Below are positions 1 to 64,000 of a stretch of 64,000 nt of DNA, piece by piece (the first letter of the stretch is position 1; the number at the start of each line of letters is the position of its first letter). Both the position numbers and the translations under genes were made by a program. The notes beneath the pieces were generated by a model. The model did no database searches. It was not told the origin of the DNA and saw nothing but the letters and a program-made list of their open reading frames with translations. Source of the DNA: Fidelibacterota bacterium (GTDB taxonomy: Bacteria; Fidelibacterota; UBA2242; JAFGTP01); assembly GCA_016934035.1 (NCBI GenBank), contig JAFGTP010000040.1, positions 124,001 to 188,000 on the forward strand, in the 5' to 3' direction.

Positions 1-1218
1 CTGTCCCATGGATATCTGGGCGCTGCGAAGGGGCGTCCAGCCGTCAATATCTTTCATGATACCCTGGACTTCACCCGGCAACAGTATTCCTGTCTTTGTG
101 TCAAAACCGAATTTACGAACATAATGGTAAAGAGTTGGAGTGCCTAATTTTTGCGCTATCCGGATTGTACCGACATTGCTGGAATGCCTGATAACATCGG
201 CAAAACTCATATCCGGCAGGGTTTCATGGTCCCTGATTTTTTCAGTCTGAATGATGATGAAGCCCTGGTGAGTTTCAATGGTATCTTCAGGAAATATAAT
301 GCTTTCTTCCAGTGCAGCGGCGGCGGTAAATATCTTAAAAGTGGACCCTGGCTCAAAGACATCGGTGAGTGGAATATTTTTTCGGTTTTCTGCCGGGTAA
401 TTTTGGTAATTGTTGGGATCAATGGTCGGAGAAGAGGCCATGGCCAGAATATCTCCGGTGTTGGGATCCATCAGTATCCCCATGGCTTTGTCTGCCTGTG
501 TTTTTTTATGAGCGGCCACAATTTCTTCATGTAAAATGTTTTGATACTCAATATCCAGTGTCAGGGTAATATTATTACCGTTCTCAGGTTCCCGGCAGGG
601 GAGGTTCGGACGGGTTTCATATTGTCCGGTTCCCGTCATAAAAAAAGTCTGAAATCCCGCTTCGCCAGATAGTTTGTCATCAAAAAATTTTTCTAGGCCT
701 TCAATTCCAATATTGTCCACACTGGTGAACCCAAGCGTTTGTCCGGCGAGGTCATTATAAGGATATTGTCGTCTGATATTTTCTTCCAGTTCCAGGGCCT
801 TTAAACAGGGTATATGTTTTTTAATAGAATCAGCTGTGGCGGATGATATATCTCGGTCGATGAAAACAAAGTTTTTTGAGGTATTGAATTTGTTGATAAG
901 ATCGGTGGGTTTTACATTTAAATATTTTGAAAGGATTAAAGCCAATTCATTTTTGTCGGTTATTTCTTTAGGGTGCACGCCGATTGAATACCGTTTCACA
1001 TTGATAGCCAACCCTCGACCTTTGCGATCGGTTATGATACCCCGCTGGGCTTTGATCTCTTTTTGTTTGTGTGACATATTGAGAGAATAATTTCGGTAGG
1101 TTCCACTGTTCTGTATCTGAATTGAAAAAAGCCGCAGCACGATCAGGCACCAAAAAATGACCATAAAAATGGAGATGAACCTGGTTTTTTTTCGAATATG
1201 GGATAGTGTCTCTCTCAT
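1..1218 (-). CDS. ftsI: FtsI/PBP-type peptidoglycan transpeptidase, 3' part outside window
   Basis: The minus frame runs from an ATG at 1218 to the window edge, giving about 406 residues. It was missing from the ORF track because its stop lies outside. An N-terminal cytoplasmic stub and one membrane segment (about residues 15-35) are followed by a PBP dimerisation region and the start of the transpeptidase domain. The catalytic SxxK is seen as GSTFK and the SxN as SSN in HSSNVG; the KTG motif would lie off the window. Class B PBPs of this type cross-link septal peptidoglycan in the periplasm together with FtsW. The ATG overlaps the ftsL stop as ATGA, so translation is probably coupled. The dcw position favours FtsI over PBP2. 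Confidence 0.93.
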   Translation of the reverse strand, partial: MRETLSHIRKKTRFISIFMVIFWCLIVLRLFSIQIQNSGTYRNYSLNMSHKQKEIKAQRGIITDRKGRGLAINVKRYSIGVHPKEITDKNELALILSKYLNVKPTDLINKFNTSKNFVFIDRDISSATADSIKKHIPCLKALELEENIRRQYPYNDLAGQTLGFTSVDNIGIEGLEKFFDDKLSGEAGFQTFFMTGTGQYETRPNLPCREPENGNNITLTLDIEYQNILHEEIVAAHKKTQADKAMGILMDPNTGDILAMASSPTIDPNNYQNYPAENRKNIPLTDVFEPGSTFKIFTAAAALEESIIFPEDTIETHQGFIIIQTEKIRDHETLPDMSFADVIRHSSNVGTIRIAQKLGTPTLYHYVRKFGFDTKTGILLPGEVQGIMKDIDGWTPLRSAQISMGQ

Positions 1219-1490
1219 TGGCCCTTTTCTATTGTGACACTCAGGGTTTCCGGGTCCGGAACAACCATCTTTAATTGTTCCCGGGCGATATGCTGAATTC
1301 TTTCAGAGCGGGATAATCTTTCAATATCAATTTTCAGTTCACGATTTTCTGTAATGAGTTCTTTTTCCCGCTGTTCCTTTTCACTTAGTTTTTTCATCAT
1401 GATGTCGACTGTATTTCTCATCCAGACATAAAATAATCCGGAAGCGATGATCAATAACCCCAGAAAAAGAAGTTTGAAGTTTCGGCTCAT
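1215..1490 (-). CDS. ftsL: FtsL-like division protein
   Basis: A 91-residue bitopic protein: short cytoplasmic N-terminus, one membrane segment (about residues 5-23, LLFLGLLIIASGLFYVW), then a heptad-rich coiled coil and a conserved-looking end with REQLKMV and a proline. This is the FtsL/DivIC layout, which holds FtsI/FtsW in the divisome. The ORF track extends it to 1613, but the ATG at 1490 is preferred because it overlaps the rsmH stop (ATGA, 1487-1490) and because the added 41 residues lie wholly inside rsmH and look like shadow sequence. FtsL is poorly conserved, so the name rests on shape and on its place between rsmH and ftsI. Confidence 0.85.
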   Translation of the reverse strand: MSRNFKLLFLGLLIIASGLFYVWMRNTVDIMMKKLSEKEQREKELITENRELKIDIERLSRSERIQHIAREQLKMVVPDPETLSVTIEKGQ

Positions 1491-2410
1491 AACATCTCCA
1501 CGACACGCAGCTTTGCACTGCGGGAACGGTTGTTGGTCTTTATCTCTTCGTCTGACGGTAAAACAGGTTTTCTGGTGAGATTTTTCATGACTGCTTTGTG
1601 GCTGCAGGCGCAAATCGGTAATTCAGGCGGACAAATACAGTCGGTGGTTTTGTCTTTGATGAAATTTTTTATAATCCGGTCTTCCAGGCTATGATAGGAA
1701 ATGATTGCCAGTCTGCCTGCGGGCTTCAACATCATGGTGGTTTGCTCCAGGGCGATTTGCAATACCTCCAATTCCCGGTTAATGTGAATACGAAGGGCCT
1801 GAAAAACACGGCTCAGGGCTTTGTTGTGAAATCTTTCCGGGTTAAATTTTTTGACAATATTGGCCAAATCTTCTGTGGTTTTTATCGGTTTCTGCGAACG
1901 GATTTTTTCAATTTCACGTGCGATTTTTGCAGAGGCTTTTTCTTCTCCGTATTCCCAAAGCACCCGGCGAATTTCATTGATATCCGCATTATTTACAAAA
2001 TCTGCTGCCGATTGTACAATGTCAGGAGAAAATCTCATATCCAAAGGGCCGTTGTGTCGAAAAGCCAGTCCCCTGTCATTATCTTCAAGGGCAAAAGAAG
2101 ACATTCCCAGGTCCATCAATATTCCGTCAACTTTGATATAACCGTTTCTAAAACAATATTTTCGTATATTCTCAAAGTTTTGGTTAATGTAAAGATGTTT
2201 CTGGATTATTTTATGGGTATCCTGGCAATATTGAATAGCCTTGGGGTCTGCATCAAATCCAATCAGTACGGCATTTGAATGGGTTTCCATTGCAATCTGT
2301 GAAAAGTGGCCCCCGGTGCCCAGTGTACAGTCTACATAAATACCAGATTTATCGGTAATTAGATAATTCATGCATTCATGTAAGAGTACCGGTACATGGA
2401 TAAATTTCAT
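1487..2410 (-). CDS. rsmH: 16S rRNA m4C1402 methyltransferase RsmH (MraW)
   Basis: A 307-residue SAM-dependent methyltransferase of the usual family length. The N-terminus has the family signature (HVPVLLHECMNYL), then the SAM-binding DCTLGTGGHF loop and later the LMDLGMSSFALED segment. ALSRVFQALRIHINREL and ISYHSLEDRIIKNF near residues 200-265 are typical of RsmH. It methylates N4 of C1402 in the ribosomal decoding centre. It starts 16 bp after the mraZ stop and overlaps ftsL by 4 bp, so mraZ-rsmH-ftsL-ftsI form one dcw transcript. Confidence 0.96.
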   Translation of the reverse strand: MKFIHVPVLLHECMNYLITDKSGIYVDCTLGTGGHFSQIAMETHSNAVLIGFDADPKAIQYCQDTHKIIQKHLYINQNFENIRKYCFRNGYIKVDGILMDLGMSSFALEDNDRGLAFRHNGPLDMRFSPDIVQSAADFVNNADINEIRRVLWEYGEEKASAKIAREIEKIRSQKPIKTTEDLANIVKKFNPERFHNKALSRVFQALRIHINRELEVLQIALEQTTMMLKPAGRLAIISYHSLEDRIIKNFIKDKTTDCICPPELPICACSHKAVMKNLTRKPVLPSDEEIKTNNRSRSAKLRVVEML

Positions 2411-2425
2411 TCAATTGCCCTCTTT

Positions 2426-2875
2426 TTAGAGATTCGCTTCAATCTCTGCAAAAAAATCATCATCGATTGGAATGTGATTGAGTTCGTCCTGGTTAAAAAT
2501 TTCCTCACTCCATAATTCAAAAGTATCGCCCATACCGACTATTTTTACGTTGTCTTTGATCTGGGCGAAGTCCAATAGTTTTTGGGGTACCAGCATGCGG
2601 CCCTGTTTATCACATTTGACTCTTGATGCATCATGGGTGTATTTCCGTAAATAAGCACGTTGATTTCTGTTTGTTTTCCGTAGCTTGGCCGTTAAATTGC
2701 CAATGAACTCATCCCATTCCGGTGCCGGATATACCACAATGCAGGTGTCTGGACCTTTTGACATTACGAATTCCACCTGCTCCTCATCGGTCCACTGGCG
2801 ATAGGCAGCGGGAATACTCACTCGATTTTTTGTATCGAGTTTGTGCAGGAAATTGTCGGAAAAATTATTATTCAT
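2426..2875 (-). CDS. mraZ: MraZ, transcriptional regulator of the division cluster
   Basis: A 149-residue protein with two AbrB-like (SpoVT/MraZ) half domains. The first contains FLHKLDTKNRVSIPAAYR and the second CDKQGRMLVPQKLLDFA, the repeated D-x-K-x-R-xx-(I/V)-P pattern of MraZ. MraZ forms ring oligomers and represses its own dcw promoter by binding spaced TGGGN repeats. Such repeats lie just upstream here. I see no strong Shine-Dalgarno before the ATG at 2875. The C-terminal tail is acidic. Confidence 0.95.
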   Translation of the reverse strand: MNNNFSDNFLHKLDTKNRVSIPAAYRQWTDEEQVEFVMSKGPDTCIVVYPAPEWDEFIGNLTAKLRKTNRNQRAYLRKYTHDASRVKCDKQGRMLVPQKLLDFAQIKDNVKIVGMGDTFELWSEEIFNQDELNHIPIDDDFFAEIEANL

Positions 2876-2893
2876 GTCAAATTAGGTTTTTTA

Positions 2894-2918
2894 TGGGATA
2901 TTATGGGAATTCATGTGA
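2894..2918. promoter_or_regulatory. MraZ-binding box upstream of mraZ
   Basis: The plus strand reads TGGGA, 5 bp, TGGGA, 5 bp, TGTGA. These are three direct repeats with exact 10-bp periodicity, the third degenerate. This matches the published TGGGN plus 5-nt spacer pattern of MraZ sites. The box sits between the predicted start point and the mraZ ATG, so bound MraZ would block initiation or early elongation. Confidence 0.8.
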
Positions 2919-2930
2919 ATTCTTACCACA

Positions 2931-2959
2931 ATATTATGGCTTTCAGGGCTCTTTGTCAA
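2931..2959 (-). promoter_or_regulatory. Sigma-70-type promoter of the dcw cluster
   Basis: On the minus strand TTGACA (2954-2959) is followed by exactly 17 nt and TAATAT (2931-2936). The start point would fall near 2924, about 50 nt before the mraZ ATG and just ahead of the MraZ box. This is one of the two best promoters I see in the window. Confidence 0.85.
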
Positions 2960-3125
2960 GTTATTTCTGTGAGTTATTTTTATCGGTGGTTATGCGGCGA
3001 GGGGAAAAAACCGTGAATTTAGAATTTTTAGATAGAATGACACTGAATCCACCAAATGGCAGTTCAGTTTTTGGAAAAATCAGTTCTTGGATGAAAAGAT
3101 GAGGTTTTTGAAAAGATTTTGAAAA

Positions 3126-3968
3126 TTAGCGGTTGATTATTCCATCCTTGGTTATTACAAGTCTGGCGGGTGCAACGCCGTAATCCACGCTATCCAGTTT
3201 TGTACCGTTTAAATAGAGGCTAACCACTTCCGGGCGTCCGACGCGTAGGTCAAAAACTTCGAAGGCAGTCCATTCACGAGTTGCTCCCGGTCTGAAGAGG
3301 GCTTCTGAGGTGTCCTTTTGGTCCAGTACGATTTTGACCCAGCAGGTGTCGTTTATTTCGATATTCAGTTTTAATTGTGTGTTGCTGTCTGCAACTGTTG
3401 ATGCATTATTTTCCGGTTCCGAATTAACGGGTTTACCCTCACTCATTGGTTTTTGCTGGGTGTCGAGATCTTCTTCCTGGGCCATTTCAGCATCAATGCT
3501 GTTGAAGGTGGTTTGAAGAGAATCCATCTCTGTTAATTGTTGTTGGAGAGAGTTGACTGTTTTTGCATCATTTTCCGATAGAACCTGTTTCAGAATAATA
3601 ATGACAAAGACCAGCAGGATTAATATAACCATGAAGGTAATCAGTTTGCTCCGATCACTCATCTGGCTGAAAGAAGAGTTGATGTTTAAAGGCGTTTTTT
3701 CATCAGTTTTTTCAGGGTAATTTTGCATAACATCATGTTTTTTTGATCCTGAAAAATCTTCATATTTTTTTAAATATTCCAAGGGGTCAAAACCGAGTTC
3801 CTGGGCATAGGTCTTGACAAATAATCGAATATAAAGGTCTGGCAATTGTGTAAAATCACCCTTTTCAATATTTTTGAGATTATCAATGCTGATTTTAATT
3901 TTTTGGGAAACCTGTTCAAGTGTCAATCCCAAGGCTTTTCTTTTTTCCTGAAGTTCTTTGTAAAACAT
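3126..3968 (-). CDS. rodZ: RodZ-like cell shape protein
   Basis: A 280-residue protein with an N-terminal helix-turn-helix of the RodZ/Xre type (about residues 4-65, including LEQVSQKIKISIDNLKNIEKG), a charged linker, one membrane segment (about 108-128, LITFMVILILLVFVIIIL), a Gln/Glu-rich linker, and a C-terminal DUF4115-type beta domain (about 200-277, WVKIVLDQ...GATREW). RodZ links MreB filaments to the membrane. It lies between maf and the dcw promoter on the same strand, so shape and division genes are side by side. It could be co-transcribed with maf (84-bp gap). Confidence 0.9.
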   Translation of the reverse strand: MFYKELQEKRKALGLTLEQVSQKIKISIDNLKNIEKGDFTQLPDLYIRLFVKTYAQELGFDPLEYLKKYEDFSGSKKHDVMQNYPEKTDEKTPLNINSSFSQMSDRSKLITFMVILILLVFVIIILKQVLSENDAKTVNSLQQQLTEMDSLQTTFNSIDAEMAQEEDLDTQQKPMSEGKPVNSEPENNASTVADSNTQLKLNIEINDTCWVKIVLDQKDTSEALFRPGATREWTAFEVFDLRVGRPEVVSLYLNGTKLDSVDYGVAPARLVITKDGIINR

Positions 3969-4052
3969 ACCCTACCCAACGATTTAAAATTAGTTTTTAG
4001 TTGCCTTGAAATTTAGAAGAGGTTACTTCAATAATTCAATATAAACTTTGAA

Positions 4053-4640
4053 TTATAATAATTTATGCTGATTTTTATTCAAAAAATTGAAAAATCTGGC
4101 GACGGGAAAACCCACCACATTATAAAAACAGCCGTGGATTTTTTCCACAAACAGTCCGCTATAATCCTGAATGGCATAGGAACCGGCTTTATCAGCATAT
4201 TCATAATTTTTTAAATAATGATTGATCATATCATCAGAGAGAGGGAAGAAGGTTACTTCGGTAATTTCCACAAAAGAGAGGGTTTTGCTGTTAACGGCAT
4301 TGATAACTGCAACACCGGTCTGTACCTCATGGGTCCGGCCACTTAATTTTTTCAGCATGTCGAAAGCGTGGGATTTGTTTTGGGGCTTTTCCAGAATTTC
4401 ATGATCGATGACGACAATGGTATCTGATCCGATCACCAGCCCCTGTTTTTTTGTTGTTGCGACGTCTTTTGCTTTTTCGATAGCGTGGGTTTCGACCAAT
4501 TCCATTGGTGTTTTATCAATAATTCGGTCTTCTTCATATTCTGATTTTTGAACAGTAAATTTTAATCCAACCATTTCGAGGATTTCCTGACGACGGGGAG
4601 ATTGGGAAGCCAGAATAATTTTTTGTGATGTCCAGTCCAT
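4053..4640 (-). CDS. maf: Maf family nucleoside triphosphate pyrophosphatase
   Basis: A 195-residue protein of normal Maf length. The phosphate-binding motif ASQSPRR (residues 11-17), the acidic GSDTIVVID stretch near 71-79, the KP after ILE, and LSGRTHEVQTGV are all present. The YADKAGSYAIQ and GLFVEKIHGCFYNVVGFPV segments fit the YhdE subgroup, which hydrolyses dTTP, UTP and modified pyrimidine nucleotides as housecleaning. The start lies 8 bp after the porU stop, so it is very likely co-transcribed with it. Confidence 0.92.
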   Translation of the reverse strand: MDWTSQKIILASQSPRRQEILEMVGLKFTVQKSEYEEDRIIDKTPMELVETHAIEKAKDVATTKKQGLVIGSDTIVVIDHEILEKPQNKSHAFDMLKKLSGRTHEVQTGVAVINAVNSKTLSFVEITEVTFFPLSDDMINHYLKNYEYADKAGSYAIQDYSGLFVEKIHGCFYNVVGFPVARFFNFLNKNQHKLL

Positions 4641-4648
4641 GAGTGCTC

Positions 4649-7600
4649 CTAGTTTTTGACCATTTTTCCGATAAAGGAATCTTTTTTGCCTGTGGCAATG
4701 GATTTTGCCAGAATTTTAAAGACATAGGTTCCCCTGGCCATGGGATCACCAAAATCGTCTGTTCCATCCCAATATATCTGGTTATAGCCATTCGGTTCAC
4801 TCAACTGGTTTTTAAATTCTTTTATTTTCAAACCAGATACAGTGTAAATCGTAATGGAATAATCACATACTTCAGAGGTGAAAAAAGTAAATTGGGTTTC
4901 GTTTTTGAAAGGATTGGGGTAATTGAAGAGATGTGACAATTGAAAAGATACTGATTTTGAATAGGAAAAACTGAAATTCATGGCTGTACTGTTGTTGGCA
5001 TTGTCCCAGGCCTTTGCCTTGATATAATGTTCGCCCGGCTCAATCCTTTCCGGTAATGGAATGATGATGGTTCCTACAGTATCGCTGCCCTCGTCATAAG
5101 AAAAGGCTGATGTCAAGTCCTGAAGGTCATTGTTTTCATTAAATTCCAGGGAAATTGTGTGGCCCATTTTTCCGGTAAGGTTGATGCCGTGTTCATCACT
5201 GATACGCAGGGCAAGAAGGTCGTTTCCCTGGACTGTTCCTCCGTCAGAAAAGAGTTCATTGTTTTTAAGCAGGGTTATTTTGGGACCTGTGGAATCAGCG
5301 ATATTTTCCGATCCTGAAAATAAAATTGAGTTGTAAACACCCACGAAATCGGTTTGTGCTTCATCATTCCAGCCATAGATGTGCAATTTACCGTAATCCT
5401 TGCTGTAGTTCAGGTCTTTGGGAACAAAGAATGAGGATTTGAACAGGCCGTTTTCAACCGTGATATTGCCCTTAAAAAGGACATCGCCGGGAAGTTTATA
5501 GGAAATGGATCGTTCTTCGCTGGGGTTCATGGGATTGTAAAATCTTGTGACACTTTGTTTACTGTCAAATAGGGATATGAGGGCTTTCCCGGTGAAATTT
5601 TCAATACTTGAACTGCCTTCTATCTGAACATTTTGCAAGGCTTTCAGTGTGTCATTTTCCAAAGCGGAAAATTCACCGGTTTCATAGGGTAAAGCCAGGT
5701 ACATTGCAGGATCACCGAAAAGAACATATTTGGCATTATTGTGAAAGGAGCCGACAACAAAATTTTTCAGCAAGTCACCTGTTCTGATTTTATTAATTCT
5801 GTTATTGCTGAACCAGTAGGTGAATATTTTTTGGAGTAGCAGAACATTGTTGCTGTTCACTGTCGGCCTCGAAGCTCCGATGCAGGCAATGCCGCCGTCA
5901 GCTTTCATGGTCACCAGCTTTTCGGGCATGCAATCATTGAGTACATCATCATATTTACCCCAGGTACAGGTGCCTGCAATCCAAAGTGGTAATTTTCTCA
6001 GATTGACGATATTGGGTAACTCTTCCGAAGAAAAAGCATCTTCCTGGGCCCATTGGTCCGGGCCGCCGTGGCCGATGTAATTGATCAGAACAGTGCCTTC
6101 AGTTAGTGCGCTGTGAATGGCTTCTGTGGCGGCTGGTTTTTTAACACCGTATTTGGATTCATCCTGAGACTCAGGAAAGTCTGTCAGGTAAATTTTTTTC
6201 AGGTTGAAAATATCGGGGAATACAGTGGTTGATAAGGTTTCAGAATCTTTGACAAATTCCGGTTCATCAGGCCAGGGACGTGTTGGGTCGTCGGCCACAA
6301 AAGTGGCTGTACTGCGCCAAGTGCCAAAATTTGGGTCCAGAATATAGTCTTCTAATTTTTCCAGGTAATTATTGACTTCATCAGGGCTGGAAACCGGGAT
6401 TCTGCCGGTAGCCAGGTCGGGGATGAGATCACCGGCGGTCAGATAGGTAAATTTAAAATCTGAGGCGTAATAATCCCAATTGTGTTCCGGGGCCCAAACC
6501 TGATAGGTCATGACATGATTTTTTGTCTCGCTTTTTATACCGCGGTGATCAAAGGTACCGTCACCCAGAAGCAGTAAATATTCAGGTTTGATGTTCCAGT
6601 TTTCAAAGGCATATTTGAGAAAATTTCTGATGGCTTCAGCATCCAGAATGTCGCCATTAAACTGCCTCATAATAGCATTTTGGGTGGTGACAAAAGTGGT
6701 CAGTTGGTTCTCGGCCTTGACTTTGGCGCTATGGATTTCTGCGATTTTATTGGCAGCAGAAAGAAAACTTTCGTCGGTAATGATGACATATTGGGCATCT
6801 TTATTTTCATAGAGACTCGTAAAATCAGGATGATCAATTTGGGTGATGGATGTAATTTCAGAATAATTGGATTCAGATGTCAGCAGGTAGGTCTTTCGGT
6901 CACTGGCTGGATTGAAATCGGTAAAGGATAATTTATTTCCATCAATTTCAATAGGTAATTCCTGAATATGATGCCGGCCACTGATATCAAAAACCCGCGG
7001 CGTATCTGTCAGTTTCACGTCAAGATTGTATCGAATGGTTCCACTTTCTTTGGGAGCGTAAAAAAGCAGTTTGCTGCTGATATCGGACAGTTTGATTTTA
7101 TAGGTAGCCTGAACATAATCCAGGTAATTTATCCCGCTGCTGTTGTATTGCTCAATGCGCAGGGTATTGGTCCGTGGAGAAAGCTGTGTGTGGAAGGTTT
7201 TTTCCAGATGGTCATATTCATAAAGATAAATTTTGTTTTCTATAACATTACTGTTCAGATTAATCCTGAAATACTGGGTGTTGCTTTCGGAGCCGGATTT
7301 TAATCGCAGGGTGATGTTAGCCGGAAAATTTTGATCGCTGGAAGGCAGAATGAAATATTCGACATTATTGGAACCGTTCCCGTTAAATATTTTATTATAC
7401 CAGTCGTTGCCGGATTCCAGAATATTGTAGTTTTCTTTTTCTTTTCTCCAAAGAAAGTCGGTTGAATCAACGGCAAAATCAGGGGCTGTCGTGATTTTTT
7501 CAGCCAATTCTATTTCCCTGGGATTGCCTTCGCTATCAGCCACCAAGACCCAAAAATAATTGTTGAAAGAATAAGGGTTCCTGAGGAAGTCAACCTCATT

Positions 7601-8515
7601 GATTAAATTGACAGTCTGACCAGTCGGTGATTTTCCATAAAAAAGGATGAAATCTGCTTCGCTAAAAGCTGAATTGCCTTTAACATAAAAACTTCGGGGA
7701 ATTTCAATTAAGGGAGCGGGATTGTAATCTGTAATCTTTTGTCCGAATGTGGCATTGGCATAAAGAAATATTCGGCTTTTGGCAATGCTGGTTTCAGTCA
7801 GTCCGGCTTCTTTCAACTGGTCAAAAGTAATTTTAAATATATTGTTAAATCCATCCCCATTATTGAAATCGTAGGCGGACTTGTCAGAGATTGCAATGCG
7901 AAACCATTTTCCCATTGCGAAAGATGGCAGGGTGATTTTGTGCAACGGTTTTTGGTACTGATGTTCATTTCTTGAAAAACTGTTGAGATAGGTGAAATCA
8001 AACTTTTCTGTTTGTTGAATTTGAAAAGGGTGCCTGTATTTTATGCTCACCCTGGCAAATTTCAACTGTCTCAATTTTTTTGTATCACCATCGTATTGGA
8101 TGGGGTAAACAGTCAGGAACAGAGTTGGTATTTTACCGGCCATGCCCAGCGCCTCAATTTCAAGAGGTTCTTTGTTCAGAAGAGTATTGACAGATTCCTC
8201 TTCAGAAAATTGAAAATCGGTATCTTCCCATTGGGTGTTGGAAAGGACAATGGATGGCTTATCTGAATTCGGAAGCGCCAGTTTGTAACTCCAAAAAGGG
8301 ATATTGTATTTTCCTGCAGGACGATAGTATGCATCCGGAACCGTGATATTTATGGATCCGTTTGTGGCTTCCTGTTGCAGAGTCGCTCTGGTTTCATTGC
8401 TGATTGTAAAAACAAATTGTTGGCTGTCTTCTTCCAGAATTTGCAGATTATAACCAAAACCGGTTGTTATTGGAATCAGGCAGGATAATAGAATGAAGAA
8501 TTTGATTTTATACAT
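4649..8515 (-). CDS. porU: PorU-type C25 cysteine peptidase (type IX secretion sortase) with FlgD-like C-terminal domain
   Basis: A 1288-residue secreted protein with a signal peptide (about residues 1-20) and a long beta-rich N-terminal half. The gingipain-fold C25 domain spans about 590-960. Catalytic His816 is in YIGHGG and Cys850 in AGTCTWGKYDD, 34 residues apart, as in gingipains and PorU. After Ig-like segments the protein ends in a FlgD-like domain (about 1195-1288) with NYPNPF and YSITIYTVSGLKI motifs and the GTYVFKI strand, the usual T9SS/C-terminal sorting fold. PorU removes sorting domains from T9SS cargo and attaches the cargo at the cell surface. A secreted gingipain-like protease is the alternative; the DQW...ED...LPLWIAGTC context favours PorU. 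No other T9SS gene is in the window. Confidence 0.85.
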   Translation of the reverse strand: MYKIKFFILLSCLIPITTGFGYNLQILEEDSQQFVFTISNETRATLQQEATNGSINITVPDAYYRPAGKYNIPFWSYKLALPNSDKPSIVLSNTQWEDTDFQFSEEESVNTLLNKEPLEIEALGMAGKIPTLFLTVYPIQYDGDTKKLRQLKFARVSIKYRHPFQIQQTEKFDFTYLNSFSRNEHQYQKPLHKITLPSFAMGKWFRIAISDKSAYDFNNGDGFNNIFKITFDQLKEAGLTETSIAKSRIFLYANATFGQKITDYNPAPLIEIPRSFYVKGNSAFSEADFILFYGKSPTGQTVNLINEVDFLRNPYSFNNYFWVLVADSEGNPREIELAEKITTAPDFAVDSTDFLWRKEKENYNILESGNDWYNKIFNGNGSNNVEYFILPSSDQNFPANITLRLKSGSESNTQYFRINLNSNVIENKIYLYEYDHLEKTFHTQLSPRTNTLRIEQYNSSGINYLDYVQATYKIKLSDISSKLLFYAPKESGTIRYNLDVKLTDTPRVFDISGRHHIQELPIEIDGNKLSFTDFNPASDRKTYLLTSESNYSEITSITQIDHPDFTSLYENKDAQYVIITDESFLSAANKIAEIHSAKVKAENQLTTFVTTQNAIMRQFNGDILDAEAIRNFLKYAFENWNIKPEYLLLLGDGTFDHRGIKSETKNHVMTYQVWAPEHNWDYYASDFKFTYLTAGDLIPDLATGRIPVSSPDEVNNYLEKLEDYILDPNFGTWRSTATFVADDPTRPWPDEPEFVKDSETLSTTVFPDIFNLKKIYLTDFPESQDESKYGVKKPAATEAIHSALTEGTVLINYIGHGGPDQWAQEDAFSSEELPNIVNLRKLPLWIAGTCTWGKYDDVLNDCMPEKLVTMKADGGIACIGASRPTVNSNNVLLLQKIFTYWFSNNRINKIRTGDLLKNFVVGSFHNNAKYVLFGDPAMYLALPYETGEFSALENDTLKALQNVQIEGSSSIENFTGKALISLFDSKQSVTRFYNPMNPSEERSISYKLPGDVLFKGNITVENGLFKSSFFVPKDLNYSKDYGKLHIYGWNDEAQTDFVGVYNSILFSGSENIADSTGPKITLLKNNELFSDGGTVQGNDLLALRISDEHGINLTGKMGHTISLEFNENNDLQDLTSAFSYDEGSDTVGTIIIPLPERIEPGEHYIKAKAWDNANNSTAMNFSFSYSKSVSFQLSHLFNYPNPFKNETQFTFFTSEVCDYSITIYTVSGLKIKEFKNQLSEPNGYNQIYWDGTDDFGDPMARGTYVFKILAKSIATGKKDSFIGKMVKN

Positions 8516-8543
8516 AAGGTTCCTTATCGATTAATAAATTTGA

Positions 8544-8572
8544 AATTTATCATTCCCTAAATGTAATTGCAA
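8544..8572 (-). promoter_or_regulatory. Possible promoter for porU-maf
   Basis: On the minus strand TTGCAA is followed by 17 nt and TAAATT, with a TG one base before the -10. Each box matches the consensus at 4 of 6. The spacing and the 26-nt distance to the porU ATG, which follows AAGGAACC, are reasonable, but the region is AT-rich and such matches arise by chance. Confidence 0.3.
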
Positions 8573-8774
8573 TTGAAGAAATAAATAAATGTTCCGGGAA
8601 ATATTAAAAAATTATTCAAACCCGAAAGCAAAAAATATGGCTTAAATTATTGAAAATAATAGGATTGTTTGATAAATAAACCATTGGTTAATTAAATATT
8701 TCTTTATTCTTGCATTAAGTTTATCTGAAAATTAAATTTACGTGCTTTAGACAACTTGGATTCTGGAAAGAAAA

Positions 8775-10100
8775 ATGTTAGATCAGTTACAGGATGGTTT
8801 CGGAAAAATAGTTAAGTCTCTTCGAGGAGAAGGGAAGATCACGGAAAGCAATATACGGGAATCCATGCGCAATATTCGTCGCGTATTGCTGGAAGCTGAT
8901 GTCAATTACAAAATTGTTCGGGAGTTTACTGACAGGGTTCAGGAAAAGGCCCTGGGCGCCGATGTTGCCAAAAACCTGAAGCCGGGACAGGTAATCGTTA
9001 AGATCATCAGTGATGAACTGAAAACCCTGCTTGGTCGGAATCCTTATCGAATGAAAACCGCGAACACGCCGCCAACAGTAATTATGCTGGTTGGATTGCA
9101 GGGTTGCGGTAAGACGACATTATCCGGAAAACTTGCAAAGAAACTGAAAAGTGAAGGCCAAAGGCCCCTGCTAGTGCCTGTTGATGTTTACCGGCCTGCT
9201 GCAATCGAGCAATTGGCTGTTCTGGGTAAACAGATTGATGTTCCGGTTTTTACGGAAAAAGGAAATGTAAAGGGACGGGTCAAAGCTGCTATTTCTCATG
9301 CACGAAAAAATAATCATGACACTATTATCATAGATACTGCTGGTCGTTTGCATATTGACAAAAATATGATGTCTGAATTGCAAATGATCAAAAAAGTGGT
9401 CTCACCCAACAATATCATATTCGTTGCAGATGGTCTCACCGGTCAGGATGCCGTGAATACCGGCCAGGAATTTCAGGCGCAGATCGGATTTGATGCCATT
9501 GTCCTGACCAAGATGGACAGTGATACAAAGGGCGGGGCGGCTTTGTCTATTGTGGAATCCACTGGAAAGCCGATATATTTCCTCAGTACCGGCGAAAAGT
9601 TGGAAGATCTGGAAGTATTTCATCCGGAGCGGATGGCAGAACGAATACTGGGAATGGGCGATATCATTTCCCTGGTCGAGAAAGTTCAGTCAACTGTGGA
9701 TGAAGAAGCTGCTGCAAAACTGGAAAAACGCATCATGCAGCAGCAATTTGATCTTGAGGATTATCTATCTCAGATCAAACAGATGAAAAAAATGGGGCCT
9801 CTGGAAAATATTCTTGAGATGCTTCCCGGCGCATTTCGCAATGCTGCCAAAAACCCACAAATAGATCCCAGAGAAATCGATAGAATGGAAGCCATCATTT
9901 TGTCGATGACAAGACATGAAAGAAGAAAGCCTGATATACTTAACGGCAGCCGAAGAAAAAGAATTGCTGCCGGAAGCGGTACCCAGGTCAGTGATGTTAA
10001 CAGATTAATAAAACAATATAACCAGGTTAAAAAGCTCACCAAGCAAATTGGAAAAATGAGGCTGCCCAAAAACCTTGCCTCAGTTTTTAAGATGGGCTGA
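8775..10100 (+). CDS. ffh: Signal recognition particle GTPase Ffh
   Basis: A 441-residue SRP54 protein. The N domain is four helices (about 1-90) and the G domain has P-loop GLQGCGKTT (about 107-115), DTAGRLHID, TKMDSDTKGG and the LSTGEKLEDLE closing motif (about to 300). The methionine-rich M domain (about 325-435) contains LPGAF and SRRKRIAAGSGT, which bind SRP RNA. With FtsY and the 4.5S RNA it targets nascent membrane proteins to SecYEG. It is the first gene of a ribosome/translation operon; rpsP follows after 22 bp. I did not find an SRP RNA gene in the window. Confidence 0.97.
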   Translation: MLDQLQDGFGKIVKSLRGEGKITESNIRESMRNIRRVLLEADVNYKIVREFTDRVQEKALGADVAKNLKPGQVIVKIISDELKTLLGRNPYRMKTANTPPTVIMLVGLQGCGKTTLSGKLAKKLKSEGQRPLLVPVDVYRPAAIEQLAVLGKQIDVPVFTEKGNVKGRVKAAISHARKNNHDTIIIDTAGRLHIDKNMMSELQMIKKVVSPNNIIFVADGLTGQDAVNTGQEFQAQIGFDAIVLTKMDSDTKGGAALSIVESTGKPIYFLSTGEKLEDLEVFHPERMAERILGMGDIISLVEKVQSTVDEEAAAKLEKRIMQQQFDLEDYLSQIKQMKKMGPLENILEMLPGAFRNAAKNPQIDPREIDRMEAIILSMTRHERRKPDILNGSRRKRIAAGSGTQVSDVNRLIKQYNQVKKLTKQIGKMRLPKNLASVFKMG

Positions 10101-10122
10101 TAACCAATTTAAGGAGGAAAAC

Positions 10123-10605
10123 TTGGCTGTAAAAATTAGATTATTTCGCATCGGAAAAAAGAAAAAACCCATGTACAGAGTTGTGGTTATGGATTCCCGC
10201 AGAGGAAGAAATAGCGCTTATATTGAAAAAATAGGTTTTTATAATCCGCTTACCAACCCTGCTGATATTTTAATCAATAAAGAAAAAGCCATTGATTGGT
10301 TAAAAAAGGGTGCGATTCCTACTGATACAGTTGCAAAACTTTTCCAGCACAGCGGCGTAGCCCTGGAATACCATTTGGAAAAAAATAAAGCTGATGAAAA
10401 AACCCGTCAGGTTGAAATTCAAAAATGGGAAATGGCCAGAAAAATTGCTATTGATCAAAAACGCCAGGCTGAAGAAGAAAAATTGAAAAAACAGGCTGAA
10501 GAAGAAACCGCCAATGAACCGGTTGTAGAACCTGAAGCCGATGAACCAGTGGTGGAAGAAGAGACTGTAGAAGAAGAAAAATCCGAAGAAAAAACAGAAG
10601 AATAA
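10123..10605 (+). CDS. rpsP: 30S ribosomal protein S16 with acidic tail
   Basis: The start is TTG at 10123, 5 bp after AAGGAGG (10111-10117). It gives (M)AVKIRLFRIGKKKKPMYRVV, the canonical S16 beginning. The ORF-track start at 10075 lies inside ffh. The S16 fold covers about residues 1-85, with the SRRGRNSAYIEKIGFYNP signature. The remaining ~75 residues are a Lys/Glu-rich, then strongly acidic extension, making it 160 residues against about 80-90 for the core family. Long S16 tails also occur in some Bacteroidetes. It is co-transcribed with ffh. Confidence 0.95.
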   Translation: MAVKIRLFRIGKKKKPMYRVVVMDSRRGRNSAYIEKIGFYNPLTNPADILINKEKAIDWLKKGAIPTDTVAKLFQHSGVALEYHLEKNKADEKTRQVEIQKWEMARKIAIDQKRQAEEEKLKKQAEEETANEPVVEPEADEPVVEEETVEEEKSEEKTEE

Positions 10606-10708
10606 AAAATTCTTTTAAATATTTTTAATTCGTGATAATTTTCTGAGATATAAATATTGCGTTTGATTATAAAATTGTTCTCTAGAAACTAGCAATAAGG
10701 AGATAGTT

Positions 10709-10942
10709 ATGCAAGAATTCGTAGAGTATATTGTAAAGAAACTGGTTGACCATCCTGACGATGTAAAAGTAACCCAGATTGACAGTGAAAAAACCACTAT
10801 TCTGGAACTTCAGGTTAAAGAAGGTGACTTGGGAAAAGTTATTGGTAAAAGTGGAAGAACTGCCAAAGCCATCAGAACACTTTTGACAGCGGCCGCAGCT
10901 AAATCCGGACAAAAAAGAGCTATTCTTGAAATCGTAGAATAA
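10709..10942 (+). CDS. khpA: KhpA-type KH-domain RNA-binding protein
   Basis: A 77-residue protein consisting of a single KH domain. The GxxG RNA-binding loop appears as IGKSGR (about residues 47-52), followed by a typical helix (TAKAIRTLLTAAAAKSG). A good ribosome site (AAGGAGATAGTT) precedes the ATG. KhpA pairs with KhpB/Jag as a global RNA chaperone affecting cell size and division in Gram-positives; its place between rpsP and rimM is widely conserved. The 103-bp gap after rpsP is AT-rich and may hold an extra promoter. Confidence 0.93.
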   Translation: MQEFVEYIVKKLVDHPDDVKVTQIDSEKTTILELQVKEGDLGKVIGKSGRTAKAIRTLLTAAAAKSGQKRAILEIVE

Positions 10943-10954
10943 TTCTATCAAACG

Positions 10955-11455
10955 ATGAGCAGTGAAAAACTTTTATACCTGGGCAATGTTAAAAAATCTC
11001 ATGGTGTCAAAGGTGAAATTTTACTCACTGTGAACAATGAAAATATTAAGTTTACCAATGATTTGAAGAAAGTGTGGTTGGGTGAAGATCCCAATCACAT
11101 TTCTTCCTGGGAAATAGAGAACTACAGAATTACAAACGAAAAAGTTTTTTTGAAATTGCGAAATGTTGAAACTCCGGAAGAAGCTGATTTTCTCAAAGGC
11201 CTGAAAGCCTATCTGAATGTCGGGACCATAGAAGAACTAAGCATCCATGATACCATTGGTTTTCAGTTGATCGATGACAGAACCGATGACTTCATCAGTC
11301 ACATAATCGGAATCGAACAAAATGCCATGCAGGATCTGGTCCTCTTTGAACATAACGGAGAAACAAAAATGATTCCGGTTGTGGAAGCGTTTATCCGGTT
11401 TATTGATTGGGAAAAAGAAAAGGTCTACGTGGAGCTGATAGAAGGACTGATCTGA
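10955..11455 (+). CDS. rimM: Ribosome maturation factor RimM
   Basis: A 166-residue protein of normal length. The N-terminal RimM beta-barrel begins YLGNVKKSHGVKGEILLTV (about residues 6-24), and the C-terminal PRC-barrel-like half contains MIPVVEAFIRFIDWEKEKVYVELIEGL. RimM binds S19 and helps fold the 30S head. The start lies 12 bp after khpA. The stop overlaps the trmD start by 1 nt (TGATG), implying translational coupling. Confidence 0.95.
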   Translation: MSSEKLLYLGNVKKSHGVKGEILLTVNNENIKFTNDLKKVWLGEDPNHISSWEIENYRITNEKVFLKLRNVETPEEADFLKGLKAYLNVGTIEELSIHDTIGFQLIDDRTDDFISHIIGIEQNAMQDLVLFEHNGETKMIPVVEAFIRFIDWEKEKVYVELIEGLI

Positions 11456-12138
11456 TGAAAATTTTTATTGTGACAGCCTTTCCCCAGATCATGGAAGCCT
11501 ATCTGACTGAGAGCATGATTCGGAAAGCCAGAGAACTGGGCCTTGTGAAATTTGAAATTTGGGACATTCGGGATTTTACCCATGATAATTATCGCCAGAT
11601 TGATGATTCACCTTTTGGTGGCGGCGCTGGCATGGTCATGAAACCGGAACCTTTTTTTGAAGCCCATGATAAAATTAAAAAACTACTGGGCAAGCCTAAA
11701 CCTCGGGTAATTTTTCCTTCTCCGCAAGGGAAAATTTTCAAACATGATCTGTCGCTGGAACTGGCGCAGGAAGAAGATTTGACCTTCTTTTGCGGTCATT
11801 ACAAAGGCGTGGATGAACGAGTGATTGAGGCTTTGGTAACGGATGAAATCAGTATGGGCGATTTTGTGCTCACAGGAGGTGAACTGCCGACCTTAGCGAT
11901 TATTGATGCAACCGTCAGGCACATTCCCGGTGTATTGCATGACTATGACTCAGCAGAAACCGACTCCTTTGCTGATAATCTGCTGGAAGGCCCGATTTAT
12001 ACAAAACCTAGGGAGTATAGGGGACTGATAGTACCAGATATCTTGCTGTCCGGGCACCATGCCAAAATCGCTGAATGGAGACAACAACAGAGAATTTGTC
12101 GAACTGAAAAAAGAAGAAATGATTTACTGGAAAAATAA
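11455..12138 (+). CDS. trmD: tRNA (guanine-N1)-methyltransferase TrmD
   Basis: The ATG at 11455 gives MKIFIVTAFPQI and a 227-residue protein. The ORF-track start at 11407 lies inside rimM. The SPOUT trefoil-knot elements are present: DDSPFGGGAGMVMKPEP (about 44-60), FFCGHYKGVDERV, and the SAM-binding DFVLTGGELP segment near 130-145. TrmD makes m1G37 in tRNAs and prevents +1 frameshifting. The C-terminus is slightly shorter than in E. coli TrmD. Confidence 0.96.
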   Translation: MKIFIVTAFPQIMEAYLTESMIRKARELGLVKFEIWDIRDFTHDNYRQIDDSPFGGGAGMVMKPEPFFEAHDKIKKLLGKPKPRVIFPSPQGKIFKHDLSLELAQEEDLTFFCGHYKGVDERVIEALVTDEISMGDFVLTGGELPTLAIIDATVRHIPGVLHDYDSAETDSFADNLLEGPIYTKPREYRGLIVPDILLSGHHAKIAEWRQQQRICRTEKRRNDLLEK

Positions 12139-12162
12139 AAAATAATAGATTGGAGGCCTAAT

Positions 12163-12504
12163 ATGGATAAATTAGCCGCAGCAGCAGCAAGCCAGCTGAG
12201 AGACGATTTGCCGGAATTTAAAGCGGGTGATACTGTTGAAGTTGATGTAAGAATTATTGAAGGTGCCAAAGAACGCATTCAGCTGTTCAAGGGCGTTGTT
12301 ATTGCCCGCAAAGGAAGCGGTATCAATGAAACCTTTACTGTCAGAAAAATTTCCAATGGTTTTGGTGTCGAAAGAATTTTTCCGCTTCACTCACCAAAAA
12401 TCAAAGGAATGAGAAGAGTTGCAGTCGGCAGAGTTCGCAGAGCAAAACTCTATTATCTGCGCAACCTGACTGGAAAAGCTGCAAGAATCAGGAATCTTGA
12501 TTAA
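12163..12504 (+). CDS. rplS: 50S ribosomal protein L19
   Basis: A 113-residue protein of normal L19 length. It carries [22 protein letters not shown] and the [15 protein letters not shown]-type core (here [16 protein letters not shown]), then the conserved [13 protein letters not shown] segment and a basic C-terminus ending [12 protein letters not shown]19 sits at the subunit interface. It follows a GGAGG site and closes the ffh operon, 24 bp after trmD. A hairpin terminator lies 30 bp downstream. Confidence 0.97.
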
Positions 12505-12534
12505 ATCCTAATCATTCAAAATTTCTATTTTAAA

Positions 12535-12557
12535 GGCCACTCATGGAGTGGTCTTTT
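12535..12557 (+). terminator. Rho-independent terminator after rplS
   Basis: GGCCACTC, loop ATG, GAGTGGTC form an 8-bp stem with one G-U pair, followed by TTTTC. It ends the ffh-rplS operon and separates it from the potassium uptake genes. Confidence 0.85.
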
Positions 12558-12602
12558 CATTTTTGTTCATTTCAGGAATGAAATTAATTCCATTTATATC
12601 AG

Positions 12603-12631
12603 TTGATAAAAATCAATTGATTTTGTAATAT
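12603..12631 (+). promoter_or_regulatory. Promoter of the potassium uptake operon
   Basis: TTGATA, 17 nt, TAATAT lie 20 bp before the trkH ATG. The leader would be only about 14 nt and shows no Shine-Dalgarno, so initiation on this mRNA may be close to leaderless. Confidence 0.6.
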
Positions 12632-12651
12632 CGAATGATATTAAAACTGTT

Positions 12652-14049
12652 ATGATAAATATTATAGAAAAATTTAAAATAATTTTTGATTCTGCCGGCT
12701 TTTTTACCAAAAACCCCGGCAGAACCATATTATTTTCATTTATGTCTATCATTATTTTCGGGTCTATTCTGTTGTCCCTGCCTTTTGCCACGGCAGACAA
12801 AATTCCTTTGCACTATATTGATGCTTTGTTTACTTCAACATCGGCTGTTTGTGTCACCGGCCTGATTGTGCAGGATACAGCCACCCGATTCAGTTTATTT
12901 GGAAAAATCATTATCATGGTTCTTATTCAGGCTGGGGGTCTCGGCATTATGCTCATGAGTTATTTTGCTTCTTTTATACTGAGAAAGAAGTTTTCTATCA
13001 AAGAAAAAATAACCATGTCCTATATGCTCAATGTCAATGATTTACGCAAGGTCACCAGTTCAATGGTACGGATAATACTCCTCACCTTTGTGATTGAGTT
13101 GATTGGTGCAGTTTTGCTGTATATCGATTTTTCCGGATTTTTCGGCCATGGTAAAAAAGCCCTATTCTTCTCACTTTTTCATTCTGTATCCGCTTTTTGT
13201 AATGCTGGGTTTGCCTTGTTTTCCGACAGTTTTATGCAATTCAAAGGAAATTTGAGTCTCAATCTGGTAATCACAATACTCATTATTCTGGGAGGATTGA
13301 GCTTTGGGGTGATCTTTAATGTGCTGGAAGTATTGTCGGCAAAATTAAAAAGAAAATGGTATGGGGAACACAAAATAACAAAATTATCCATCAATACCAA
13401 AATTGTATTGATTTACTCCGCCGTTTTGATTTTCTCCGGTATGCTGATATTTTACTTCTTTGAGCATCAATACATTTTGCTGGAAAATAGTATTGGCACT
13501 CAGTACATTTCATCTTTTTTTCAATCGGTAACCCTGCGAACGGCAGGATTTAATACATTGGATATCGGTAAACTCCAAATGAATACTATCCTGGTGATGG
13601 TGGTTTTCATGTTCATTGGCGGTGCTTCCGGCTCAACAGCCGGCGGTGTGAAAGTCAATACTTTTGGCCTCATCATGGCCTACATACGTACATTGCTTCA
13701 GGGAAAAACAAATCTGATTATTATGAAACAGCATATTCGAAAGCGTGTGATCAATAAAGCCTTTTTATTGGTAATCCTGGGTTTAACAGTGGTTTTTTTC
13801 GGAACATTAACATTAACCGTGACAGAAAACTTTGCACTGGAAGCCATTTTATTTGAAGTTGTTTCGGCCTTCGGTACGGTAGGCTTATCCATGGGCATTA
13901 CCTTTTATTTATCTTTGATTGGTAAAGTTGTCCTGGTAGCCATTATGTTTATCGGACGAGTTGGCTTGCTGACATTGATGTTTGCCCTGTCAGACCGTGA
14001 AAAAGCAACAGATATAAAATATCCTGAAGGAGAGATATCCATCGGATAA
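12652..14049 (+). CDS. trkH: TrkH/KtrB-type potassium channel subunit
   Basis: A 465-residue inner membrane protein with four M1-P-M2 repeats. The four selectivity-filter segments are visible as TSAVCVTGL (about residue 65), SAFCNAGF (about 180), TLRTAGFN (about 297) and SAFGTVGLS (about 408), each with the key glycine. A GGASGSTAGGVK loop in the third repeat matches the gating loop of KtrB/TrkH. It conducts K+, probably with Na+ or proton coupling. The regulatory partner follows 12 bp later. The length and short N-terminus look closer to KtrB than to E. coli TrkH. Confidence 0.93.
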   Translation: MINIIEKFKIIFDSAGFFTKNPGRTILFSFMSIIIFGSILLSLPFATADKIPLHYIDALFTSTSAVCVTGLIVQDTATRFSLFGKIIIMVLIQAGGLGIMLMSYFASFILRKKFSIKEKITMSYMLNVNDLRKVTSSMVRIILLTFVIELIGAVLLYIDFSGFFGHGKKALFFSLFHSVSAFCNAGFALFSDSFMQFKGNLSLNLVITILIILGGLSFGVIFNVLEVLSAKLKRKWYGEHKITKLSINTKIVLIYSAVLIFSGMLIFYFFEHQYILLENSIGTQYISSFFQSVTLRTAGFNTLDIGKLQMNTILVMVVFMFIGGASGSTAGGVKVNTFGLIMAYIRTLLQGKTNLIIMKQHIRKRVINKAFLLVILGLTVVFFGTLTLTVTENFALEAILFEVVSAFGTVGLSMGITFYLSLIGKVVLVAIMFIGRVGLLTLMFALSDREKATDIKYPEGEISIG

Positions 14050-14061
14050 AAGGAGTCATTT

Positions 14062-14754
14062 ATGGCAAAAGAAAAAAATTTTGGAATTTTTGGTTTGGGG
14101 ACTTTTGGATTGCAGGTCTGCAACACCCTGGTTGCCAAAGGTGGCAAAGTCATCGCCATTGATAAAAATTTTGATAAAATCGAAAAGGTAAAAAACATTG
14201 CCATGCAGGCTTTACATCTGGACAGTACCGATGAGGACGCCATCAATAATGCACCTATTGAAGATATCGATGTCGCCATTGTCGGAATGGGAGACAGCAT
14301 TGAATCCAGCATTCTGACAACAGCAATTTTAAAAAAGAAAGGCGTGCCACGGATTATTGCCAGGGCCATTTCGGATATTCATGAAAGAGTACTGAAACAG
14401 ATCGGCGCCACGGAAGTGCTGAACCTTCAGATTGAAGAAGGAAAACGTCTGGCGAACAGTCTCATGAGTCCGGAAATCGTGGACAGAATTGAACTAGGAA
14501 ACCAACAGGTCATGGTTGAAATGTTTGTTCCGGAAACCTTTGTCGGAAAATCCCTGGTTGAATTGGACCTGCGCAAAACACTGAATATCAATATCGTATC
14601 GGTTAAACGTCATGACAGGAGTATTGATGATGATGGCTCACCGGTGGGAGAAGAAATTGTCATCTTTCCCACAGCCGATACAAAATTTCAGGATGGCGAC
14701 AGGCTCATTGTGGCTGGACTGGAAGCTGAAATCGCAAAAATGAAGGAATACTGA
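14062..14754 (+). CDS. trkA: TrkA/KtrA-type RCK regulator of potassium uptake
   Basis: A 230-residue cytoplasmic protein with one RCK_N (TrkA-N) domain beginning FGIFGLGTFGLQV, a GxGxxG Rossmann motif, and the AIDKNFDKIE acidic strand end. A TrkA-C domain (about 145-225) contains FVGKSLVELDLR and DGDRLIVAG. Single-RCK KtrA proteins form octameric rings that gate KtrB in response to ATP/ADP or NAD(H). The ribosome site AAAGGAG is good. Its stop shares one base with the next gene (TGATG), so the third gene is translationally coupled to the channel. Confidence 0.93.
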   Translation: MAKEKNFGIFGLGTFGLQVCNTLVAKGGKVIAIDKNFDKIEKVKNIAMQALHLDSTDEDAINNAPIEDIDVAIVGMGDSIESSILTTAILKKKGVPRIIARAISDIHERVLKQIGATEVLNLQIEEGKRLANSLMSPEIVDRIELGNQQVMVEMFVPETFVGKSLVELDLRKTLNINIVSVKRHDRSIDDDGSPVGEEIVIFPTADTKFQDGDRLIVAGLEAEIAKMKEY

Positions 14755-15584
14755 TGTTTTTACTAAAAAATAAATATTTCTACTTTCTTGCAGCCATTAC
14801 CATTGGTATCCTACTGGGCTTTTCTATCTGGGGATATCTTGCACTGATGAACAATGGCGGGCACCAATCCTATGAAATCAAATACATTGCGGAATGCTTT
14901 ATTTTTTCAGCCCTGCTGGCGACTTCCTTCATCGCCGGCCTTTTCATCTTTCTCCATCACCGAAGTGTGAAGATTTACAAAGAATTGGATAAAATGTATG
15001 AACTTTTCGACAGAGGAAATTACTACACTCAGAATTCCTTTAAAAAACTGGGGCCTTTGGGTGAAAAAATAATTCGAATCAACCGACATCTTATTACAGT
15101 CAATGAACTTAAAACCAAAAAGATCAGCAGCGATTCAAAAATTATGAATTTTCTTCTGCGGCACACTCACGAGGAATTACTGGTTTTAAAAAATAACGGC
15201 ATTATTGTAAAAGCCAGTAAAGAATTTTATGACAAAAATGAAGTAGATAAAGAAATTTTTATCGGAAGTTCCATCGATAACATGGTTGAGAAGTTTGAGT
15301 TTTCCAATATTTTTGAAGAAATGAACAAAGGTCAGGTCGTTGCTCTCAAGAGAAAGGTGTTTTTAAAGGCCGATGATGAAAATGGCGCCATCAAGTATCT
15401 GGTTTTCTTTCCTATTTTCAATATAACCAATAATTTAAGTAATTCGATTTGTATTTTTGTCAGTGAAGGACGTTTTAAAAAATATAAAGCATCAATGAAT
15501 AATGATCCGATCAATGAAAATGTATACAAGAGTTCTTCGATCATGAGGAAAATTTCCGGACTGTTTAATCAGAACATGCCTTAG
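14754..15584 (+). CDS. Unrecognised membrane protein with PAS-like domain, coupled to trkHA
   Basis: I do not recognise this 276-residue protein as a named family. It has two membrane segments (about residues 8-30 and 46-68) enclosing a short periplasmic loop, then a HAMP-like or coiled linker (about 70-125). A cytoplasmic alpha/beta region (about 135-260) reads like a small PAS sensor (HEELLVLKNNGIIVKASKEF, then FPIFN...SICIFVSEG). No kinase, cyclase or phosphatase motif follows. The start overlaps the trkA stop by one base. I infer a sensor or modulator of potassium uptake. A degenerate chemoreceptor-like or structural role is possible. Confidence 0.75.
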   Translation: MFLLKNKYFYFLAAITIGILLGFSIWGYLALMNNGGHQSYEIKYIAECFIFSALLATSFIAGLFIFLHHRSVKIYKELDKMYELFDRGNYYTQNSFKKLGPLGEKIIRINRHLITVNELKTKKISSDSKIMNFLLRHTHEELLVLKNNGIIVKASKEFYDKNEVDKEIFIGSSIDNMVEKFEFSNIFEEMNKGQVVALKRKVFLKADDENGAIKYLVFFPIFNITNNLSNSICIFVSEGRFKKYKASMNNDPINENVYKSSSIMRKISGLFNQNMP

Positions 15585-15650
15585 GACTATTTTAAAAGAT
15601 ACTGACCGGTTCCATTTTTTTAGTCCATCAATTATTTTATAAAAGGGCTT

Positions 15651-16079
15651 CTAATCGGTCATTTTTTTATTCTGATAATCGTAAAGCATTTCGCGGAAAA
15701 CTGCATAAGTCACCAAGTCATTCATATCAAAAACGATATGAACTTCTTTCAGATATTGAGGGACTTCAAATTTTAAATTTTCATCTTCAGTCATCAGCAA
15801 TCCTTTTGAATTGAATTTTTGCAGAAATTCAACATTTTTGATGGAATGTTTGGGAAAGAAATGGACGGCAAATTTTCGATCCATATCATGGTATAAAAAC
15901 GGGACTTCAATATAGGATTCATGGTCACATTCTTCGCATTTGAACAAATTTATTTCACCCTCAAAAACCTTGGTCCGCATGGCAGGATCAAACGTGACAT
16001 TGACGGCACTCCAGATCATCAATTTCTGCTGGTGACCGCAATTGGGGCAGGTCAATACATGCTCTTTTTTTACTGACAA
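15651..16079 (-). CDS. CpXC-domain protein
   Basis: I place the start at TTG 16079 behind AAAGGAG, giving (M)SVKKEHVLTCPNCG and 142 residues. The ORF-track start at 16160 lies inside a strong hairpin and adds an implausible leader. CPNCG near residue 11 and CEECDHESY near 51-59 form a split zinc-binding pair. The overall layout matches CpXC-family proteins (PF14353-like), whose function is unknown. A potential attenuator terminator lies 65 bp upstream of the start. Confidence 0.75.
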   Translation of the reverse strand: MSVKKEHVLTCPNCGHQQKLMIWSAVNVTFDPAMRTKVFEGEINLFKCEECDHESYIEVPFLYHDMDRKFAVHFFPKHSIKNVEFLQKFNSKGLLMTEDENLKFEVPQYLKEVHIVFDMNDLVTYAVFREMLYDYQNKKMTD

Positions 16080-16142
16080 AATCAACTCCTTTGGTTTTTG
16101 CCAAAGATAAGGAATTGTAAACGGAAAAAAAATGATAAATTT

Positions 16143-16169
16143 AAAAGGCCCCCGAAACAACCGGGGGCC
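16143..16169 (-). terminator. GC-rich intrinsic terminator ahead of the CpXC gene
   Basis: On the minus strand GGCCCCCG, loop GTTGTTT, CGGGGGCC make a perfect 8-bp all-GC stem followed by TTTTAAATTT. It is the strongest hairpin in the window and sits upstream, not downstream, of the CpXC gene. It therefore ends either a small RNA or an attenuated leader. Confidence 0.85.
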
Positions 16170-16229
16170 CGGACAGTACCAGTCTGCTTTTGACAGATCT
16201 ATTGACTGTCAAAACTGCTTCAGTCAATT
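16143..16229 (-). ncRNA. Candidate small RNA or attenuated leader
   Basis: Upstream of the terminator on the minus strand is a structured stretch without a reading frame. ATTGACTG...CAGTCAAT is a perfect 8-bp stem at the predicted 5' end. It competes with TTTTGACAG...CTGTCAAAA, a perfect 9-bp stem sharing the same bases. A GATAAT -10-like box at 16236-16241 would start transcription near 16229; no good -35 is seen. Mutually exclusive stems ahead of a terminator are the pattern of a riboswitch or attenuator, but I recognise no known aptamer. Confidence 0.4.
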
Positions 16230-16570
16230 TTTTGCATTATCCTACACCTGGCAAAAATATCCCATTCTTCTAACTAAGTATAAAGTATAAGGAAATTAAG
16301 CGACATATTTTGGATTGAATGGGAGTTTATTGTTCATAAAATATTAAAAGGAAACCAGGTAACGTCAATTTAACCGGCCTGGGCTGAGTAATAATTTTTT
16401 ACCCAGGACAGTCAAATATTGCTGACAGACCGCTTGTTTGGCAATCATATTATCCGGTTTCCAATATCGTCTGGAAAAAATATTATTATTAGTTCATGAA
16501 AATTAAAATAAGAACAGGAATCCTCAATTTTATAACAATTTTATGATTTTCTTTGTGATTTTAAATTCAT
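16230..16570. other. Intergenic region, about 340 bp
   Basis: There is no credible reading frame in this AT-rich stretch. It holds the -10-like box of the candidate small RNA at its left end. A 6-bp CCTGGG/CCCAGG inverted repeat near 16378-16416 has no clear meaning. I see no tRNA or repeat. Confidence 0.6.
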
Positions 16571-17014
16571 TTAGTCATCTATTGTTATTTCCTGCCGGCA
16601 ATGATCATCACCCATTAAAATCGATTCATGAAGGACCACGTTGACCGGTTTGCGAAAAAGAGTTTGAAAAATTTTTTTTGTATAGCCGACAGTGCAATGG
16701 CACAGGAAGGGATTTTTGACCCCATTTTTTGCCAATGGACAGGTGCATTCCTTGAAAATCAAGGTGATTTTATGGCCAAGTTTTGTGAATGTTGGTTCGT
16801 TGTAATATTGAATTTTAAAGGCTTCGAATAGCAGGTCCAGTTCAGTATTTTCTGAATACTCATCCCGGATTTTTTTTGCACCTTCCAGGAATAGAGATAA
16901 ATTTGAACATTCTGCTCCACAGGCATGTAGGATTTCGATACCGGTGGAATCCAGTTTTGATGTTTCATCTAATATTTTGTTGATCCAGGTCGTGATTTTG
17001 TTGTTGTTAGTCAT
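16571..17014 (-). CDS. Cysteine-rich protein, DUF6144/thiazoline-hydrolase-like
   Basis: A 147-residue soluble protein, starting at the ATG (MTNNN) rather than the TTG four codons earlier. It is helical at first and carries a row of cysteines: HACGAEC (about residues 32-38), KECTCPL (about 93-99), CHCTVGYTKKIFQTLF (about 109-124) and a final DHCRQEI. The C-terminal half resembles small V4R- or DUF6144-like proteins often annotated as L-2-amino-thiazoline-4-carboxylate hydrolase-like, in which conserved cysteines suggest metal or ligand binding. I infer no reaction. It is monocistronic. Confidence 0.7.
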   Translation of the reverse strand: MTNNNKITTWINKILDETSKLDSTGIEILHACGAECSNLSLFLEGAKKIRDEYSENTELDLLFEAFKIQYYNEPTFTKLGHKITLIFKECTCPLAKNGVKNPFLCHCTVGYTKKIFQTLFRKPVNVVLHESILMGDDHCRQEITIDD

Positions 17015-17044
17015 TTTATATTCCAAATAATTAAAAGTTTAAGA

Positions 17045-17077
17045 GCAATCCTCCCTTTTCAAAACAGGGAGGATTGC
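17045..17077 (-). terminator. Terminator after the 154-aa membrane protein gene
   Basis: GCAATCCTCCC and GGGAGGATTGC form a perfect 11-bp stem with a 12-nt loop, 7 bp past the stop of the minus-strand gene. A T-containing tail (TCTTAAACTTTT) follows on that strand. Confidence 0.75.
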
Positions 17078-17083
17078 AGATTA

Positions 17084-17548
17084 TCATAGATTTTGCAATA
17101 AGGTCATAAATTCCTTCTTATGTAATTGTGTATAGGATTGAATTATTGCAAATATGGGAACAAAGATAATCATCCCGATCAGTAATCCTTTGCCTAAGGA
17201 AGCGAAATTATGGTCTTTTAGCTGGGTGTAAATGATCCATAGAACGTTCACGGTAATAAGAAAATGAGTGATATGTGCCGGTATATTGGATGCATTCCAT
17301 GGCATGATGAATAATCCCATTGTTCCGTAATAATATAACGGTAGAAGGGGGATAGCTAAAAAATATTCCATTTTTGTAATCTGATAAATAAAAAAACATA
17401 AAAGATAGATAATAATCGACAGGGAACAGGCATTGAATGCCAGCCATTTAGGCATGTTAAGTTTTAAAATTCCCATAAAAAAATAGCTATTGTTCAACAA
17501 TGCCAGTAACATTAAAATTGCTATTATCAGACCCAAGTGCTTATTCAT
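17084..17548 (-). CDS. Small integral membrane protein of unknown function
   Basis: A 154-residue, very hydrophobic protein with about five membrane helices: near residues 5-27, 33-55, 62-83, 88-107 and 120-142. A Shine-Dalgarno-like AAGAGG precedes the ATG, and a strong terminator follows, so it looks like a real single-gene unit. I see no motif or charged residue pattern that identifies a family. Confidence 0.65.
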   Translation of the reverse strand: MNKHLGLIIAILMLLALLNNSYFFMGILKLNMPKWLAFNACSLSIIIYLLCFFIYQITKMEYFLAIPLLPLYYYGTMGLFIMPWNASNIPAHITHFLITVNVLWIIYTQLKDHNFASLGKGLLIGMIIFVPIFAIIQSYTQLHKKEFMTLLQNL

Positions 17549-18054
17549 ACATTAACCTCTTTTTTCATTAATATTAAAATTTTGTAAATCTATTGCGTTA
17601 AATTATTTATCCAATAGATGTTAGTGTTAAATTTTTATAAATATAAACCAGGTTCAGAGGACAAATCTGAACTTATAATTATTAACCTGTGGTTTTCGAA
17701 GGTTAATTAGAGGTAGTTGTGAATTTTAGTACTTTTCTCATTGTTTAATCATCAATTAATATGGGTACAATTTTAATTTAATTATTCTTCATAAACAATA
17801 TTTTTTGTCAGGAACTACTAAAAAATCAGCATCAGGCAGTGGTGAACCGGGAAAGTTGTTATAGCGTTTTTCATATAGGTTTTTTACCATTGAGTTAACT
17901 CTGTTATAATCAGAGTTAAATTTATTTTAAGTTAACTGCCCTCACATAAAAAACCGGTCCTGCACGATGCACTTCAGAACTTATTGATGGAGCCGGGTGA
18001 TAATTAATATTGACACTTTAACCGAATCGGTCTGTCATCTGTGGTTACCAAAAT
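17549..18054. other. Intergenic region, about 500 bp, with one inverted repeat
   Basis: No reading frame is supported here. The stretch is AT-rich. TTAACTCTG, TTATAAT, CAGAGTTAA (17895-17919) is a perfect 9-bp inverted repeat followed by a T-rich run. It could be an operator or a weak terminator for the pectin esterase gene reading toward it on the minus strand. Confidence 0.5.
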
Positions 18055-19134
18055 TTAGGGTCTCCATCCGTTCAATAATTGATTTTGGGTATACCATTGT
18101 GCTGATTTTTTATCCAGTCCCGGACGAGTAGGGCTTTCCAATGCACCGGGTCCATAATTGTTGTATTCAAAAAAACGTGAGTCGGGTTCCAGTTCAAACC
18201 AGATTCTTTCGCCATTGCTGGCTTGTGAAGATATTTTCGCATAGCCTGCTGCACTAATATGATCGTCCATAAAGCAATGAATAAAAACAGCGCTGCCTGA
18301 AACTTGGAGATTCGCTTCCGGATGCCAGGGGCGGCCAAGACATACAGAGGCTTGCGGTACAGTTGTATCTACTTTTGTAAACCGGCAATCCTGAAATAGA
18401 AATCCATAGGGATAGCTGGCCAAAGTGCTGGGCGCTGTGATGTAGCCGGTGGTGCTTTTATTCTCGCGATTTCTGGATACAATTTCGCATTCTCTGAACA
18501 GACATTGCCCGGCGCCGAAAATAAAATCCACATGTCCCAATATCTTACATTGATAAAAATAATGTCGTCCGGCATCTCCAAAAAATGTATCCTGATAGCC
18601 TGAGATGGTGCAGTGACGGAATATTGCCCGGTCGTTGTCTTGTTCCGTCATTAGAGCAACGGCCTGGGGATTTTTTACTTTACTCGGGTCATCATCATTT
18701 TTTGCCGCATTGGCGGAATAATCAAAGCCATTTTCAATGGTCAGGTTTTCAGCATGAAAATCCGGCGCTGTGATGCGTAATGTAAAACATCCCCGGGTAC
18801 CGAGTTTTTCTCCATCGGGGCCTTCGCTGTCACCGGTTGCATCAAAGGAAATAATTGTGGATTCTCTATCTTCACCCAAAAAAGTCACCATCGGTTTATC
18901 TATAGTCAGTTTTTCGTAATATCGTCCTGTTTTGAGATAAATGGTGAACGGAGAGTTATTATCAGCAGGCACGGTTGCCAGGGCGGCTTTAATGCTTTTA
19001 AAGATCGGAGTACCATTGTTGGATTTGTCATGATCACCGGCATCGACGATTGCGTCATAAAAACCAGATTGTTCACGATTACAACTGAAAGTTAATAATA
19101 AAAACATGAATATTGTGATCACTTTTTTGTCCAT
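18055..19134 (-). CDS. Pectin methylesterase (CE8), probable lipoprotein
   Basis: A 359-residue right-handed beta-helix esterase. The N-terminal signal ends LLLTFSC, a tolerable lipobox with Cys18. The CE8 catalytic set is complete: Asp182 in GYQDTFFG, Asp203 in HVDFIFGAG, and Arg268 in CLGRPW; ITAPS and the IRLxA-like core are also seen. The enzyme removes methyl esters from homogalacturonan. It stands alone, without a pectate lyase, polygalacturonase or SusCD pair nearby, so the rest of pectin use must be encoded elsewhere or the esterase serves another uronan. Confidence 0.9.
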   Translation of the reverse strand: MDKKVITIFMFLLLTFSCNREQSGFYDAIVDAGDHDKSNNGTPIFKSIKAALATVPADNNSPFTIYLKTGRYYEKLTIDKPMVTFLGEDRESTIISFDATGDSEGPDGEKLGTRGCFTLRITAPDFHAENLTIENGFDYSANAAKNDDDPSKVKNPQAVALMTEQDNDRAIFRHCTISGYQDTFFGDAGRHYFYQCKILGHVDFIFGAGQCLFRECEIVSRNRENKSTTGYITAPSTLASYPYGFLFQDCRFTKVDTTVPQASVCLGRPWHPEANLQVSGSAVFIHCFMDDHISAAGYAKISSQASNGERIWFELEPDSRFFEYNNYGPGALESPTRPGLDKKSAQWYTQNQLLNGWRP

Positions 19135-19268
19135 ATTCTGCCTTTTTTAATTTTTTCAAAATTATATTAAATTGTGAAACCCCAAATTACTGAATGATGC
19201 CAATAACTTCAGAAATTAGATTTTCACGACGGTAATTCAAAGGAAAAATAAATTATTTTAAAAAACTA

Positions 19269-19297
19269 TTGACATCCATTCGGTGTTATTGTAATAT
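19269..19297 (+). promoter_or_regulatory. Sigma-70-type promoter of the 213-aa membrane protein/regulator pair
   Basis: TTGACA (19269-19274), exactly 17 nt, then TAATAT (19292-19297). The predicted start point (about 19304) lies inside the first of two palindromes. Confidence 0.85.
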
Positions 19298-19298
19298 T

Positions 19299-19327
19299 AA
19301 GAGTACTCTTTAATAAAGAGTACTCTT
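19299..19327. promoter_or_regulatory. Double-palindrome operator
   Basis: AAGAGTACTCTT occurs twice (19299-19310 and 19316-19327), separated by TAATA. Each copy is a perfect 12-bp palindrome, and the centres are 17 bp apart. The pair starts one base after the -10 box, an ideal position for a repressor. The most likely ligand is the winged-helix protein encoded at the end of the same operon. Confidence 0.8.
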
Positions 19328-19349
19328 TTATAAATATTAAGGAGCCGAT

Positions 19350-19991
19350 ATGATCAATGAAAAAGCTTTGAAAAAAGTGGAACTTAAAGTGTTTAGATTG
19401 TCATCCAATGATGGTTTGTTTGATTTTTTCCTGGGGTGTTTTGTATTGATGTTTGCTGTGGCACCATTGCTCAGTTCAAGTCTGGGGGATTTTTGGAGTT
19501 CTATTGTGTTCCTTCCTTTTTGGGTCATAATTTACTTTGTCCTCCTGTTGATCAAAAAAATGGTGATCCTACCCCGAACAGGTAGAGTAAAATTTGGAGA
19601 ATCCCATAGGAAAAAGATGAGGAAATTCCATCTGATCATGTTCATTACCAATTTATTTGTGTTAATAATTGGAGCGTATTTTGTGGTAACCACCAGAAAT
19701 ATGGCAGGATGGGTCCCTGGTGCCATTTTTGGATTTGCTGTGTTGGTGCTATCCAGTGTCGCAGCTTATTTTTTTAATTACCTTCGCATTTTTATTTACG
19801 GTCTTGTCATGCTGCTGGCTTTTTTGATTGGCGAAAGGCTTTTTATCCGTTTTCAGTTTTCTCATCATGGTTACCCGGTTGCTTTCGGCATTACATCCTT
19901 TGCTATTATGATTTCTGGAATAATCCTCTTTATTCGGTTTTTAAAAAAATATCCGCTGCCTGAAATCCATTCAGAGGAGGAATTGGTTTGA
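19350..19991 (+). CDS. Six-helix membrane protein of unknown function
   Basis: A 213-residue protein with about six membrane segments (about residues 22-43, 50-70, 95-115, 122-142, 147-165 and 178-198) and cytoplasmic basic loops (RVKFGESHRKKMRKF). AAGGAGCC precedes the ATG. It shares four bases with the following regulator gene. A membrane protein paired with a small winged-helix repressor is a common arrangement in FCB genomes. I cannot name the substrate or family. Confidence 0.75.
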   Translation: MINEKALKKVELKVFRLSSNDGLFDFFLGCFVLMFAVAPLLSSSLGDFWSSIVFLPFWVIIYFVLLLIKKMVILPRTGRVKFGESHRKKMRKFHLIMFITNLFVLIIGAYFVVTTRNMAGWVPGAIFGFAVLVLSSVAAYFFNYLRIFIYGLVMLLAFLIGERLFIRFQFSHHGYPVAFGITSFAIMISGIILFIRFLKKYPLPEIHSEEELV

Positions 19992-20317
19992 ATAAGCCCT
20001 TCTTTGAAGAAGAAAATTTACACTTGCTGGGAGAATTGGATCCGGTGGTCCATGTGCCGGCCCGACTGATGATCATTACTTATCTATATGTTGTGGAAAG
20101 TGCCGATTATGTTTTTCTGATGCGTTTAACCGGTTTATCCTGGGGAAATTTGTATACACATATCACAAAACTCGAAAGTGCCGGATATCTTGTCATGGAA
20201 AAAACCTTCAGGGGCAAAAAGCCTGTCACCATTCTTCATCTCAGTGATCATGGTCGAGAAGTTTTTCGTAAATATAAAAAGGACATGATGAAGGTGCTGG
20301 ATGGGTTGCCGGATTAG
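19988..20317 (+). CDS. MarR/PadR-like winged-helix transcriptional regulator
   Basis: A 109-residue protein starting at TTG (19988), 7 bp after GAGGAGG and overlapping the previous stop. A winged helix occupies about residues 20-95: HVPARLMIITYL, the recognition-helix region LSWGNLYTHITKLESAGYL, and the wing GKKPVTILHLSDHGREVF. This matches the small HTH_27-type regulators related to MarR/ArsR. No metal-binding cysteines are seen. I infer that it represses its own operon through the double palindrome at 19299-19327. Confidence 0.85.
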   Translation: MNKPFFEEENLHLLGELDPVVHVPARLMIITYLYVVESADYVFLMRLTGLSWGNLYTHITKLESAGYLVMEKTFRGKKPVTILHLSDHGREVFRKYKKDMMKVLDGLPD

Positions 20318-20321
20318 GATA

Positions 20322-20358
20322 TTATTCCGTATGATCAGGCCTTTGAATCCCGGAATAA
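20322..20358. repeat. Inverted repeat between convergent genes
   Basis: TTATTCCG and CGGAATAA form a perfect 8-bp stem with a 21-nt loop, between the ends of the wHTH gene and the minus-strand GNAT gene. It may be a weak bidirectional terminator; T-tracts are poor. Confidence 0.3.
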
Positions 20359-20435
20359 ATTGAGACTAAAAAATTGAATATTTTAGATTTAATTTCATAA
20401 CATGTGGCAGGCGTTTTTTCGGATTTTGGATTAAT

Positions 20436-20918
20436 CTAAGTCTTTTTTAAAAATATAACCTTATGGTCCTTTTCTCCGTAATAATCCGGTAATACAGCTA
20501 TCAGTTCGCAACCCGATTTAAGATAAAATTGCCTTGTTGGTTCATAAATTGGCCGTGATGACGTTTCAATCCAGATATTCCTGCCGCCCATCATTTTAAT
20601 ATGTTCAATTGCCATGGCCATTAATATTTTTCCGAGGCCCTTGCCCTGGTGGGATTTGTGAACGGCAATCCAATAGAGATCAAAACTATCGGCAGTACCG
20701 GGTATTTTTCCGTAAGTGGTAAAGCCAACGGGCATATTTTCGATTTCAGCAATATTAAAAATATAGCCACTTTTTTCTTCGCCTTTTTCGATATTTTCCT
20801 GGGCCAGTTCCCGGGCGATTTCCACCTCAGAATGGTAGAAAAAACCGGTTGATTCCAGGATTTCACTGACGTGATCTATATCATCCTGATTGACTTCTCG
20901 TCGAAATTTCATTTGCAT
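20436..20918 (-). CDS. GNAT acetyltransferase at the end of the KamA-ATP-grasp operon
   Basis: A 160-residue single-domain GNAT. The acetyl-CoA motif A is seen as HKSHQGKGLGKILMAMAI (about residues 88-105), with the preceding DLYWIAV strand and a later EPTRQFYLKSGCE segment that is typical of GNAT motif B. The ATG shares one base with the stop of the second ATP-grasp gene, so it is translated with it. The acceptor is unknown. In context, acetylation of a basic amino acid or peptide amine is the natural guess, but standalone GNATs acetylate many amines. Confidence 0.88.
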   Translation of the reverse strand: MQMKFRREVNQDDIDHVSEILESTGFFYHSEVEIARELAQENIEKGEEKSGYIFNIAEIENMPVGFTTYGKIPGTADSFDLYWIAVHKSHQGKGLGKILMAMAIEHIKMMGGRNIWIETSSRPIYEPTRQFYLKSGCELIAVLPDYYGEKDHKVIFLKKT

Positions 20919-21880
20919 CAGTTTAAATCCTTCAAAATTTGTTTGATCATGTATTCATGATGATAACCCGCCTCATTCAGGGCTGCGACAAAGCCACTGT
21001 CATTGGAAATGCAAGGATTACCGTTGATTTCCAGTATATAGGGTTGGTTGTTGTCGTCAACCCTTAAATCCACCCTGACATAACCATGCAGGTTAAAGGA
21101 ATTCCAGCAAAGATCACAGCTCTGCAAAATCATGTTTTTCAGCAAACCATTATCATCAAGTGTTCCAAACCTTCGGTTGGTCTGTTTATATTCTTCGCTG
21201 GTTTCATCCCATTTTGCTTTGTAACCGACAACTTTGGGCTTGTCATCAAAATAGGATGAAAATATCATTTCTGCAGGAGGTAGGACCTCGTGTCCGTTTT
21301 CAGTTGCCAGTAGACTGATATTAAATTCTCGTCCCTCGATGTATTCCTCAATAAAATAATGAGAGGAAGATAATTTTTTTAGTTTTTCTACCTTAGAGGT
21401 TTCCTTTAAGGTAAAAACAGAATCCGTATCGATGCCAACTGAAGCTTCTTCCCAGATTGGCTTCACAATATAGGTTTTCTCCGGGGTTAACCGGTTAATT
21501 TCTCCAATTGCATAAAAATCAGCGGTGGGGATATGATGCAGGCGCATCATTTTTTTAGCCAATACCTTGTTGGTTGTTAAAAACAAGGCATCCAGAGGAA
21601 CGCCGGTGTAGGGGATCTTCAGGGCATTCAGAAGGGCCGGCGCGACGTATAAAAGTTCACCTTTGCCCCAGCCCGATTCCACGAGATTGAAAATAATATC
21701 AGGACTTTGGCTTTGTATTTTTTTTAAATCGGTGTAAATATCATCCCCGACAGATGCGCTTGAAACTTCGTGGCCTAATTTCTGACAGACCGCCTGAACT
21801 AAATCTCTTTGAGCCAGGACATCAATTTCATCTTCTGTGTTATTCTGAATTTTATTGTGCAGAATGATGATTTTACTCAT
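20918..21880 (-). CDS. Ddl-like ATP-grasp ligase, second of a tandem pair
   Basis: A 320-residue ATP-grasp enzyme. It has a Ddl-like pre-ATP domain (IIFNLVESGWGKGELLYVAPALLNALKIPYTG, about 62-92), ATP-binding lysine in YIVKPIWEEASVGID, IEEYIEGREFNISLL, and the metal-binding end RVDLRVDDNNQPYILEINGNPCI (about 262-284). D-Ala-D-Ala ligases and their relatives join an amino acid carboxylate, as acyl phosphate, to an amine. The usual Ddl acceptor residues are not obvious, so I do not predict D-Ala-D-Ala. It overlaps the first ATP-grasp gene by 8 bp. Confidence 0.85.
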   Translation of the reverse strand: MSKIIILHNKIQNNTEDEIDVLAQRDLVQAVCQKLGHEVSSASVGDDIYTDLKKIQSQSPDIIFNLVESGWGKGELLYVAPALLNALKIPYTGVPLDALFLTTNKVLAKKMMRLHHIPTADFYAIGEINRLTPEKTYIVKPIWEEASVGIDTDSVFTLKETSKVEKLKKLSSSHYFIEEYIEGREFNISLLATENGHEVLPPAEMIFSSYFDDKPKVVGYKAKWDETSEEYKQTNRRFGTLDDNGLLKNMILQSCDLCWNSFNLHGYVRVDLRVDDNNQPYILEINGNPCISNDSGFVAALNEAGYHHEYMIKQILKDLN

Positions 21881-22856
21881 AAGAAAAATTCCGTTTAATG
21901 GCCGATTTCAGAATTTCGGAGATAATATCCTGATAGGATTTACCATTTAGATAGCATAAAATGGGTAAGTCTGATGTTTCCGGATTGAGTCCGGCCAAAG
22001 GGTTGACCTCAATAAAACTCAATTTATCATAACGGTCAATTTTGACATCAACACGCCCTCCGTCAAAACAATTGAGCGCTGTCCAGGCCCCCAGGGCCAT
22101 GTTTGTGCATTCTTCCAGCAATGCTCCGGTGACTGGCCGGTACTCTACCAGGTCTTCAAAATTTTCCTTTGTATTATAGGAATATATTTGGGTCATTTCT
22201 TTTTCTTTATAAATAATTTCCATGGCGCCAGGCACATAGGCCTCTTCACCAGATCCCAATACACCGACGGTAAATTCCCGGCCGGGAAGATACTCTTCGA
22301 CGATTACCGGTTGATTGAACTTTTTTAATTTCAGGCTGCAAGCCGTCAATAATTCTTCCTGTGAATGAATGACAGAGCGTTTATCGATTCCTTTGCCGGT
22401 CCCTTCAGAAATGGGTTTGGCAAATAAAGGATATTGAAGGTTGACTTTGGCGATATCTGATGTTTTGTAAATTACCTCAAAGGCCGGTGTGTTGAGGCCA
22501 CAATCCCTTACAATTTGCTTGGCAAAAGCTTTATTTAAAGATACTCCGAGCGTCACGGGATTGGAGAATACATAAGGTATCTTAACCATATCCAGCAGCG
22601 CCGGAACAAGAGATTCACGGCCTTCGCCATATAATCCTTCTGCGATATTAAAAACCATATCCCATTTTTGTCCCTGTTGCAGCTGTTTAATTAAATTTTG
22701 TGCATTGCCAATACGAACGGTTTGATGCCCTTCGTTTCTTATGGCCTTTTCGATCCCTTCAATGGTGCTCACTTTGTCAAATTCTGCTGTTTCTTCCGGA
22801 GAATATCCGTCTTTCAAATAATCTGCTCGCAGATCGTATGTTAATCCTATGATCAT
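21873..22856 (-). CDS. Ddl-like ATP-grasp ligase, first of a tandem pair
   Basis: A 327-residue ATP-grasp enzyme. NIAEGLYGEGRESLVPALLDM (about 70-90) matches the Ddl fold's glycine-rich loop. PLFAKPISEGTGKGID gives the ATP lysine and loop, EEYLPGREFTVGVLG follows, and GGRVDVKIDRYDKLSFIEVNPLAGLNPE (about 265-292) carries the metal-binding Glu/Asn. It differs from its neighbour in the loop residues (EGTGKGI against EEASVGI), so the two are paralogues with probably different substrates rather than a recent duplication. Its ATG overlaps the HDAC fusion stop by 4 bp. Confidence 0.85.
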   Translation of the reverse strand: MIIGLTYDLRADYLKDGYSPEETAEFDKVSTIEGIEKAIRNEGHQTVRIGNAQNLIKQLQQGQKWDMVFNIAEGLYGEGRESLVPALLDMVKIPYVFSNPVTLGVSLNKAFAKQIVRDCGLNTPAFEVIYKTSDIAKVNLQYPLFAKPISEGTGKGIDKRSVIHSQEELLTACSLKLKKFNQPVIVEEYLPGREFTVGVLGSGEEAYVPGAMEIIYKEKEMTQIYSYNTKENFEDLVEYRPVTGALLEECTNMALGAWTALNCFDGGRVDVKIDRYDKLSFIEVNPLAGLNPETSDLPILCYLNGKSYQDIISEILKSAIKRNFSYE

Positions 22857-24598
22857 TTTTTTTTCTTTTCCATTTTGGATGTGATGTAGCCTTCAAAAAA
22901 ATTTCGGGCATTGGTTCCCAGCGTCCTGTTTTTATATCCGCCCTCCTGGACAAATAAAACAGGGACCGGAATTCGGCCGATTTCAGTGCCATTATTTTTA
23001 AAATCACTTGCTTTTAGTGACCAGGTCCCGGTTGGGTCGCCCTTGGCCGGGTCAAAGCCCAGACTTACAATCAGGTAATCGGGTTTATGTTCCAGGATTT
23101 TTTTTATAGCCCGTTTCAGAAAAACCAAATATTCCCCTCCGGTTATGTTTTCTTTTAGTGGGAAGTTGATGTTGTAACCTTCGCCGATCCCTTCACCTTT
23201 TTCCTCTTCAAAACCGGTAAAATATGGGTAAGCAAAGGAGGGATTGCCATGAATTGAAATTGTCAGCACATCCTTGCGGGAATAGAAAATTTGTTGGTGG
23301 CCGTTTCCGTGGTGATAATCAATATCTAATATGGCCACCTTTCCATATTGCGACAGAAAATGAGCTGCTATGGATGCATTATTGAAATAACAAAAGCCGC
23401 CGAATACATCTTTTTCGGCATGGTGTCCGGGTGGGCGAACCAAGGTATAAGCGCTGTGATAACCTTCCAGTAATAATTCAGCTCCGGTCAGGGCACAGTT
23501 GACACCGGAGCGGGCTGCTAAAAACGCATTCTTATTGATCGGTGTAAATGTATCGATGCAATAATATCCAGCGAGAACGGAAAAATCTTTCGGCGGACGT
23601 GTTAGATTTCTGATGGGGAAGACATAGGGATAAATGGACTTTCCTGCAGGGATTTTGTCGCAGACGGTTTTGATATAATTAAATAACTTGGGATTATGCA
23701 CTTCGGTGATGTGTTTGTCCGGGTATCCTCTTGAAGGCCTTATTTTAAAAACCTTTAATTTTTCAATTTCCTGTAAAATGCTTTTTATGCGGATGGGTGA
23801 TTCGATATAGCCTTTTTCTTTAACATGATGAATGTCATGCATGTCATTGATGATCAGCATGATTTCATCTTTAACCGAACCGGTTTTCTGTATCGGCCTC
23901 TCTTTGTCGATGTATTTGAATTCTCTCAATCTGACAGGGTTATCAGTAATGGATTTGACAACTGTCTGAATATAATCTTCCGGACAATAATCAGGATATT
24001 TTCGTTCCAAAAGAGCTCTGATAATTTTTTTTGCTTTCAGGGCAGACAGTTGAACATCATTTCCCAGGTCATCAAATACCAGATATGGCGGGCAATCATC
24101 TTTGGGATTGACAGAGGTTTCATATTGGGTGCCGATGATGGGCCTGGCCCCGTAACGTTCATAAAAGGCCAACCGTGCTGCATTCTGTTTGAGAAGGCTT
24201 TTGTCCCTGCACAAATTTTCATCATCAGGAAGACATTCCATGAAAATTCCCAGAGAATTGAGCAGTTGGGCTTCTTCCCGGATTCTTTCGTAAACAGCGC
24301 CACCGATTCCCGAGGCAGTTTTACCCGGTTTTACCGCAATATAATCCAGAAAACAGAAATTCAAGTCCGGCAGATAAAACAGAAGGGCAAATCCTTTCAC
24401 ATTGCTCCTGCCATCTTCTGCGACAAAGAGCTGGGATGAAAACCGATATTTTAACGGATTTTTCATCTGTTCCAGAATTTCGATAATTTTTTCTTCTTTT
24501 ACTGCTGGAAAATGAATTCGCAAAATATCAAATACCTGTTGAATAACATGAATATTGGATGGATGGTAGGTATCGGAAATCTTTCGGATTCTGAACAT
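22853..24598 (-). CDS. GNAT-histone deacetylase (acetylpolyamine amidohydrolase-like) fusion
   Basis: A 581-residue fusion. Residues about 1-175 read as a GNAT (FLDYIAVKPGKTASGIGGAVYERI, then ARLAFYERYGARPI). A helical linker (about 175-270) leads to a complete class II-type deacetylase domain (about 270-575). Its zinc site is intact: RPPGHHA (388-394), DIDYHHGNGH (425-434) and LGFDPAKGDPTG (around 514-524), followed by QEGGY. The domain is closest in pattern to acetylpolyamine amidohydrolases. One polypeptide would thus add and remove acetyl groups, which suggests protection and deprotection of an amine. It starts 10 bp after kamA and overlaps the next gene. Confidence 0.9.
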   Translation of the reverse strand: MFRIRKISDTYHPSNIHVIQQVFDILRIHFPAVKEEKIIEILEQMKNPLKYRFSSQLFVAEDGRSNVKGFALLFYLPDLNFCFLDYIAVKPGKTASGIGGAVYERIREEAQLLNSLGIFMECLPDDENLCRDKSLLKQNAARLAFYERYGARPIIGTQYETSVNPKDDCPPYLVFDDLGNDVQLSALKAKKIIRALLERKYPDYCPEDYIQTVVKSITDNPVRLREFKYIDKERPIQKTGSVKDEIMLIINDMHDIHHVKEKGYIESPIRIKSILQEIEKLKVFKIRPSRGYPDKHITEVHNPKLFNYIKTVCDKIPAGKSIYPYVFPIRNLTRPPKDFSVLAGYYCIDTFTPINKNAFLAARSGVNCALTGAELLLEGYHSAYTLVRPPGHHAEKDVFGGFCYFNNASIAAHFLSQYGKVAILDIDYHHGNGHQQIFYSRKDVLTISIHGNPSFAYPYFTGFEEEKGEGIGEGYNINFPLKENITGGEYLVFLKRAIKKILEHKPDYLIVSLGFDPAKGDPTGTWSLKASDFKNNGTEIGRIPVPVLFVQEGGYKNRTLGTNARNFFEGYITSKMEKKKK

Positions 24599-24608
24599 AA
24601 AAGTTTTT

Positions 24609-25868
24609 TTATCTGATGGGATCGTAATATTTGAACAGGTTACCTTCGTAATTTTTCATGAGGATGTAATCACCTTCACGGCCCTGATAATATTCAGGCA
24701 GCAAGGGTATTTTTCCTCCACCCCCGGGTGTGTCGATGACATAATGAGGAATAGCATAACCACTTGTAAACCCCCTCAGTCCCTTAATAATTTCCAAACC
24801 CTTGGAAATTGGCGTTCGAAAGTGGGCCGAACCGGGAATTGGGTCGCATTGGTAAAGATAATAAGGCCGTATTCTGATTTTTAATAATCGGTGCATTAAT
24901 TCTTTGATCGTTACGACATCATCGTTGACTCCCTGCAGCAACACGGTTTGACTGCCCATCACGATTCCCGCGTCGGCCAGTCGATTGACAGCTTCGACAA
25001 CTTCAGGCGTAATTTCATCCGGATGGGTGCAATGAATGCTCATAAATAGAGGGTGGTATTTTTTTAACATCTTCACGAGACCATTGGTGATCCGCTGAGG
25101 GAGAACCATGGGCACTTTTGTGCCGATTCTGATGATTTCAATATGAGGAATGGCCCGCAGTGAAGAGAGTAGAAATTCAATATGAGTTTCCGGTAAAGTC
25201 AGTGGATCACCGCCTGACACAACAACATCCCTAACCGCTGGATTGTTTCTGATGTATTCAATCGATTTTTCCCAGGCCTTGATGCCAAAATGCTTTTTAT
25301 CCTTAAGAACCATGTGCGAACGGGTACAATAGCGACAATAAGTGGCGCAAAATCCGGTTGATACCATTAATACTCTGTCCGGATAGCGATGAATCAGATT
25401 ATTTACCGGGCACATGGCTTCTTCATGAAGAGGGTCTGATTCTTCCCCTGGTGAAATAAGGAGTTCCCGCATATCAGGAATTACCGTTCTGCTTAGAGCA
25501 GACTTGATGGATTTTCCTGACAGCAAACTGGCATAATATGGGGTAATTCTTAAAGGAAGTTTTCTTGTTTTTGACAGAAAATCAATATCCTCAATACTGC
25601 TGATATCAATAATCTCAGAAAGTTTTTTTATACTGGTATAACTTTTTTGGATTTGCCACCGCCAACTGTTCCACTGTTTGTCTGTTGCATCCGGGAAATA
25701 AGTTTCTCTGAATTTTTGAGTGTCTGGGCTAACAATTTTAAAGTCTGAATTTGGGATTTCTGTTCTGCTAAAGGGTTTTTCTTCAGTGCTGGCTGTTTCC
25801 AACACGGCTTCTTCTAATGAAAGGTCCTTTTGTAAAGGAGGCTCTGAATTCTGATCTGGATTGTTCAT
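24609..25868 (-). CDS. kamA: KamA family radical SAM aminomutase (lysine 2,3-aminomutase-like)
   Basis: A 419-residue radical SAM/PLP enzyme. The iron-sulfur motif CATYCRYC gives Cys174, Cys178 and Cys181. VSGGDPL is the SAM-binding GGE-type motif. The PLP lysine lies in PGGGGK near the C-terminus. The Asp pair that holds the lysine side chain in the clostridial enzyme appears conserved (YLYQCD and VIDTPGGGG), which favours L-lysine to beta-lysine over the glutamate enzyme, where these positions are Lys and Asn. The first ~40 residues are low-complexity. It heads a five-gene operon. A TTGACA at 25928-25933 has no convincing -10. Confidence 0.92.
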   Translation of the reverse strand: MNNPDQNSEPPLQKDLSLEEAVLETASTEEKPFSRTEIPNSDFKIVSPDTQKFRETYFPDATDKQWNSWRWQIQKSYTSIKKLSEIIDISSIEDIDFLSKTRKLPLRITPYYASLLSGKSIKSALSRTVIPDMRELLISPGEESDPLHEEAMCPVNNLIHRYPDRVLMVSTGFCATYCRYCTRSHMVLKDKKHFGIKAWEKSIEYIRNNPAVRDVVVSGGDPLTLPETHIEFLLSSLRAIPHIEIIRIGTKVPMVLPQRITNGLVKMLKKYHPLFMSIHCTHPDEITPEVVEAVNRLADAGIVMGSQTVLLQGVNDDVVTIKELMHRLLKIRIRPYYLYQCDPIPGSAHFRTPISKGLEIIKGLRGFTSGYAIPHYVIDTPGGGGKIPLLPEYYQGREGDYILMKNYEGNLFKYYDPIR

Positions 25869-26384
25869 TATTGAATTATACTTCTTTCTACTTTTTTTAA
25901 TCTGAATGTTTGTTGTAAATAATTGAATGTCAACTCATTTCGAATGTTAAATTTTTGAAATGAATTATGCTGAAATTTACTGTTGGCAAATTTAAAATCA
26001 AGGGATAAAAATATAAAATTTTTGGTCCAAATCAGGTTGAAAATCAGTTGAAAAAGCTGTGGGAGTATTATTGTTTTTTTGAAACAAAATATTGTGCTAA
26101 TTGCCAATTAATCAGCGCAATATAAGAATTGACCATTTCCGGAATATTGGCCTGATATGAGTCTATCGGTGGCCGCTGTTCACCCACTGAATTTTCCAGG
26201 ACCCGGGACGGTCTTCAGCCGGCAGATATACTGTGCTAGTATTTTCAAGATTTTGGAAAATATTTTCGAAGACACAGCCAGTGAATGATTGCAAACCAAA
26301 ATAATTTTAAAGAAGGGGAACATACCTGAATTCAAGGCTTTATTCCCTGCTGTTGATTTTTGGCTCAATGTGGGAAGGGCCCAT
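25869..26384. other. Intergenic region, about 515 bp
   Basis: AT-rich sequence with no supported gene. The 79-aa and 91-aa frames listed here have no ribosome site or protein-like composition. A 7-bp TATTTTC/GAAAATA inverted repeat near 26241-26263 might be a weak terminator for the outer membrane protein gene that reads into this region. The kamA promoter should lie at the left end. Confidence 0.5.
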
Positions 26385-26972
26385 TTAAAACCGGTACCCA
26401 ATCCTGATTCCGGGTTCAAGTCCCCAGGGTGCCTGTTCCACCTCATCAAGCCCAATTTTTATTTTCCGGTTTGTCAAGGGGACCAGAATATTGATGCCTG
26501 GATTGATTGTCAATTTTTTCTTTAAAACCCATGTGTATCCAAAGGGTACACCGACAAAAAAGCTATTGAAGTTTCCTCTCTGGGCGTTGGCCGAGGTTAC
26601 AACATCATCCCGGGTATATAACATCAAAAAACCAGTGCTCCATTTTTTCAAATCTCTGTGGGAATAAATTTCAAACCGATATCCCAATGCATTCAGTTCA
26701 TCTTCCTGGAACGATTCATCGGTAAGATGCCTGTCATTGATTTCAATATGGGCCAGTACCAGAGAATGTTTCGTGCGCCCGTGGCCCAGAGAACCGCTCA
26801 GGTTGACACTGTTCCATGCCCCGATTCTGGGGGCCATTAAGTCATACTCAATTCCCCATTGGCAATGACTTTCAGCCTCATTCTGGGCCTGAAGGACCGG
26901 CGAAAAAATAATGATGAGGCTTAGGAAATAAAAGTGGGGGATGATTGAACTAATGATTTTTTTAAATTTCAT
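26385..26972 (-). CDS. Probable outer membrane beta-barrel protein
   Basis: I start this at ATG 26972, after AAAGGA, giving a 195-residue protein with a signal peptide (about residues 1-28, ending VLQAQ). The ORF-track start 27 codons earlier adds a basic stretch overlapping the MBL gene. The mature part alternates polar and aromatic residues, as in barrel strands, and the chain ends GIRIGYRF, with the terminal Phe recognised by the Bam machinery. There is no motif for a specific function. Confidence 0.7.
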   Translation of the reverse strand: MKFKKIISSIIPHFYFLSLIIIFSPVLQAQNEAESHCQWGIEYDLMAPRIGAWNSVNLSGSLGHGRTKHSLVLAHIEINDRHLTDESFQEDELNALGYRFEIYSHRDLKKWSTGFLMLYTRDDVVTSANAQRGNFNSFFVGVPFGYTWVLKKKLTINPGINILVPLTNRKIKIGLDEVEQAPWGLEPGIRIGYRF

Positions 26973-27049
26973 ACATATCCTTTTATTTAAATGGGTTTTA
27001 CGGCCGGTTTTCGTGTATTTTAATTGAGACCGTAATGTTTTTTTTATTG

Positions 27050-27805
27050 TCATATTTTGTAAGTCAGGGATGGCTGGTTTTTTTCCTGTGATTGGTTATA
27101 TTTTTGAGCATACCTGCCATATTCCTTCTGCAAAAGGTTCCGGGTAATTTCCTTTCCATGGCCGGGCATAAACCATTGACAGTGTGTCTTGAGTAAATCC
27201 TTCCAACTGGCGATCAATTGCTGCTGGTCATCGGCAAAGGGTGGAAAGATTGAGTTTTTGAGGATACCGAACATGGTATCTCCGACAATGGCAATTTCGT
27301 CGTCCACGATGATACTGATGGAATCGCATGAATGACCGACAGTCCGAAGGATTTGTACCTTGCTGTAAAGGTTGTATAAATCGGGATGGTCCTGTATCAA
27401 TATATCCGGTTCAAAGGGTTCATATCCCAATTTTCTGGCGCCGATCCATTGCCCCAGTCTGGCAATCCCTTTGGTGATCCAAAAGGTTCCGTCAGGTAAG
27501 CGTGTGTAGCCGGTTTTGACCGCATCCCGGGCCGCACCTGAAACCAGGATTCTGCAATGACTTATTTCTTTGATCCTCCTGGCAGACTGGCAATGGTCAA
27601 AATGGGTATGGGTCAAGATCAGGCCGGAAAGGTTTTCCGGCGAGAGGCCCAGCCTGTGAATATTTCTGATTAACTTTCCAAAGGCTGATTTTGTACCGGT
27701 ATCCACGAGAAAATTGGCATTATCCAACTGGACCAGGTAGGCGTTGCTCCTTCCGGACAGCACTCGGCTTATTTTGCAACCATGTTTTGTTTTCCATTTT
27801 TTCAT
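27050..27805 (-). CDS. Metallo-beta-lactamase-fold hydrolase
   Basis: A 251-residue MBL-fold protein. The metal ligands are all visible: LTHTHFDHCQSA (HxHxDH, about residues 64-75), the second His in TVGHSCDSIS, the bridging Asp in VGDTMFG, and the last His in MPGHGKEI. There is no signal peptide, so it is cytoplasmic. The overall plan fits glyoxalase II-like or quorum-lactonase-like thioester and ester hydrolases. The substrate cannot be told from sequence. It lies on the same strand as the adjoining membrane protein genes, 222 bp after the previous one. Confidence 0.85.
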   Translation of the reverse strand: MKKWKTKHGCKISRVLSGRSNAYLVQLDNANFLVDTGTKSAFGKLIRNIHRLGLSPENLSGLILTHTHFDHCQSARRIKEISHCRILVSGAARDAVKTGYTRLPDGTFWITKGIARLGQWIGARKLGYEPFEPDILIQDHPDLYNLYSKVQILRTVGHSCDSISIIVDDEIAIVGDTMFGILKNSIFPPFADDQQQLIASWKDLLKTHCQWFMPGHGKEITRNLLQKEYGRYAQKYNQSQEKNQPSLTYKI

Positions 27806-28027
27806 CTGTTTGCAAGAATCTTTCTTTTTTATCGGCCGCCTGATCCAATATCATCGGCATAGGTAAGTTTCGGCCTAAATTTAAGCAATATGATCCTGAT
27901 TATTTTGATCTATATCATCCCAGGCGGGTTTGGTATATTAAATTCAAAGTTTTGGACATTGGACAAATGGAATCCAGTGCGTAAAATCCGGTTAATACAA
28001 AAGAAGATACCAAGTTCTCCTTTGGAC

Positions 28028-28408
28028 CTAGTTGAGTGCGATAATTATACTGGTTATTAATTGAATACCTGCCACCGGGGCCCAGATTCGTTCTATTTTA
28101 CTGGGGGTTATGGCATTCATTACAGTACCAAGGCCGAAGAAGGCCACCACAAACCAGACTGCAATTTTGGAAAAGGGCATCATGGACGGCGCGACCAGTC
28201 CGGCTCGGGATAAAACAATGCCGGTGATCAACAGCAGAACCAGAATGTTAGCAATAGCGACAACCCTCATTTTGGGAGGGTACCTGCCCGGAAATTTTCC
28301 TCCCATAGAAGCAGCTCCCCAGGGAAGACCTGCCACCAGACAGGCCTGAAAAAGCATCACAATTCCTGATAAAAAAGTAAAAATAATAATTGACAGGGTT
28401 ACGATCAT
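28028..28408 (-). CDS. Small four-helix membrane protein
   Basis: A 126-residue protein with four membrane helices (about 3-24, 48-67, 78-98 and 107-125). The loop GLPWGAASMGGKFPGRYPPKMR between helices 1 and 2 resembles a widespread unnamed family of tiny inner membrane proteins. GAGGAA precedes the ATG. No function is known to me. Confidence 0.7.
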   Translation of the reverse strand: MIVTLSIIIFTFLSGIVMLFQACLVAGLPWGAASMGGKFPGRYPPKMRVVAIANILVLLLITGIVLSRAGLVAPSMMPFSKIAVWFVVAFFGLGTVMNAITPSKIERIWAPVAGIQLITSIIIALN

Positions 28409-28495
28409 TTTTTTTCCTCGGTTGAAGGGTTCAATATTTCAACAGATCAAATTGCCGGCAGGTGAATTCCTTTCGGTTTTCAAAGTTTTTATCCT

Positions 28496-29533
28496 TTATT
28501 TCAATAGTTGAATCGCATATTCCAACTGCCGGTCCCTCTTTTTTTTAATATCATTTTCTGTTTGGGGAACTCTGATATCGGGCAGAATGCCATTCCACTC
28601 AAAGGGCACTCCGTCATATCGTTCGATATAACCCGATGGAACAGATATCCTTTTCCCGCTTGGTAACTCAAACTCCGGTAAGGTTTCCGGTGAATGGTTC
28701 GCCGAAATGCCGCCACCGCCGCCTGTTGTATCCCCGAGAATGGTCACCTGGGGAATTTGCTTGAGCAGTTCGGTTGTCAGTTCTCCGGCGCTGAAAGTGG
28801 ACCCGTTGACTAAAACAACGACAGGGTTTGTGTAGGTAAAAGGTCCCCGGGGCTCAATGGGAGTCAAATCCAGCAAAGCGCCTAAGGAATAGAATTTTGG
28901 CCATTCCAGAGGTGAACTGATAAAACGGGAGACCACCGTTTCAACATTCTGAAGGTTTCCTCCTCTTTTTTGCCGAATATCAATAATCAGCCCCTGAGTA
29001 TCTTTTAAAAAATCCAGTACATGGGCAAATTCACGAACCAGATAGTCGTCATGAAAATTCGATAAAAAGACATATCCGATATTTTCGGGCAATATCTGAT
29101 ATTCCGCGCTTGTGCTTGCTGTCAGCAGGAGTTCTTTGGTAAAATATCTTCGGACTACAAAGGGACTGTAGGCGTGCCTGTCTTTAAAGTGCCTCCGGGG
29201 ATAAAAGGGGTAAACTTCACTGCCTCCGGGTGTCCGGTAATAGACATGCCCGTCTTTCAGTTCAGCCAATAAATCGCCAAGCACCCAATAAAATTCATCA
29301 CCCTCAGCAGCTGCGACCCGGCCCTGGTAAAGAGTATAAAGCGAATCCCAGTCAATTTTTTTTAAGGCGAAAAAAGGATAGGTCTGATTTACCCGGACCC
29401 AGGTTGCTTCAAAATCTTCCATATTTTCATGGGAACCCGGCGTCTGGACCCAAAAATCACTGCATTGCCATAAGATTGAACTGAAAAGCAGGATACACAG
29501 ATAATTTTTTATTGTTTTCATGTGCATTTTCAT
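28496..29533 (-). CDS. S41 family peptidase, probable lipoprotein
   Basis: A 345-residue tail-specific protease-like protein. The N-terminal signal ends SSILWQC, a possible lipobox. DGHVYY and the core PVVVLVNGSTFSAGE carry the catalytic Ser248, and GDTTGGGGG follows. No PDZ domain is seen, so it is a small TSPc-type enzyme acting in the periplasm or at the outer membrane. Three near ATGs (29533, 29527 and 29521) are possible starts. It begins 2 bp after the stop of the upstream barrel protein, so the two are co-translated. Confidence 0.87.
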   Translation of the reverse strand: MKMHMKTIKNYLCILLFSSILWQCSDFWVQTPGSHENMEDFEATWVRVNQTYPFFALKKIDWDSLYTLYQGRVAAAEGDEFYWVLGDLLAELKDGHVYYRTPGGSEVYPFYPRRHFKDRHAYSPFVVRRYFTKELLLTASTSAEYQILPENIGYVFLSNFHDDYLVREFAHVLDFLKDTQGLIIDIRQKRGGNLQNVETVVSRFISSPLEWPKFYSLGALLDLTPIEPRGPFTYTNPVVVLVNGSTFSAGELTTELLKQIPQVTILGDTTGGGGGISANHSPETLPEFELPSGKRISVPSGYIERYDGVPFEWNGILPDIRVPQTENDIKKKRDRQLEYAIQLLK

Positions 29534-29535
29534 AT

Positions 29536-30318
29536 TTAAAAGTGGAAGGATAATTCAATCACCAGATTATCGCTGGCAGAAATGAGCGGATCCCAGGTAC
29601 TGATTCTGAATAATTCAAAACTGTAACCGGCTTTCAGTGACAGGTGGTCCAACAGATGCTGTCGCAGGCCGATATTCAATGAGGAATTTAAGCCGGACAG
29701 AGGGGTCAGCAGTTTTGCCGGCGATTGACTATCTTCTTCACTGTCAACCATGCGAAAACACAAAGAGAGCCCCGACAATCGCACCGAGGTCTCAACGATT
29801 GATTTTGGACCCAGGCGGACCCTGCCGGTTATGTCAATTCCCATGGAAAACAAAAAGGCATAGGATTGGGCATAATCAAAGCCGGCAACGGCAATATTCG
29901 GGTCGTTGTAAAAAAAGAACAGTTCAGCCGTAGGCCCTAGGAACAGATTCAGGCTGCGATGGAAAAGTTTTCGTTCATGAAGGGGGTAAAGAAATCCCTG
30001 ATTCAGAGTAAACTGCGTGATGTTGGACGATACATGATGATTGTTGATGGCCTTTGAATTTCTGTATTCCAAATCAAATCGGTATAAAACCTTTGGGTGC
30101 TGACTGGCCCATCCCACAGTGAAACAGGGCATTCTTCCAGTGTATTTTTCATCGGAAATGTAATTGTCCGCAAGAGAATAATCACCCCATCCGCAGGCAA
30201 ACGCAATGGCCCTGGTGCCAAAAGTCGGCTCCAGGGCAGGTGCCTGACCGAGACAATGAGTGCCTGACATCAGGAGCGTTGTCCAAAGGGTTATTAATAT
30301 TTTTGTCTGTTTTTTCAT
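29536..30318 (-). CDS. Putative outer membrane protein
   Basis: A 260-residue secreted protein. The signal peptide (about 1-25) ends THCLGQA. The mature chain is rich in amphipathic beta strands and aromatic residues and ends VIELSFHF with a terminal Phe, the usual sign of a beta-barrel. No specific family is recognised. It leads the S41 peptidase gene by 2 bp, which suggests the two act at the same membrane. Confidence 0.7.
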   Translation of the reverse strand: MKKQTKILITLWTTLLMSGTHCLGQAPALEPTFGTRAIAFACGWGDYSLADNYISDEKYTGRMPCFTVGWASQHPKVLYRFDLEYRNSKAINNHHVSSNITQFTLNQGFLYPLHERKLFHRSLNLFLGPTAELFFFYNDPNIAVAGFDYAQSYAFLFSMGIDITGRVRLGPKSIVETSVRLSGLSLCFRMVDSEEDSQSPAKLLTPLSGLNSSLNIGLRQHLLDHLSLKAGYSFELFRISTWDPLISASDNLVIELSFHF

Positions 30319-30553
30319 AATGGTACGTCTCTATATAGGTTGGAATACCAACGATTGGCGGTCTATTGGTTTCGATTTTGTCTTTTTGCTTTTCATTTTA
30401 TAATTTGGCAGTAAGATATTTCCAATAGTTACAAAATTTGTGTTGTCGACCTGGTTGCCAAGCTCAGCGACAGTATCCAGAAATTAACCACCACCTGGTA
30501 TTTTAATCATCCATAAGGACTCTCGATGAACTTTTAACAGCCGGCTGTTGTTT

Positions 30554-31876
30554 TTATTCCTTCGTAAAGGTGAATTGTCCGCCACCTTGTTTCAATATCA
30601 TGGTTTTATCGGCCGGATTAAATTCTAATACAATTCCTGCCTGGTCGAATGTGAATTGGTCTTTTTCGGTTGCTTCAAGGGTAAATGAGGATTGGCCTGT
30701 GGCCTGTGCCAACAGCTTGTCTCCTGCTTTGGTAATGGTCATTTTCAAAGCAATTTGCTCAGAAGCATAAACGCCTAAATATTTGTCTAAATCTTCCGGG
30801 TTCAAATTCAATGTTGTGAAAGATGGAATTTCCCAGGGCTTGTCATAAACAGCACTTAGAACAGCAATGGAAATATTATTATTATTGTAGTTTGTACCGT
30901 TTGAAATTAAAGCATAGGAAATTTTATCGTCCGGAAAATGAGAATATACGGAACTAAAACCATCAATCCCGCCTGTGTGTCCGTAGCTGGTCCAATTGTA
31001 GAAAGGAAATTGAAACAAACCCATTCCAAAACCATCTTTTGTGGTTTTCATGATCTCAAGACTTTCAGGTTTTAACAGTTTCCCACCAAACAGAGCATCG
31101 GCAAATTTTGTCAAGTCTGTTGCCGTGGAAATAATTCCGCCGGCACCTAATGGAATAGAGAAGTCTGTTTCGCTTTCTAATTTCCAGGTCCCTGCAAAGG
31201 TATAAGATTTACATTCGTTTTTAGCGGTATTGATTTTTCCGAAAACATCCGTGCTTGTCAATCCGAGAGGGTGAACAATGGACTCTCGTAACAGGTCAGC
31301 ATAGGATTTTGCATAAATCTTTTCCAGAATGTAAGTCAACAGCACAAAATTTGAGTTGCTGTATTCTGCTTTGCGATCTGGCTTAAAATCGCTGCCCCCT
31401 TTGGCAATAATCTCCACCATTTCATTTTCTGTTTTCGGCTGTGTGTTCCAGGTCAGATAGTCCTTGTCGTTCGTGAAATTGTGAATTCCGCTGCGATGGC
31501 CCAGTAAATGTTTTATCCTTATTTTATTGGCATTTTTGATGGCCGGAAACCAGTGATCAATCGTTTGGTTTAAATCTAATTTTTGTTCTTCAACGGCTTT
31601 TAAAATCAAAACCGTCGTGAAGGACTTGGTAATGGAACCAATTCTGTATTTGGAGTTCTCATTAGCTTTGATATTGTTCTCAAGGTCGGAAAAACCTACA
31701 GTTTGGGTATAAATGATTTGTCCGTTTTTGGAGACGGCAATACTTCCCATAAATTTGTTGTTTGCTTCCAGCGTCCTGAAATACATGTCCAGTTTTGCTT
31801 TGTCAATATTGGTCTGAGCTGGCCCGATTTGAATTAAGATCAAAACAAGTAATGTTGTGAAAAGGATCTTTTTCAT
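30554..31876 (-). CDS. Class C beta-lactamase-family serine hydrolase
   Basis: I choose ATG 31876 behind AGGAGA, giving 440 residues with a signal peptide (about 1-20). The penicillin-binding/beta-lactamase triad is present: Ser81-x-x-Lys84 in GSITKSF, YSNSN as the YxN motif, and GHTGGIDGF as the HTG-type third motif. A C-terminal lipocalin-like domain of about 90 residues (YLGVYASEQIALKM...FTF) follows, as in many secreted esterase/DD-peptidase relatives in FCB bacteria. Ester, peptide or D-amino acid substrates are all possible; true antibiotic resistance is not implied. Confidence 0.88.
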   Translation of the reverse strand: MKKILFTTLLVLILIQIGPAQTNIDKAKLDMYFRTLEANNKFMGSIAVSKNGQIIYTQTVGFSDLENNIKANENSKYRIGSITKSFTTVLILKAVEEQKLDLNQTIDHWFPAIKNANKIRIKHLLGHRSGIHNFTNDKDYLTWNTQPKTENEMVEIIAKGGSDFKPDRKAEYSNSNFVLLTYILEKIYAKSYADLLRESIVHPLGLTSTDVFGKINTAKNECKSYTFAGTWKLESETDFSIPLGAGGIISTATDLTKFADALFGGKLLKPESLEIMKTTKDGFGMGLFQFPFYNWTSYGHTGGIDGFSSVYSHFPDDKISYALISNGTNYNNNNISIAVLSAVYDKPWEIPSFTTLNLNPEDLDKYLGVYASEQIALKMTITKAGDKLLAQATGQSSFTLEATEKDQFTFDQAGIVLEFNPADKTMILKQGGGQFTFTKE

Positions 31877-31951
31877 TTTTTCGATTCTCCTATTCTTGGC
31901 GTTTCGGCCTGTCATCCGGAAATAGCGCATAATGGTCGACGAGTAAAATTT

Positions 31952-32393
31952 TTAGTAATTTTTTGTTCTGGTATATTTTTTACCAACTAATAATTCATTA
32001 ATGATATTATCAATTTTTAATCCATCAGGATAAGTGTATATAGCTTCTTTCAGTTTTATTTCTCCAAAAATTGGCTCATTCTTTTCCTTTTGATTTATCA
32101 GAATTAATAAATACTCCATTAAAATGATTTTCTTCATCGAAAGAATTCATTGCAATGAAACTATGAATAATTTGATTGATTACAAACCTCCAATCCTTTT
32201 CTTTTTTATGAATAGATTGTAAATCATAATGTTGGTCAAATCGATGTGAGTTTATAAAGTTAACGACAGTATTTTGAGTTTTAAACAACTCCAACTTAAT
32301 TTTTCTATTTAAAAAGTCAGGTGGGATTTTAATTGCTTCATCAAGTTTTCGAATGATACAAGCTCCAATCATTAATGCTTTCTCAACTTTCAC
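31952..32393 (-). pseudogene. Small hypothetical gene split by an apparent frameshift
   Basis: The N-terminal part (32393-32076, GTG start, MKVEKALMIGACIIRKLDEA...) and the C-terminal part (ending at 31952, ...KLKEAIYTYPDGLKID) overlap by 62 bp in different frames. Joining them near 32085-32100, in a run of A and G bases, gives one continuous protein of about 145 residues. I recall similar small uncharacterised proteins, but cannot confirm the family. The AT-rich codon use is unlike the neighbours. Sequencing error and true decay both fit. Confidence 0.45.
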
Positions 32394-32719
32394 AAAAGAA
32401 TGAGGCTGCTTCTTTTTTTAATATCGAAAATTGAAGATAGCTAAGTAACTGTTATATAATTCTTTTTTCCAAAAATAACTTTCGTTTATCATTTTAAATT
32501 ATGCCTAACTTCTTAAAGATGCTATACTGCGTATAAAATATCAAATATCAAAATTTACGGTCTATTAACAATAAAAAAAGAATAAAAATGGCTAAAAATT
32601 AGGTGCGATGGTAATCTGAAGGTCTTGTAAAGGGCCGGAGTGGATGTATAAAAAAAAGCCCTGCTCCCTTAATGCAGCAGGGCAGGGCCGGGTTTGCAAA
32701 AATTCAACGTGTCATGAAT
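32394..32719. other. Intergenic region, about 325 bp
   Basis: AT-rich sequence without a gene. It contains the strong minus-strand terminator at 32650-32683. I see nothing else in it. Confidence 0.6.
32650..32683 (-). terminator. Intrinsic terminator downstream of the M50 gene and GH5 remnant
   Basis: On the minus strand GCCCTGCT, a 10-nt loop, AGCAGGGC, then eight T residues. This is a textbook terminator for the transcript that carries the M50 gene and the GH5 fragment. Confidence 0.85.
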
Positions 32720-32842
32720 TTATTTTTTTGGAATGAGAATATCCATGATCCCATCAATAGGCTCAAGTATTTCTTCATCCACTAACGGAAAATCATTCTT
32801 CCAGTTCCAGTGACAGAAGGTTATATTGTATGGAATATTCAT
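32720..32842 (-). pseudogene. C-terminal remnant of a GH5 endoglucanase
   Basis: A 40-codon frame encodes CHWNWKNDFPLVDEEILEP and then IDGIMDILIPKK before the stop. This matches the last ~31 residues of the intact GH5 protein at 34485-35564 (CHWNWKNDFPMVDEETLKP, IDELMNILIPEK), and the DNA is also visibly alike. The rest of the enzyme is missing. It is a decayed duplicate or the debris of a tandem duplication, now separated from the intact copy by the M50 gene and a small membrane gene. Confidence 0.85.
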
Positions 32843-32955
32843 TTTTTTAAGACAAGGTAGGTTTAATAATTTGATCACATTGATAAGCAAAAAAGCTAAA
32901 TACTAGCCCAAAATTTTTAATTGAATGAGCTCCGAGAATTGTTTTTATTCGATTT

Positions 32956-34122
32956 TTAATGGTCTTTCTCTGTGCATATATCAGGTGCTTTTCTATCTTT
33001 TTCTGATTGAGGTACCTGTCTGTACAGTTCCTGAATCCAATCTTTTTCAGCTTTAGCACCACCTTTGTCTATGCTGCGGTCAATCCTGGATAATGCCAGG
33101 TCAATTGCAATTTTTGCTCCTTGAATATCTCCTTTTGAGAGGGCTACTGCAGCTTCGGCCCTGGCCCGTGTATGTGCTTCAACAAACCCGCCCGAGCCTT
33201 TTTTCAAAGATTCTTCTGCAGTTTTAGCACCTTCGCCGAAACGGGCCTGATAATAGGCATGCTCCAGACATAATCCAGACTGCAATTCCGCCGGATAGGT
33301 TTCTTTCAATTCCAGGGCCCGGTCTAATTCAGCGCCGGCGATATCGATCCTGCCCATGTCAAGATAATGATAAAAGGCAAAATGGTGGGCGGCTACTGCA
33401 ACCTGGTCTTTCTCTTGGTTCGACAGTTCCAATAGACGGTTTACAAGCAAATGGTCTAATTCTCGTGGTCGGGTACCGTTTAAAGAAAAGGCCGAAAGTG
33501 TCATCAATATCTGACGGCGTTCAGCTCGATGTCCTCCTCTGAGAATGTCAAGCAATTGACCACCGTCACTGGCAAAACCTTTGGTACTAAAAGGTAACAA
33601 TGCTCCAACAGTAGTTCCCAGCGCCAAAATCGCCACGATCATCAGGAAAAAGGTAATATGTCCCCATATAATATGCCCAGGTTGCGTCATGTTTATGATG
33701 AGGATACTTGCTGTACTGATAACAAAAAGGCACAAACCGGCAAATGGTCCTCCAATTATGAGGAGCGCCATACCCTGGGATTTACTCTGTCCTACTCTCG
33801 GTACCATTAGAGTCAGTCCTCCTAAGGTATTTAATGTTGTGTTCCATCGCCATCGTACTTTTCCCTGTTCACGAACCCACTTAAAAGGGCCGACAGTGAG
33901 CATGAAAAAGGAATAACCGGCAAGTTTCCCTCCAATGACATGCCCCAGTTCGTGAATCAGAATCACTAAAATTAGTGCGCCAAAAAGATAAATGATCATT
34001 CCAAATACATTGGGCGTTGAAAAGATCGGTATATCAAATGAAAATTTGCTAAAAGAGCCGATTAACCAGCCTATAAAGCCACCGAAGAGAAGAATTCCAC
34101 CAAAGATGATTATTTTTTTCAT
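32956..34122 (-). CDS. M50-like membrane metallopeptidase with helical C-terminal domain
   Basis: A 388-residue membrane protein. The zinc motif HELGHVIGG lies in the second membrane segment (about residues 58-66), and FASDGGQLLDILRGG near 200 matches the second M50 motif with the metal-binding Asp. About five or six membrane helices fill residues 1-190. Residues 205-370 form a soluble, all-helical, TPR-like domain. M50 enzymes cleave substrates within membranes. A solenoid attached to a minimal peptidase core is unusual. AAAGGG precedes the ATG. Confidence 0.8.
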   Translation of the reverse strand: MKKIIIFGGILLFGGFIGWLIGSFSKFSFDIPIFSTPNVFGMIIYLFGALILVILIHELGHVIGGKLAGYSFFMLTVGPFKWVREQGKVRWRWNTTLNTLGGLTLMVPRVGQSKSQGMALLIIGGPFAGLCLFVISTASILIINMTQPGHIIWGHITFFLMIVAILALGTTVGALLPFSTKGFASDGGQLLDILRGGHRAERRQILMTLSAFSLNGTRPRELDHLLVNRLLELSNQEKDQVAVAAHHFAFYHYLDMGRIDIAGAELDRALELKETYPAELQSGLCLEHAYYQARFGEGAKTAEESLKKGSGGFVEAHTRARAEAAVALSKGDIQGAKIAIDLALSRIDRSIDKGGAKAEKDWIQELYRQVPQSEKDRKAPDICTEKDH

Positions 34123-34254
34123 TTTGTAACCCTTTTTTATTGGCGTTTAAAGGCCTCCGAGATTTATTCACTCTCTGACCTCTCCTTTTATATGTCCCAA
34201 TGAGGACGTTGGGACCGGATAATAGTAATTATTGTAGGATTTGATTAAAAATTT

Positions 34255-34464
34255 TTATTTACCAATGATTCCCAGTGTTAGCAAAATTCCGAACCCCATT
34301 AATAATATTCCAGCAACCTGGTAAAACCGATGTACATTTTTGCCCCACAATTTTTCTGATCTGGCTACTAACAGTCTATAAATAATAAAATTACTTTTGG
34401 ATAGTCCGCCTATAAACATAAAAAAACCAATGACAATCATGATAATATACCAAATGTTATTCAT
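34255..34464 (-). CDS. Small two-helix membrane protein
   Basis: A 69-residue protein with two membrane helices (about 5-24 and 48-66) separated by a basic loop (ARSEKLWGKNVHRFYQ). AAGGTGA precedes the ATG, which lies 20 bp after the GH5 stop, so it may be read from the GH5 transcript. No family is recognised. Confidence 0.6.
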   Translation of the reverse strand: MNNIWYIIMIVIGFFMFIGGLSKSNFIIYRLLVARSEKLWGKNVHRFYQVAGILLMGFGILLTLGIIGK

Positions 34465-34484
34465 GCCATGTCACCTTAATTGAA

Positions 34485-35564
34485 TTACTTTTCAGGAATC
34501 AAAATATTCATCAATTCATCAATGGGTTTCAGAGTTTCTTCATCCACCATTGGAAAATCATTCTTCCAGTTCCAGTGGCACCAGGCGATTCCATTATCAT
34601 TGCATACTTCCATGATATCTTTGTACCATTGCTGGCGCATTCTCATGTCAGTGGTTGGAAAACACCCGAATTCACCACAGTAGAGCGGCAATCCCAATTC
34701 CCTGGCTTTATCGATGGCCGGTCTGAATTCATTGACAAAGGTTTCCTTGCTGTAAGTGCCGATGAAATCCTTCATTGCCGTCACGGCTTCCTGGTCATAC
34801 CCGGACAGGTCGTCCACGGGAATGAGGTCACCCGGATAATTCACCGGGCCTTCATATCGGGCCCAGCCGGTCCATCCGGCTTTCCAGTGAGTGAATGGCA
34901 ATGGTGTGTAAGTATGAAAACTGAGGATGATGTTGTTGTCGCCGGCGGGCACTTTGAGGTGGGGAAAGGTTTCGGCCTGCTGCCAGTTGACAGAACCCAT
35001 GATGATGGTGCGTTCTGGTTCCAGTTGGCGGACTTCGGAAATCGCCCAGTTGATCAGTTTGTTCCAGTCTTCCGGGTCATCGGCTACGGCTTCGTTCATC
35101 ATTTCATAAGCTACCATATCATTTGGATATTTATTTAATTTTGCAGATAATTGCCGCCAAAAATTGATGAAATCCTTCTGGGCCCCTTCTTCTTCCCAAA
35201 GGGTCCTTCTGTCAGGAATATTGAAATGATGAGAGCGCAGGGTGTGCAGATCAACGATGACTTTCAGGTTGTTTTTGATTGACCATTTGATCGTATTATC
35301 CAGCAGCTTGAAGGCTTTCTTTTCCTGTTTGCCATCTTCTGTCCAGAATTGTTCTTCGTCGATGGGCAGGCGGACATGGTCAAAGCCATTTTCTTTGATC
35401 TGCTTGAAATCTTCTTCGGTCACATATTTTGCTCGTTCTTGGCCGCGTATATTGGTCTGTGACAGCCAGTGGCTGACATTGACGCCCCGTTTGATGACAA
35501 AATCACCAGCATACATATTGGCTCCCATTGCTAAGGTTAAAATGGTTATGAGTATTTTTTTCAT
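34485..35564 (-). CDS. GH5 endoglucanase-like glycoside hydrolase
   Basis: A 359-residue protein with a Sec signal peptide (about 1-19, ending NMYAG) and one (beta/alpha)8 GH5 domain. The acid/base Glu158 is in AYEMMNEAV and the nucleophile Glu298 in YCGEFGCF; RLPIDEE and HTYTPLPFTHW are typical active-site segments. It likely cleaves beta-1,4-glucan or mixed-linkage glucan in the periplasm or outside. No carbohydrate-binding module or T9SS sorting domain is attached. It lies downstream of the GH3 gene on the same strand, with a repeat element between them. Confidence 0.9.
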   Translation of the reverse strand: MKKILITILTLAMGANMYAGDFVIKRGVNVSHWLSQTNIRGQERAKYVTEEDFKQIKENGFDHVRLPIDEEQFWTEDGKQEKKAFKLLDNTIKWSIKNNLKVIVDLHTLRSHHFNIPDRRTLWEEEGAQKDFINFWRQLSAKLNKYPNDMVAYEMMNEAVADDPEDWNKLINWAISEVRQLEPERTIIMGSVNWQQAETFPHLKVPAGDNNIILSFHTYTPLPFTHWKAGWTGWARYEGPVNYPGDLIPVDDLSGYDQEAVTAMKDFIGTYSKETFVNEFRPAIDKARELGLPLYCGEFGCFPTTDMRMRQQWYKDIMEVCNDNGIAWCHWNWKNDFPMVDEETLKPIDELMNILIPEK

Positions 35565-35590
35565 TTTTAAATGTCCTTTCCACTTGTTGC

Positions 35591-35700
35591 CAGGCTGTTT
35601 AATTGTCAGGCCGGGCCTCTCGCAGCTTGCTTCACATCAACTAGTTGAGATCCTTCACAAAGTCGGGAAGGACCTTTTCAGAAGGTTTTTAAACAGCCTG
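35591..35700. repeat. 110-bp element with 12-bp terminal inverted repeats (possible MITE)
   Basis: CAGGCTGTTTAA at the left end and TTAAACAGCCTG at the right end are perfect 12-bp inverted repeats around a non-coding, secondary-structure-rich core (TTGAGATCCTTCAC...). The layout suggests a miniature transposable or dispersed repeat element inserted between GH3 and GH5. I see no second copy in the window. Confidence 0.5.
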
Positions 35701-35711
35701 TTATCCATGCT

Positions 35712-38225
35712 TTATTGTATTTGAATGGTCACTTTTTCCCTGATGTCAACAGAAGAGGAACCAACCAGAATTTCAAATTCACCGGCTTCAACTTCCCAAT
35801 CATGTTTTTCTGGATTGTAAAAAGCAAAAGCGTTTTTATTCAATTCGAATGTGATCGTTTTTTCTTCACCTTGTTTCAACATCACTTTGTCAAAGGCTTT
35901 CAGTTCTTTGATGGGGCGGGGAAGTGAACATTCTTTGTCTGAAACATAAAGTTGCACAGCTTCGGCTCCGTCCATTTTTCCGGTATTTTTCATTTTTACA
36001 GATACTGTTACAGTTTCGTCCATTGAATAGGATTTTTTATCGGTAGCGATTCCCGAATAATCAAAAGTCGTGTAAGAGAGGCCGAAACCAAAGGGAAACC
36101 TGGGCTCTGTAGCGGCTTTGTCCCAATACCGGTAGCCCATGAAAATCCCCTCCTGGTAAAAGACTTTGAGGTCTTCATCGTGGTCAAAGTAGGAGTTGTA
36201 GCAGGGGTTTTCTTCCATGGTTTTTGCGAAGGATGCTGGTAGTTTTCCGCTGGGATTGGTCAGACCAAAAAGGATTTCCGCAGCAGCCAGATTACCTTCC
36301 TGGCCGGGATACCAGGCCAGCAAAAGGGCGTCGGCTTTGTCGATCCAGGAGGCCATTTCCACATTGCCACCGGCATTGAGCACAACGATGATATTGTCAT
36401 TGACTTTTGCGATTTTATTGATGAATTCGCTCTGATTGTATGGCATTTCAAAAGTGCGGTCAAAGCCTTCACTTTCTTTACCGGGATTGAAACCAACCGC
36501 CAAAATAACAACATCGGCCTCGTGCGCAGCTGCCAGGGCTTTTTCGCTGTACTCTTCCGGCTTCATTTCCACAATGGCTTCAGCCAAACCCAGTTGGATC
36601 ACAGCACCACCGCCGTTCTGATAAAATTGGAGTTCAAGATTGTATTCCTGGCCGGCATTGAGGAATTGTTCCTTTTTGCCTACTGTCGGCCCCTGGTCGC
36701 GCCACATGGAGACAATTTCAATGCCGTCAAGAAAAATTTTGTAGCCGTCATCGCCTTTGCCGGCAAGGGTGTAGGCCCCGGATTTTTCCGGAGTGAAGCA
36801 GCAAGTGAACCTGGCTGAGTAATCTTCGCTGGGAATGGCCTCTTCGTCCCACATATCACTGTCTGTGAGGTCCAGTTTTTCATAGGCTGTGGACAAAATA
36901 ATATCACCTTCCAGTTTTTTTCCCAGGTAATAGTCAGCCTTGACACCGGGGACTTTTTGGCTGTTTTCATAATAGTAAAATTTGTTCTCATCAAAAATAC
37001 CTTCCGGTAGAGTTGCCCCGGTGAATATTCCTTTTTCAAAAACCACCGCAACATTTTCTCCGGCAACTTTCTCTACTGCTTCTTTTAATGACATCGGATG
37101 CAGTGGATCGGTGTACGAACTGCCGCCGCCGCCGGATACGACAGGATTGCCGTTGGGACCAATAAGGGCTATTTTTTTTAATTTTTCTTTTTGTAAGGGT
37201 AAGGTATTGTCAGCATTTTTCAGAAGGACCATTCCACCGCGGGCGGCTTCCAGTGCTGTTTTTCTGGCGAATTTCTCATCCAGGACGTAACCTTTGCTGA
37301 TGTCCGGGTTTTCAAAATATCCAAATTCGACATAGGTTTTCAGGATTCGGCGGATTTTGTCGTCGATGACGGATTCGTCCAAAGCGCCACTTTCAATAGC
37401 CGGGATCAGAGTTTCTTTGTTCATCATGGCGCCGGAAGGCATTTCCAGGTCAAGGCCCCCTTTGGCGCAGGCCAGTCCGTCATAGGTGGAAACCCAGTCG
37501 GACATGATAAAGCCGTCAAAGCCCCATTTTTCTTTGAGAATTTCGTTGTTGAGGTAATGGTGTTCAGAAGCATGAATGCCATTGATCAGATTGTAGGATG
37601 TCATAATCGCGCCGACATTGCCTTCCTGGACAGTTGCCTTGAAGGCCGGCAGATAGATTTCATGCAGGGTCCGTTCATTCATGTCGGAAGAGCAATGATG
37701 GCGGTTGAATTCCTGGTTGTTGGCGGCGTAATGTTTGGCGCAGGCGACCACTCCCTCTTTCTGCATGCCGAGGGTGTATTCCTTGGCCATTTGCCCGGCT
37801 AGATAGGGGTCTTCTCCCAGATATTCGAAATTTCTTCCGCAAAGGGGCATACGATAAATATTCATTGCCGGGCCCAGCATGACATGACAATTTTGTGCGC
37901 GGGATTCGCTGCCAATGGCCTTGCCCACCTGACCGGCTAATTTTCTGTCAAAAGAGGCTGCCAGCGTAATCGATGCCGGATAGGCGGTGGATTTGCCAAA
38001 ATTTCTCACACCCACTGGGCCGTCTGCAAAATGGATTTCCGGAATGCCCAGCCGTTCAACCGGCATAATGTTGAATTGTTTATAGCCGCCGATAAATTCG
38101 ATTTTTTCTTCCAGAGTCATGGCGCTGATTTTAGCTTCTATATCCACTTTGGCGGTCTGGGTGCTGCTGCAGGACAATAAAAAACCGAACACTAGGTTGA
38201 TGATGACCAAAAATTTGCTTCTCAT
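35712..38225 (-). CDS. GH3 beta-glucosidase with PA14 insert, lipoprotein
   Basis: An 837-residue lipoprotein (lipobox GFLLSC, Cys19). The GH3 N-terminal barrel carries the nucleophile Asp243 in FIMSDW and the sugar-binding KHYAANNQE. The second alpha/beta domain is interrupted by a PA14-like insert (about residues 430-560, VPGVKADYYLG...GDDGYKIFLDG). A fibronectin III-like domain ends the chain (about 735-837). PA14 inserts usually cap the active site and set oligosaccharide length. It would release glucose from cello- or other beta-gluco-oligosaccharides at the membrane. AAAGGAG precedes the ATG. Confidence 0.93.
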   Translation of the reverse strand: MRSKFLVIINLVFGFLLSCSSTQTAKVDIEAKISAMTLEEKIEFIGGYKQFNIMPVERLGIPEIHFADGPVGVRNFGKSTAYPASITLAASFDRKLAGQVGKAIGSESRAQNCHVMLGPAMNIYRMPLCGRNFEYLGEDPYLAGQMAKEYTLGMQKEGVVACAKHYAANNQEFNRHHCSSDMNERTLHEIYLPAFKATVQEGNVGAIMTSYNLINGIHASEHHYLNNEILKEKWGFDGFIMSDWVSTYDGLACAKGGLDLEMPSGAMMNKETLIPAIESGALDESVIDDKIRRILKTYVEFGYFENPDISKGYVLDEKFARKTALEAARGGMVLLKNADNTLPLQKEKLKKIALIGPNGNPVVSGGGGSSYTDPLHPMSLKEAVEKVAGENVAVVFEKGIFTGATLPEGIFDENKFYYYENSQKVPGVKADYYLGKKLEGDIILSTAYEKLDLTDSDMWDEEAIPSEDYSARFTCCFTPEKSGAYTLAGKGDDGYKIFLDGIEIVSMWRDQGPTVGKKEQFLNAGQEYNLELQFYQNGGGAVIQLGLAEAIVEMKPEEYSEKALAAAHEADVVILAVGFNPGKESEGFDRTFEMPYNQSEFINKIAKVNDNIIVVLNAGGNVEMASWIDKADALLLAWYPGQEGNLAAAEILFGLTNPSGKLPASFAKTMEENPCYNSYFDHDEDLKVFYQEGIFMGYRYWDKAATEPRFPFGFGLSYTTFDYSGIATDKKSYSMDETVTVSVKMKNTGKMDGAEAVQLYVSDKECSLPRPIKELKAFDKVMLKQGEEKTITFELNKNAFAFYNPEKHDWEVEAGEFEILVGSSSVDIREKVTIQIQ

Positions 38226-38506
38226 TGTTTCTCCTTTATTCTTTTGATAGATGGTATAATTTTTCCCTCATGTGATTTTTTAGGATAATAATATATTGGG
38301 AGTGATGATGAATACTAAATATATGCCAGACCAACGGACTTAAAACCATGGCTATTTGTCGTCGATGAAAAAAATAATTCAGGTAAAAGGGAGATTATTT
38401 CGGCTGATTTTTTTATTGATTTAATAAACAATTTATCAAATTGATAAAACTTCTGTCCGTAAATTGGCTATTGATTAACTTGGGAATTTACCCTAATTTT
38501 TTTTGA

Positions 38507-40318
38507 ATGGAAAAAAGAATTTTATACCCATTAATTACCTGCCTCTATGATAAAGTAGTGGGGCCCCAAAAGGCAGAGGGACATAATCTGGAATTCTGGC
38601 GGGAGCGGATTTATGGGGCGGTTTCAATCACCCAGATCTTGCTGGGATTTATTGCATTAATTGTCAGTATTTTAGCATGCATACCCGGGCGAATGGTTTT
38701 TATTGCCCTCTTTGATGGGATGATTTACATTTCCCTGCTTCTGGTTCTTTTTAATCGTCGAATACCGCTTGAAATCAAGACTTCGTTATTGTGCTTTTTT
38801 TTATATCTGATCGGTGTCGTCCTCCTGCTATTACTGGGAAAAATCGGGGCCGGCTATGCCTGGCTATTCAGTTTTCCGGTTATTGCCGGTATTTTAAAGG
38901 GTTTAAAAGCAGGTGTGGTGTCTGTCATGATTAATGCGGTGACGCTGATTATGATCGGTGTTTTCCTGATCCACCTGGGCTTGTTTCCAAACCTGCCCAT
39001 CGAGGAGTATGATATTCTGGCCTGGATGACGGTATCGGTGAATTTTGTTCTTCTGAATGCGCTTGTCACCGTGGCGATTGGCGTTATTCTGCGAGGATTA
39101 AAAATTTCGATGCAGGAGCAGCAAAAGCTGGCGGCCAGTCTGACCCAAAAAAAGGAGCAACTGCAGAAATCAAACCTCAAATTGCGGCAGGAAATCAAAA
39201 AACGGATACAGACGGAACTGGATTTACGGGAAACCATCGGTCTGGCTGAGTCCGCCAATATTGTGAAGTCTGAATTTTTATCCAATGTCAGCCATGAAAT
39301 TCGCACGCCATTGAATGCAATTATGGGGTTTTCCGGTCTTTTGACCGGTTCGATTGAGGGCGATACGACCCGGGAGTATGTCCGGTTGATACAGGCTGCA
39401 GGCCATGATCTGCTGACGCTGATCAACAAGATATTGGATGTTTCCAGGGTTGAATCGGAGAAAATGACCATTAAAAAGGATATTGTTGACATCAAAAAAA
39501 TATATTCGGATTTAAAAATTCTTTTTGAGAAACAAATTGAGGATAAAGGGCTGCACTCAGAGTTTGTGCTCCAGGATAATGGAATTGATTTTATTATACA
39601 TGATGAAATCCGGATCAAACAGGTGGTAATGAATGTCATCGAAAATGCCGTTAAATTTACCCAGGCAGGCGAAATCGGTGTTTTCTTTCACCTGGTTGAA
39701 AATAAAGATAGAGGTAAAGTAGACCTGATCATTGAAGTCCGGGACACAGGCATCGGCATTCCTGAAAGTGATTTTGAAAATATCTTTGAAACTTTCTGGC
39801 AAAAAGACGGCAAAGCAACCCGGGAATATGAAGGTACCGGAATCGGATTGTCGCTGGCACGCAAACTGACCCGGCTGATGAATGGAGAAATCCAGGTAGA
39901 AAGCACTGTCGGCCAGGGGAGTCTGTTTCGCATCCTTTTTCAGGACCTGGAAAGGCCCTCTGAAGAATTACTGAAACAAAAAAATATTTCAAAATATTCG
40001 ATGAAAATCAGCAAAGAAGTTGATTCAGATAGTCCGGTGAAAAACGGAAAAGCCCGGGAGCAGATAGTCCATATTTTACAAACTGATATCCTACCTCAGA
40101 TTCAGGATTTGGAAGGCAATGCCATCATCAATGACATTCTGCAGTTTTCCCATTCACTGCACAATTTGAGTCAGGAATACGATGATAAAATTTTGAGAGA
40201 ACTGGCCCGGAAATTAATCAGCAGTTCGCTGACTTATGATATGCAAAAAATCATGACAGGGCTTCAGGAATTACGGCAATATGCCCGGCAACTGGCCTCG
40301 GAAAAACCGGCTGTTTAG
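38507..40318 (+). CDS. Membrane sensor histidine kinase
   Basis: A 603-residue kinase. The N-terminal half holds six or seven membrane helices (about 35-200), a MASE-like sensor without a large periplasmic loop. A coiled linker follows. The H-box SHEIRTPLNAIMGFS has phosphate acceptor His263. The N box (NVIENAVKFT), G1 (DTGIGIP), F and G2 (GTGIGLSLA) boxes are intact. A ~115-residue helical C-terminal extension without a receiver follows. No response regulator is adjacent, so it is an orphan kinase. Its place between carbohydrate genes hints at sensing of polysaccharide breakdown. Confidence 0.9.
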   Translation: MEKRILYPLITCLYDKVVGPQKAEGHNLEFWRERIYGAVSITQILLGFIALIVSILACIPGRMVFIALFDGMIYISLLLVLFNRRIPLEIKTSLLCFFLYLIGVVLLLLLGKIGAGYAWLFSFPVIAGILKGLKAGVVSVMINAVTLIMIGVFLIHLGLFPNLPIEEYDILAWMTVSVNFVLLNALVTVAIGVILRGLKISMQEQQKLAASLTQKKEQLQKSNLKLRQEIKKRIQTELDLRETIGLAESANIVKSEFLSNVSHEIRTPLNAIMGFSGLLTGSIEGDTTREYVRLIQAAGHDLLTLINKILDVSRVESEKMTIKKDIVDIKKIYSDLKILFEKQIEDKGLHSEFVLQDNGIDFIIHDEIRIKQVVMNVIENAVKFTQAGEIGVFFHLVENKDRGKVDLIIEVRDTGIGIPESDFENIFETFWQKDGKATREYEGTGIGLSLARKLTRLMNGEIQVESTVGQGSLFRILFQDLERPSEELLKQKNISKYSMKISKEVDSDSPVKNGKAREQIVHILQTDILPQIQDLEGNAIINDILQFSHSLHNLSQEYDDKILRELARKLISSSLTYDMQKIMTGLQELRQYARQLASEKPAV

Positions 40319-40350
40319 TTATTATTCAATCCATGAATTTCGGGCGCCAT

Positions 40351-40515
40351 TCAGTCCTGTAATTTCCCCTCACCATATTTGAACTCAAAGAATATTCCCG
40401 GTTTCGGGTTGCGCTCCAGATTGTCGATCTTCTAAACAATGGGCCTGTACGTGGGAGCCGTGGCGGACAGAAGAAACTGTGTTGCAAGGAGAATGATAAG
40501 GAAAAATTTTTGCAT
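40351..40515 (-). pseudogene. Small secreted-protein gene interrupted by an in-frame amber codon
   Basis: After GGGAGACAGG an ATG opens MQKFFLIILLATQFLLSA, a clear signal peptide. A TAG stops it at codon 28. The same frame then continues with protein-like sequence (KIDNLERNPKPGIFFEFKYG) to a TGA. It reads as a degraded ~53-residue or longer exported protein. Signal-peptide-only remnants like this are easily missed. Confidence 0.4.
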
Positions 40516-40532
40516 CCTGTCTCCCAAAAACT

Positions 40533-40573
40533 GGCCTCTTTCTCCACGATGACCATGAGAGAAGAAAGAGGCC
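40533..40573 (-). terminator. Terminator after the SH3/zinc-ribbon gene
   Basis: GGCCTCTTTCT and AGAAAGAGGCC form a perfect 11-bp stem, loop 19 nt, followed on the minus strand by AGTTTTTGG. It begins 8 bp past the stop of the 483-aa gene. Confidence 0.75.
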
Positions 40574-40580
40574 TTTGGTC

Positions 40581-42032
40581 CTATTTATCGACTTCCCTGA
40601 TGATGGACCACTCATGACCGCAGTTTTTACAGACCCGCAGGTCTTTGAATCGGTCTGTGATTTTTGTTTCTGTTTTTACAGAGGTGCCGACATGTTCATC
40701 ACCTCTGTAGGTATCTGTGGTGGTGGTTTGGGTTCGAGTGCTGCGACTCAGCCAGATGCTTCCAATGCCTAACCCGCTCCAGTAATTACAATTGGGGCAG
40801 CGATTGTATTCCAGGGTCTTCATCATGTAAGCAATGACCAGTGACCCAATGATCGGTAAAAAGAGAATAGCCAGGAAGGGTTCCAGGTAAAAATAGGCGT
40901 CATGATAAATCAGAAACAGGAACCATAGATGGCCCAGAAGCACTCCCAATATTCCCTGAATCAGCACCAAACTGCTGGTGGATACTTTTTTGTTCAGGCT
41001 CCTGATGGATACAAACAATGTCACTGCCACAATGGGAAGCATGGTATAAACCAGTCCGATGCCAAGGACTAAAATGATTAAAATAATGTAAAAGGGCCAA
41101 TACAGAATTCCGGGAAGGATTTTGTCAATGGGGCCGTCTTCGCCAAAGAATTTATCCAGACCTGTCAGAAGGTTGGGCAGATTGCGATAGGTATTTCCAA
41201 AACCGAAATTTCTGACCATTTTTGATAAGGGCAGCCAGGCAGCTATACGTCCCTGGGGACTGTCGGCCAAATCGACGTGGATGATTTTCTCATCTTTTAA
41301 TTCAAAATAAACCACACGTCCGGCGCTTTTTCCTCTATACAGTTCAATATTTTCAAAATACCAGGCTTCATTATTGCCGGTGGCCATTTTTGCTACTTTT
41401 CCTGACGGGAAACCAAATTTATTCATGAGCCAGCCGGAATCTTTGCCAGCGGCTTTTTTTTGCAGTATTTCAAGGGTGTACAGCCAGAGGTTGCCTCCCC
41501 GATAACGGGCCTCGGATTGAGATTCGTCCAGTTTTCCGAACGGGATCAAATAATCAACCAGTGTCCAGCCGGTTTTTCCATCAGGTAATTTGATTTCCGC
41601 CCAGTGGCGTTCGCTCAAAATCATATCCCGAAGAACTGTCACCTGTTGTTCGTCATAAGACCGATCCATTTCCAGAATAATTTTATCGTCTGCATTGTAG
41701 GGATTGTAGACTGCTTCGGAATAGAGAGCGCGGGAGCCCATTTTTTTCCGGTACCCGATTTGTGCGGTTTTGCCAACGGGCATATATTTTTTCTTGACCC
41801 AGCCAATGTCACCATTTTTCTTTTTGATTTGAAAGGCCAGAAATTCCTCGGCGATTACTTCTACGGTTTCACCGGCCCGGACTGTGCCAATGACGGCGTT
41901 TCTGACTTCCAAAGCTGCGTTTTCTTTAAATGTTGCTTTTACACCTTTAATGTCATCAAGGGTTTTTTCGTTGTTGCATCTACTCAGTCCAATCAAAAGA
42001 ATGGTACTGATTAAAAATAAATTTTGACGCAT
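40581..42032 (-). CDS. Lipoprotein-like membrane protein with SH3b domains and zinc ribbon
   Basis: I start at ATG 42032 behind AAAAGGAG, giving 483 residues. An N-terminal signal ends IGLSRC. Two bacterial SH3-like segments follow (about 30-80, ENAALEVRN...GWVKKKY, and about 95-155, ending GKTGWTLVDYLIP). A BamE-like stretch (GWLMNKFGFPSGKVAKMATGNNEAWYF) comes next. Four membrane helices (about 300-400) precede a split zinc ribbon, CPNC and CKNC. No enzyme motif is present. Two cell-wall-binding-type modules outside and a zinc ribbon inside suggest a signalling or scaffold role. It is downstream of the GH94 genes by 142 bp. Confidence 0.7.
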   Translation of the reverse strand: MRQNLFLISTILLIGLSRCNNEKTLDDIKGVKATFKENAALEVRNAVIGTVRAGETVEVIAEEFLAFQIKKKNGDIGWVKKKYMPVGKTAQIGYRKKMGSRALYSEAVYNPYNADDKIILEMDRSYDEQQVTVLRDMILSERHWAEIKLPDGKTGWTLVDYLIPFGKLDESQSEARYRGGNLWLYTLEILQKKAAGKDSGWLMNKFGFPSGKVAKMATGNNEAWYFENIELYRGKSAGRVVYFELKDEKIIHVDLADSPQGRIAAWLPLSKMVRNFGFGNTYRNLPNLLTGLDKFFGEDGPIDKILPGILYWPFYIILIILVLGIGLVYTMLPIVAVTLFVSIRSLNKKVSTSSLVLIQGILGVLLGHLWFLFLIYHDAYFYLEPFLAILFLPIIGSLVIAYMMKTLEYNRCPNCNYWSGLGIGSIWLSRSTRTQTTTTDTYRGDEHVGTSVKTETKITDRFKDLRVCKNCGHEWSIIREVDK

Positions 42033-42174
42033 TTTTTTACTCCTTTTATCAAACACAAACTTAGACTTTAGTGAAAAAAAAATTATGAAACAACGTTAAT
42101 TTAAATTGAAATTAAAGTCTTTTATGTCACTCAGGTTAAATAGCTGAAATTTTTTGGGTTTAACACCCTCACCC

Positions 42175-44619
42175 CTAACCTTTACCTAAAACCACCGTCA
42201 CCTTATGCACCTGATTATCAGCGAAAACCGGCAGAATATTTCCGTTGATCACTTTCCCGTCAACTTCCACGGATTTTACGCCTTTGGAAATGTTGTCCGG
42301 ATTCAGCACAGTAATTTGATAGGTTGCATTCTGGAATTTGCGGGTCACTTTGTATTCTTTCCAGGATGTGGGGATACAGGGATCGATTTTCAATCCGTTA
42401 AATTCCGGCTGGACACCCAAAATGGCCTGTGAAATGGCCACAAAGGACCAGGCGGCTGTTCCGGTAAGCCAGGAATTTTTTCCCTCTCCAGGAGTAGGAG
42501 CATCGGAGCCGGCTGTCATCTGGGAGTAGACATAGGGTTCGGCCCTGTAGGTCTCAATCTGGCTTTCCTTGGATGCCGGCAAAATGGCTTTGTAATATTC
42601 CATGGCCTGATTGCCATGTCCGAGTAGGGTTTCTGCAATCTGTATCCAGGTGTTGTTGTGAGTAAAGATACCGGCATTTTCCTTGTAGCCCGGCGGATAG
42701 GAACTCACTTCACCCAGGTTCAGGTGGTAGGTCTGATAGGCCGGTTGCTGCAGTTTGATACCGTTGGGTTCGGCCAGATATTTTTTGACACTGTGCAGGG
42801 CTTTTTCTGCATAGCCGTTTTCCAGACCGGCTTTACCGAGGATACACCAGCCCTGGGACTCGATGAAGATTTTTCCCTCCTCACACTCTTTGGAACCGAT
42901 GACCTTTCCTGCGGCGTCGTAAGCGCGTTTGAACCATTCTCCGTCCCAGCCATGTTGGTAAATTTTTTGGCGCATTTCTTCACCTTTTAAGGTGGTGGCT
43001 GCTGCCTGTTCTTTTTGGCCCAGTACCTGATAAATGGCTTCCATATCATCGCAGGCACGGCAAAATAGTCCGGCAATCATCACTGATTCCGCAGTCTTGC
43101 CATCCCCATTGTCTACAGCCAGTTGAAAACTTTCGCCAGGTGTGGATGAGTGGCAATTGAGATTGAGGCAATCATTCCAGTCCGCATGTCCGATTAGGGG
43201 CAAACCATGCGGACCGAGATTTTGCAGGGTAAAATCAATCGATAATTCCAGGTGGTCCATCAGGGTTTCTGTTTTTTCGGCTTTGTCGGCGTAACCGATT
43301 TTTTTATCGAGAATCGTGAAATCACCGGTTTCTTTCAGATAGGCGGTTGTGGATAAAATCAACCAGAGATGATCGTCCATAAAACCGCCACCGATGTCGG
43401 CATTGCCTTTTTTGGTCAGAGGTTGGTACTGGTGATAACAGGTCCCGTCGGATAGCTGGGTTGAGGCGATATCAAGGATTCGTTGACGAGCGCGTTGAGG
43501 CTGATAGTGGACATAGCCGAGAACGTCCTGATTAGAGTCCCGGTAACCCATACCCCGTCCGATACCGGATTCATAAAAGGAAGTGGCCCTGGAAAAATTC
43601 AAGGTGGCCATACATTGATACTGGTTCCAGATATTGACAGACCGGTCAACATTTTCGTCATCAGTGCGGGCCTGGTAGACGGAAAGCCATTCTGACCATT
43701 GGTTTTTTAATTGCTGAAAAGCCTTTTCGGCTACGGAATTTTCGTAGAATTCAGCTTGGATGCTTGTATATTCAGCTTTATTGATTACATGTGGTGCAAT
43801 GAATTTTTTATTTTGGTCATTCTCAGCATATCCCAGCAGGAAGGTCATTTTTTCTTCATCACCGGGTTGCACATTGAGATCAATTTGGTGGGATGCGATG
43901 GGCGCCCAGCCATAAGCAATACTATTTGCAGACTTTCCTACTTTTATTACTTGTGGCATTTCCAGACCATTATACATACCTACAAATGCATCGCGATTGG
44001 TGTCAAAGCCGGATATGGTCCGGTTCACTGAAAAATAGGCATAGTGGTTACGGCGCTCCCGATATTCGGTTTTGTGAAAAATTGCCGACCCTTCCACTTC
44101 CACTTGGCCAATGGAAAAATTTCGCTGAAAATTTGTCATGTCGTCCATAGCATCCCAGAGGCACCATTCCACGAAACTCCAAAGACGCAGATTTTTCGGT
44201 TTATCACTCAGGTTTTTGATGGAAACCATCCAGACTTCATGACGATAGCCCAGGGGGATGAAGAAAGTGATTTTCACTTCCACACCATTCTTTTGTCCCG
44301 TGATGGTGGTGTACCCGAGACCGTGACGGCATTCATAATGGTCCAGGTCCTTCCGCATGGGCTTCCACATCGGTGTCCAGGAATCATCACCACCCTGAAT
44401 GTACAGATAACGACCATTGTTGTCCATTGGAATCGAGTTGTAACGGTAACGGGTGAGGCGACGCAGTTTCGCATCCTGATAAAAAGTATACCCGCCGGCT
44501 GTATTGGATATAATTCCGAAGAATTCTTCACTTCCCAGGTAATTGATCCATGGTAGCGGCGTGTCCGGTCGGTTAACCACATATTCTTTGTTTTTATCGT
44601 CAAAATATCCGTATTTCAT
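42175..44619 (-). CDS. Cellobiose phosphorylase (GH94)
   Basis: An 814-residue cytoplasmic GH94 enzyme of standard length. It carries IGRGMGYRDSNQDVLGYVH, the following ARQRILDIASTQLSDGTCYHQYQPL and GNADIGGGFMDDHLWLI segments, and the catalytic region HADWNDCLNLN (acid Asp within D480-D483). These are the cellobiose phosphorylase signatures. It converts cellobiose and phosphate to glucose 1-phosphate and glucose, saving ATP. CAGGAGA precedes the ATG, which lies 74 bp after the GH9 stop. Confidence 0.93.
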   Translation of the reverse strand: MKYGYFDDKNKEYVVNRPDTPLPWINYLGSEEFFGIISNTAGGYTFYQDAKLRRLTRYRYNSIPMDNNGRYLYIQGGDDSWTPMWKPMRKDLDHYECRHGLGYTTITGQKNGVEVKITFFIPLGYRHEVWMVSIKNLSDKPKNLRLWSFVEWCLWDAMDDMTNFQRNFSIGQVEVEGSAIFHKTEYRERRNHYAYFSVNRTISGFDTNRDAFVGMYNGLEMPQVIKVGKSANSIAYGWAPIASHQIDLNVQPGDEEKMTFLLGYAENDQNKKFIAPHVINKAEYTSIQAEFYENSVAEKAFQQLKNQWSEWLSVYQARTDDENVDRSVNIWNQYQCMATLNFSRATSFYESGIGRGMGYRDSNQDVLGYVHYQPQRARQRILDIASTQLSDGTCYHQYQPLTKKGNADIGGGFMDDHLWLILSTTAYLKETGDFTILDKKIGYADKAEKTETLMDHLELSIDFTLQNLGPHGLPLIGHADWNDCLNLNCHSSTPGESFQLAVDNGDGKTAESVMIAGLFCRACDDMEAIYQVLGQKEQAAATTLKGEEMRQKIYQHGWDGEWFKRAYDAAGKVIGSKECEEGKIFIESQGWCILGKAGLENGYAEKALHSVKKYLAEPNGIKLQQPAYQTYHLNLGEVSSYPPGYKENAGIFTHNNTWIQIAETLLGHGNQAMEYYKAILPASKESQIETYRAEPYVYSQMTAGSDAPTPGEGKNSWLTGTAAWSFVAISQAILGVQPEFNGLKIDPCIPTSWKEYKVTRKFQNATYQITVLNPDNISKGVKSVEVDGKVINGNILPVFADNQVHKVTVVLGKG

Positions 44620-44693
44620 ATTTTTATTCTCCTGATAGTTTTAATTGATCTTTTGGTTTTATTTAGATTGTTTTATGTCATTGTGAGGGGTAT

Positions 44694-46385
44694 TTATTGA
44701 TGGGGTCTATTTAAATATCCGGCATAAGCCACCAGAATCGCATTCCAGTTGATGCAGGTTTCATTGGAAGCATAACTGTCCCTGGAATCCACATAGCAAA
44801 AGGCTGGCGGTGTTTTTTCATTGTACAATTCTTGTAACAGAGGATCCTGCAGATTTTCATTGGGCCCACCAACCAGAAATCCGGGGTATATGGACCCGTC
44901 ATGGGTGAGCGAACAAATTCGATTGTGGACATTGACGGGATATTTCTCGCCAAACCCGGTGACAAAAGAGAGGTTCAGCCCATTAGCGCCCAAAATGAAA
45001 TGAATTTGGTGAACGGCCGCTTTCCTGTAAGGATCATTGGTGAATTCGTAGCCACCGGCCAGCAGGATAAAGCCAAAATTCAGATCAATCTGCAAGGAAC
45101 CCCAGCGATAGTCACCCGAATTCAGCAGGACGCCATAGCCATTGGTTTGATATCTGGTCAGCATCATCTCGCAAAAATTTTGCCACTCTTTGGACAAGTG
45201 CTGTTTTAATTGAGGATTACTGCGATTTGGGGCTAGTTTTACATAGCTGACGACACCGAAGGGCGCCACATTGCACCAGGAAATTTCATTGGGAAACAGT
45301 GTGATTTTATCTGCTGCGGCAGTTATGGAATCCTCAAAGGATTTATCCTTAAAAGTGCGGTACATTTCAACTGCTGCCCAGAATCGTTCATCGGCATCAT
45401 TTTCGTCGCCATAAGTCCCGGTTCGAATATCTTCGGGGTTTTGAAAGCCGCCCTGGGGAATATTTTCTGTATGCATTTCCAGGTAATACCAGGCCCTCAG
45501 TGCAGCTGCTTTGCATTGATTGGCAAAGGGCTTATCAAATTTTTTAAATATCCGTGCTGCCTGTGCCGCTGCAATTGTAAAATCGGCTGTTGCGGCCGTG
45601 GTTTTGATCATCAGGACTTGGGTCTTTTTATCTTCATGGGGTTTGAGATCAAGTGATTGAAAAGCTGGTTCAGTGACTTTGTGGAACAATCCGCCGTCTT
45701 CATCCTGCATTTTCAACATCCATTCCATTTCATACCGGATCTCATCCAGCAAATCCGGGATGCGGTTTTTACTTTCGGGAATACCGATAGTGTCGCTTTG
45801 AAACCCTTCCGGAAATATTTCATAGGCCAACAACATGACAGCGACTGAATAGGCGCCATTGACAATATAGCGGCCGTAATCACCGGCATCATGCCAGCCT
45901 CCGGATACTTCCCGGAGACCGGATTTCTGTACATCTCTGTGATACTCCGCATCTTTGGTATGACAGGCGGGATGGACGAAATCACCGGCAAATTCCGATG
46001 TCAATTCCAACCCGCAGCGCTGAATGTAAAAAGTTTTCAGTGATTCCTGATAGAGATTATCATAAACATTTTGCCTGATGAAAAAGGACGCTGACCGGCC
46101 GTTTTTGGGTGTTTGAATTATGTATTCGCCGGCTTGCTGAAAGGGTGTGAAATCTCCCTCATAAATGGTTTGTCCTGTGGCCGGGTCGGATTGTTTTATT
46201 TCGTATATTTTCCCGGAATATACCTCTTTACCGGTGGTTTTTTCAACCAATGAAAAGGATTCATCTCCGTTTAGGAAATAAACCGGTTTTTGGGATTGGG
46301 ATAAATATCCGACCTGATTGACTGCGATTTGGGCAAAAACTGAATTGCAAAGGACAATCAAGGTGATTAAGGCTAATTTTTTCAT
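44694..46385 (-). CDS. GH9 cellulase with N-terminal Ig-like domain
   Basis: A 563-residue protein with a signal peptide (about 1-18, ending SVFAQ), a CelD_N-type Ig domain (about 20-105) and a GH9 (alpha/alpha)6 domain. GGWHDAGDYGRY holds Asp166 and the base Asp169, and YVDSRDSYASNETCINWNA holds the acid Glu542. Enzymes of this Ig-GH9 type are endo- or exo-acting on cellulose and cello-oligosaccharides. There is no carbohydrate-binding module or sorting domain, so it is likely periplasmic. It lies between two cytoplasmic phosphorylase genes, which suggests it trims imported oligosaccharides. Confidence 0.93.
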   Translation of the reverse strand: MKKLALITLIVLCNSVFAQIAVNQVGYLSQSQKPVYFLNGDESFSLVEKTTGKEVYSGKIYEIKQSDPATGQTIYEGDFTPFQQAGEYIIQTPKNGRSASFFIRQNVYDNLYQESLKTFYIQRCGLELTSEFAGDFVHPACHTKDAEYHRDVQKSGLREVSGGWHDAGDYGRYIVNGAYSVAVMLLAYEIFPEGFQSDTIGIPESKNRIPDLLDEIRYEMEWMLKMQDEDGGLFHKVTEPAFQSLDLKPHEDKKTQVLMIKTTAATADFTIAAAQAARIFKKFDKPFANQCKAAALRAWYYLEMHTENIPQGGFQNPEDIRTGTYGDENDADERFWAAVEMYRTFKDKSFEDSITAAADKITLFPNEISWCNVAPFGVVSYVKLAPNRSNPQLKQHLSKEWQNFCEMMLTRYQTNGYGVLLNSGDYRWGSLQIDLNFGFILLAGGYEFTNDPYRKAAVHQIHFILGANGLNLSFVTGFGEKYPVNVHNRICSLTHDGSIYPGFLVGGPNENLQDPLLQELYNEKTPPAFCYVDSRDSYASNETCINWNAILVAYAGYLNRPHQ

Positions 46386-46446
46386 TTGCTGACCTATTTT
46401 TTTTTGTTGTCCGTCATGGCTGTCCTGGAAGCTTTGGCAGGGGCAT

Positions 46447-48837
46447 TTAGCCCATGACTACGATAATTTCATTTTCTTCTTTCATCCCTTTTTCCGGAAT
46501 GAAATTGTCTTTCATCCTTACACCGTTAAGGGTGACGATCTTCACACCTTTTTGAACGCAATTGGGATTTTGGACCAATATATTCAGCGTTTTTCCGCGG
46601 AATTTTCGGACCATTCTGAATTCCCGCCAGGTATCGGGGATACAGGGATTAATTACCATTCCATTATAGTCCGGTTGCAGGCCCAGCACACAGGTCATTG
46701 TGGAATAGTAGGACCAGGAGGCCGTACCACTCAGCCAGGGCAGGCTGGAAGCGCCAAATCTTGGATGATGATGGCTGAAGGTTGACTGGCAGTAGACATA
46801 GGGTTCTATTTCCCGGACTTCGGCAATGTCATTGTAGGCCGAGGGGGTGTAGGCTTTTAGGTACTCAAAGGCACGATTGCCGTTTCCCAGCAGGGTTTCC
46901 GCGATAATGGCCCAGCCCTGAGTGTGACAAAAGATAGAGCCGTTTTCCTTGGAGCCTTTTGGGAAGAGTGTCGCTTTGATTACTGAGGGATCGGCGAATT
47001 CGTAGGGTTCACAAACGGTAATGCCATATTTAGTTGCAAGACGATTGTGAACTGATTCCATTGCTTTTTTGGCTTTTTCTTCCGTTGCGTGACCACTGAA
47101 AACCGCCCAGGATTGTGGGTTGAGCCACAACTTACCTTCGTCGCATTCTTCAGCTCCGAATTTCATCCCATCGTCACGATAAGCGCGCAGGTAATAGTTG
47201 CCGTCCCAGGCATATTCGTCTATATTTCTGTCTAATGTCGTCAGGTTTGCGGTGCCCCATTCCACTTCGGAAGGTTTGTTGAGCCTTGCGCAGATTTCAA
47301 TGTAGGTTTTCAATGCATAGCGTAATTGCATCGCCACAAAAACCGTTTCACCTTTCTGCCCTAATTCCAGACAGTCATTCCAGTCGGCGAGCAGTCCACA
47401 GGGCAGATTGTGAGCGCCGCTTCGTTCCAGATTAAATTCAATGGCGCGACGTAAATGTCCCAGCACTGTGGCTTCTCCTTTGTCAGCAAAGGGTAGAACC
47501 TCGTTGTAAAATTCCACATTACCGGTTTCTTTCACATAGGCCGGTACTGTGTTGAATAACCACATACAATCGTCAGAACGATATTCTTCTTCTTTGGGAG
47601 CTTTTTCTTTGCCGGGATGGTGGTCAAAAGGTTTTACAACCGGCATGGCGCCACCGGTAGAAACCTGTCCCGTAATCATGAGTCTCAGACGGTTTGCTGC
47701 TTCATCCGGAATGTTGTGCAGCACGCCCAGAATATCCTGCACAGTATCCCGATAGCCCAGCCCGTCTCGCTCTCCGCTGTAAACCAGACTGGCTGCCCGT
47801 GACCATGTGTATGTCATCATAGAATTGTAAGGATTCCAGACCTGCAGCATATTTTCAATATCTTTATCAGGAACTTCTACCTGCAATGCTGAAATACGAT
47901 TGTGCCAGTGATTGCGTACTTTTTGGAATTCCTCTTCGATTTTGCCTTCGGGTTTCAGGCTTTCAATGGCTTCCCGGCCTTCGCCGTCGGCTTTGCCAAT
48001 ACCCATAACAACAGTGAAGGATTGACTGGTTCCAGGGTCCAGTTCCATATCAATTTGCAGAACACCGCAACCGTTCCCGGAAACGGCTATGGAATTTGTA
48101 CATTGGCCCTTTTTAACAACTTCGGGGTTGTGATAGCTGTTATAGGTGCCGATGAAAACATTTTTGTCAGTGTCATAACCAGTTGGTTCTGCGCCAATCA
48201 ATCCCAGGAAGGAATGGCGGCAGGAGTCGCCTTTGGTAAAATCTTCTGGGGCATAGGGCAGATAAACATTCACACCATGATCAAGAATATTATTGATGAC
48301 CTTCATGGTCAGGGTATATTGTGAATATTGCAGGTTGAGAAAATCATTGTTCAAAATCCAATGTCCGGCGTATTCCACATAAGTAAAAAGACGCAATGTA
48401 CGCTTTTTGTCATCCGTGTTACTGATTTTTATCTGCCAGCATTCATGGTTTTTTCCAAGAGGAACGAAATATTTAGTTTCAGATTTTATCTTTGAATATT
48501 CCGATTCGATGATAGTGTATCCGGTGCCGTGGCGGCAGATGGATTTGTATTCATCAAGAGACTTGCCTACCGGTTGCCATGCCGATGACCAGTAATCGCC
48601 GGATTTCTGGTCGCGGATATAGAGATTGCGACCCGGTTGATCAATTGGTGTGTTGTTAAACATCAGACGCATGAATCGTCCCTGGGCGGCAGATTTATAA
48701 AAACTGTATCCGCCGGCATTGTTGGTGATAATGGCGCCATATTCAGTAGAACCGAGGTAATTGCTCCAGGATTTCGGTGTATTCGGACGCTCTATCACAT
48801 ATTCTTTATTTTTATTATCAAAATGTCCAAATCTCAT
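46447..48837 (-). CDS. GH94 phosphorylase, substrate not assigned
   Basis: A 796-residue GH94 enzyme, paralogous to the cellobiose phosphorylase but of another subgroup. It has ERDGLGYRDTVQDILGVLH, TGQVSTGGAMPVVKPF and LADWNDCLELG in place of the cellobiose-type loops. The conserved Asp of ADWND supports activity. Related subgroups act on chitobiose, cellodextrins or other beta-linked disaccharides. Given the GH130 and GH9 neighbours, a longer cello- or gluco-manno-oligosaccharide is likely. A strong GGAGG site precedes the ATG. Confidence 0.88.
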   Translation of the reverse strand: MRFGHFDNKNKEYVIERPNTPKSWSNYLGSTEYGAIITNNAGGYSFYKSAAQGRFMRLMFNNTPIDQPGRNLYIRDQKSGDYWSSAWQPVGKSLDEYKSICRHGTGYTIIESEYSKIKSETKYFVPLGKNHECWQIKISNTDDKKRTLRLFTYVEYAGHWILNNDFLNLQYSQYTLTMKVINNILDHGVNVYLPYAPEDFTKGDSCRHSFLGLIGAEPTGYDTDKNVFIGTYNSYHNPEVVKKGQCTNSIAVSGNGCGVLQIDMELDPGTSQSFTVVMGIGKADGEGREAIESLKPEGKIEEEFQKVRNHWHNRISALQVEVPDKDIENMLQVWNPYNSMMTYTWSRAASLVYSGERDGLGYRDTVQDILGVLHNIPDEAANRLRLMITGQVSTGGAMPVVKPFDHHPGKEKAPKEEEYRSDDCMWLFNTVPAYVKETGNVEFYNEVLPFADKGEATVLGHLRRAIEFNLERSGAHNLPCGLLADWNDCLELGQKGETVFVAMQLRYALKTYIEICARLNKPSEVEWGTANLTTLDRNIDEYAWDGNYYLRAYRDDGMKFGAEECDEGKLWLNPQSWAVFSGHATEEKAKKAMESVHNRLATKYGITVCEPYEFADPSVIKATLFPKGSKENGSIFCHTQGWAIIAETLLGNGNRAFEYLKAYTPSAYNDIAEVREIEPYVYCQSTFSHHHPRFGASSLPWLSGTASWSYYSTMTCVLGLQPDYNGMVINPCIPDTWREFRMVRKFRGKTLNILVQNPNCVQKGVKIVTLNGVRMKDNFIPEKGMKEENEIIVVMG

Positions 48838-48865
48838 TTAATTCCTCCGAGATTATTTTTTTAGG

Positions 48866-48958
48866 CATAGGTCGCAAAGTTCGCAGATAAGACGCAGAGT
48901 TTATAAACAAACTTTTTTCTGAATTACCTTTGCGTTCTCTTCTCACTTCGCGTTGAAT
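48866..48958. repeat. Dispersed repeat of the GCAAAG/CTTTGCG type inside the operon
   Basis: The segment holds TCGCAAAGTTCGCAG, GACGCAGAG, then CTTTGCGTTCTC and CACTTCGCGTT, an imperfect inverted array of the kind spread through many FCB and proteobacterial genomes. It separates GH130 from GH94 on one transcript. I see no second copy in the window. Confidence 0.45.
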
Positions 48959-49951
48959 TTAAAAGTCCTCAGAATTTTTTTTCATATAATCAAGCAATTC
49001 GTCGGCCTGTGTGAACGCCAGGGCTGTGTAAGTATCTGCTGCACCGTAATAAATGGCAATTTTTCCGGTATCGGCATCACAAATATTCGCACAAGGGAAC
49101 GCCACATTTGGCACAAAGCCCACGGTTTCATAGTCTTTTTCGGGTGTCAGCAGATAGTCCCTGGTTCGGTAAAGCACTTTTCCGGGATTATCGATGTCCA
49201 GGAGTACTGCACCAAAGCTGTAGACAAATCCATTACATGTGCCTGAAACGCCATGATAAAATAAAAGCCAGCCTTCGGTGGTTTCGATGGGGACCGGGCC
49301 GGCGCCGATTTTGGTGCCTTGCCACCACCCCTGGCCGCCTTTGCCCATCAGCCATTGATGATTACCCCAATGGACCATGTCCGGGCTTTCACTGATAAAT
49401 ATATCGCCAAAAGGAGTATGGCCGCTGTCGCTTGGGCGGCTCAGTAACAGGTATTTATCCTTAATTTTTCTCGGAAACAGCACACCATTACGGTTAAAAG
49501 GCATCAAGGGGTTCGGCAGGCGGACAAAGGTTTTGAAATCTTCGGTTTTGCCCAGTCCGATAGAGGCGCCGTGCATATCATCACACCAGGTGATATAATA
49601 TCTATTTTCAATTTCGACAAAGCGCGGATCATAGCCGTAACTGATGGGTTTTGGATTACCCTTTTCATCCACCCAGTTGATTGGGTCCGGACCAATTTCC
49701 CATTTCAGGGCATCTTTGCTGCGGCCGAAAAAAAGTGTTGCGCGGCCATTTTTCTGATCACCCCGAAAGACACCGGCAAATTCACCGTCCACCGGCAAAA
49801 CTGCGGAATTATAGATGCGGGCTGCTTTGGAAATCGGGTTCCATCCGATGATCGGGTTTTGGCTAAAGCGCCATACCGGTCCGGGGCAGCCGGCCGGTTT
49901 GGGTTCCCAGGGAATATTCGGAAGGGCCTTTCCGATAATTGTTTTTGTCAT
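48959..49951 (-). CDS. GH130 beta-1,4-mannooligosaccharide phosphorylase
   Basis: A 330-residue protein with a five-bladed beta-propeller GH130 fold. I start at ATG 49951. YGYDPRFVEI holds the catalytic Asp108. MPFNRNGVLFPRKI, LSRPSDSGHTPFGDIFISESPD and KIGAGPVPIETTEGWLLFYHGV match the mannooligosaccharide phosphorylase subgroup (GH130_2). It releases mannose 1-phosphate from beta-1,4-mannan fragments in the cytoplasm. It pairs with the GPH transporter upstream. Mannosyl-glucose specificity cannot be excluded from sequence alone. Confidence 0.92.
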   Translation of the reverse strand: MTKTIIGKALPNIPWEPKPAGCPGPVWRFSQNPIIGWNPISKAARIYNSAVLPVDGEFAGVFRGDQKNGRATLFFGRSKDALKWEIGPDPINWVDEKGNPKPISYGYDPRFVEIENRYYITWCDDMHGASIGLGKTEDFKTFVRLPNPLMPFNRNGVLFPRKIKDKYLLLSRPSDSGHTPFGDIFISESPDMVHWGNHQWLMGKGGQGWWQGTKIGAGPVPIETTEGWLLFYHGVSGTCNGFVYSFGAVLLDIDNPGKVLYRTRDYLLTPEKDYETVGFVPNVAFPCANICDADTGKIAIYYGAADTYTALAFTQADELLDYMKKNSEDF

Positions 49952-49998
49952 CAATTGTTCCTATTCATTCAAAGTGTGATTTTTTATGGCTAAAAAAA

Positions 49999-51402
49999 TT
50001 ATGCAACGGCATTGTCAAGTTTACGGCGTTCTGCCAACTCAGCTTCAATAATTTCCACTTTTTTGTCATTCAGCGGATAAAAGAATATAATGACTGCTGA
50101 TAAAAGCCCAAAAGCAGCGGGGATAATGCTGAAAAGAGCGATCAGGCCTTTTAAACTGCTGGCGGTTTGGACCTGGTTGGGTTCAAAGCCCACTCCAGAC
50201 ATGAGTTTGAGCGCGACAAAAGCACCGATAGCCCAACCGATTTTTTGAGACATGGTGCTGGCTGAAAAGACCAGACCGGTGGCACGGCAGCCGTTTTTCC
50301 ATTCCGCATAATCAGCTGTATCAGCATACATGGCCCATAATAAAACGCTCATGGGGCCTCCGGTGATAGAGCCCAGAATTTGCATAAAATAGATTAGCCC
50401 CAGTTGTCCGGCGTCGAGGAAATAAAAACTGGCAGTACTAAGAATAGAAATGATAAAATAGACTAAAAATATTTTTTTCTTTCCAACTCTTCGGGCTATC
50501 CAGTTGATTATAAAAACACCCAGGAGAGAGGATATTTGACCGATGGTATTAAAGGCTGAAACCAGGGCTTCAAAACTGTAGGTTTTTCCACCGAGAAGGC
50601 TGACTTTTTGTTCACCGATAACATATTTAAAATAATGGGCTGTAACACTGCCACGAACGGCCACAAAAAGAATAAAGGTTAATGTTCCCAGCAGGAGAAT
50701 GACCCAGGGACCGTTGGTGACCAACTCTTTCAAGTCTTTGATCACTGAGGTTTTCTGTGATTTTGGTGGGTGGACCCGTTCCCTGGTTCCTTTAAAAGCA
50801 ATGAGAAAGAATATTACTGCTGCGATTCCATATATTACAAAAGACAATTGCCAGCCCCGGGCGTCATTGCCTTTTCCCAGGCCTTTTACCATGGGCAACA
50901 GGGTTGCGCTGACAATAATTCCGGCTGCATAGGCAAAGATAAATTTGATGGAAGATACCGAAGTCCGCTCGTTGGAATCGGCAGAAATTACTCCAAGAAG
51001 AGCAGTATAAGGTATGTTGATGGCCGTATAAAGCATCATAATGAGTATGAAAGTGGTGTAGGCCCAGATCATTTTTCCGGCCATGCTAAATTCTGGAACC
51101 GTAAATGTGAACACACCAACAACGGCAAAGGGAATGCAGAGCCAGAGCAGGTAGGGCCGGAATTTTCCCCATCGTGTGACGGTCCGGTCTGCAACAACGC
51201 CCATCATCGGGTCATTGATGCCATCCCAAATTCGGCTGACTAAAAACATGGTTGCTGCCGCACTGGCGGGAATCAGAAATACGTCGGTGTAAAAAAAGGT
51301 AAAATACATCATGAAGGTTTGCCAGTAGAGCACTGAAGCCAGGTCACCAAATCCATAAGATAGTTTTTCAGTTAATTTTAATTTTTGCGTGTTGTTTTCC
51401 AT
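49999..51402 (-). CDS. GPH-family sugar:cation symporter
   Basis: A 467-residue inner membrane transporter with 12 predicted helices. SRIWDGINDPMMGVVADRTVTRWGKFRPYLLW (about residues 55-86) is the hallmark GPH (glycoside-pentoside-hexuronide) loop. GPH proteins move disaccharides or oligosaccharides with Na+ or H+. An AAGGGG site precedes the ATG, and the gene lies 13 bp after the lacI-type gene. I infer import of manno- or cello-oligosaccharides for the phosphorylases. Confidence 0.92.
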   Translation of the reverse strand: MENNTQKLKLTEKLSYGFGDLASVLYWQTFMMYFTFFYTDVFLIPASAAATMFLVSRIWDGINDPMMGVVADRTVTRWGKFRPYLLWLCIPFAVVGVFTFTVPEFSMAGKMIWAYTTFILIMMLYTAINIPYTALLGVISADSNERTSVSSIKFIFAYAAGIIVSATLLPMVKGLGKGNDARGWQLSFVIYGIAAVIFFLIAFKGTRERVHPPKSQKTSVIKDLKELVTNGPWVILLLGTLTFILFVAVRGSVTAHYFKYVIGEQKVSLLGGKTYSFEALVSAFNTIGQISSLLGVFIINWIARRVGKKKIFLVYFIISILSTASFYFLDAGQLGLIYFMQILGSITGGPMSVLLWAMYADTADYAEWKNGCRATGLVFSASTMSQKIGWAIGAFVALKLMSGVGFEPNQVQTASSLKGLIALFSIIPAAFGLLSAVIIFFYPLNDKKVEIIEAELAERRKLDNAVA

Positions 51403-51415
51403 TTTTATAATCCCC

Positions 51416-52420
51416 TTATGTTGATTGCCTCTTGATGAGTTCCGTTGGTATAATTTTATGTATGATTGTTTGTTTATTATTTTTAATGCTGTCTAACAGC
51501 AGTTCAGCCGCAACTTTGCCAATATCGTAAGCCGATTGATTGACTGTTGTCAAAGAGGGTTCGATCATGGCGCCGGTGGGATTGTTGCTAAAGCCGGCCA
51601 GGGCAATATCATCGGGAATTTTCAAACCGGTTTTTTTGATTTCCTGAAAGGCGCCAAAGGCCACCGGGTCGGTAACTGCAAAAATGGCATCCGGTTTAAC
51701 CTTGCATCTCTTATATAATGTTAAAAAACCGACCTTGCCGTCTTCTTCATTTAGGCCATTTTCAACGACCAATTCCGGGTCAAAGGGAACTTTGTTGTAT
51801 TCAAGAGCTGCCTTGTAACCTAAAAATCGCTGCTGGGCTATTTGCAGATTTGAAAACCCTGCCAGATGAGCAATACGCCTGTAACCTTTTTCCACCAAAA
51901 ATTGGACTAAATCAAAAGCGGCCTGGTAATCATTGGTAGAGACGCTGGAAGCCGGTATTACAGAACAGATTCGGTCAAAGAAAACCAGAGGTATTTTGTT
52001 ATCAAGGACCTGTAAAAAATGGTCAAAGTGTTTTGTTCTTTCGGAAATGGAAACCATTAATCCGGCAATTCTTTGCTGAATCAGGGTTTCAACATTACGA
52101 ACCTCGTTTTCATAATTTTCATTGGACTGGCAGATGAGGATGTTGTATCGGGCTTTTTCCATGACGTCGGAAATGCCGGCCATAATCTCGGCAAAGAAAA
52201 CATGCCTTACCTGAGGTACCAGAACACCGATAATATTGGATTGACCTCGCTGTAAACTCTGGGCGATAATATTGGGCCTGTATTTCAGTTCCCTGGCGGT
52301 TTTTCTGACAATTTCTCTGGTCCTGACGCTGACCTCGGGGTGATCGCTCAGGGCCCTGGAAACGGTTGATGTCGATAAATTGAGTTTATTAGCGATGTCT
52401 GTGATGGTGATTTTCGACAA
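51416..52420 (-). CDS. LacI-family transcriptional regulator
   Basis: A 334-residue regulator. The N-terminal HTH (ITITDIANKLNLSTSTVSRALSD) and hinge helix (RPNIIAQSLQRGQSN) lead into a periplasmic-binding-protein-like ligand domain (about 60-334). The start is TTG at 52420 behind AAGGAAT. It is the first gene of the run lacI-GPH-GH130-GH94-GH9-GH94. I infer that it responds to an oligosaccharide and represses this operon from the operator upstream of its own start. Confidence 0.93.
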   Translation of the reverse strand: MSKITITDIANKLNLSTSTVSRALSDHPEVSVRTREIVRKTARELKYRPNIIAQSLQRGQSNIIGVLVPQVRHVFFAEIMAGISDVMEKARYNILICQSNENYENEVRNVETLIQQRIAGLMVSISERTKHFDHFLQVLDNKIPLVFFDRICSVIPASSVSTNDYQAAFDLVQFLVEKGYRRIAHLAGFSNLQIAQQRFLGYKAALEYNKVPFDPELVVENGLNEEDGKVGFLTLYKRCKVKPDAIFAVTDPVAFGAFQEIKKTGLKIPDDIALAGFSNNPTGAMIEPSLTTVNQSAYDIGKVAAELLLDSIKNNKQTIIHKIIPTELIKRQST

Positions 52421-52459
52421 GTTTAAAATTCCTTTATTTTTGCGGCGACAAACAGTTTT

Positions 52460-52473
52460 CGGGAACGTTTGCG
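52460..52473. promoter_or_regulatory. Candidate LacI-type operator
   Basis: CGGGAACGTTTGCG is a near-palindrome centred on CG, with 5 of 7 half-site matches, as LacI-family operators usually are. It lies 40 bp before the regulator start. On the minus strand a TATACA -10-like box precedes it directly, so binding would block initiation. Confidence 0.45.
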
Positions 52474-52584
52474 ATGTATAAAATAAAACTTTTTATCGGG
52501 TTTTGCACGAAAAATTTTTATAGGATTTTTTCCTGATCTGAAAAAATTTTGACAAAGTTTCTACCAATTTTTGATATCTGAAAG

Positions 52585-52644
52585 GGCCCAAAACAATTGT
52601 CCGGCGGCTATTCGATAATCAATCTTTTTGAAGGGTTTTGGGCC
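52585..52644 (-). terminator. Possible terminator after the second GH5 gene
   Basis: GGCCCAAAAC and GTTTTGGGCC form a perfect 10-bp stem with a 40-nt loop, beginning 12 bp past the GH5 stop. The minus-strand tail is CTTTC only, so termination is uncertain. Confidence 0.4.
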
Positions 52645-52656
52645 TGTCGATCTTAT

Positions 52657-53622
52657 TTATGGATTATAAACCCTGAATTTTTCGCGATTTAATTTTCCTG
52701 ATTCCTTGAGGTCTTCCTCATTCCAGTTACCGTCGGAAGCTGAGCTGGGATAGAGTACAGAACAGCTTTCATCTTTGTCCGCTAGAGACCATGTGACCCA
52801 GCTGATTTTGTGTTTTTCCATCCAGTCGATCCAGGCATCAAATTCAGCAAAGTCCAGAGGGCCATCACCCGAGGCTTCCATACTGGCGCATTCCGATACA
52901 AAAAGTGGCAGACCTTTGGCCAGGGCATAGTCCCCACGCTCCCGCAACCATTGTTTATGAGTGCGGGCATAAAAGTGCAGACTGTACATGATATTGTCAA
53001 ATCCTGTGAGCGGGTCATCAGCCGCAAGATGAACATCCTGGTCCCAGTGGGGACTGCCTACCAGAATGATATTATCCGGATCAAACTGCCGGATTGCTTG
53101 AATAATTTCCATGGAATAGGCTTTCACTTCTTCCCAGGAATTGTGAACCGGTTCATTAAAAATCTCGTAGATGATGTGGGGGTGGTGACCATATTTTTTT
53201 GCCATTTTGGAGAAAAAATCAACAGCTTCTTCCCTGAATATCTGATGAGAATGCCAATCAATGATGACATAAATATCCTCATTGATTGCCCCATTGATGA
53301 CAGCCTCAATTTTTTCAAGGCTAAAATCAGGATTTTGAAAATAGGCGTTTTCGCTATTGACACCGACGCCCAGGGCTGTTCTGACGACAGTCACCTTCCA
53401 GTCTTCTTTCAGCCATTTTACTGTGCCTTCATTATAAAATCGAGGCCACCAGTTGTGCCATCCATAACTCAAACCACGCAGAACTATCGGGTCGCCTGTT
53501 CTGTTGACGAGCTGAACCCCTTTGACCTGCAATTGTCCATTGGTCTCAACAAAACCTTTTTCACAAGATGTTAGAGATAACACTATAATCATAGTGGATA
53601 TCAATATTTTGGTTTTCATCAT
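52657..53622 (-). CDS. GH5 endoglucanase, lipoprotein
   Basis: A 321-residue lipoprotein (LSLTSC). The single GH5 barrel starts KGVQLVNRTGDPIVLRGLSYGWHNWWP, the pattern of subfamily 2. The acid/base Glu157 is in YEIFNEP and the nucleophile Glu244 in FVSECAS; SLHFYA and WVTWSLADK complete the site. It would cut beta-1,4-glucan at the cell surface or in the periplasm. It is not closely similar to the other GH5 (34485-35564). Transcribed 23 bp after the SSS symporter, it likely supplies that transporter. Confidence 0.92.
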   Translation of the reverse strand: MMKTKILISTMIIVLSLTSCEKGFVETNGQLQVKGVQLVNRTGDPIVLRGLSYGWHNWWPRFYNEGTVKWLKEDWKVTVVRTALGVGVNSENAYFQNPDFSLEKIEAVINGAINEDIYVIIDWHSHQIFREEAVDFFSKMAKKYGHHPHIIYEIFNEPVHNSWEEVKAYSMEIIQAIRQFDPDNIILVGSPHWDQDVHLAADDPLTGFDNIMYSLHFYARTHKQWLRERGDYALAKGLPLFVSECASMEASGDGPLDFAEFDAWIDWMEKHKISWVTWSLADKDESCSVLYPSSASDGNWNEEDLKESGKLNREKFRVYNP

Positions 53623-53645
53623 GTTTGCTCTCCTGTTTTAATGGG

Positions 53646-55490
53646 CTAATATCCTTCACCGATAATTTTGTCGAACCAGTTCTTTTTGAGAAAAACCGAA
53701 GTCAATCCAATAATTACCAGGCAAATGATGAAATAAATCCATTGCAGCGTTACCAGGTAAAGAGGCATGGCCACCAAGGCTGTCTGCCAAATAATCCCGA
53801 CAAATATATTGACCATGTCCCGTTTAAAGTGACTGTCATTGACAAATCCAGGATTTTCTGCCAGGACCAGGTCGTGGACCGGTTTCCAGAATCCCCAGGG
53901 GCGCACTGATTTATAGAAACTTTTCAGCGTTTCCTGATCAGCAGGCGGGGTCATTTTTGTGGCAATAATACAACCAATTATGGATATGATCAGTGTGATT
54001 GGAAAATAATACAGCTGATAGGCACCGGGAATAATTTTGGCAAAAATCAGGGCTGGAACCAATCCGAAAACCATTCCCCAGAAATAACCGTGGCCGTTGA
54101 AGCGCCACCAGTACCATTTCAAAATATTGGAGGCCATGTAAGCGCCCCAAAGCCCGCTGACAATCCATTTCAAAACAGAGTCAATATTTTGGGCCATGAC
54201 CCCTAGGACCATGGATATGGCCACGAGGATGATTCCGAACAATTGGCTCATTCTGGCGATTTGTTTGCCGCTGGATTTTGGATTAATATATTTCAGATAA
54301 ATATCATTGACGATATAGGCCTGGCCGGCATTGAGTGTACCGGAAAAGGTTGAGACAAAAGCGGCAGATAGGCCAGCTATCATGAGGCCCAGTAAACCGA
54401 CCGGAACAAATTCATTCATGGCTGAGGGCAGAATCTGCTCGAAATCGATTTTTCCGCCAACAATCAGGTTCATTCGATCATAGAATAACAGGCCTAAAAC
54501 AATAAAACCGGCGATCATCATATAGCGAAAAGGCATTAAAATGACGGAAACGGAACCGCTCATCATGGCAGCTTCTTTGGGGTTTCTGGCCGAAAGGATT
54601 TTCTGCATATCGTAATTGGGTGCAGGCCCGGCAAGGGATACCAGCAGGCCTTTGAATACCATCATCATCATAAAAACAGCAAAGAGCGAGTAGCCGTCGG
54701 ATTCAATGACAGCATTGACCTCATTGATAATATGAGTCCAGTCAAGATTGAGGCGAATGCCAGCAAAAGGATTGAGCCAGCCATCGGGAACATTGAGGTG
54801 CCCCACTGAACTTAATTTGACCATGGCAATAATGCCGACAACGATCGCAGAAATTGTAATGATAGCGTACTGTATGACATCGGCCCATACAATACCGGAC
54901 ATCCCGCCGACCAAACTGTAGACAGTGGCAATTAGAGTAAAAACAACGCCATAGACATGCGGGATATATTCCGCAGGAATGATATTGGGATCAAAATGAA
55001 AGAGGTTTGCCAGAAAATCCCAGGGCAGGAATATCATGAGAAATTTTCCCAGGCCGATAAAGCCGTAAGCCAAAAATCCCAGGCAACTGATCAATGCGAA
55101 GATGACAACAATGATGTGAGAGAGTTTTGTGCCCTGACTATCGCCGAACCGGGTCTTGAGCCATTCGGCGCCGGTGGTCACACCGGATCGTCTCAGCCAC
55201 ATGGATAAATAGACCATCAGAAAAATCTGGTTGAAAACAGGCCAGAGCCAGGGTATCCAGATGGATTTTAATCCGTAAATGAAACCGATGGTGACCAGCC
55301 ACATGGTCCCGGAAATGTCCAGCATACCGGATGCATTGGAAAGTCCCAGCATGTACCAGGGTAGCCGATTGCCACCCAGCAGGTACTCTTTTTCCCCCTG
55401 CTCTGCCCGTTTTTTCATCATAAAGCCAATGACTGTAATGGTGGCGATATAAAGCAGAATGATAAGAAAATCAATCAGTTGCAATTTCAT
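53646..55490 (-). CDS. Sodium:solute symporter (SSS family)
   Basis: I start at ATG 55490 behind GAGGAG, giving 614 residues; the ORF-track N-terminal 13 residues lack a ribosome site. About 14 membrane helices are visible. YLLGGNRLPWYMLGLSNASGMLD (about 36-58) and GLMIAGLSAAFVSTFSGTLNAG are the SSS signatures, including the sodium-site serines and alanine. These carriers take up sugars, amino acids or vitamins with Na+. The following GH5 gene points to a sugar, such as glucose or cello-oligosaccharide. Confidence 0.9.
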   Translation of the reverse strand: MKLQLIDFLIILLYIATITVIGFMMKKRAEQGEKEYLLGGNRLPWYMLGLSNASGMLDISGTMWLVTIGFIYGLKSIWIPWLWPVFNQIFLMVYLSMWLRRSGVTTGAEWLKTRFGDSQGTKLSHIIVVIFALISCLGFLAYGFIGLGKFLMIFLPWDFLANLFHFDPNIIPAEYIPHVYGVVFTLIATVYSLVGGMSGIVWADVIQYAIITISAIVVGIIAMVKLSSVGHLNVPDGWLNPFAGIRLNLDWTHIINEVNAVIESDGYSLFAVFMMMMVFKGLLVSLAGPAPNYDMQKILSARNPKEAAMMSGSVSVILMPFRYMMIAGFIVLGLLFYDRMNLIVGGKIDFEQILPSAMNEFVPVGLLGLMIAGLSAAFVSTFSGTLNAGQAYIVNDIYLKYINPKSSGKQIARMSQLFGIILVAISMVLGVMAQNIDSVLKWIVSGLWGAYMASNILKWYWWRFNGHGYFWGMVFGLVPALIFAKIIPGAYQLYYFPITLIISIIGCIIATKMTPPADQETLKSFYKSVRPWGFWKPVHDLVLAENPGFVNDSHFKRDMVNIFVGIIWQTALVAMPLYLVTLQWIYFIICLVIIGLTSVFLKKNWFDKIIGEGY

Positions 55491-55618
55491 TTGGTACTCC
55501 TCAATGTTAATTTTCCCTCTTATTCTCAAGAATTTTGACTAATCTAATGATAAGAAAAATTAAATGAAATAAAAATAAAGAATTGTACATAACAGTTGAA
55601 AATTCCAGAGGAGATATA

Positions 55619-55804
55619 ATGGATTTTACCAATCCTCATATTGGATATCTGAAAAAATCTGGGCGGTATCAAAATGTACTGGAAGGGGCTATTGAAAGGA
55701 TCACAAAAAGAAATTTTTTTAAATTAAAAATTCAAATAAGCTTGTTTGGGGGAAGATTTGTAATCAGAATGACTTATTGGGAAATTTCTTTTGTGAAATT
55801 TTAA
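55619..55804 (+). CDS. Small uncharacterised protein (61 aa)
   Basis: The ATG at 55619 follows a perfect AGAGGAG. The 61 residues (MDFTNPHIGYLKKSGRY...) are basic with alternating hydrophobic positions and no signal peptide. The upstream codons of the ORF track are ignored. I recognise no family. A good ribosome site in a short intergenic space is the main support. Confidence 0.4.
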   Translation: MDFTNPHIGYLKKSGRYQNVLEGAIERITKRNFFKLKIQISLFGGRFVIRMTYWEISFVKF

Positions 55805-55805
55805 A

Positions 55806-55848
55806 CCACAGCTGCGCTTCCAATAAAGTTGTGAAAACGCAGCTGTGG
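55806..55848 (-). terminator. Terminator after the DUF6515-like gene
   Basis: CCACAGCTGCG and CGCAGCTGTGG form a perfect 11-bp stem, loop 21 nt, followed on the minus strand by TTTAAAATTT. It lies 8 bp past the stop of the minus-strand gene and also ends the small plus-strand ORF. Confidence 0.65.
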
Positions 55849-55855
55849 GTCAGGA

Positions 55856-56227
55856 CTATACACCAACCGGTTTTTTTACAACCATGTAAATTTTTTTGAC
55901 AGGATCAAAGTGATAATAGGTATTTCTGTAATGGAAATATTTCCGGCCGTTAATGTGTAAAACAATATGATCGGCTGGTAAATTACTGATACAGAGACCT
56001 ATGGGTGCTGATATTACTTTAAAGCCGCTGACACCTTTTCGGTAAAAAAGGCCATTGTGGAAATATATCTTGCTGCTGCCGTGGATCAGGGTCTTGTACC
56101 CGGATGGCAGGGTGCGAATGCGTACCACTTTGGCATGGGGCCCGAAATAGGCCAAGGATTCGGACGGAATACTCATTATTACAAAAGAAAAAACAAGGAC
56201 AATGAGAAATTTTTTTGATTTAACCAT
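55856..56227 (-). CDS. Secreted DUF6515-like protein
   Basis: A 123-residue protein with a signal peptide (about 1-26, ending ESLAY). The mature chain has the repeated pattern LPSGYKTLIHGSSKIYFHNGLFYRK and LPADHIVLHINGRKYFHYRNTYYHF, a tandem beta unit seen in DUF6515-type envelope proteins of unknown role. It stands alone with its own terminator. Confidence 0.7.
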   Translation of the reverse strand: MVKSKKFLIVLVFSFVIMSIPSESLAYFGPHAKVVRIRTLPSGYKTLIHGSSKIYFHNGLFYRKGVSGFKVISAPIGLCISNLPADHIVLHINGRKYFHYRNTYYHFDPVKKIYMVVKKPVGV

Positions 56228-56359
56228 GATAACATCTCCCTAAATAATTAAACATTTCAAAATTCTTTACTGAGACAGCCAAAGTTTTTCAATGTTAAAG
56301 GGAAAAATGCAAGGTTAAATGAACTTGTGACAGAGCTCACAAATTTAACACGGATAAGT

Positions 56360-56803
56360 TTATTTCGCTTCCTCGTACATTCGATAGTGAGTTTCTGACA
56401 TCCCCAGTTTTTCATAGGTTTTCCGGGCGATGAAATTTTCTTTTTCCACATAGAGCCGAAAGCCGCAGACCTTCTCCGATTCTGATAATTTTTTGACGTG
56501 ATGATAAAGAGAGGAATACACCCCCTGGCGGCGGAATTCTTTTTCAACATAAACTGACTGTATCCACCAGAAAAAGCCATTGCGCCAATCGCTCCATTCA
56601 GTGGTGACCATCAGTGAACCGGCGATTTTACCATCAATTTCAGCCATCAGGTAGAATCCCAGGCATGGATTTTGGATCATCGTTTCAACCCCTTTGGTGA
56701 TGATTTCTTTGTGAAGTGATTTGTTTTCTGTTTCCAGTGCCATATTGATGTTGAAGCGGGCAATGGTGTCAATGTCTTTTTCATTTGCTTTTCTAATTTC
56801 CAT
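56360..56803 (-). CDS. GNAT family acetyltransferase
   Basis: A 147-residue GNAT. WWIQSVYVEKEFRRQGVYSSLYHHVKKL (about 80-107) is the acetyl-CoA motif A (RxxGxY), preceded by GSLMVTTEWSDWRNG and followed by NFIARKTYEKLGM. Acceptor unknown. It is divergent from the transglutaminase gene next to it. Confidence 0.9.
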   Translation of the reverse strand: MEIRKANEKDIDTIARFNINMALETENKSLHKEIITKGVETMIQNPCLGFYLMAEIDGKIAGSLMVTTEWSDWRNGFFWWIQSVYVEKEFRRQGVYSSLYHHVKKLSESEKVCGFRLYVEKENFIARKTYEKLGMSETHYRMYEEAK

Positions 56804-56913
56804 ATTAATCGACCTTTTTGTTTTATTATGACTTGATTTTGTGTTATTTTACTGTTAATTCGATTAAACAACAATCAAATATAATTGCTTCAAATTTTAA
56901 AAAGGAACATCAA

Positions 56914-58203
56914 ATGAAAAAGTTTTTAGTTTTAATTTTTTTAACGATAATCCTGACAGGGTGTCAGTCAAAATACGCCGGTGTCCCCAGGTTCTATGAA
57001 AAACTATTGGATCGGGCCTTTGTCAAGGCAGGTGAGAATGCCTCGGAAATGATGACTGCCCTGGCGCAGACGCCCATGGAACAAAAGGAAGCAATGGCCT
57101 TTCTCATCAGTTATATGCCGGAGATGGATTTAAAGAGTTTGCCTGCTGATTTTTTATTGGAAAACGTGGAATACGCCTATAGAGCACGTGCGAAATTTCC
57201 CTGGTGTGCCGCTTTGCCGGATTCTGTTTTTTTCAATGAAGTTTTGCCTTATGCCAATATATCGGAAGAACGGGAGATGTGGCGAAAGGACTTTTACAAC
57301 CGGTTCTCCAAATATGTGGAAAATACCGATGATATGCTGAAAGCAATTTTTATCATTGCCGATACAATCAACGAAGAAACCGGTGTGGAGTACAACACAA
57401 AACGTTCCCGTGTGGACATCAGTCCGCTAAAAGCCATTGAAGAAAAAATGGCCACCTGCACAGGCTTGTCCATCTTGCTGACAGATGTTTACCGTTCTGT
57501 TGGTATTCCTTCCCGTCTTGCCGGAACGCCGATGTGGACCAACTATAAAGGAAACCATACCTGGAGTGAAGTGCTGGTGAATGGCCAATGGCATTTCATC
57601 GAATATTACCCCGACACACTGGACCGGTCTTGGTTCAATGCTGATGCCGGCAAAGCTGATCCCGACAATCCATTGCATTGGATTTACGCCGTGTCCTATA
57701 AACCAACAGGAGAATTTTATTACGCCAGTGGCCTGTCAAACTATCTGGTGGGCAAAATTGATAAAGAGCTTCTTCCTGAAAGACTGCGAAAATATTATGA
57801 TCAGGAAAAACACGATCTGGTGAAATATGAAAAACCCTATGTTCACGGTGTGAATGTCACTCAGCGATATATTGATATTTATAAAAAGGATATGGAAAAA
57901 ATGGCCCTTGCCAATGATGAACTATGGGCTGGTTTTGTTGTTTTGAAAAATAAAAATGATCAATCAAGTCATTCCAGAATTAAATGCCGGGTGGAAGTCT
58001 ACCTGAACGATGAAATGGTCAATTTTGGTTATTCACCGAAAGAAACCGATGACCTGAACCAATTTCTGAAATTAAAACTGAAAAAGAACACCGATTATAA
58101 AATTATTGTGAAAAATGGCGAGCTGGAAAAGGACCATGTTACCGGTATTTCAACCCAGGAACCGGACGACCAGGAATTTAAAATCTTTTTAGGGTTGGAA
58201 TAG
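56914..58203 (+). CDS. Transglutaminase-like lipoprotein
   Basis: I use ATG 56914 behind AAAGGA, giving 429 residues with a lipobox (IILTGC, Cys17); the ORF-track start 32 codons earlier lacks a signal. A transglutaminase-like fold holds the triad Cys182 (ATCTGLS), His215 (GNHTWSE) and Asp234 (YYPD). Bacterial members are proteases or amidases rather than cross-linkers. A C-terminal beta domain (about 340-429) follows. It is likely anchored in the outer membrane and may act on envelope peptides. Confidence 0.88.
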   Translation: MKKFLVLIFLTIILTGCQSKYAGVPRFYEKLLDRAFVKAGENASEMMTALAQTPMEQKEAMAFLISYMPEMDLKSLPADFLLENVEYAYRARAKFPWCAALPDSVFFNEVLPYANISEEREMWRKDFYNRFSKYVENTDDMLKAIFIIADTINEETGVEYNTKRSRVDISPLKAIEEKMATCTGLSILLTDVYRSVGIPSRLAGTPMWTNYKGNHTWSEVLVNGQWHFIEYYPDTLDRSWFNADAGKADPDNPLHWIYAVSYKPTGEFYYASGLSNYLVGKIDKELLPERLRKYYDQEKHDLVKYEKPYVHGVNVTQRYIDIYKKDMEKMALANDELWAGFVVLKNKNDQSSHSRIKCRVEVYLNDEMVNFGYSPKETDDLNQFLKLKLKKNTDYKIIVKNGELEKDHVTGISTQEPDDQEFKIFLGLE

Positions 58204-58600
58204 TACAGGGGCCCTTTTGGATCATCGAAACAGGATGAAATCCCTGTGGCCCATTTTTCTTTTTGGCTGGGGCCAGGCAATGTAAACTCAACAATCTTAG
58301 AATTTGATTTGGGATAATTTAAATTTTTCTATCCTAACATTTTTTTGTTCACGCTTAATTCCATAAAAAATAAGTTTTTTTTAAAATCCTCAGGGCTTAT
58401 TTTTCCACTGGTAAAAAAAAGATTTGAATGAAAAACAAAATTCAAAATAATCAGATGAGGTACTCTGGCCGGACGACAAATGTTCTTCGGTCGTTTATCT
58501 GCGCCTGCTGATATTCTAAACAATATTCCCAATCGATATATTCTAAAGTCCCTGGATTTAATTCTGAGGCAAATTTTTATTTAAAAAAAGGAGAAAACCT
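58204..58600. other. Intergenic region, about 400 bp
   Basis: No gene is supported; the 61-aa and 67-aa minus frames have no ribosome site. Just past the transglutaminase stop, GGGCC, an ACAGG/CCTGT mini-stem and GGCCC precede ATTTTTCTTTTT, a possible terminator (about 58207-58262). The rest is AT-rich and should contain the cysteine synthase promoter. Confidence 0.4.
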
Positions 58601-59494
58601 ATGGTCCATGCCAATATTTTACAGACTATCGGGAGAACACCCTTGGTAAAAATCAACAATATGATCTATAAACCGGGCGTCAATATTTATGCAAAACTGG
58701 AAGGTTTCAATCCCACCGGAAGCATCAAAGACAGGATTGCCTGGCGAATGATCCAGCAGGCCGAAAATGCAGGCGTGCTGACCCGGGACAAGGTTATCAT
58801 AGAACCCACATCCGGCAATACCGGAATCGGACTGGCCATGATTGGGGCGGCCAGGGGATATCAGGTGGTAATCGTCATGAGCGAAGGGGTCAGTGAAGAG
58901 CGTCGCAAAATTCTGCGGGCTTTCGGAGCCGAAGTGGTGTTGACAGAAAAAAAATATGGAACTGACGGAGCGATATGCAGGGCGAAAATGATGGTGGCTA
59001 CAGAGCCGGATAAATATTTTTTCCCGAACCAGTTTTCAAATGAATACAACAAAATTGCCCATTACAAGGCTACCAGCCAGGAAATTTGGGAACAAACCAA
59101 TGGCGAGATTGATTATTTTGTATCATCAATCGGGACTTCCGGCACTATTATGGGCGTTGGCAAGGCGCTGAAAGAAAATAAACCATCGATCAAAATCGTC
59201 TGCGCCTATCCTGAAAAAAACCATTATATACAAGGTTTGAAAAACATGGAAGAAGCCCTGGTACCTGAAATCTATGAGCCGGATCAGATTGACGAGAACA
59301 TCGTTGTCAGTTCTGAAGAAAGCTTTGAAGTGGCGCGTCGAATTGTGAGAAACGAAGGTATATTCGTCGGCATGAGCAGTGGTGCTGCGATGCTGGCTGC
59401 AATGAAACTCAGTGAAAAAATCAGCCGGGGAAATATTGTGGTGATTTTCCCTGACCGTGGTGATAAATATTTAAGCACCGGTTTGTTTGGGTAG
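58601..59494 (+). CDS. Cysteine synthase (O-acetylserine sulfhydrylase)
   Basis: A 297-residue fold-type II PLP enzyme. Lys43 in GSIKDRIA binds PLP, PTSGNTGIGLA binds substrate carboxylate, and GTSGTIMG binds the phosphate. SSGAAMLAAMKL and FPDRGDKYLSTGLF complete the family pattern. It makes cysteine from O-acetylserine and sulfide. The AAAAAAAGGAG site is strong. CysM-type length suggests it might also accept thiosulfate, but that is not decidable here. Confidence 0.93.
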   Translation: MVHANILQTIGRTPLVKINNMIYKPGVNIYAKLEGFNPTGSIKDRIAWRMIQQAENAGVLTRDKVIIEPTSGNTGIGLAMIGAARGYQVVIVMSEGVSEERRKILRAFGAEVVLTEKKYGTDGAICRAKMMVATEPDKYFFPNQFSNEYNKIAHYKATSQEIWEQTNGEIDYFVSSIGTSGTIMGVGKALKENKPSIKIVCAYPEKNHYIQGLKNMEEALVPEIYEPDQIDENIVVSSEESFEVARRIVRNEGIFVGMSSGAAMLAAMKLSEKISRGNIVVIFPDRGDKYLSTGLFG

Positions 59495-59558
59495 GTCCAT
59501 TGTCAATAGTTGCAGAGGGTAGGGCCTTCCTGATATTTTGAACTGATCAATGGTGCAC

Positions 59559-60218
59559 TCACAGATGATTGATCAAATCCATGGGATAAGAGATGATGAT
59601 TTTAGCCCCGTTTTTTACCAATTCTTCCCTTTCCCTGAATCCCCAAAGGACGCCAACACCAACCATGCCGGCGCTGAGGGCTGTCTGCATATCGATACCT
59701 GAGTCCCCGATGAAAAGCATCTGCCCGGGAGCGGTCCTCAATTTTTTACACATGTCCAGGGCGACCTTCGGATTTGGTTTTTTCTCTTCTTCAGTGGATA
59801 AGCCGGCAACGATTTCGAAGCAATCAGGTAACAATCTCCGGACAATTTTTTGGGTAAATTCATCGGCTTTGTTTGATAGTATGCAGAGTTTCAGGTTGCG
59901 TGATTTCATTTCTTCTATCAAAGATGTTATGCCGGCATAGGGTCTTGTCTGGACCGTACAATGCTCACGGTACAGAGCCACCATTTGGTCATAAACATTT
60001 TTTATGGTCCGATCATCCCGAACGGTTTCAGGCAGAGAAACTCGTACCAGATTCATAATTCCTTTCCCCAGAAAATTTTTGTAGGCTTCTACAGAATGAT
60101 TTGGAAAATGATGGGTAAGCAATATGTGATTCATGGAATCTGCCAAATCTTCCAGAGAATTTACCAGGGTACCATCCAAATCAAAAATTGCACCTTTTAT
60201 ATTCAGGTCAGTATTCAA
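59559..60218 (-). CDS. HAD-family phosphatase (phosphoglycolate phosphatase-like)
   Basis: The TTG at 60218 lies 5 bp after AAAGGAG and gives (M)NTDLNIKGAIFDLDGTLVNS and 219 residues; the ORF-track start at 60275 lacks such a site. HAD motif I is DLDGTL, motif II CILSNKADE, motif III in the KPNPKV region, and motif IV FIGDSGIDMQTA, where the acidic pair is visible. The cap is helical (C1), as in Gph/PGP. It removes phosphate from small organic esters such as 2-phosphoglycolate. Confidence 0.85.
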   Translation of the reverse strand: MNTDLNIKGAIFDLDGTLVNSLEDLADSMNHILLTHHFPNHSVEAYKNFLGKGIMNLVRVSLPETVRDDRTIKNVYDQMVALYREHCTVQTRPYAGITSLIEEMKSRNLKLCILSNKADEFTQKIVRRLLPDCFEIVAGLSTEEEKKPNPKVALDMCKKLRTAPGQMLFIGDSGIDMQTALSAGMVGVGVLWGFREREELVKNGAKIIISYPMDLINHL

Positions 60219-60348
60219 ATATTTCTCCTTTGACAATGGAAAACCGGTTTGCAAACTGATGGAGTCAATTGACATTCAGGTTTGACTGCTAGCAGAAGCA
60301 CTGTGATTTTGGGTTTTTGAAGAAAAACCGGATGGGACGAGGAATGAA

Positions 60349-61122
60349 TTAATTTCTGTTCCTGACATAGATGTGCTTAATTCGTCGGTTTTCGACGTCT
60401 CTTTCATCAATTTCAAAATGGACTTTCAAGGATTTAATCAGGGGCGTAAGTTTCTGAAATCCATAGTTTCTTGGGTCAAAATCCGGTTTTTTTTTCATAA
60501 TCAGGTTGCCGACTTCTGCCAGGAAAGCCCAGCCCAGGTCATCGGCCAGATCATCGATCGTTATTTTTAACAGATTGATAAATTTATCGTCAATGGCATC
60601 AATTTCATCGTTTCCATGTGGCGCTAAACTGGGTGTGCTGGTTTTGGTTACCGGTGTTGTGCCGGCCTGTTTTCTTCCACCGGACTCAATGATTTCTATA
60701 TAGATGAATTTGTCGCAGGCTACGATGAAAGGGCCGGGTGTCTTTTTTTCGCCAATTCCAATGACCAGCATTCCCGATTCCCGCAATCGTGTCGCCAGTC
60801 TCGTGAAATCGCTGTCACTGGAAACCAGGCAGAACCCGTCAACTTTTTGGCTGTGCAGAATGTCCATGGCGTCAATGATCATGGCTGAATCGGTAGCATT
60901 TTTCCCTGATGTGTAGCTGTATTGCTGTACCGGTGTAATGGCATGTTCCAGCAAGGCCGGCTTCCAACCGGAAACTGTCGGTTTGGTCCAGTCGCCGTAT
61001 ATCCTTTTGATCGTCGGTGTTCCCAGTTTTGCGATTTCATCCAGCATGCCTTTGATATTTGAATAGGGAATGTTGTCCGCATCGATGAGCACGGCTAATT
61101 TTAAATCGTTTTTTTCTCTCAT
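60349..61122 (-). CDS. NYN ribonuclease-like domain with OST-HTH/LOTUS domain
   Basis: I start at ATG 61122, giving 257 residues; the ORF-track N-terminal extension is unlike the family. The NYN/PIN-like domain (about 5-150) has acidic residues in VLIDADN, NATDSAMIIDAMD and SSDSDFTRLATRLRESG, the DUF88/LabA pattern for metal-dependent RNA cleavage. The C-terminal ~75 residues (DDLADDLGWAFLAEVGNLIMKK...) are an OST-HTH/LOTUS-type RNA-binding domain. A role in RNA decay is inferred. Confidence 0.87.
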   Translation of the reverse strand: MREKNDLKLAVLIDADNIPYSNIKGMLDEIAKLGTPTIKRIYGDWTKPTVSGWKPALLEHAITPVQQYSYTSGKNATDSAMIIDAMDILHSQKVDGFCLVSSDSDFTRLATRLRESGMLVIGIGEKKTPGPFIVACDKFIYIEIIESGGRKQAGTTPVTKTSTPSLAPHGNDEIDAIDDKFINLLKITIDDLADDLGWAFLAEVGNLIMKKKPDFDPRNYGFQKLTPLIKSLKVHFEIDERDVENRRIKHIYVRNRN

Positions 61123-61263
61123 GGGTGTACTTTCATGGTTCTGACAAAAGAAATTGTCCGGTTTTTTTCGATTGATAAAATCATGGTGCAATTTAATCAA
61201 CTTTAGGGATTTATCAACGCACCTTTTTTTATAACATCAGTTCTATGTATGATAATTACTCAA

Positions 61264-61380
61264 TTATTTTTTAGCAGTTATCCCATGAAATATCTCATTG
61301 GAGACAATTTCGATTGTCACTTTTCCAGGTCCCGGACGATAATGGGAATTATCGTCAACAGTTGGAATCTTGTCCTGCAT
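61264..61380 (-). CDS. Possible small protein downstream of the SulP gene
   Basis: A 38-codon frame starts 6 bp after the SulP stop (MQDKIPTVDDNSHYRPGPGK, then VTIEIVSNEIFHGITAKK). Its amino acid composition looks like a protein, and the position would couple it to the transporter. There is no Shine-Dalgarno. It contains a 9-bp inverted repeat (61335-61356) that would otherwise be read as a hairpin. Too short to assign. Confidence 0.25.
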   Translation of the reverse strand: MQDKIPTVDDNSHYRPGPGKVTIEIVSNEIFHGITAKK

Positions 61381-61386
61381 GGCTTT

Positions 61387-63060
61387 TCAAGAGGCGATTT
61401 GAGCGGTTTTTTTATGAGGCAGGCTGGTGATCATTTCTAAAGCCTTATTCAGAGCATCATTGAAATTATTAAAAATCAATTCTCTGGCCAATAATTTTTC
61501 CATATGGTATTTCTCAAAGTCCTGCATGATTTCATTGTTGACACCGGAGAGAAGGACTTTAACGCCCTCTTTTTTTAATATTTTGATGGTGCCCTGAAGG
61601 TTGCGCAACCCGGTCTGATCGATGAAGGATACATGGCGCATACGAATAATCAGCACTTTGCTTTTCATCCCCAGTTCTTCAATCAGTTCGGAATACCGTT
61701 TGGCCGAACCGAAAAATAAGGGGCCGCTGATTTCATAGATTCCCAGTTCATCGGGCAATGCAGAATAATCTTCAATGATGTCGTTATCGACAATGTATTC
61801 GATGCGGTTTTCACTGATATCAGCCATCCGTTTCATGAATAATATTGCGGAAAGTACCACACCGACTTCTATGGCCACTGTCAGGTCAACAAAAACAGTC
61901 AAAAAGAAAGTGGTCAGCAAGATCAGGATATCAAAATAAGAGCCTTTCAGAATAGAGATAAACGACTTCCATTCGCTCATATTGTAGGCAACGACAATGA
62001 GAATACCTGCCAGGCAGGACATGGGAATGAGTTTGGCCCATTTTCCCAGAAAGAGCATGATCAGCAGTAATGTAATCGCGTGAATAATGCCGGATATCGG
62101 TGTTCTGCCCCCGTTTTTGACATTGGTGGCAGTGCGGGCGATAGCACCGGTGGCCGGTATGCCGCCGAAGAAGGGCGTGACGATATTGGCGATTCCCTGG
62201 GCGATGAGTTCGGTATTGGAGCGATGCTTGCCACCGATCATACCGTCGGAAACAACTGCTGATAATAAAGACTCGATACCACCCAGCAGGGCAATGGCCA
62301 GGGCTGGTTCCAGGTAATTTTTGATTTCCAGCAGATGAATTTTGGGAATATTGAAATCAAATCCGCTGGGAATATTCCCGAAATAAGTTTCGATTGTGGC
62401 CACATCCAGATGGAAAAAATGGACAATTGGAGTAATGACCAGGATGGCGATAAAAGAACCGGGGATTTTAGAGACGAATTTTTTTGAAAATACGGATATA
62501 GCAATGGTCACGACGGTCACAATCAGTGCAATCCGGTTAATCTGTCCCAGTTGGGAAAAATAAAGGACCCATTTATCATAAAAACCCGATGGTACATTAT
62601 CAATGGAAAGGCCCAGAGCATCTTTGATTTGAGTGGAAAAAATCACCAGGGCAATGCCGCTGGTAAAGCCGACAACCAGGGGGTGAGGAAAATATTTAAG
62701 CAAAGTACCCAGCCGGAAGAGGCCAAAGAGCACCATAAAAATACCGGCCAGAATCGTGGCGATGATCAGCCCGTTGGTGCCGTATTGTTCGACGATACCG
62801 TAAACAATAACGATAAATGCACCTGTAGGCCCGCCGATCTGAACACGGCTTCCGCCCAATAAGGAGATTAAAAAACCGGCAACAACCGCTGTGATAATTC
62901 CTTTTTCCGGCGAAACTCCGGAGGCCACGGCAAAGGCGATGGATAATGGAAGGGCGACAATTCCGACTACAATTCCCGCCAGTATATCACTGTAAACCTG
63001 ATGTTTGCTGATTCCGGTTTTGAGTATCGTATAGAGTTTTGGTTTAAAAATGTTGTTCAT
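61387..63060 (-). CDS. SulP family anion transporter with STAS domain
   Basis: A 557-residue inner membrane protein; I prefer ATG 63060 to the GTG four codons earlier. The transport domain (about 20-420) has the SulP signature LPLSIAFAVASGVSPEKGIITAVVAGFLISLLGG and GGPTGAFIVIVY, plus GMIGGKHRSNTELIAQGIANI. A C-terminal STAS domain (about 430-545) includes LIIRMRHVSFIDQTGLRNL. SulP proteins carry sulfate, bicarbonate or dicarboxylates. Sulfate would fit the nearby cysteine synthase, bicarbonate is the main alternative. Confidence 0.92.
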   Translation of the reverse strand: MNNIFKPKLYTILKTGISKHQVYSDILAGIVVGIVALPLSIAFAVASGVSPEKGIITAVVAGFLISLLGGSRVQIGGPTGAFIVIVYGIVEQYGTNGLIIATILAGIFMVLFGLFRLGTLLKYFPHPLVVGFTSGIALVIFSTQIKDALGLSIDNVPSGFYDKWVLYFSQLGQINRIALIVTVVTIAISVFSKKFVSKIPGSFIAILVITPIVHFFHLDVATIETYFGNIPSGFDFNIPKIHLLEIKNYLEPALAIALLGGIESLLSAVVSDGMIGGKHRSNTELIAQGIANIVTPFFGGIPATGAIARTATNVKNGGRTPISGIIHAITLLLIMLFLGKWAKLIPMSCLAGILIVVAYNMSEWKSFISILKGSYFDILILLTTFFLTVFVDLTVAIEVGVVLSAILFMKRMADISENRIEYIVDNDIIEDYSALPDELGIYEISGPLFFGSAKRYSELIEELGMKSKVLIIRMRHVSFIDQTGLRNLQGTIKILKKEGVKVLLSGVNNEIMQDFEKYHMEKLLARELIFNNFNDALNKALEMITSLPHKKTAQIAS

Positions 63061-63201
63061 TTCATATCTCACTATTGATTTGTTTCTGTTTCGAATCGTT
63101 TTAAAAAAATCTGATTTTAAATTTATTAAAATTTTTTGGAATAATTACGCAAGTTTTTTTAAGATTTTTTAATGGGGGTGACAAAATAACCGGAGTCAAT
63201 T

Positions 63202-63234
63202 GAAAAAGTCCCGAACCTTGAGAGATTCGGGACT
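63202..63234 (-). terminator. Terminator after the FucP-like gene
   Basis: AGTCCCGAA and TTCGGGACT form a perfect 9-bp stem, loop 10 nt, followed on the minus strand by TTTTTC. It lies 82 bp past the stop at 63316. Confidence 0.8.
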
Positions 63235-63315
63235 CAAACTGAAAGGGAATTTACCGGTTGAGGGCCCTGCTTTGTGAATGAAATAATCGCTTTTAGTGCA
63301 GGGCTCTGTCTGCCT

Positions 63316-64000
63316 TTATTTTTGCCGAATACGATAAAAGGCAAAGGCCCCAATAACAATAAAGGAGATCATCGGCAGGAAATAGGAGTAACTGACGCCA
63401 ATAAGGTCAATCAGTGCTCCCTGCAGTGGGGTGATGATAGCGCCACCCAGGATGGCCATGATCAGGCCGGATGAACCGACTTTGATTTCTGCGTCGGTGA
63501 GTCCTTCGCTGCCCATTCCGAAGATGGTTGGAAACATCAGGGACATAAAAGCTGAAATGCCAATCAGTGAAATGACACCGGCCATACCGCCAATAAAAAT
63601 AACACTGAGTGACAGCAAAATAGCCATGGCCGACGCAAAGAAGAGAAGTGTTTGAACTTTGTATTTTTTCATCAGCGCTGTAAAAACCCAGCGTGAAGCA
63701 CCAAATAAGACCAGTGCCCCGGTATGGTACCGCAGGGCTACTTCCGGTGTCACTTGCAGATGTTCCGGTATATAAAAATTGGTGTAGGTCCAGACGGTGA
63801 TCTGGGCGCCGACGTAAAAGAATTGGGCAATTACGGCAAAGGTGTAATTGGGTTTTTTGAATAAATCTTTGAAGGTCCTGAAAAGGTGAATGTGGTGACT
63901 GTCATCAGAAACCGAGGGCATTTTTGTCATGGCAATGAGGACCCAGACCCCAACCAGGATTGCAGCAATGGAGAGGTAGGGAAAAATGACAATGGCCAGG
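63316..64000 (-). CDS. FucP-like sugar MFS permease, 5' part outside window
   Basis: The minus frame is open to the window edge, so the listed Met at 63930 is internal; the edge sequence (LAIVIFPYLSIAAILVGVWV) is one more membrane helix. About seven C-terminal helices are visible. GAQITVWTYTNFYI, FGASRWVFTALMKK, FPTIFGMGSEGLTDAEIKVGSSGLIMAILGGAIITPLQG match the L-fucose:H+ symporter family. Members also carry glucose, galactose, mannose or N-acetylglucosamine. It ends 256 bp past the SulP start, on the same strand. Confidence 0.88.
   Translation of the reverse strand, partial: LAIVIFPYLSIAAILVGVWVLIAMTKMPSVSDDSHHIHLFRTFKDLFKKPNYTFAVIAQFFYVGAQITVWTYTNFYIPEHLQVTPEVALRYHTGALVLFGASRWVFTALMKKYKVQTLLFFASAMAILLSLSVIFIGGMAGVISLIGISAFMSLMFPTIFGMGSEGLTDAEIKVGSSGLIMAILGGAIITPLQGALIDLIGVSYSYFLPMISFIVIGAFAFYRIRQK

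Follow-up and report, generated by a model that had tools for sequence, protein, structure and literature searches.

Why would a bacterium place an acetyltransferase and a deacetylase, two activities that would cancel each other on one amine, in a single polypeptide? This unexpected arrangement is met in the 64,000-nucleotide stretch of Fidelibacterota DNA analysed here (hereafter the window), in which the original prediction had read a GNAT domain fused to a complete acetylpolyamine-amidohydrolase-like deacetylase and had seen in the opposite reactions a sign of transient protection or of a switch. The fusion is genuine and conserved across many phyla, and the open literature searched contains no description of it; its parts belong to known families and their combination is new.

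The fusion protein and its two halves

The list of open reading frames and its translation place a 581-aa ORF exactly at 22853-24598 on the minus strand, where the plus strand is interrupted by many stop codons. The gene belongs to a tight minus-strand operon (20436-25868) with the order KamA, fusion, ATPG1, ATPG2 and GNAT2 (Table 1). A gap of 10 nt separates KamA from the fusion gene, and the following genes overlap by 4 nt (fusion/ATPG1), 8 nt (ATPG1/ATPG2) and 1 nt (ATPG2/GNAT2). Modelling of the whole fusion with AlphaFold2 from an alignment of 60 full-length relatives gave a pLDDT of 86.5 and a pTM of 0.82, with low confidence in the linker between the halves (approximately residues 238-263).

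Table 1. Features of the operon carrying the fusion gene (positions of the window).
Feature	Coordinates	Strand	Evidence
GNAT1-deacetylase fusion protein (P0001), 581 aa	22853..24598	-	ORF, Pfam, AlphaFold2, Foldseek
GNAT1 half, residues 1-235: predicted GNAT core and two C-terminal helices	23894..24598	-	AlphaFold2, Foldseek, conservation
Deacetylase half, residues 246-572, acetylpolyamine-amidohydrolase-type	22883..23863	-	Pfam, PDB match, Foldseek, conservation
KamA, predicted lysine 2,3-aminomutase, first gene of the operon	24609..25868	-	2a5h match, conserved residues
ATPG1, D-Ala-D-Ala-ligase-like ATP-grasp enzyme, 327 aa	21873..22856	-	Pfam/NCBIfam; conserved in cassettes
ATPG2, second D-Ala-D-Ala-ligase-like ATP-grasp enzyme, 320 aa	20918..21880	-	Pfam/NCBIfam matches
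GNAT2, second acetyltransferase, stand-alone, 160 aa	20436..20918	-	Pfam; closest PDB 2r7h

Residues 1-235 are a divergent GNAT with a clear GCN5/AAC(6')-like predicted fold. The window protein stays under the Pfam gathering cut-offs in this half (Acetyltransf_7, E=3e-5; Acetyltransf_1, E=0.002), and 51 of the 60 relatives match Acetyltransf_1 at E<=0.01, the best of them at 1e-7. AlphaFold2 modelled the half alone with a pLDDT of 93 and a pTM of 0.91, and a Foldseek search with this model returned GCN5 and AAC(6') enzymes first and matched PCAF as well (E ~1e-7, TM-score by target up to 0.78). The N-terminal position that had been proposed for the GNAT domain was right and its proposed end near residue 175 was too early, as two extra C-terminal helices carry it to about residue 235. 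Residues G97, G99, E121, D125, N139, R142, Y146, Y159 and D176 are invariant in the 60 relatives. They include the G97-x-G99 of the putative acetyl-CoA loop (Q/R-x-x-G-x-G/A), present in 60/60, and because the usual Q/R of this loop is Thr94, a position that is mostly Thr in the relatives too, binding of acetyl-CoA by the GNAT1 half is predicted only as likely. An N-terminal part devoid of an acetyl-CoA pocket had been named as grounds for abandoning the prediction; the predicted GNAT fold and the invariant G97-x-G99 speak against it. A match to the streptothricin acetyltransferase 3pp9 (E=0.002) was too weak to be used, and the viral contigs searched yielded no relative of the GNAT half.

The C-terminal half matches the Pfam family Hist_deacetyl over residues 265-569 (E=4e-72). 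Its best PDB match is the acetylpolyamine amidohydrolase 9gkz (E=8e-72), and acetylpolyamine amidohydrolases also come first in a Foldseek search with the fusion model (9gkz, 39% identity, TM-score by target 0.90). The RPPGHHA motif and the zinc-binding set attributed to this half are all there. The zinc ligands D427, H429 and D516, the catalytic tandem histidines H392 and H393, the catalytic Y555, and the motifs RPPGHH (R388-P389-P390; RPPGHHA in the window protein) and EGGY (E552-G-G-Y555) are kept in 60/60 relatives. On these residues and motifs, the half is a predicted classical zinc deacetylase (HDAC/APAH). Both halves look active, their key residues being invariant in 60 sequences. The lack of decay in either active site supports the proposal that joining opposite activities served a purpose. 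Wide conservation in which both sites stay intact speaks for protecting-group chemistry or for a built-in switch.

Comparison with the acetylpolyamine amidohydrolases of cluster 4 (PsApaH, 9gkz; Mycoplana ramosa APAH, 3q9b; Marinobacter APAH, 6phr) gives indications on the substrate. These enzymes resemble the deacetylase half in catalytic-domain fold and length, and share with it RPPGHH, EGGY, the zinc site and the L2-loop with its Arg95 equivalent. The extended L2-loop, or polyamine-specificity loop, aligns without a large gap, and R330 stands in 60/60 sequences at the place of the dimer-forming Arg95. The equivalent of Asp163, the salt-bridge partner of Arg95, is position 397, mostly Arg, Lys or Gly; since this partner is not conserved, an APAH-like dimerisation is uncertain. 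Unlike these amidohydrolases, the fusion has an N-terminal GNAT, is encoded with KamA, ATP-grasp and GNAT2 genes, and departs from cluster 4 at the specificity positions: Mycoplana Glu106 corresponds to position 340, which is Pro, Ser or Ala, and the gatekeeper PIS is replaced by an invariant PTG. A second acidic position, Glu117 of the Mycoplana enzyme, which we take to be functionally relevant, is an invariant Phe351. Passages of a survey of bacterial classical deacylases describe the roles of Arg95 and of the gatekeeper, the reading of polyamines by Glu106 of Mycoplana APAH (His in PsApaH), and the restriction of access to small substrates by the cluster 4 L2-loop (PMC11532494). Because the L2-loop and Arg95 are kept while Glu106, Glu117 and PIS are lost, our best guess for the substrate is an acetylated small amine that is not a polyamine, a plain polyamine appearing unlikely.

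Distribution of the fusion and of its gene cassette

When 85,462 species genomes were searched with the GNAT half, 66 loci from many phyla came up, and 64 of these also carry the deacetylase. One exception (L085) is a contig that ends inside the GNAT half. The other (L087:3629-4333) is a real stand-alone GNAT1-like protein of 235 aa, 40% identical; it comes from a Falkowbacteria MAG, in which no cassette was found. In a second sample, 297 genomes of the phylum of a Desulfobacterales genome (L076), GNAT1 was present in 28 genomes, in frame with the deacetylase in all 28. The association of the two on one chain across many phyla is far beyond chance, and the fusion, whose absence from related genomes would have told against the prediction, is widely recurrent. 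In addition, pairwise distances in one half correlate with those in the other (r=0.69, with 0 of 2000 permutations as high), as expected if both halves travelled together. In the window's own phylum, the fusion was found only in the window's genome and in two others (G211 and G212), the copy in G212 being a fragment at a contig end.

Two variants of the architecture were observed. In five genomes (L078, L188, L189, L190 and L192), GNAT2 is added to the chain to form a triple fusion GNAT1-deacetylase-GNAT2, with open frames of about 754-771 aa. A stand-alone deacetylase of 330 aa (L138:9093-10085, 47% identical) separates ATPG2 from GNAT2 in one core operon, and the same genome has the fusion elsewhere (L032). 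A small tree places this deacetylase among the fusions, with moderate support (84/90), which suggests that its GNAT half was lost.

The proposed link with kamA also held, as the KamA gene adjoins the fusion gene in the window and KamA, ATPG1, ATPG2, the fusion and GNAT2 are all together in 32 of the 66 GNAT1 loci, with a permuted gene order; six more loci have part of this cassette. The two ATP-grasp ligases and the second GNAT, which are the decisive context, had no place in the original prediction. Among 30 genomes with a fusion locus mostly without the cassette, 26 have ATPG1 elsewhere. Where ATPG1 is found apart from the fusion, it usually sits within a KamA-ATPG1-ATPG2-GNAT2 set. Among the 297 genomes, ATPG1 occurs in 27/28 genomes with the fusion vs 79/269 without it (Fisher p=1.5e-12, not corrected for relatedness). 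The core without the fusion is found in many genomes (79 of the 106 with ATPG1), and many ATPG1 matches in fusion-free genomes are distant and may be other ligases. About a dozen genomes of the window's own phylum have the core, several of them without the fusion. The core also occurs on its own, and the fusion is therefore an optional extension of a widespread four-gene core.

KamA matches 2a5h with E=2e-117, and its radical-SAM CxxxCxxC motif is present in 59/59 cassette KamAs. We take Asp293 and Asp330 of the 2a5h structure to bind lysine, and Lys337 to be the PLP lysine. Their equivalents D342, D379 and K386 are each conserved in 59/59 cassette homologues, and cassette KamA is for this reason likely to convert lysine to beta-lysine. 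The protein scores 434.6 bits against the equivalog model TIGR03820, under its cut-off of 525 bits, and passes only the KamA subfamily model TIGR00238. ATPG1 and ATPG2 match the catalytic C-terminal domain of the D-Ala-D-Ala ligase (ATP-grasp) superfamily. Unlike true D-Ala-D-Ala ligases, they are two adjacent divergent copies far under the curated cut-offs (149 and 101 bits, respectively, vs 243 for the Ddl model NF002378), and they would for that reason probably ligate other amino acids. GNAT2 is closest in the PDB to 2r7h (E=6.5e-30), the product of Dde_3044 from Desulfovibrio G20, deposited as a 'putative D-alanine N-acetyltransferase', a name that is the depositor's guess. This likeness suggests that the core may also be present in a genetically tractable strain, and a role for the cassette would help to assign a function to that structure.

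Several variations of the core were noted. In some genomes, a long open frame extends over two ATP-grasp domains. Single frames of 647-717 aa with an ATP-grasp match lie at L139:6408-8435 (two matches), L143:205-2148, L144:5716-7824 and L161:7206-9359; in L139, L143 and L161 the frame probably encodes an ATPG1-ATPG2 fusion, and in L144 it covers one match to KamA and one to ATP-grasp. In L161, the deacetylase ORF overlaps the 717-aa frame. Core cassettes of the window's own phylum in L154, L155 and L157 have a second KamA paralogue directly downstream.

A survey of flanking genes found no recurrent neighbour or transporter beyond the cassette, a phosphate-selective porin being present in 3/99 and a mechanosensitive channel in 2/99, and it returned no osmotic gene near cassettes. 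A search against Rfam gave no match to a regulatory RNA in the window. In 48 related loci, Na+ and c-di-AMP riboswitches were not found at the curated cut-offs, and the matches were limited to a distant TPP riboswitch, tRNAs and a pyrrolysine insertion element. The region with the pyrrolysine insertion element PYLIS_2 (L130:9967-11134) adjoins a core cassette, and one gene of the flanking survey matches a dimethylamine methyltransferase.

Candidate pathway and proposed role of the fused enzyme

The KamA/ATP-grasp/GNAT cassette of many phyla looks like a pathway to a beta-lysine metabolite, and its four core genes probably turn lysine into a beta-lysine-containing small molecule. In the scheme that we propose, the five genes of the window would act in one small-molecule pathway. 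KamA would produce beta-lysine from lysine, as its conserved substrate-binding residues suggest, and the two ATP-grasp ligases would, judging from their family, form amide bonds between beta-lysine, or a compound derived from it, and other amino acids. GNAT2 would acetylate one amine, the deacetylase half would strip an acetyl group that masked an amine during ligation, and the GNAT1 half would acetylate another amine or the finished product, so that two steps share one chain. We give a probability of about 0.5 to acetyl protection and deprotection, or acetyl relocation, on a beta-lysine-containing peptide as the function of the fusion; all substrates of the pathway, the order of the steps and the role are what we infer.

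The acetyl steps would concern different amines because two acetyltransferases and one deacetylase belong to one pathway, and sometimes to one chain, the triple fusion favouring different amines of one substrate. The deacetylase kept alone inside the KamA-ATPG1-ATPG2-GNAT2 operon of L138 and the overlapping deacetylase ORF of L161 also argue for such a pathway, as do the genomic linkage to the core and the small-molecule type of the deacetylase, with its APAH L2-loop and invariant R330. The more complete picture, a pathway to a new beta-lysine-containing peptide in many phyla in which the fused enzyme swaps acetyl masks by taking one off one amine and putting one on another amine of the same molecule, is tentative. 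Since many genomes have the core without the fusion, addition and removal of acetyl groups would not be needed for every version of the product.

The end product would probably be an intracellular N-acetylated beta-lysine-containing peptide, with which the lack of a recurrent transporter beyond the cassette is consistent. The closest known precedent is the AblA/AblB pathway to N-epsilon-acetyl-beta-lysine, an established compatible solute (PMC9337991, PMC3543383). Like this pathway, the cassette combines GNAT acetyltransferases with a KamA that has the lysine-binding residues, and it differs in that two ATP-grasp ligases and a deacetylase are added and neither GNAT matches AblB (no match of the model TIGR03827 to the fusion or GNAT2 at E<=0.1). 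AblB occurs in 9 of the 297 genomes of the second sample, 1 of which is among the 28 with the fusion; this is too rare for a complementary distribution to be judged. Given this precedent, the absence of a recurrent transporter and several source names that hint at marine or saline settings, the product may perhaps be a compatible solute; the absence of osmotic genes and, at Rfam's curated cut-offs, of the two riboswitches around the cassettes stands as evidence against it.

Reversible storage, in which GNAT1 would acetylate a beta-lysine-type solute on demand and the deacetylase would later free the same amine, is rather unlikely. It would suit the full conservation of both active sites and the position of the fusion as an add-on often encoded away from the core, an arrangement open to a turnover enzyme, and Na+ and c-di-AMP riboswitches can control the ablA gene of the N-epsilon-acetyl-beta-lysine solute (PMC9337991). 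However, a chain that both acetylates and deacetylates one amine would consume acetyl-CoA to no purpose unless it were regulated, and neither a regulatory domain nor, in the window and the 48 related loci, the corresponding RNAs were seen; moreover, GNAT2 already supplies an acetyl transfer step in every core.

We consider it unlikely that the two halves modify a lysine of a cassette enzyme, in the manner of AcuA and AcuC. In Bacillus, according to passages of the deacylase survey, these proteins pair exactly a GNAT with an HDAC-family deacetylase and act on acetyl-CoA synthetase (PMC11532494), and an optional add-on working in trans would suit a regulator. AcuA and AcuC are, however, separate proteins with a protein target, whereas the fusion is one chain with an APAH-type deacetylase, whose L2-loop would restrict access to small substrates, in a biosynthetic gene context. 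GCN5 ranks first for the GNAT1 fold, but such matches are generic for GNAT folds (12% identity), and in the five triple fusions it is GNAT2, a small-molecule-like GNAT, that is joined to the deacetylase.

An ordinary enzyme of polyamine acetylation and deacetylation with no tie to beta-lysine is improbable: the deacetylase half does have acetylpolyamine amidohydrolases as its nearest relatives of known structure, but the changes at Glu106, Glu117 and PIS and the strong linkage to KamA and ATP-grasp genes argue against it. Merging of two neighbouring genes by a sequencing or assembly error, to which the broken frames of two relatives (L070 and L089) might point, is refuted by 60 intact full-length fusions from independent assemblies of many phyla and by the consistent reading frame in the second phylum.

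No description of the fusion, of KamA with ATP-grasp enzymes or of the Dde_3044 neighbourhood was found in the open literature searched, and the main-text passages of the deacylase survey that match the search terms (PMC11532494) mention no GNAT fusion. Elsewhere in the window, a 1288-aa protein encoded at 4649-8515 (minus strand) resembles by eye a secreted gingipain-type peptidase (PorU-like), and at 42175-48837 (minus strand) a glycoside-hydrolase-like ORF is flanked by two long ORFs whose products are reminiscent, again by eye, of cellobiose/chitobiose-phosphorylase-type enzymes.
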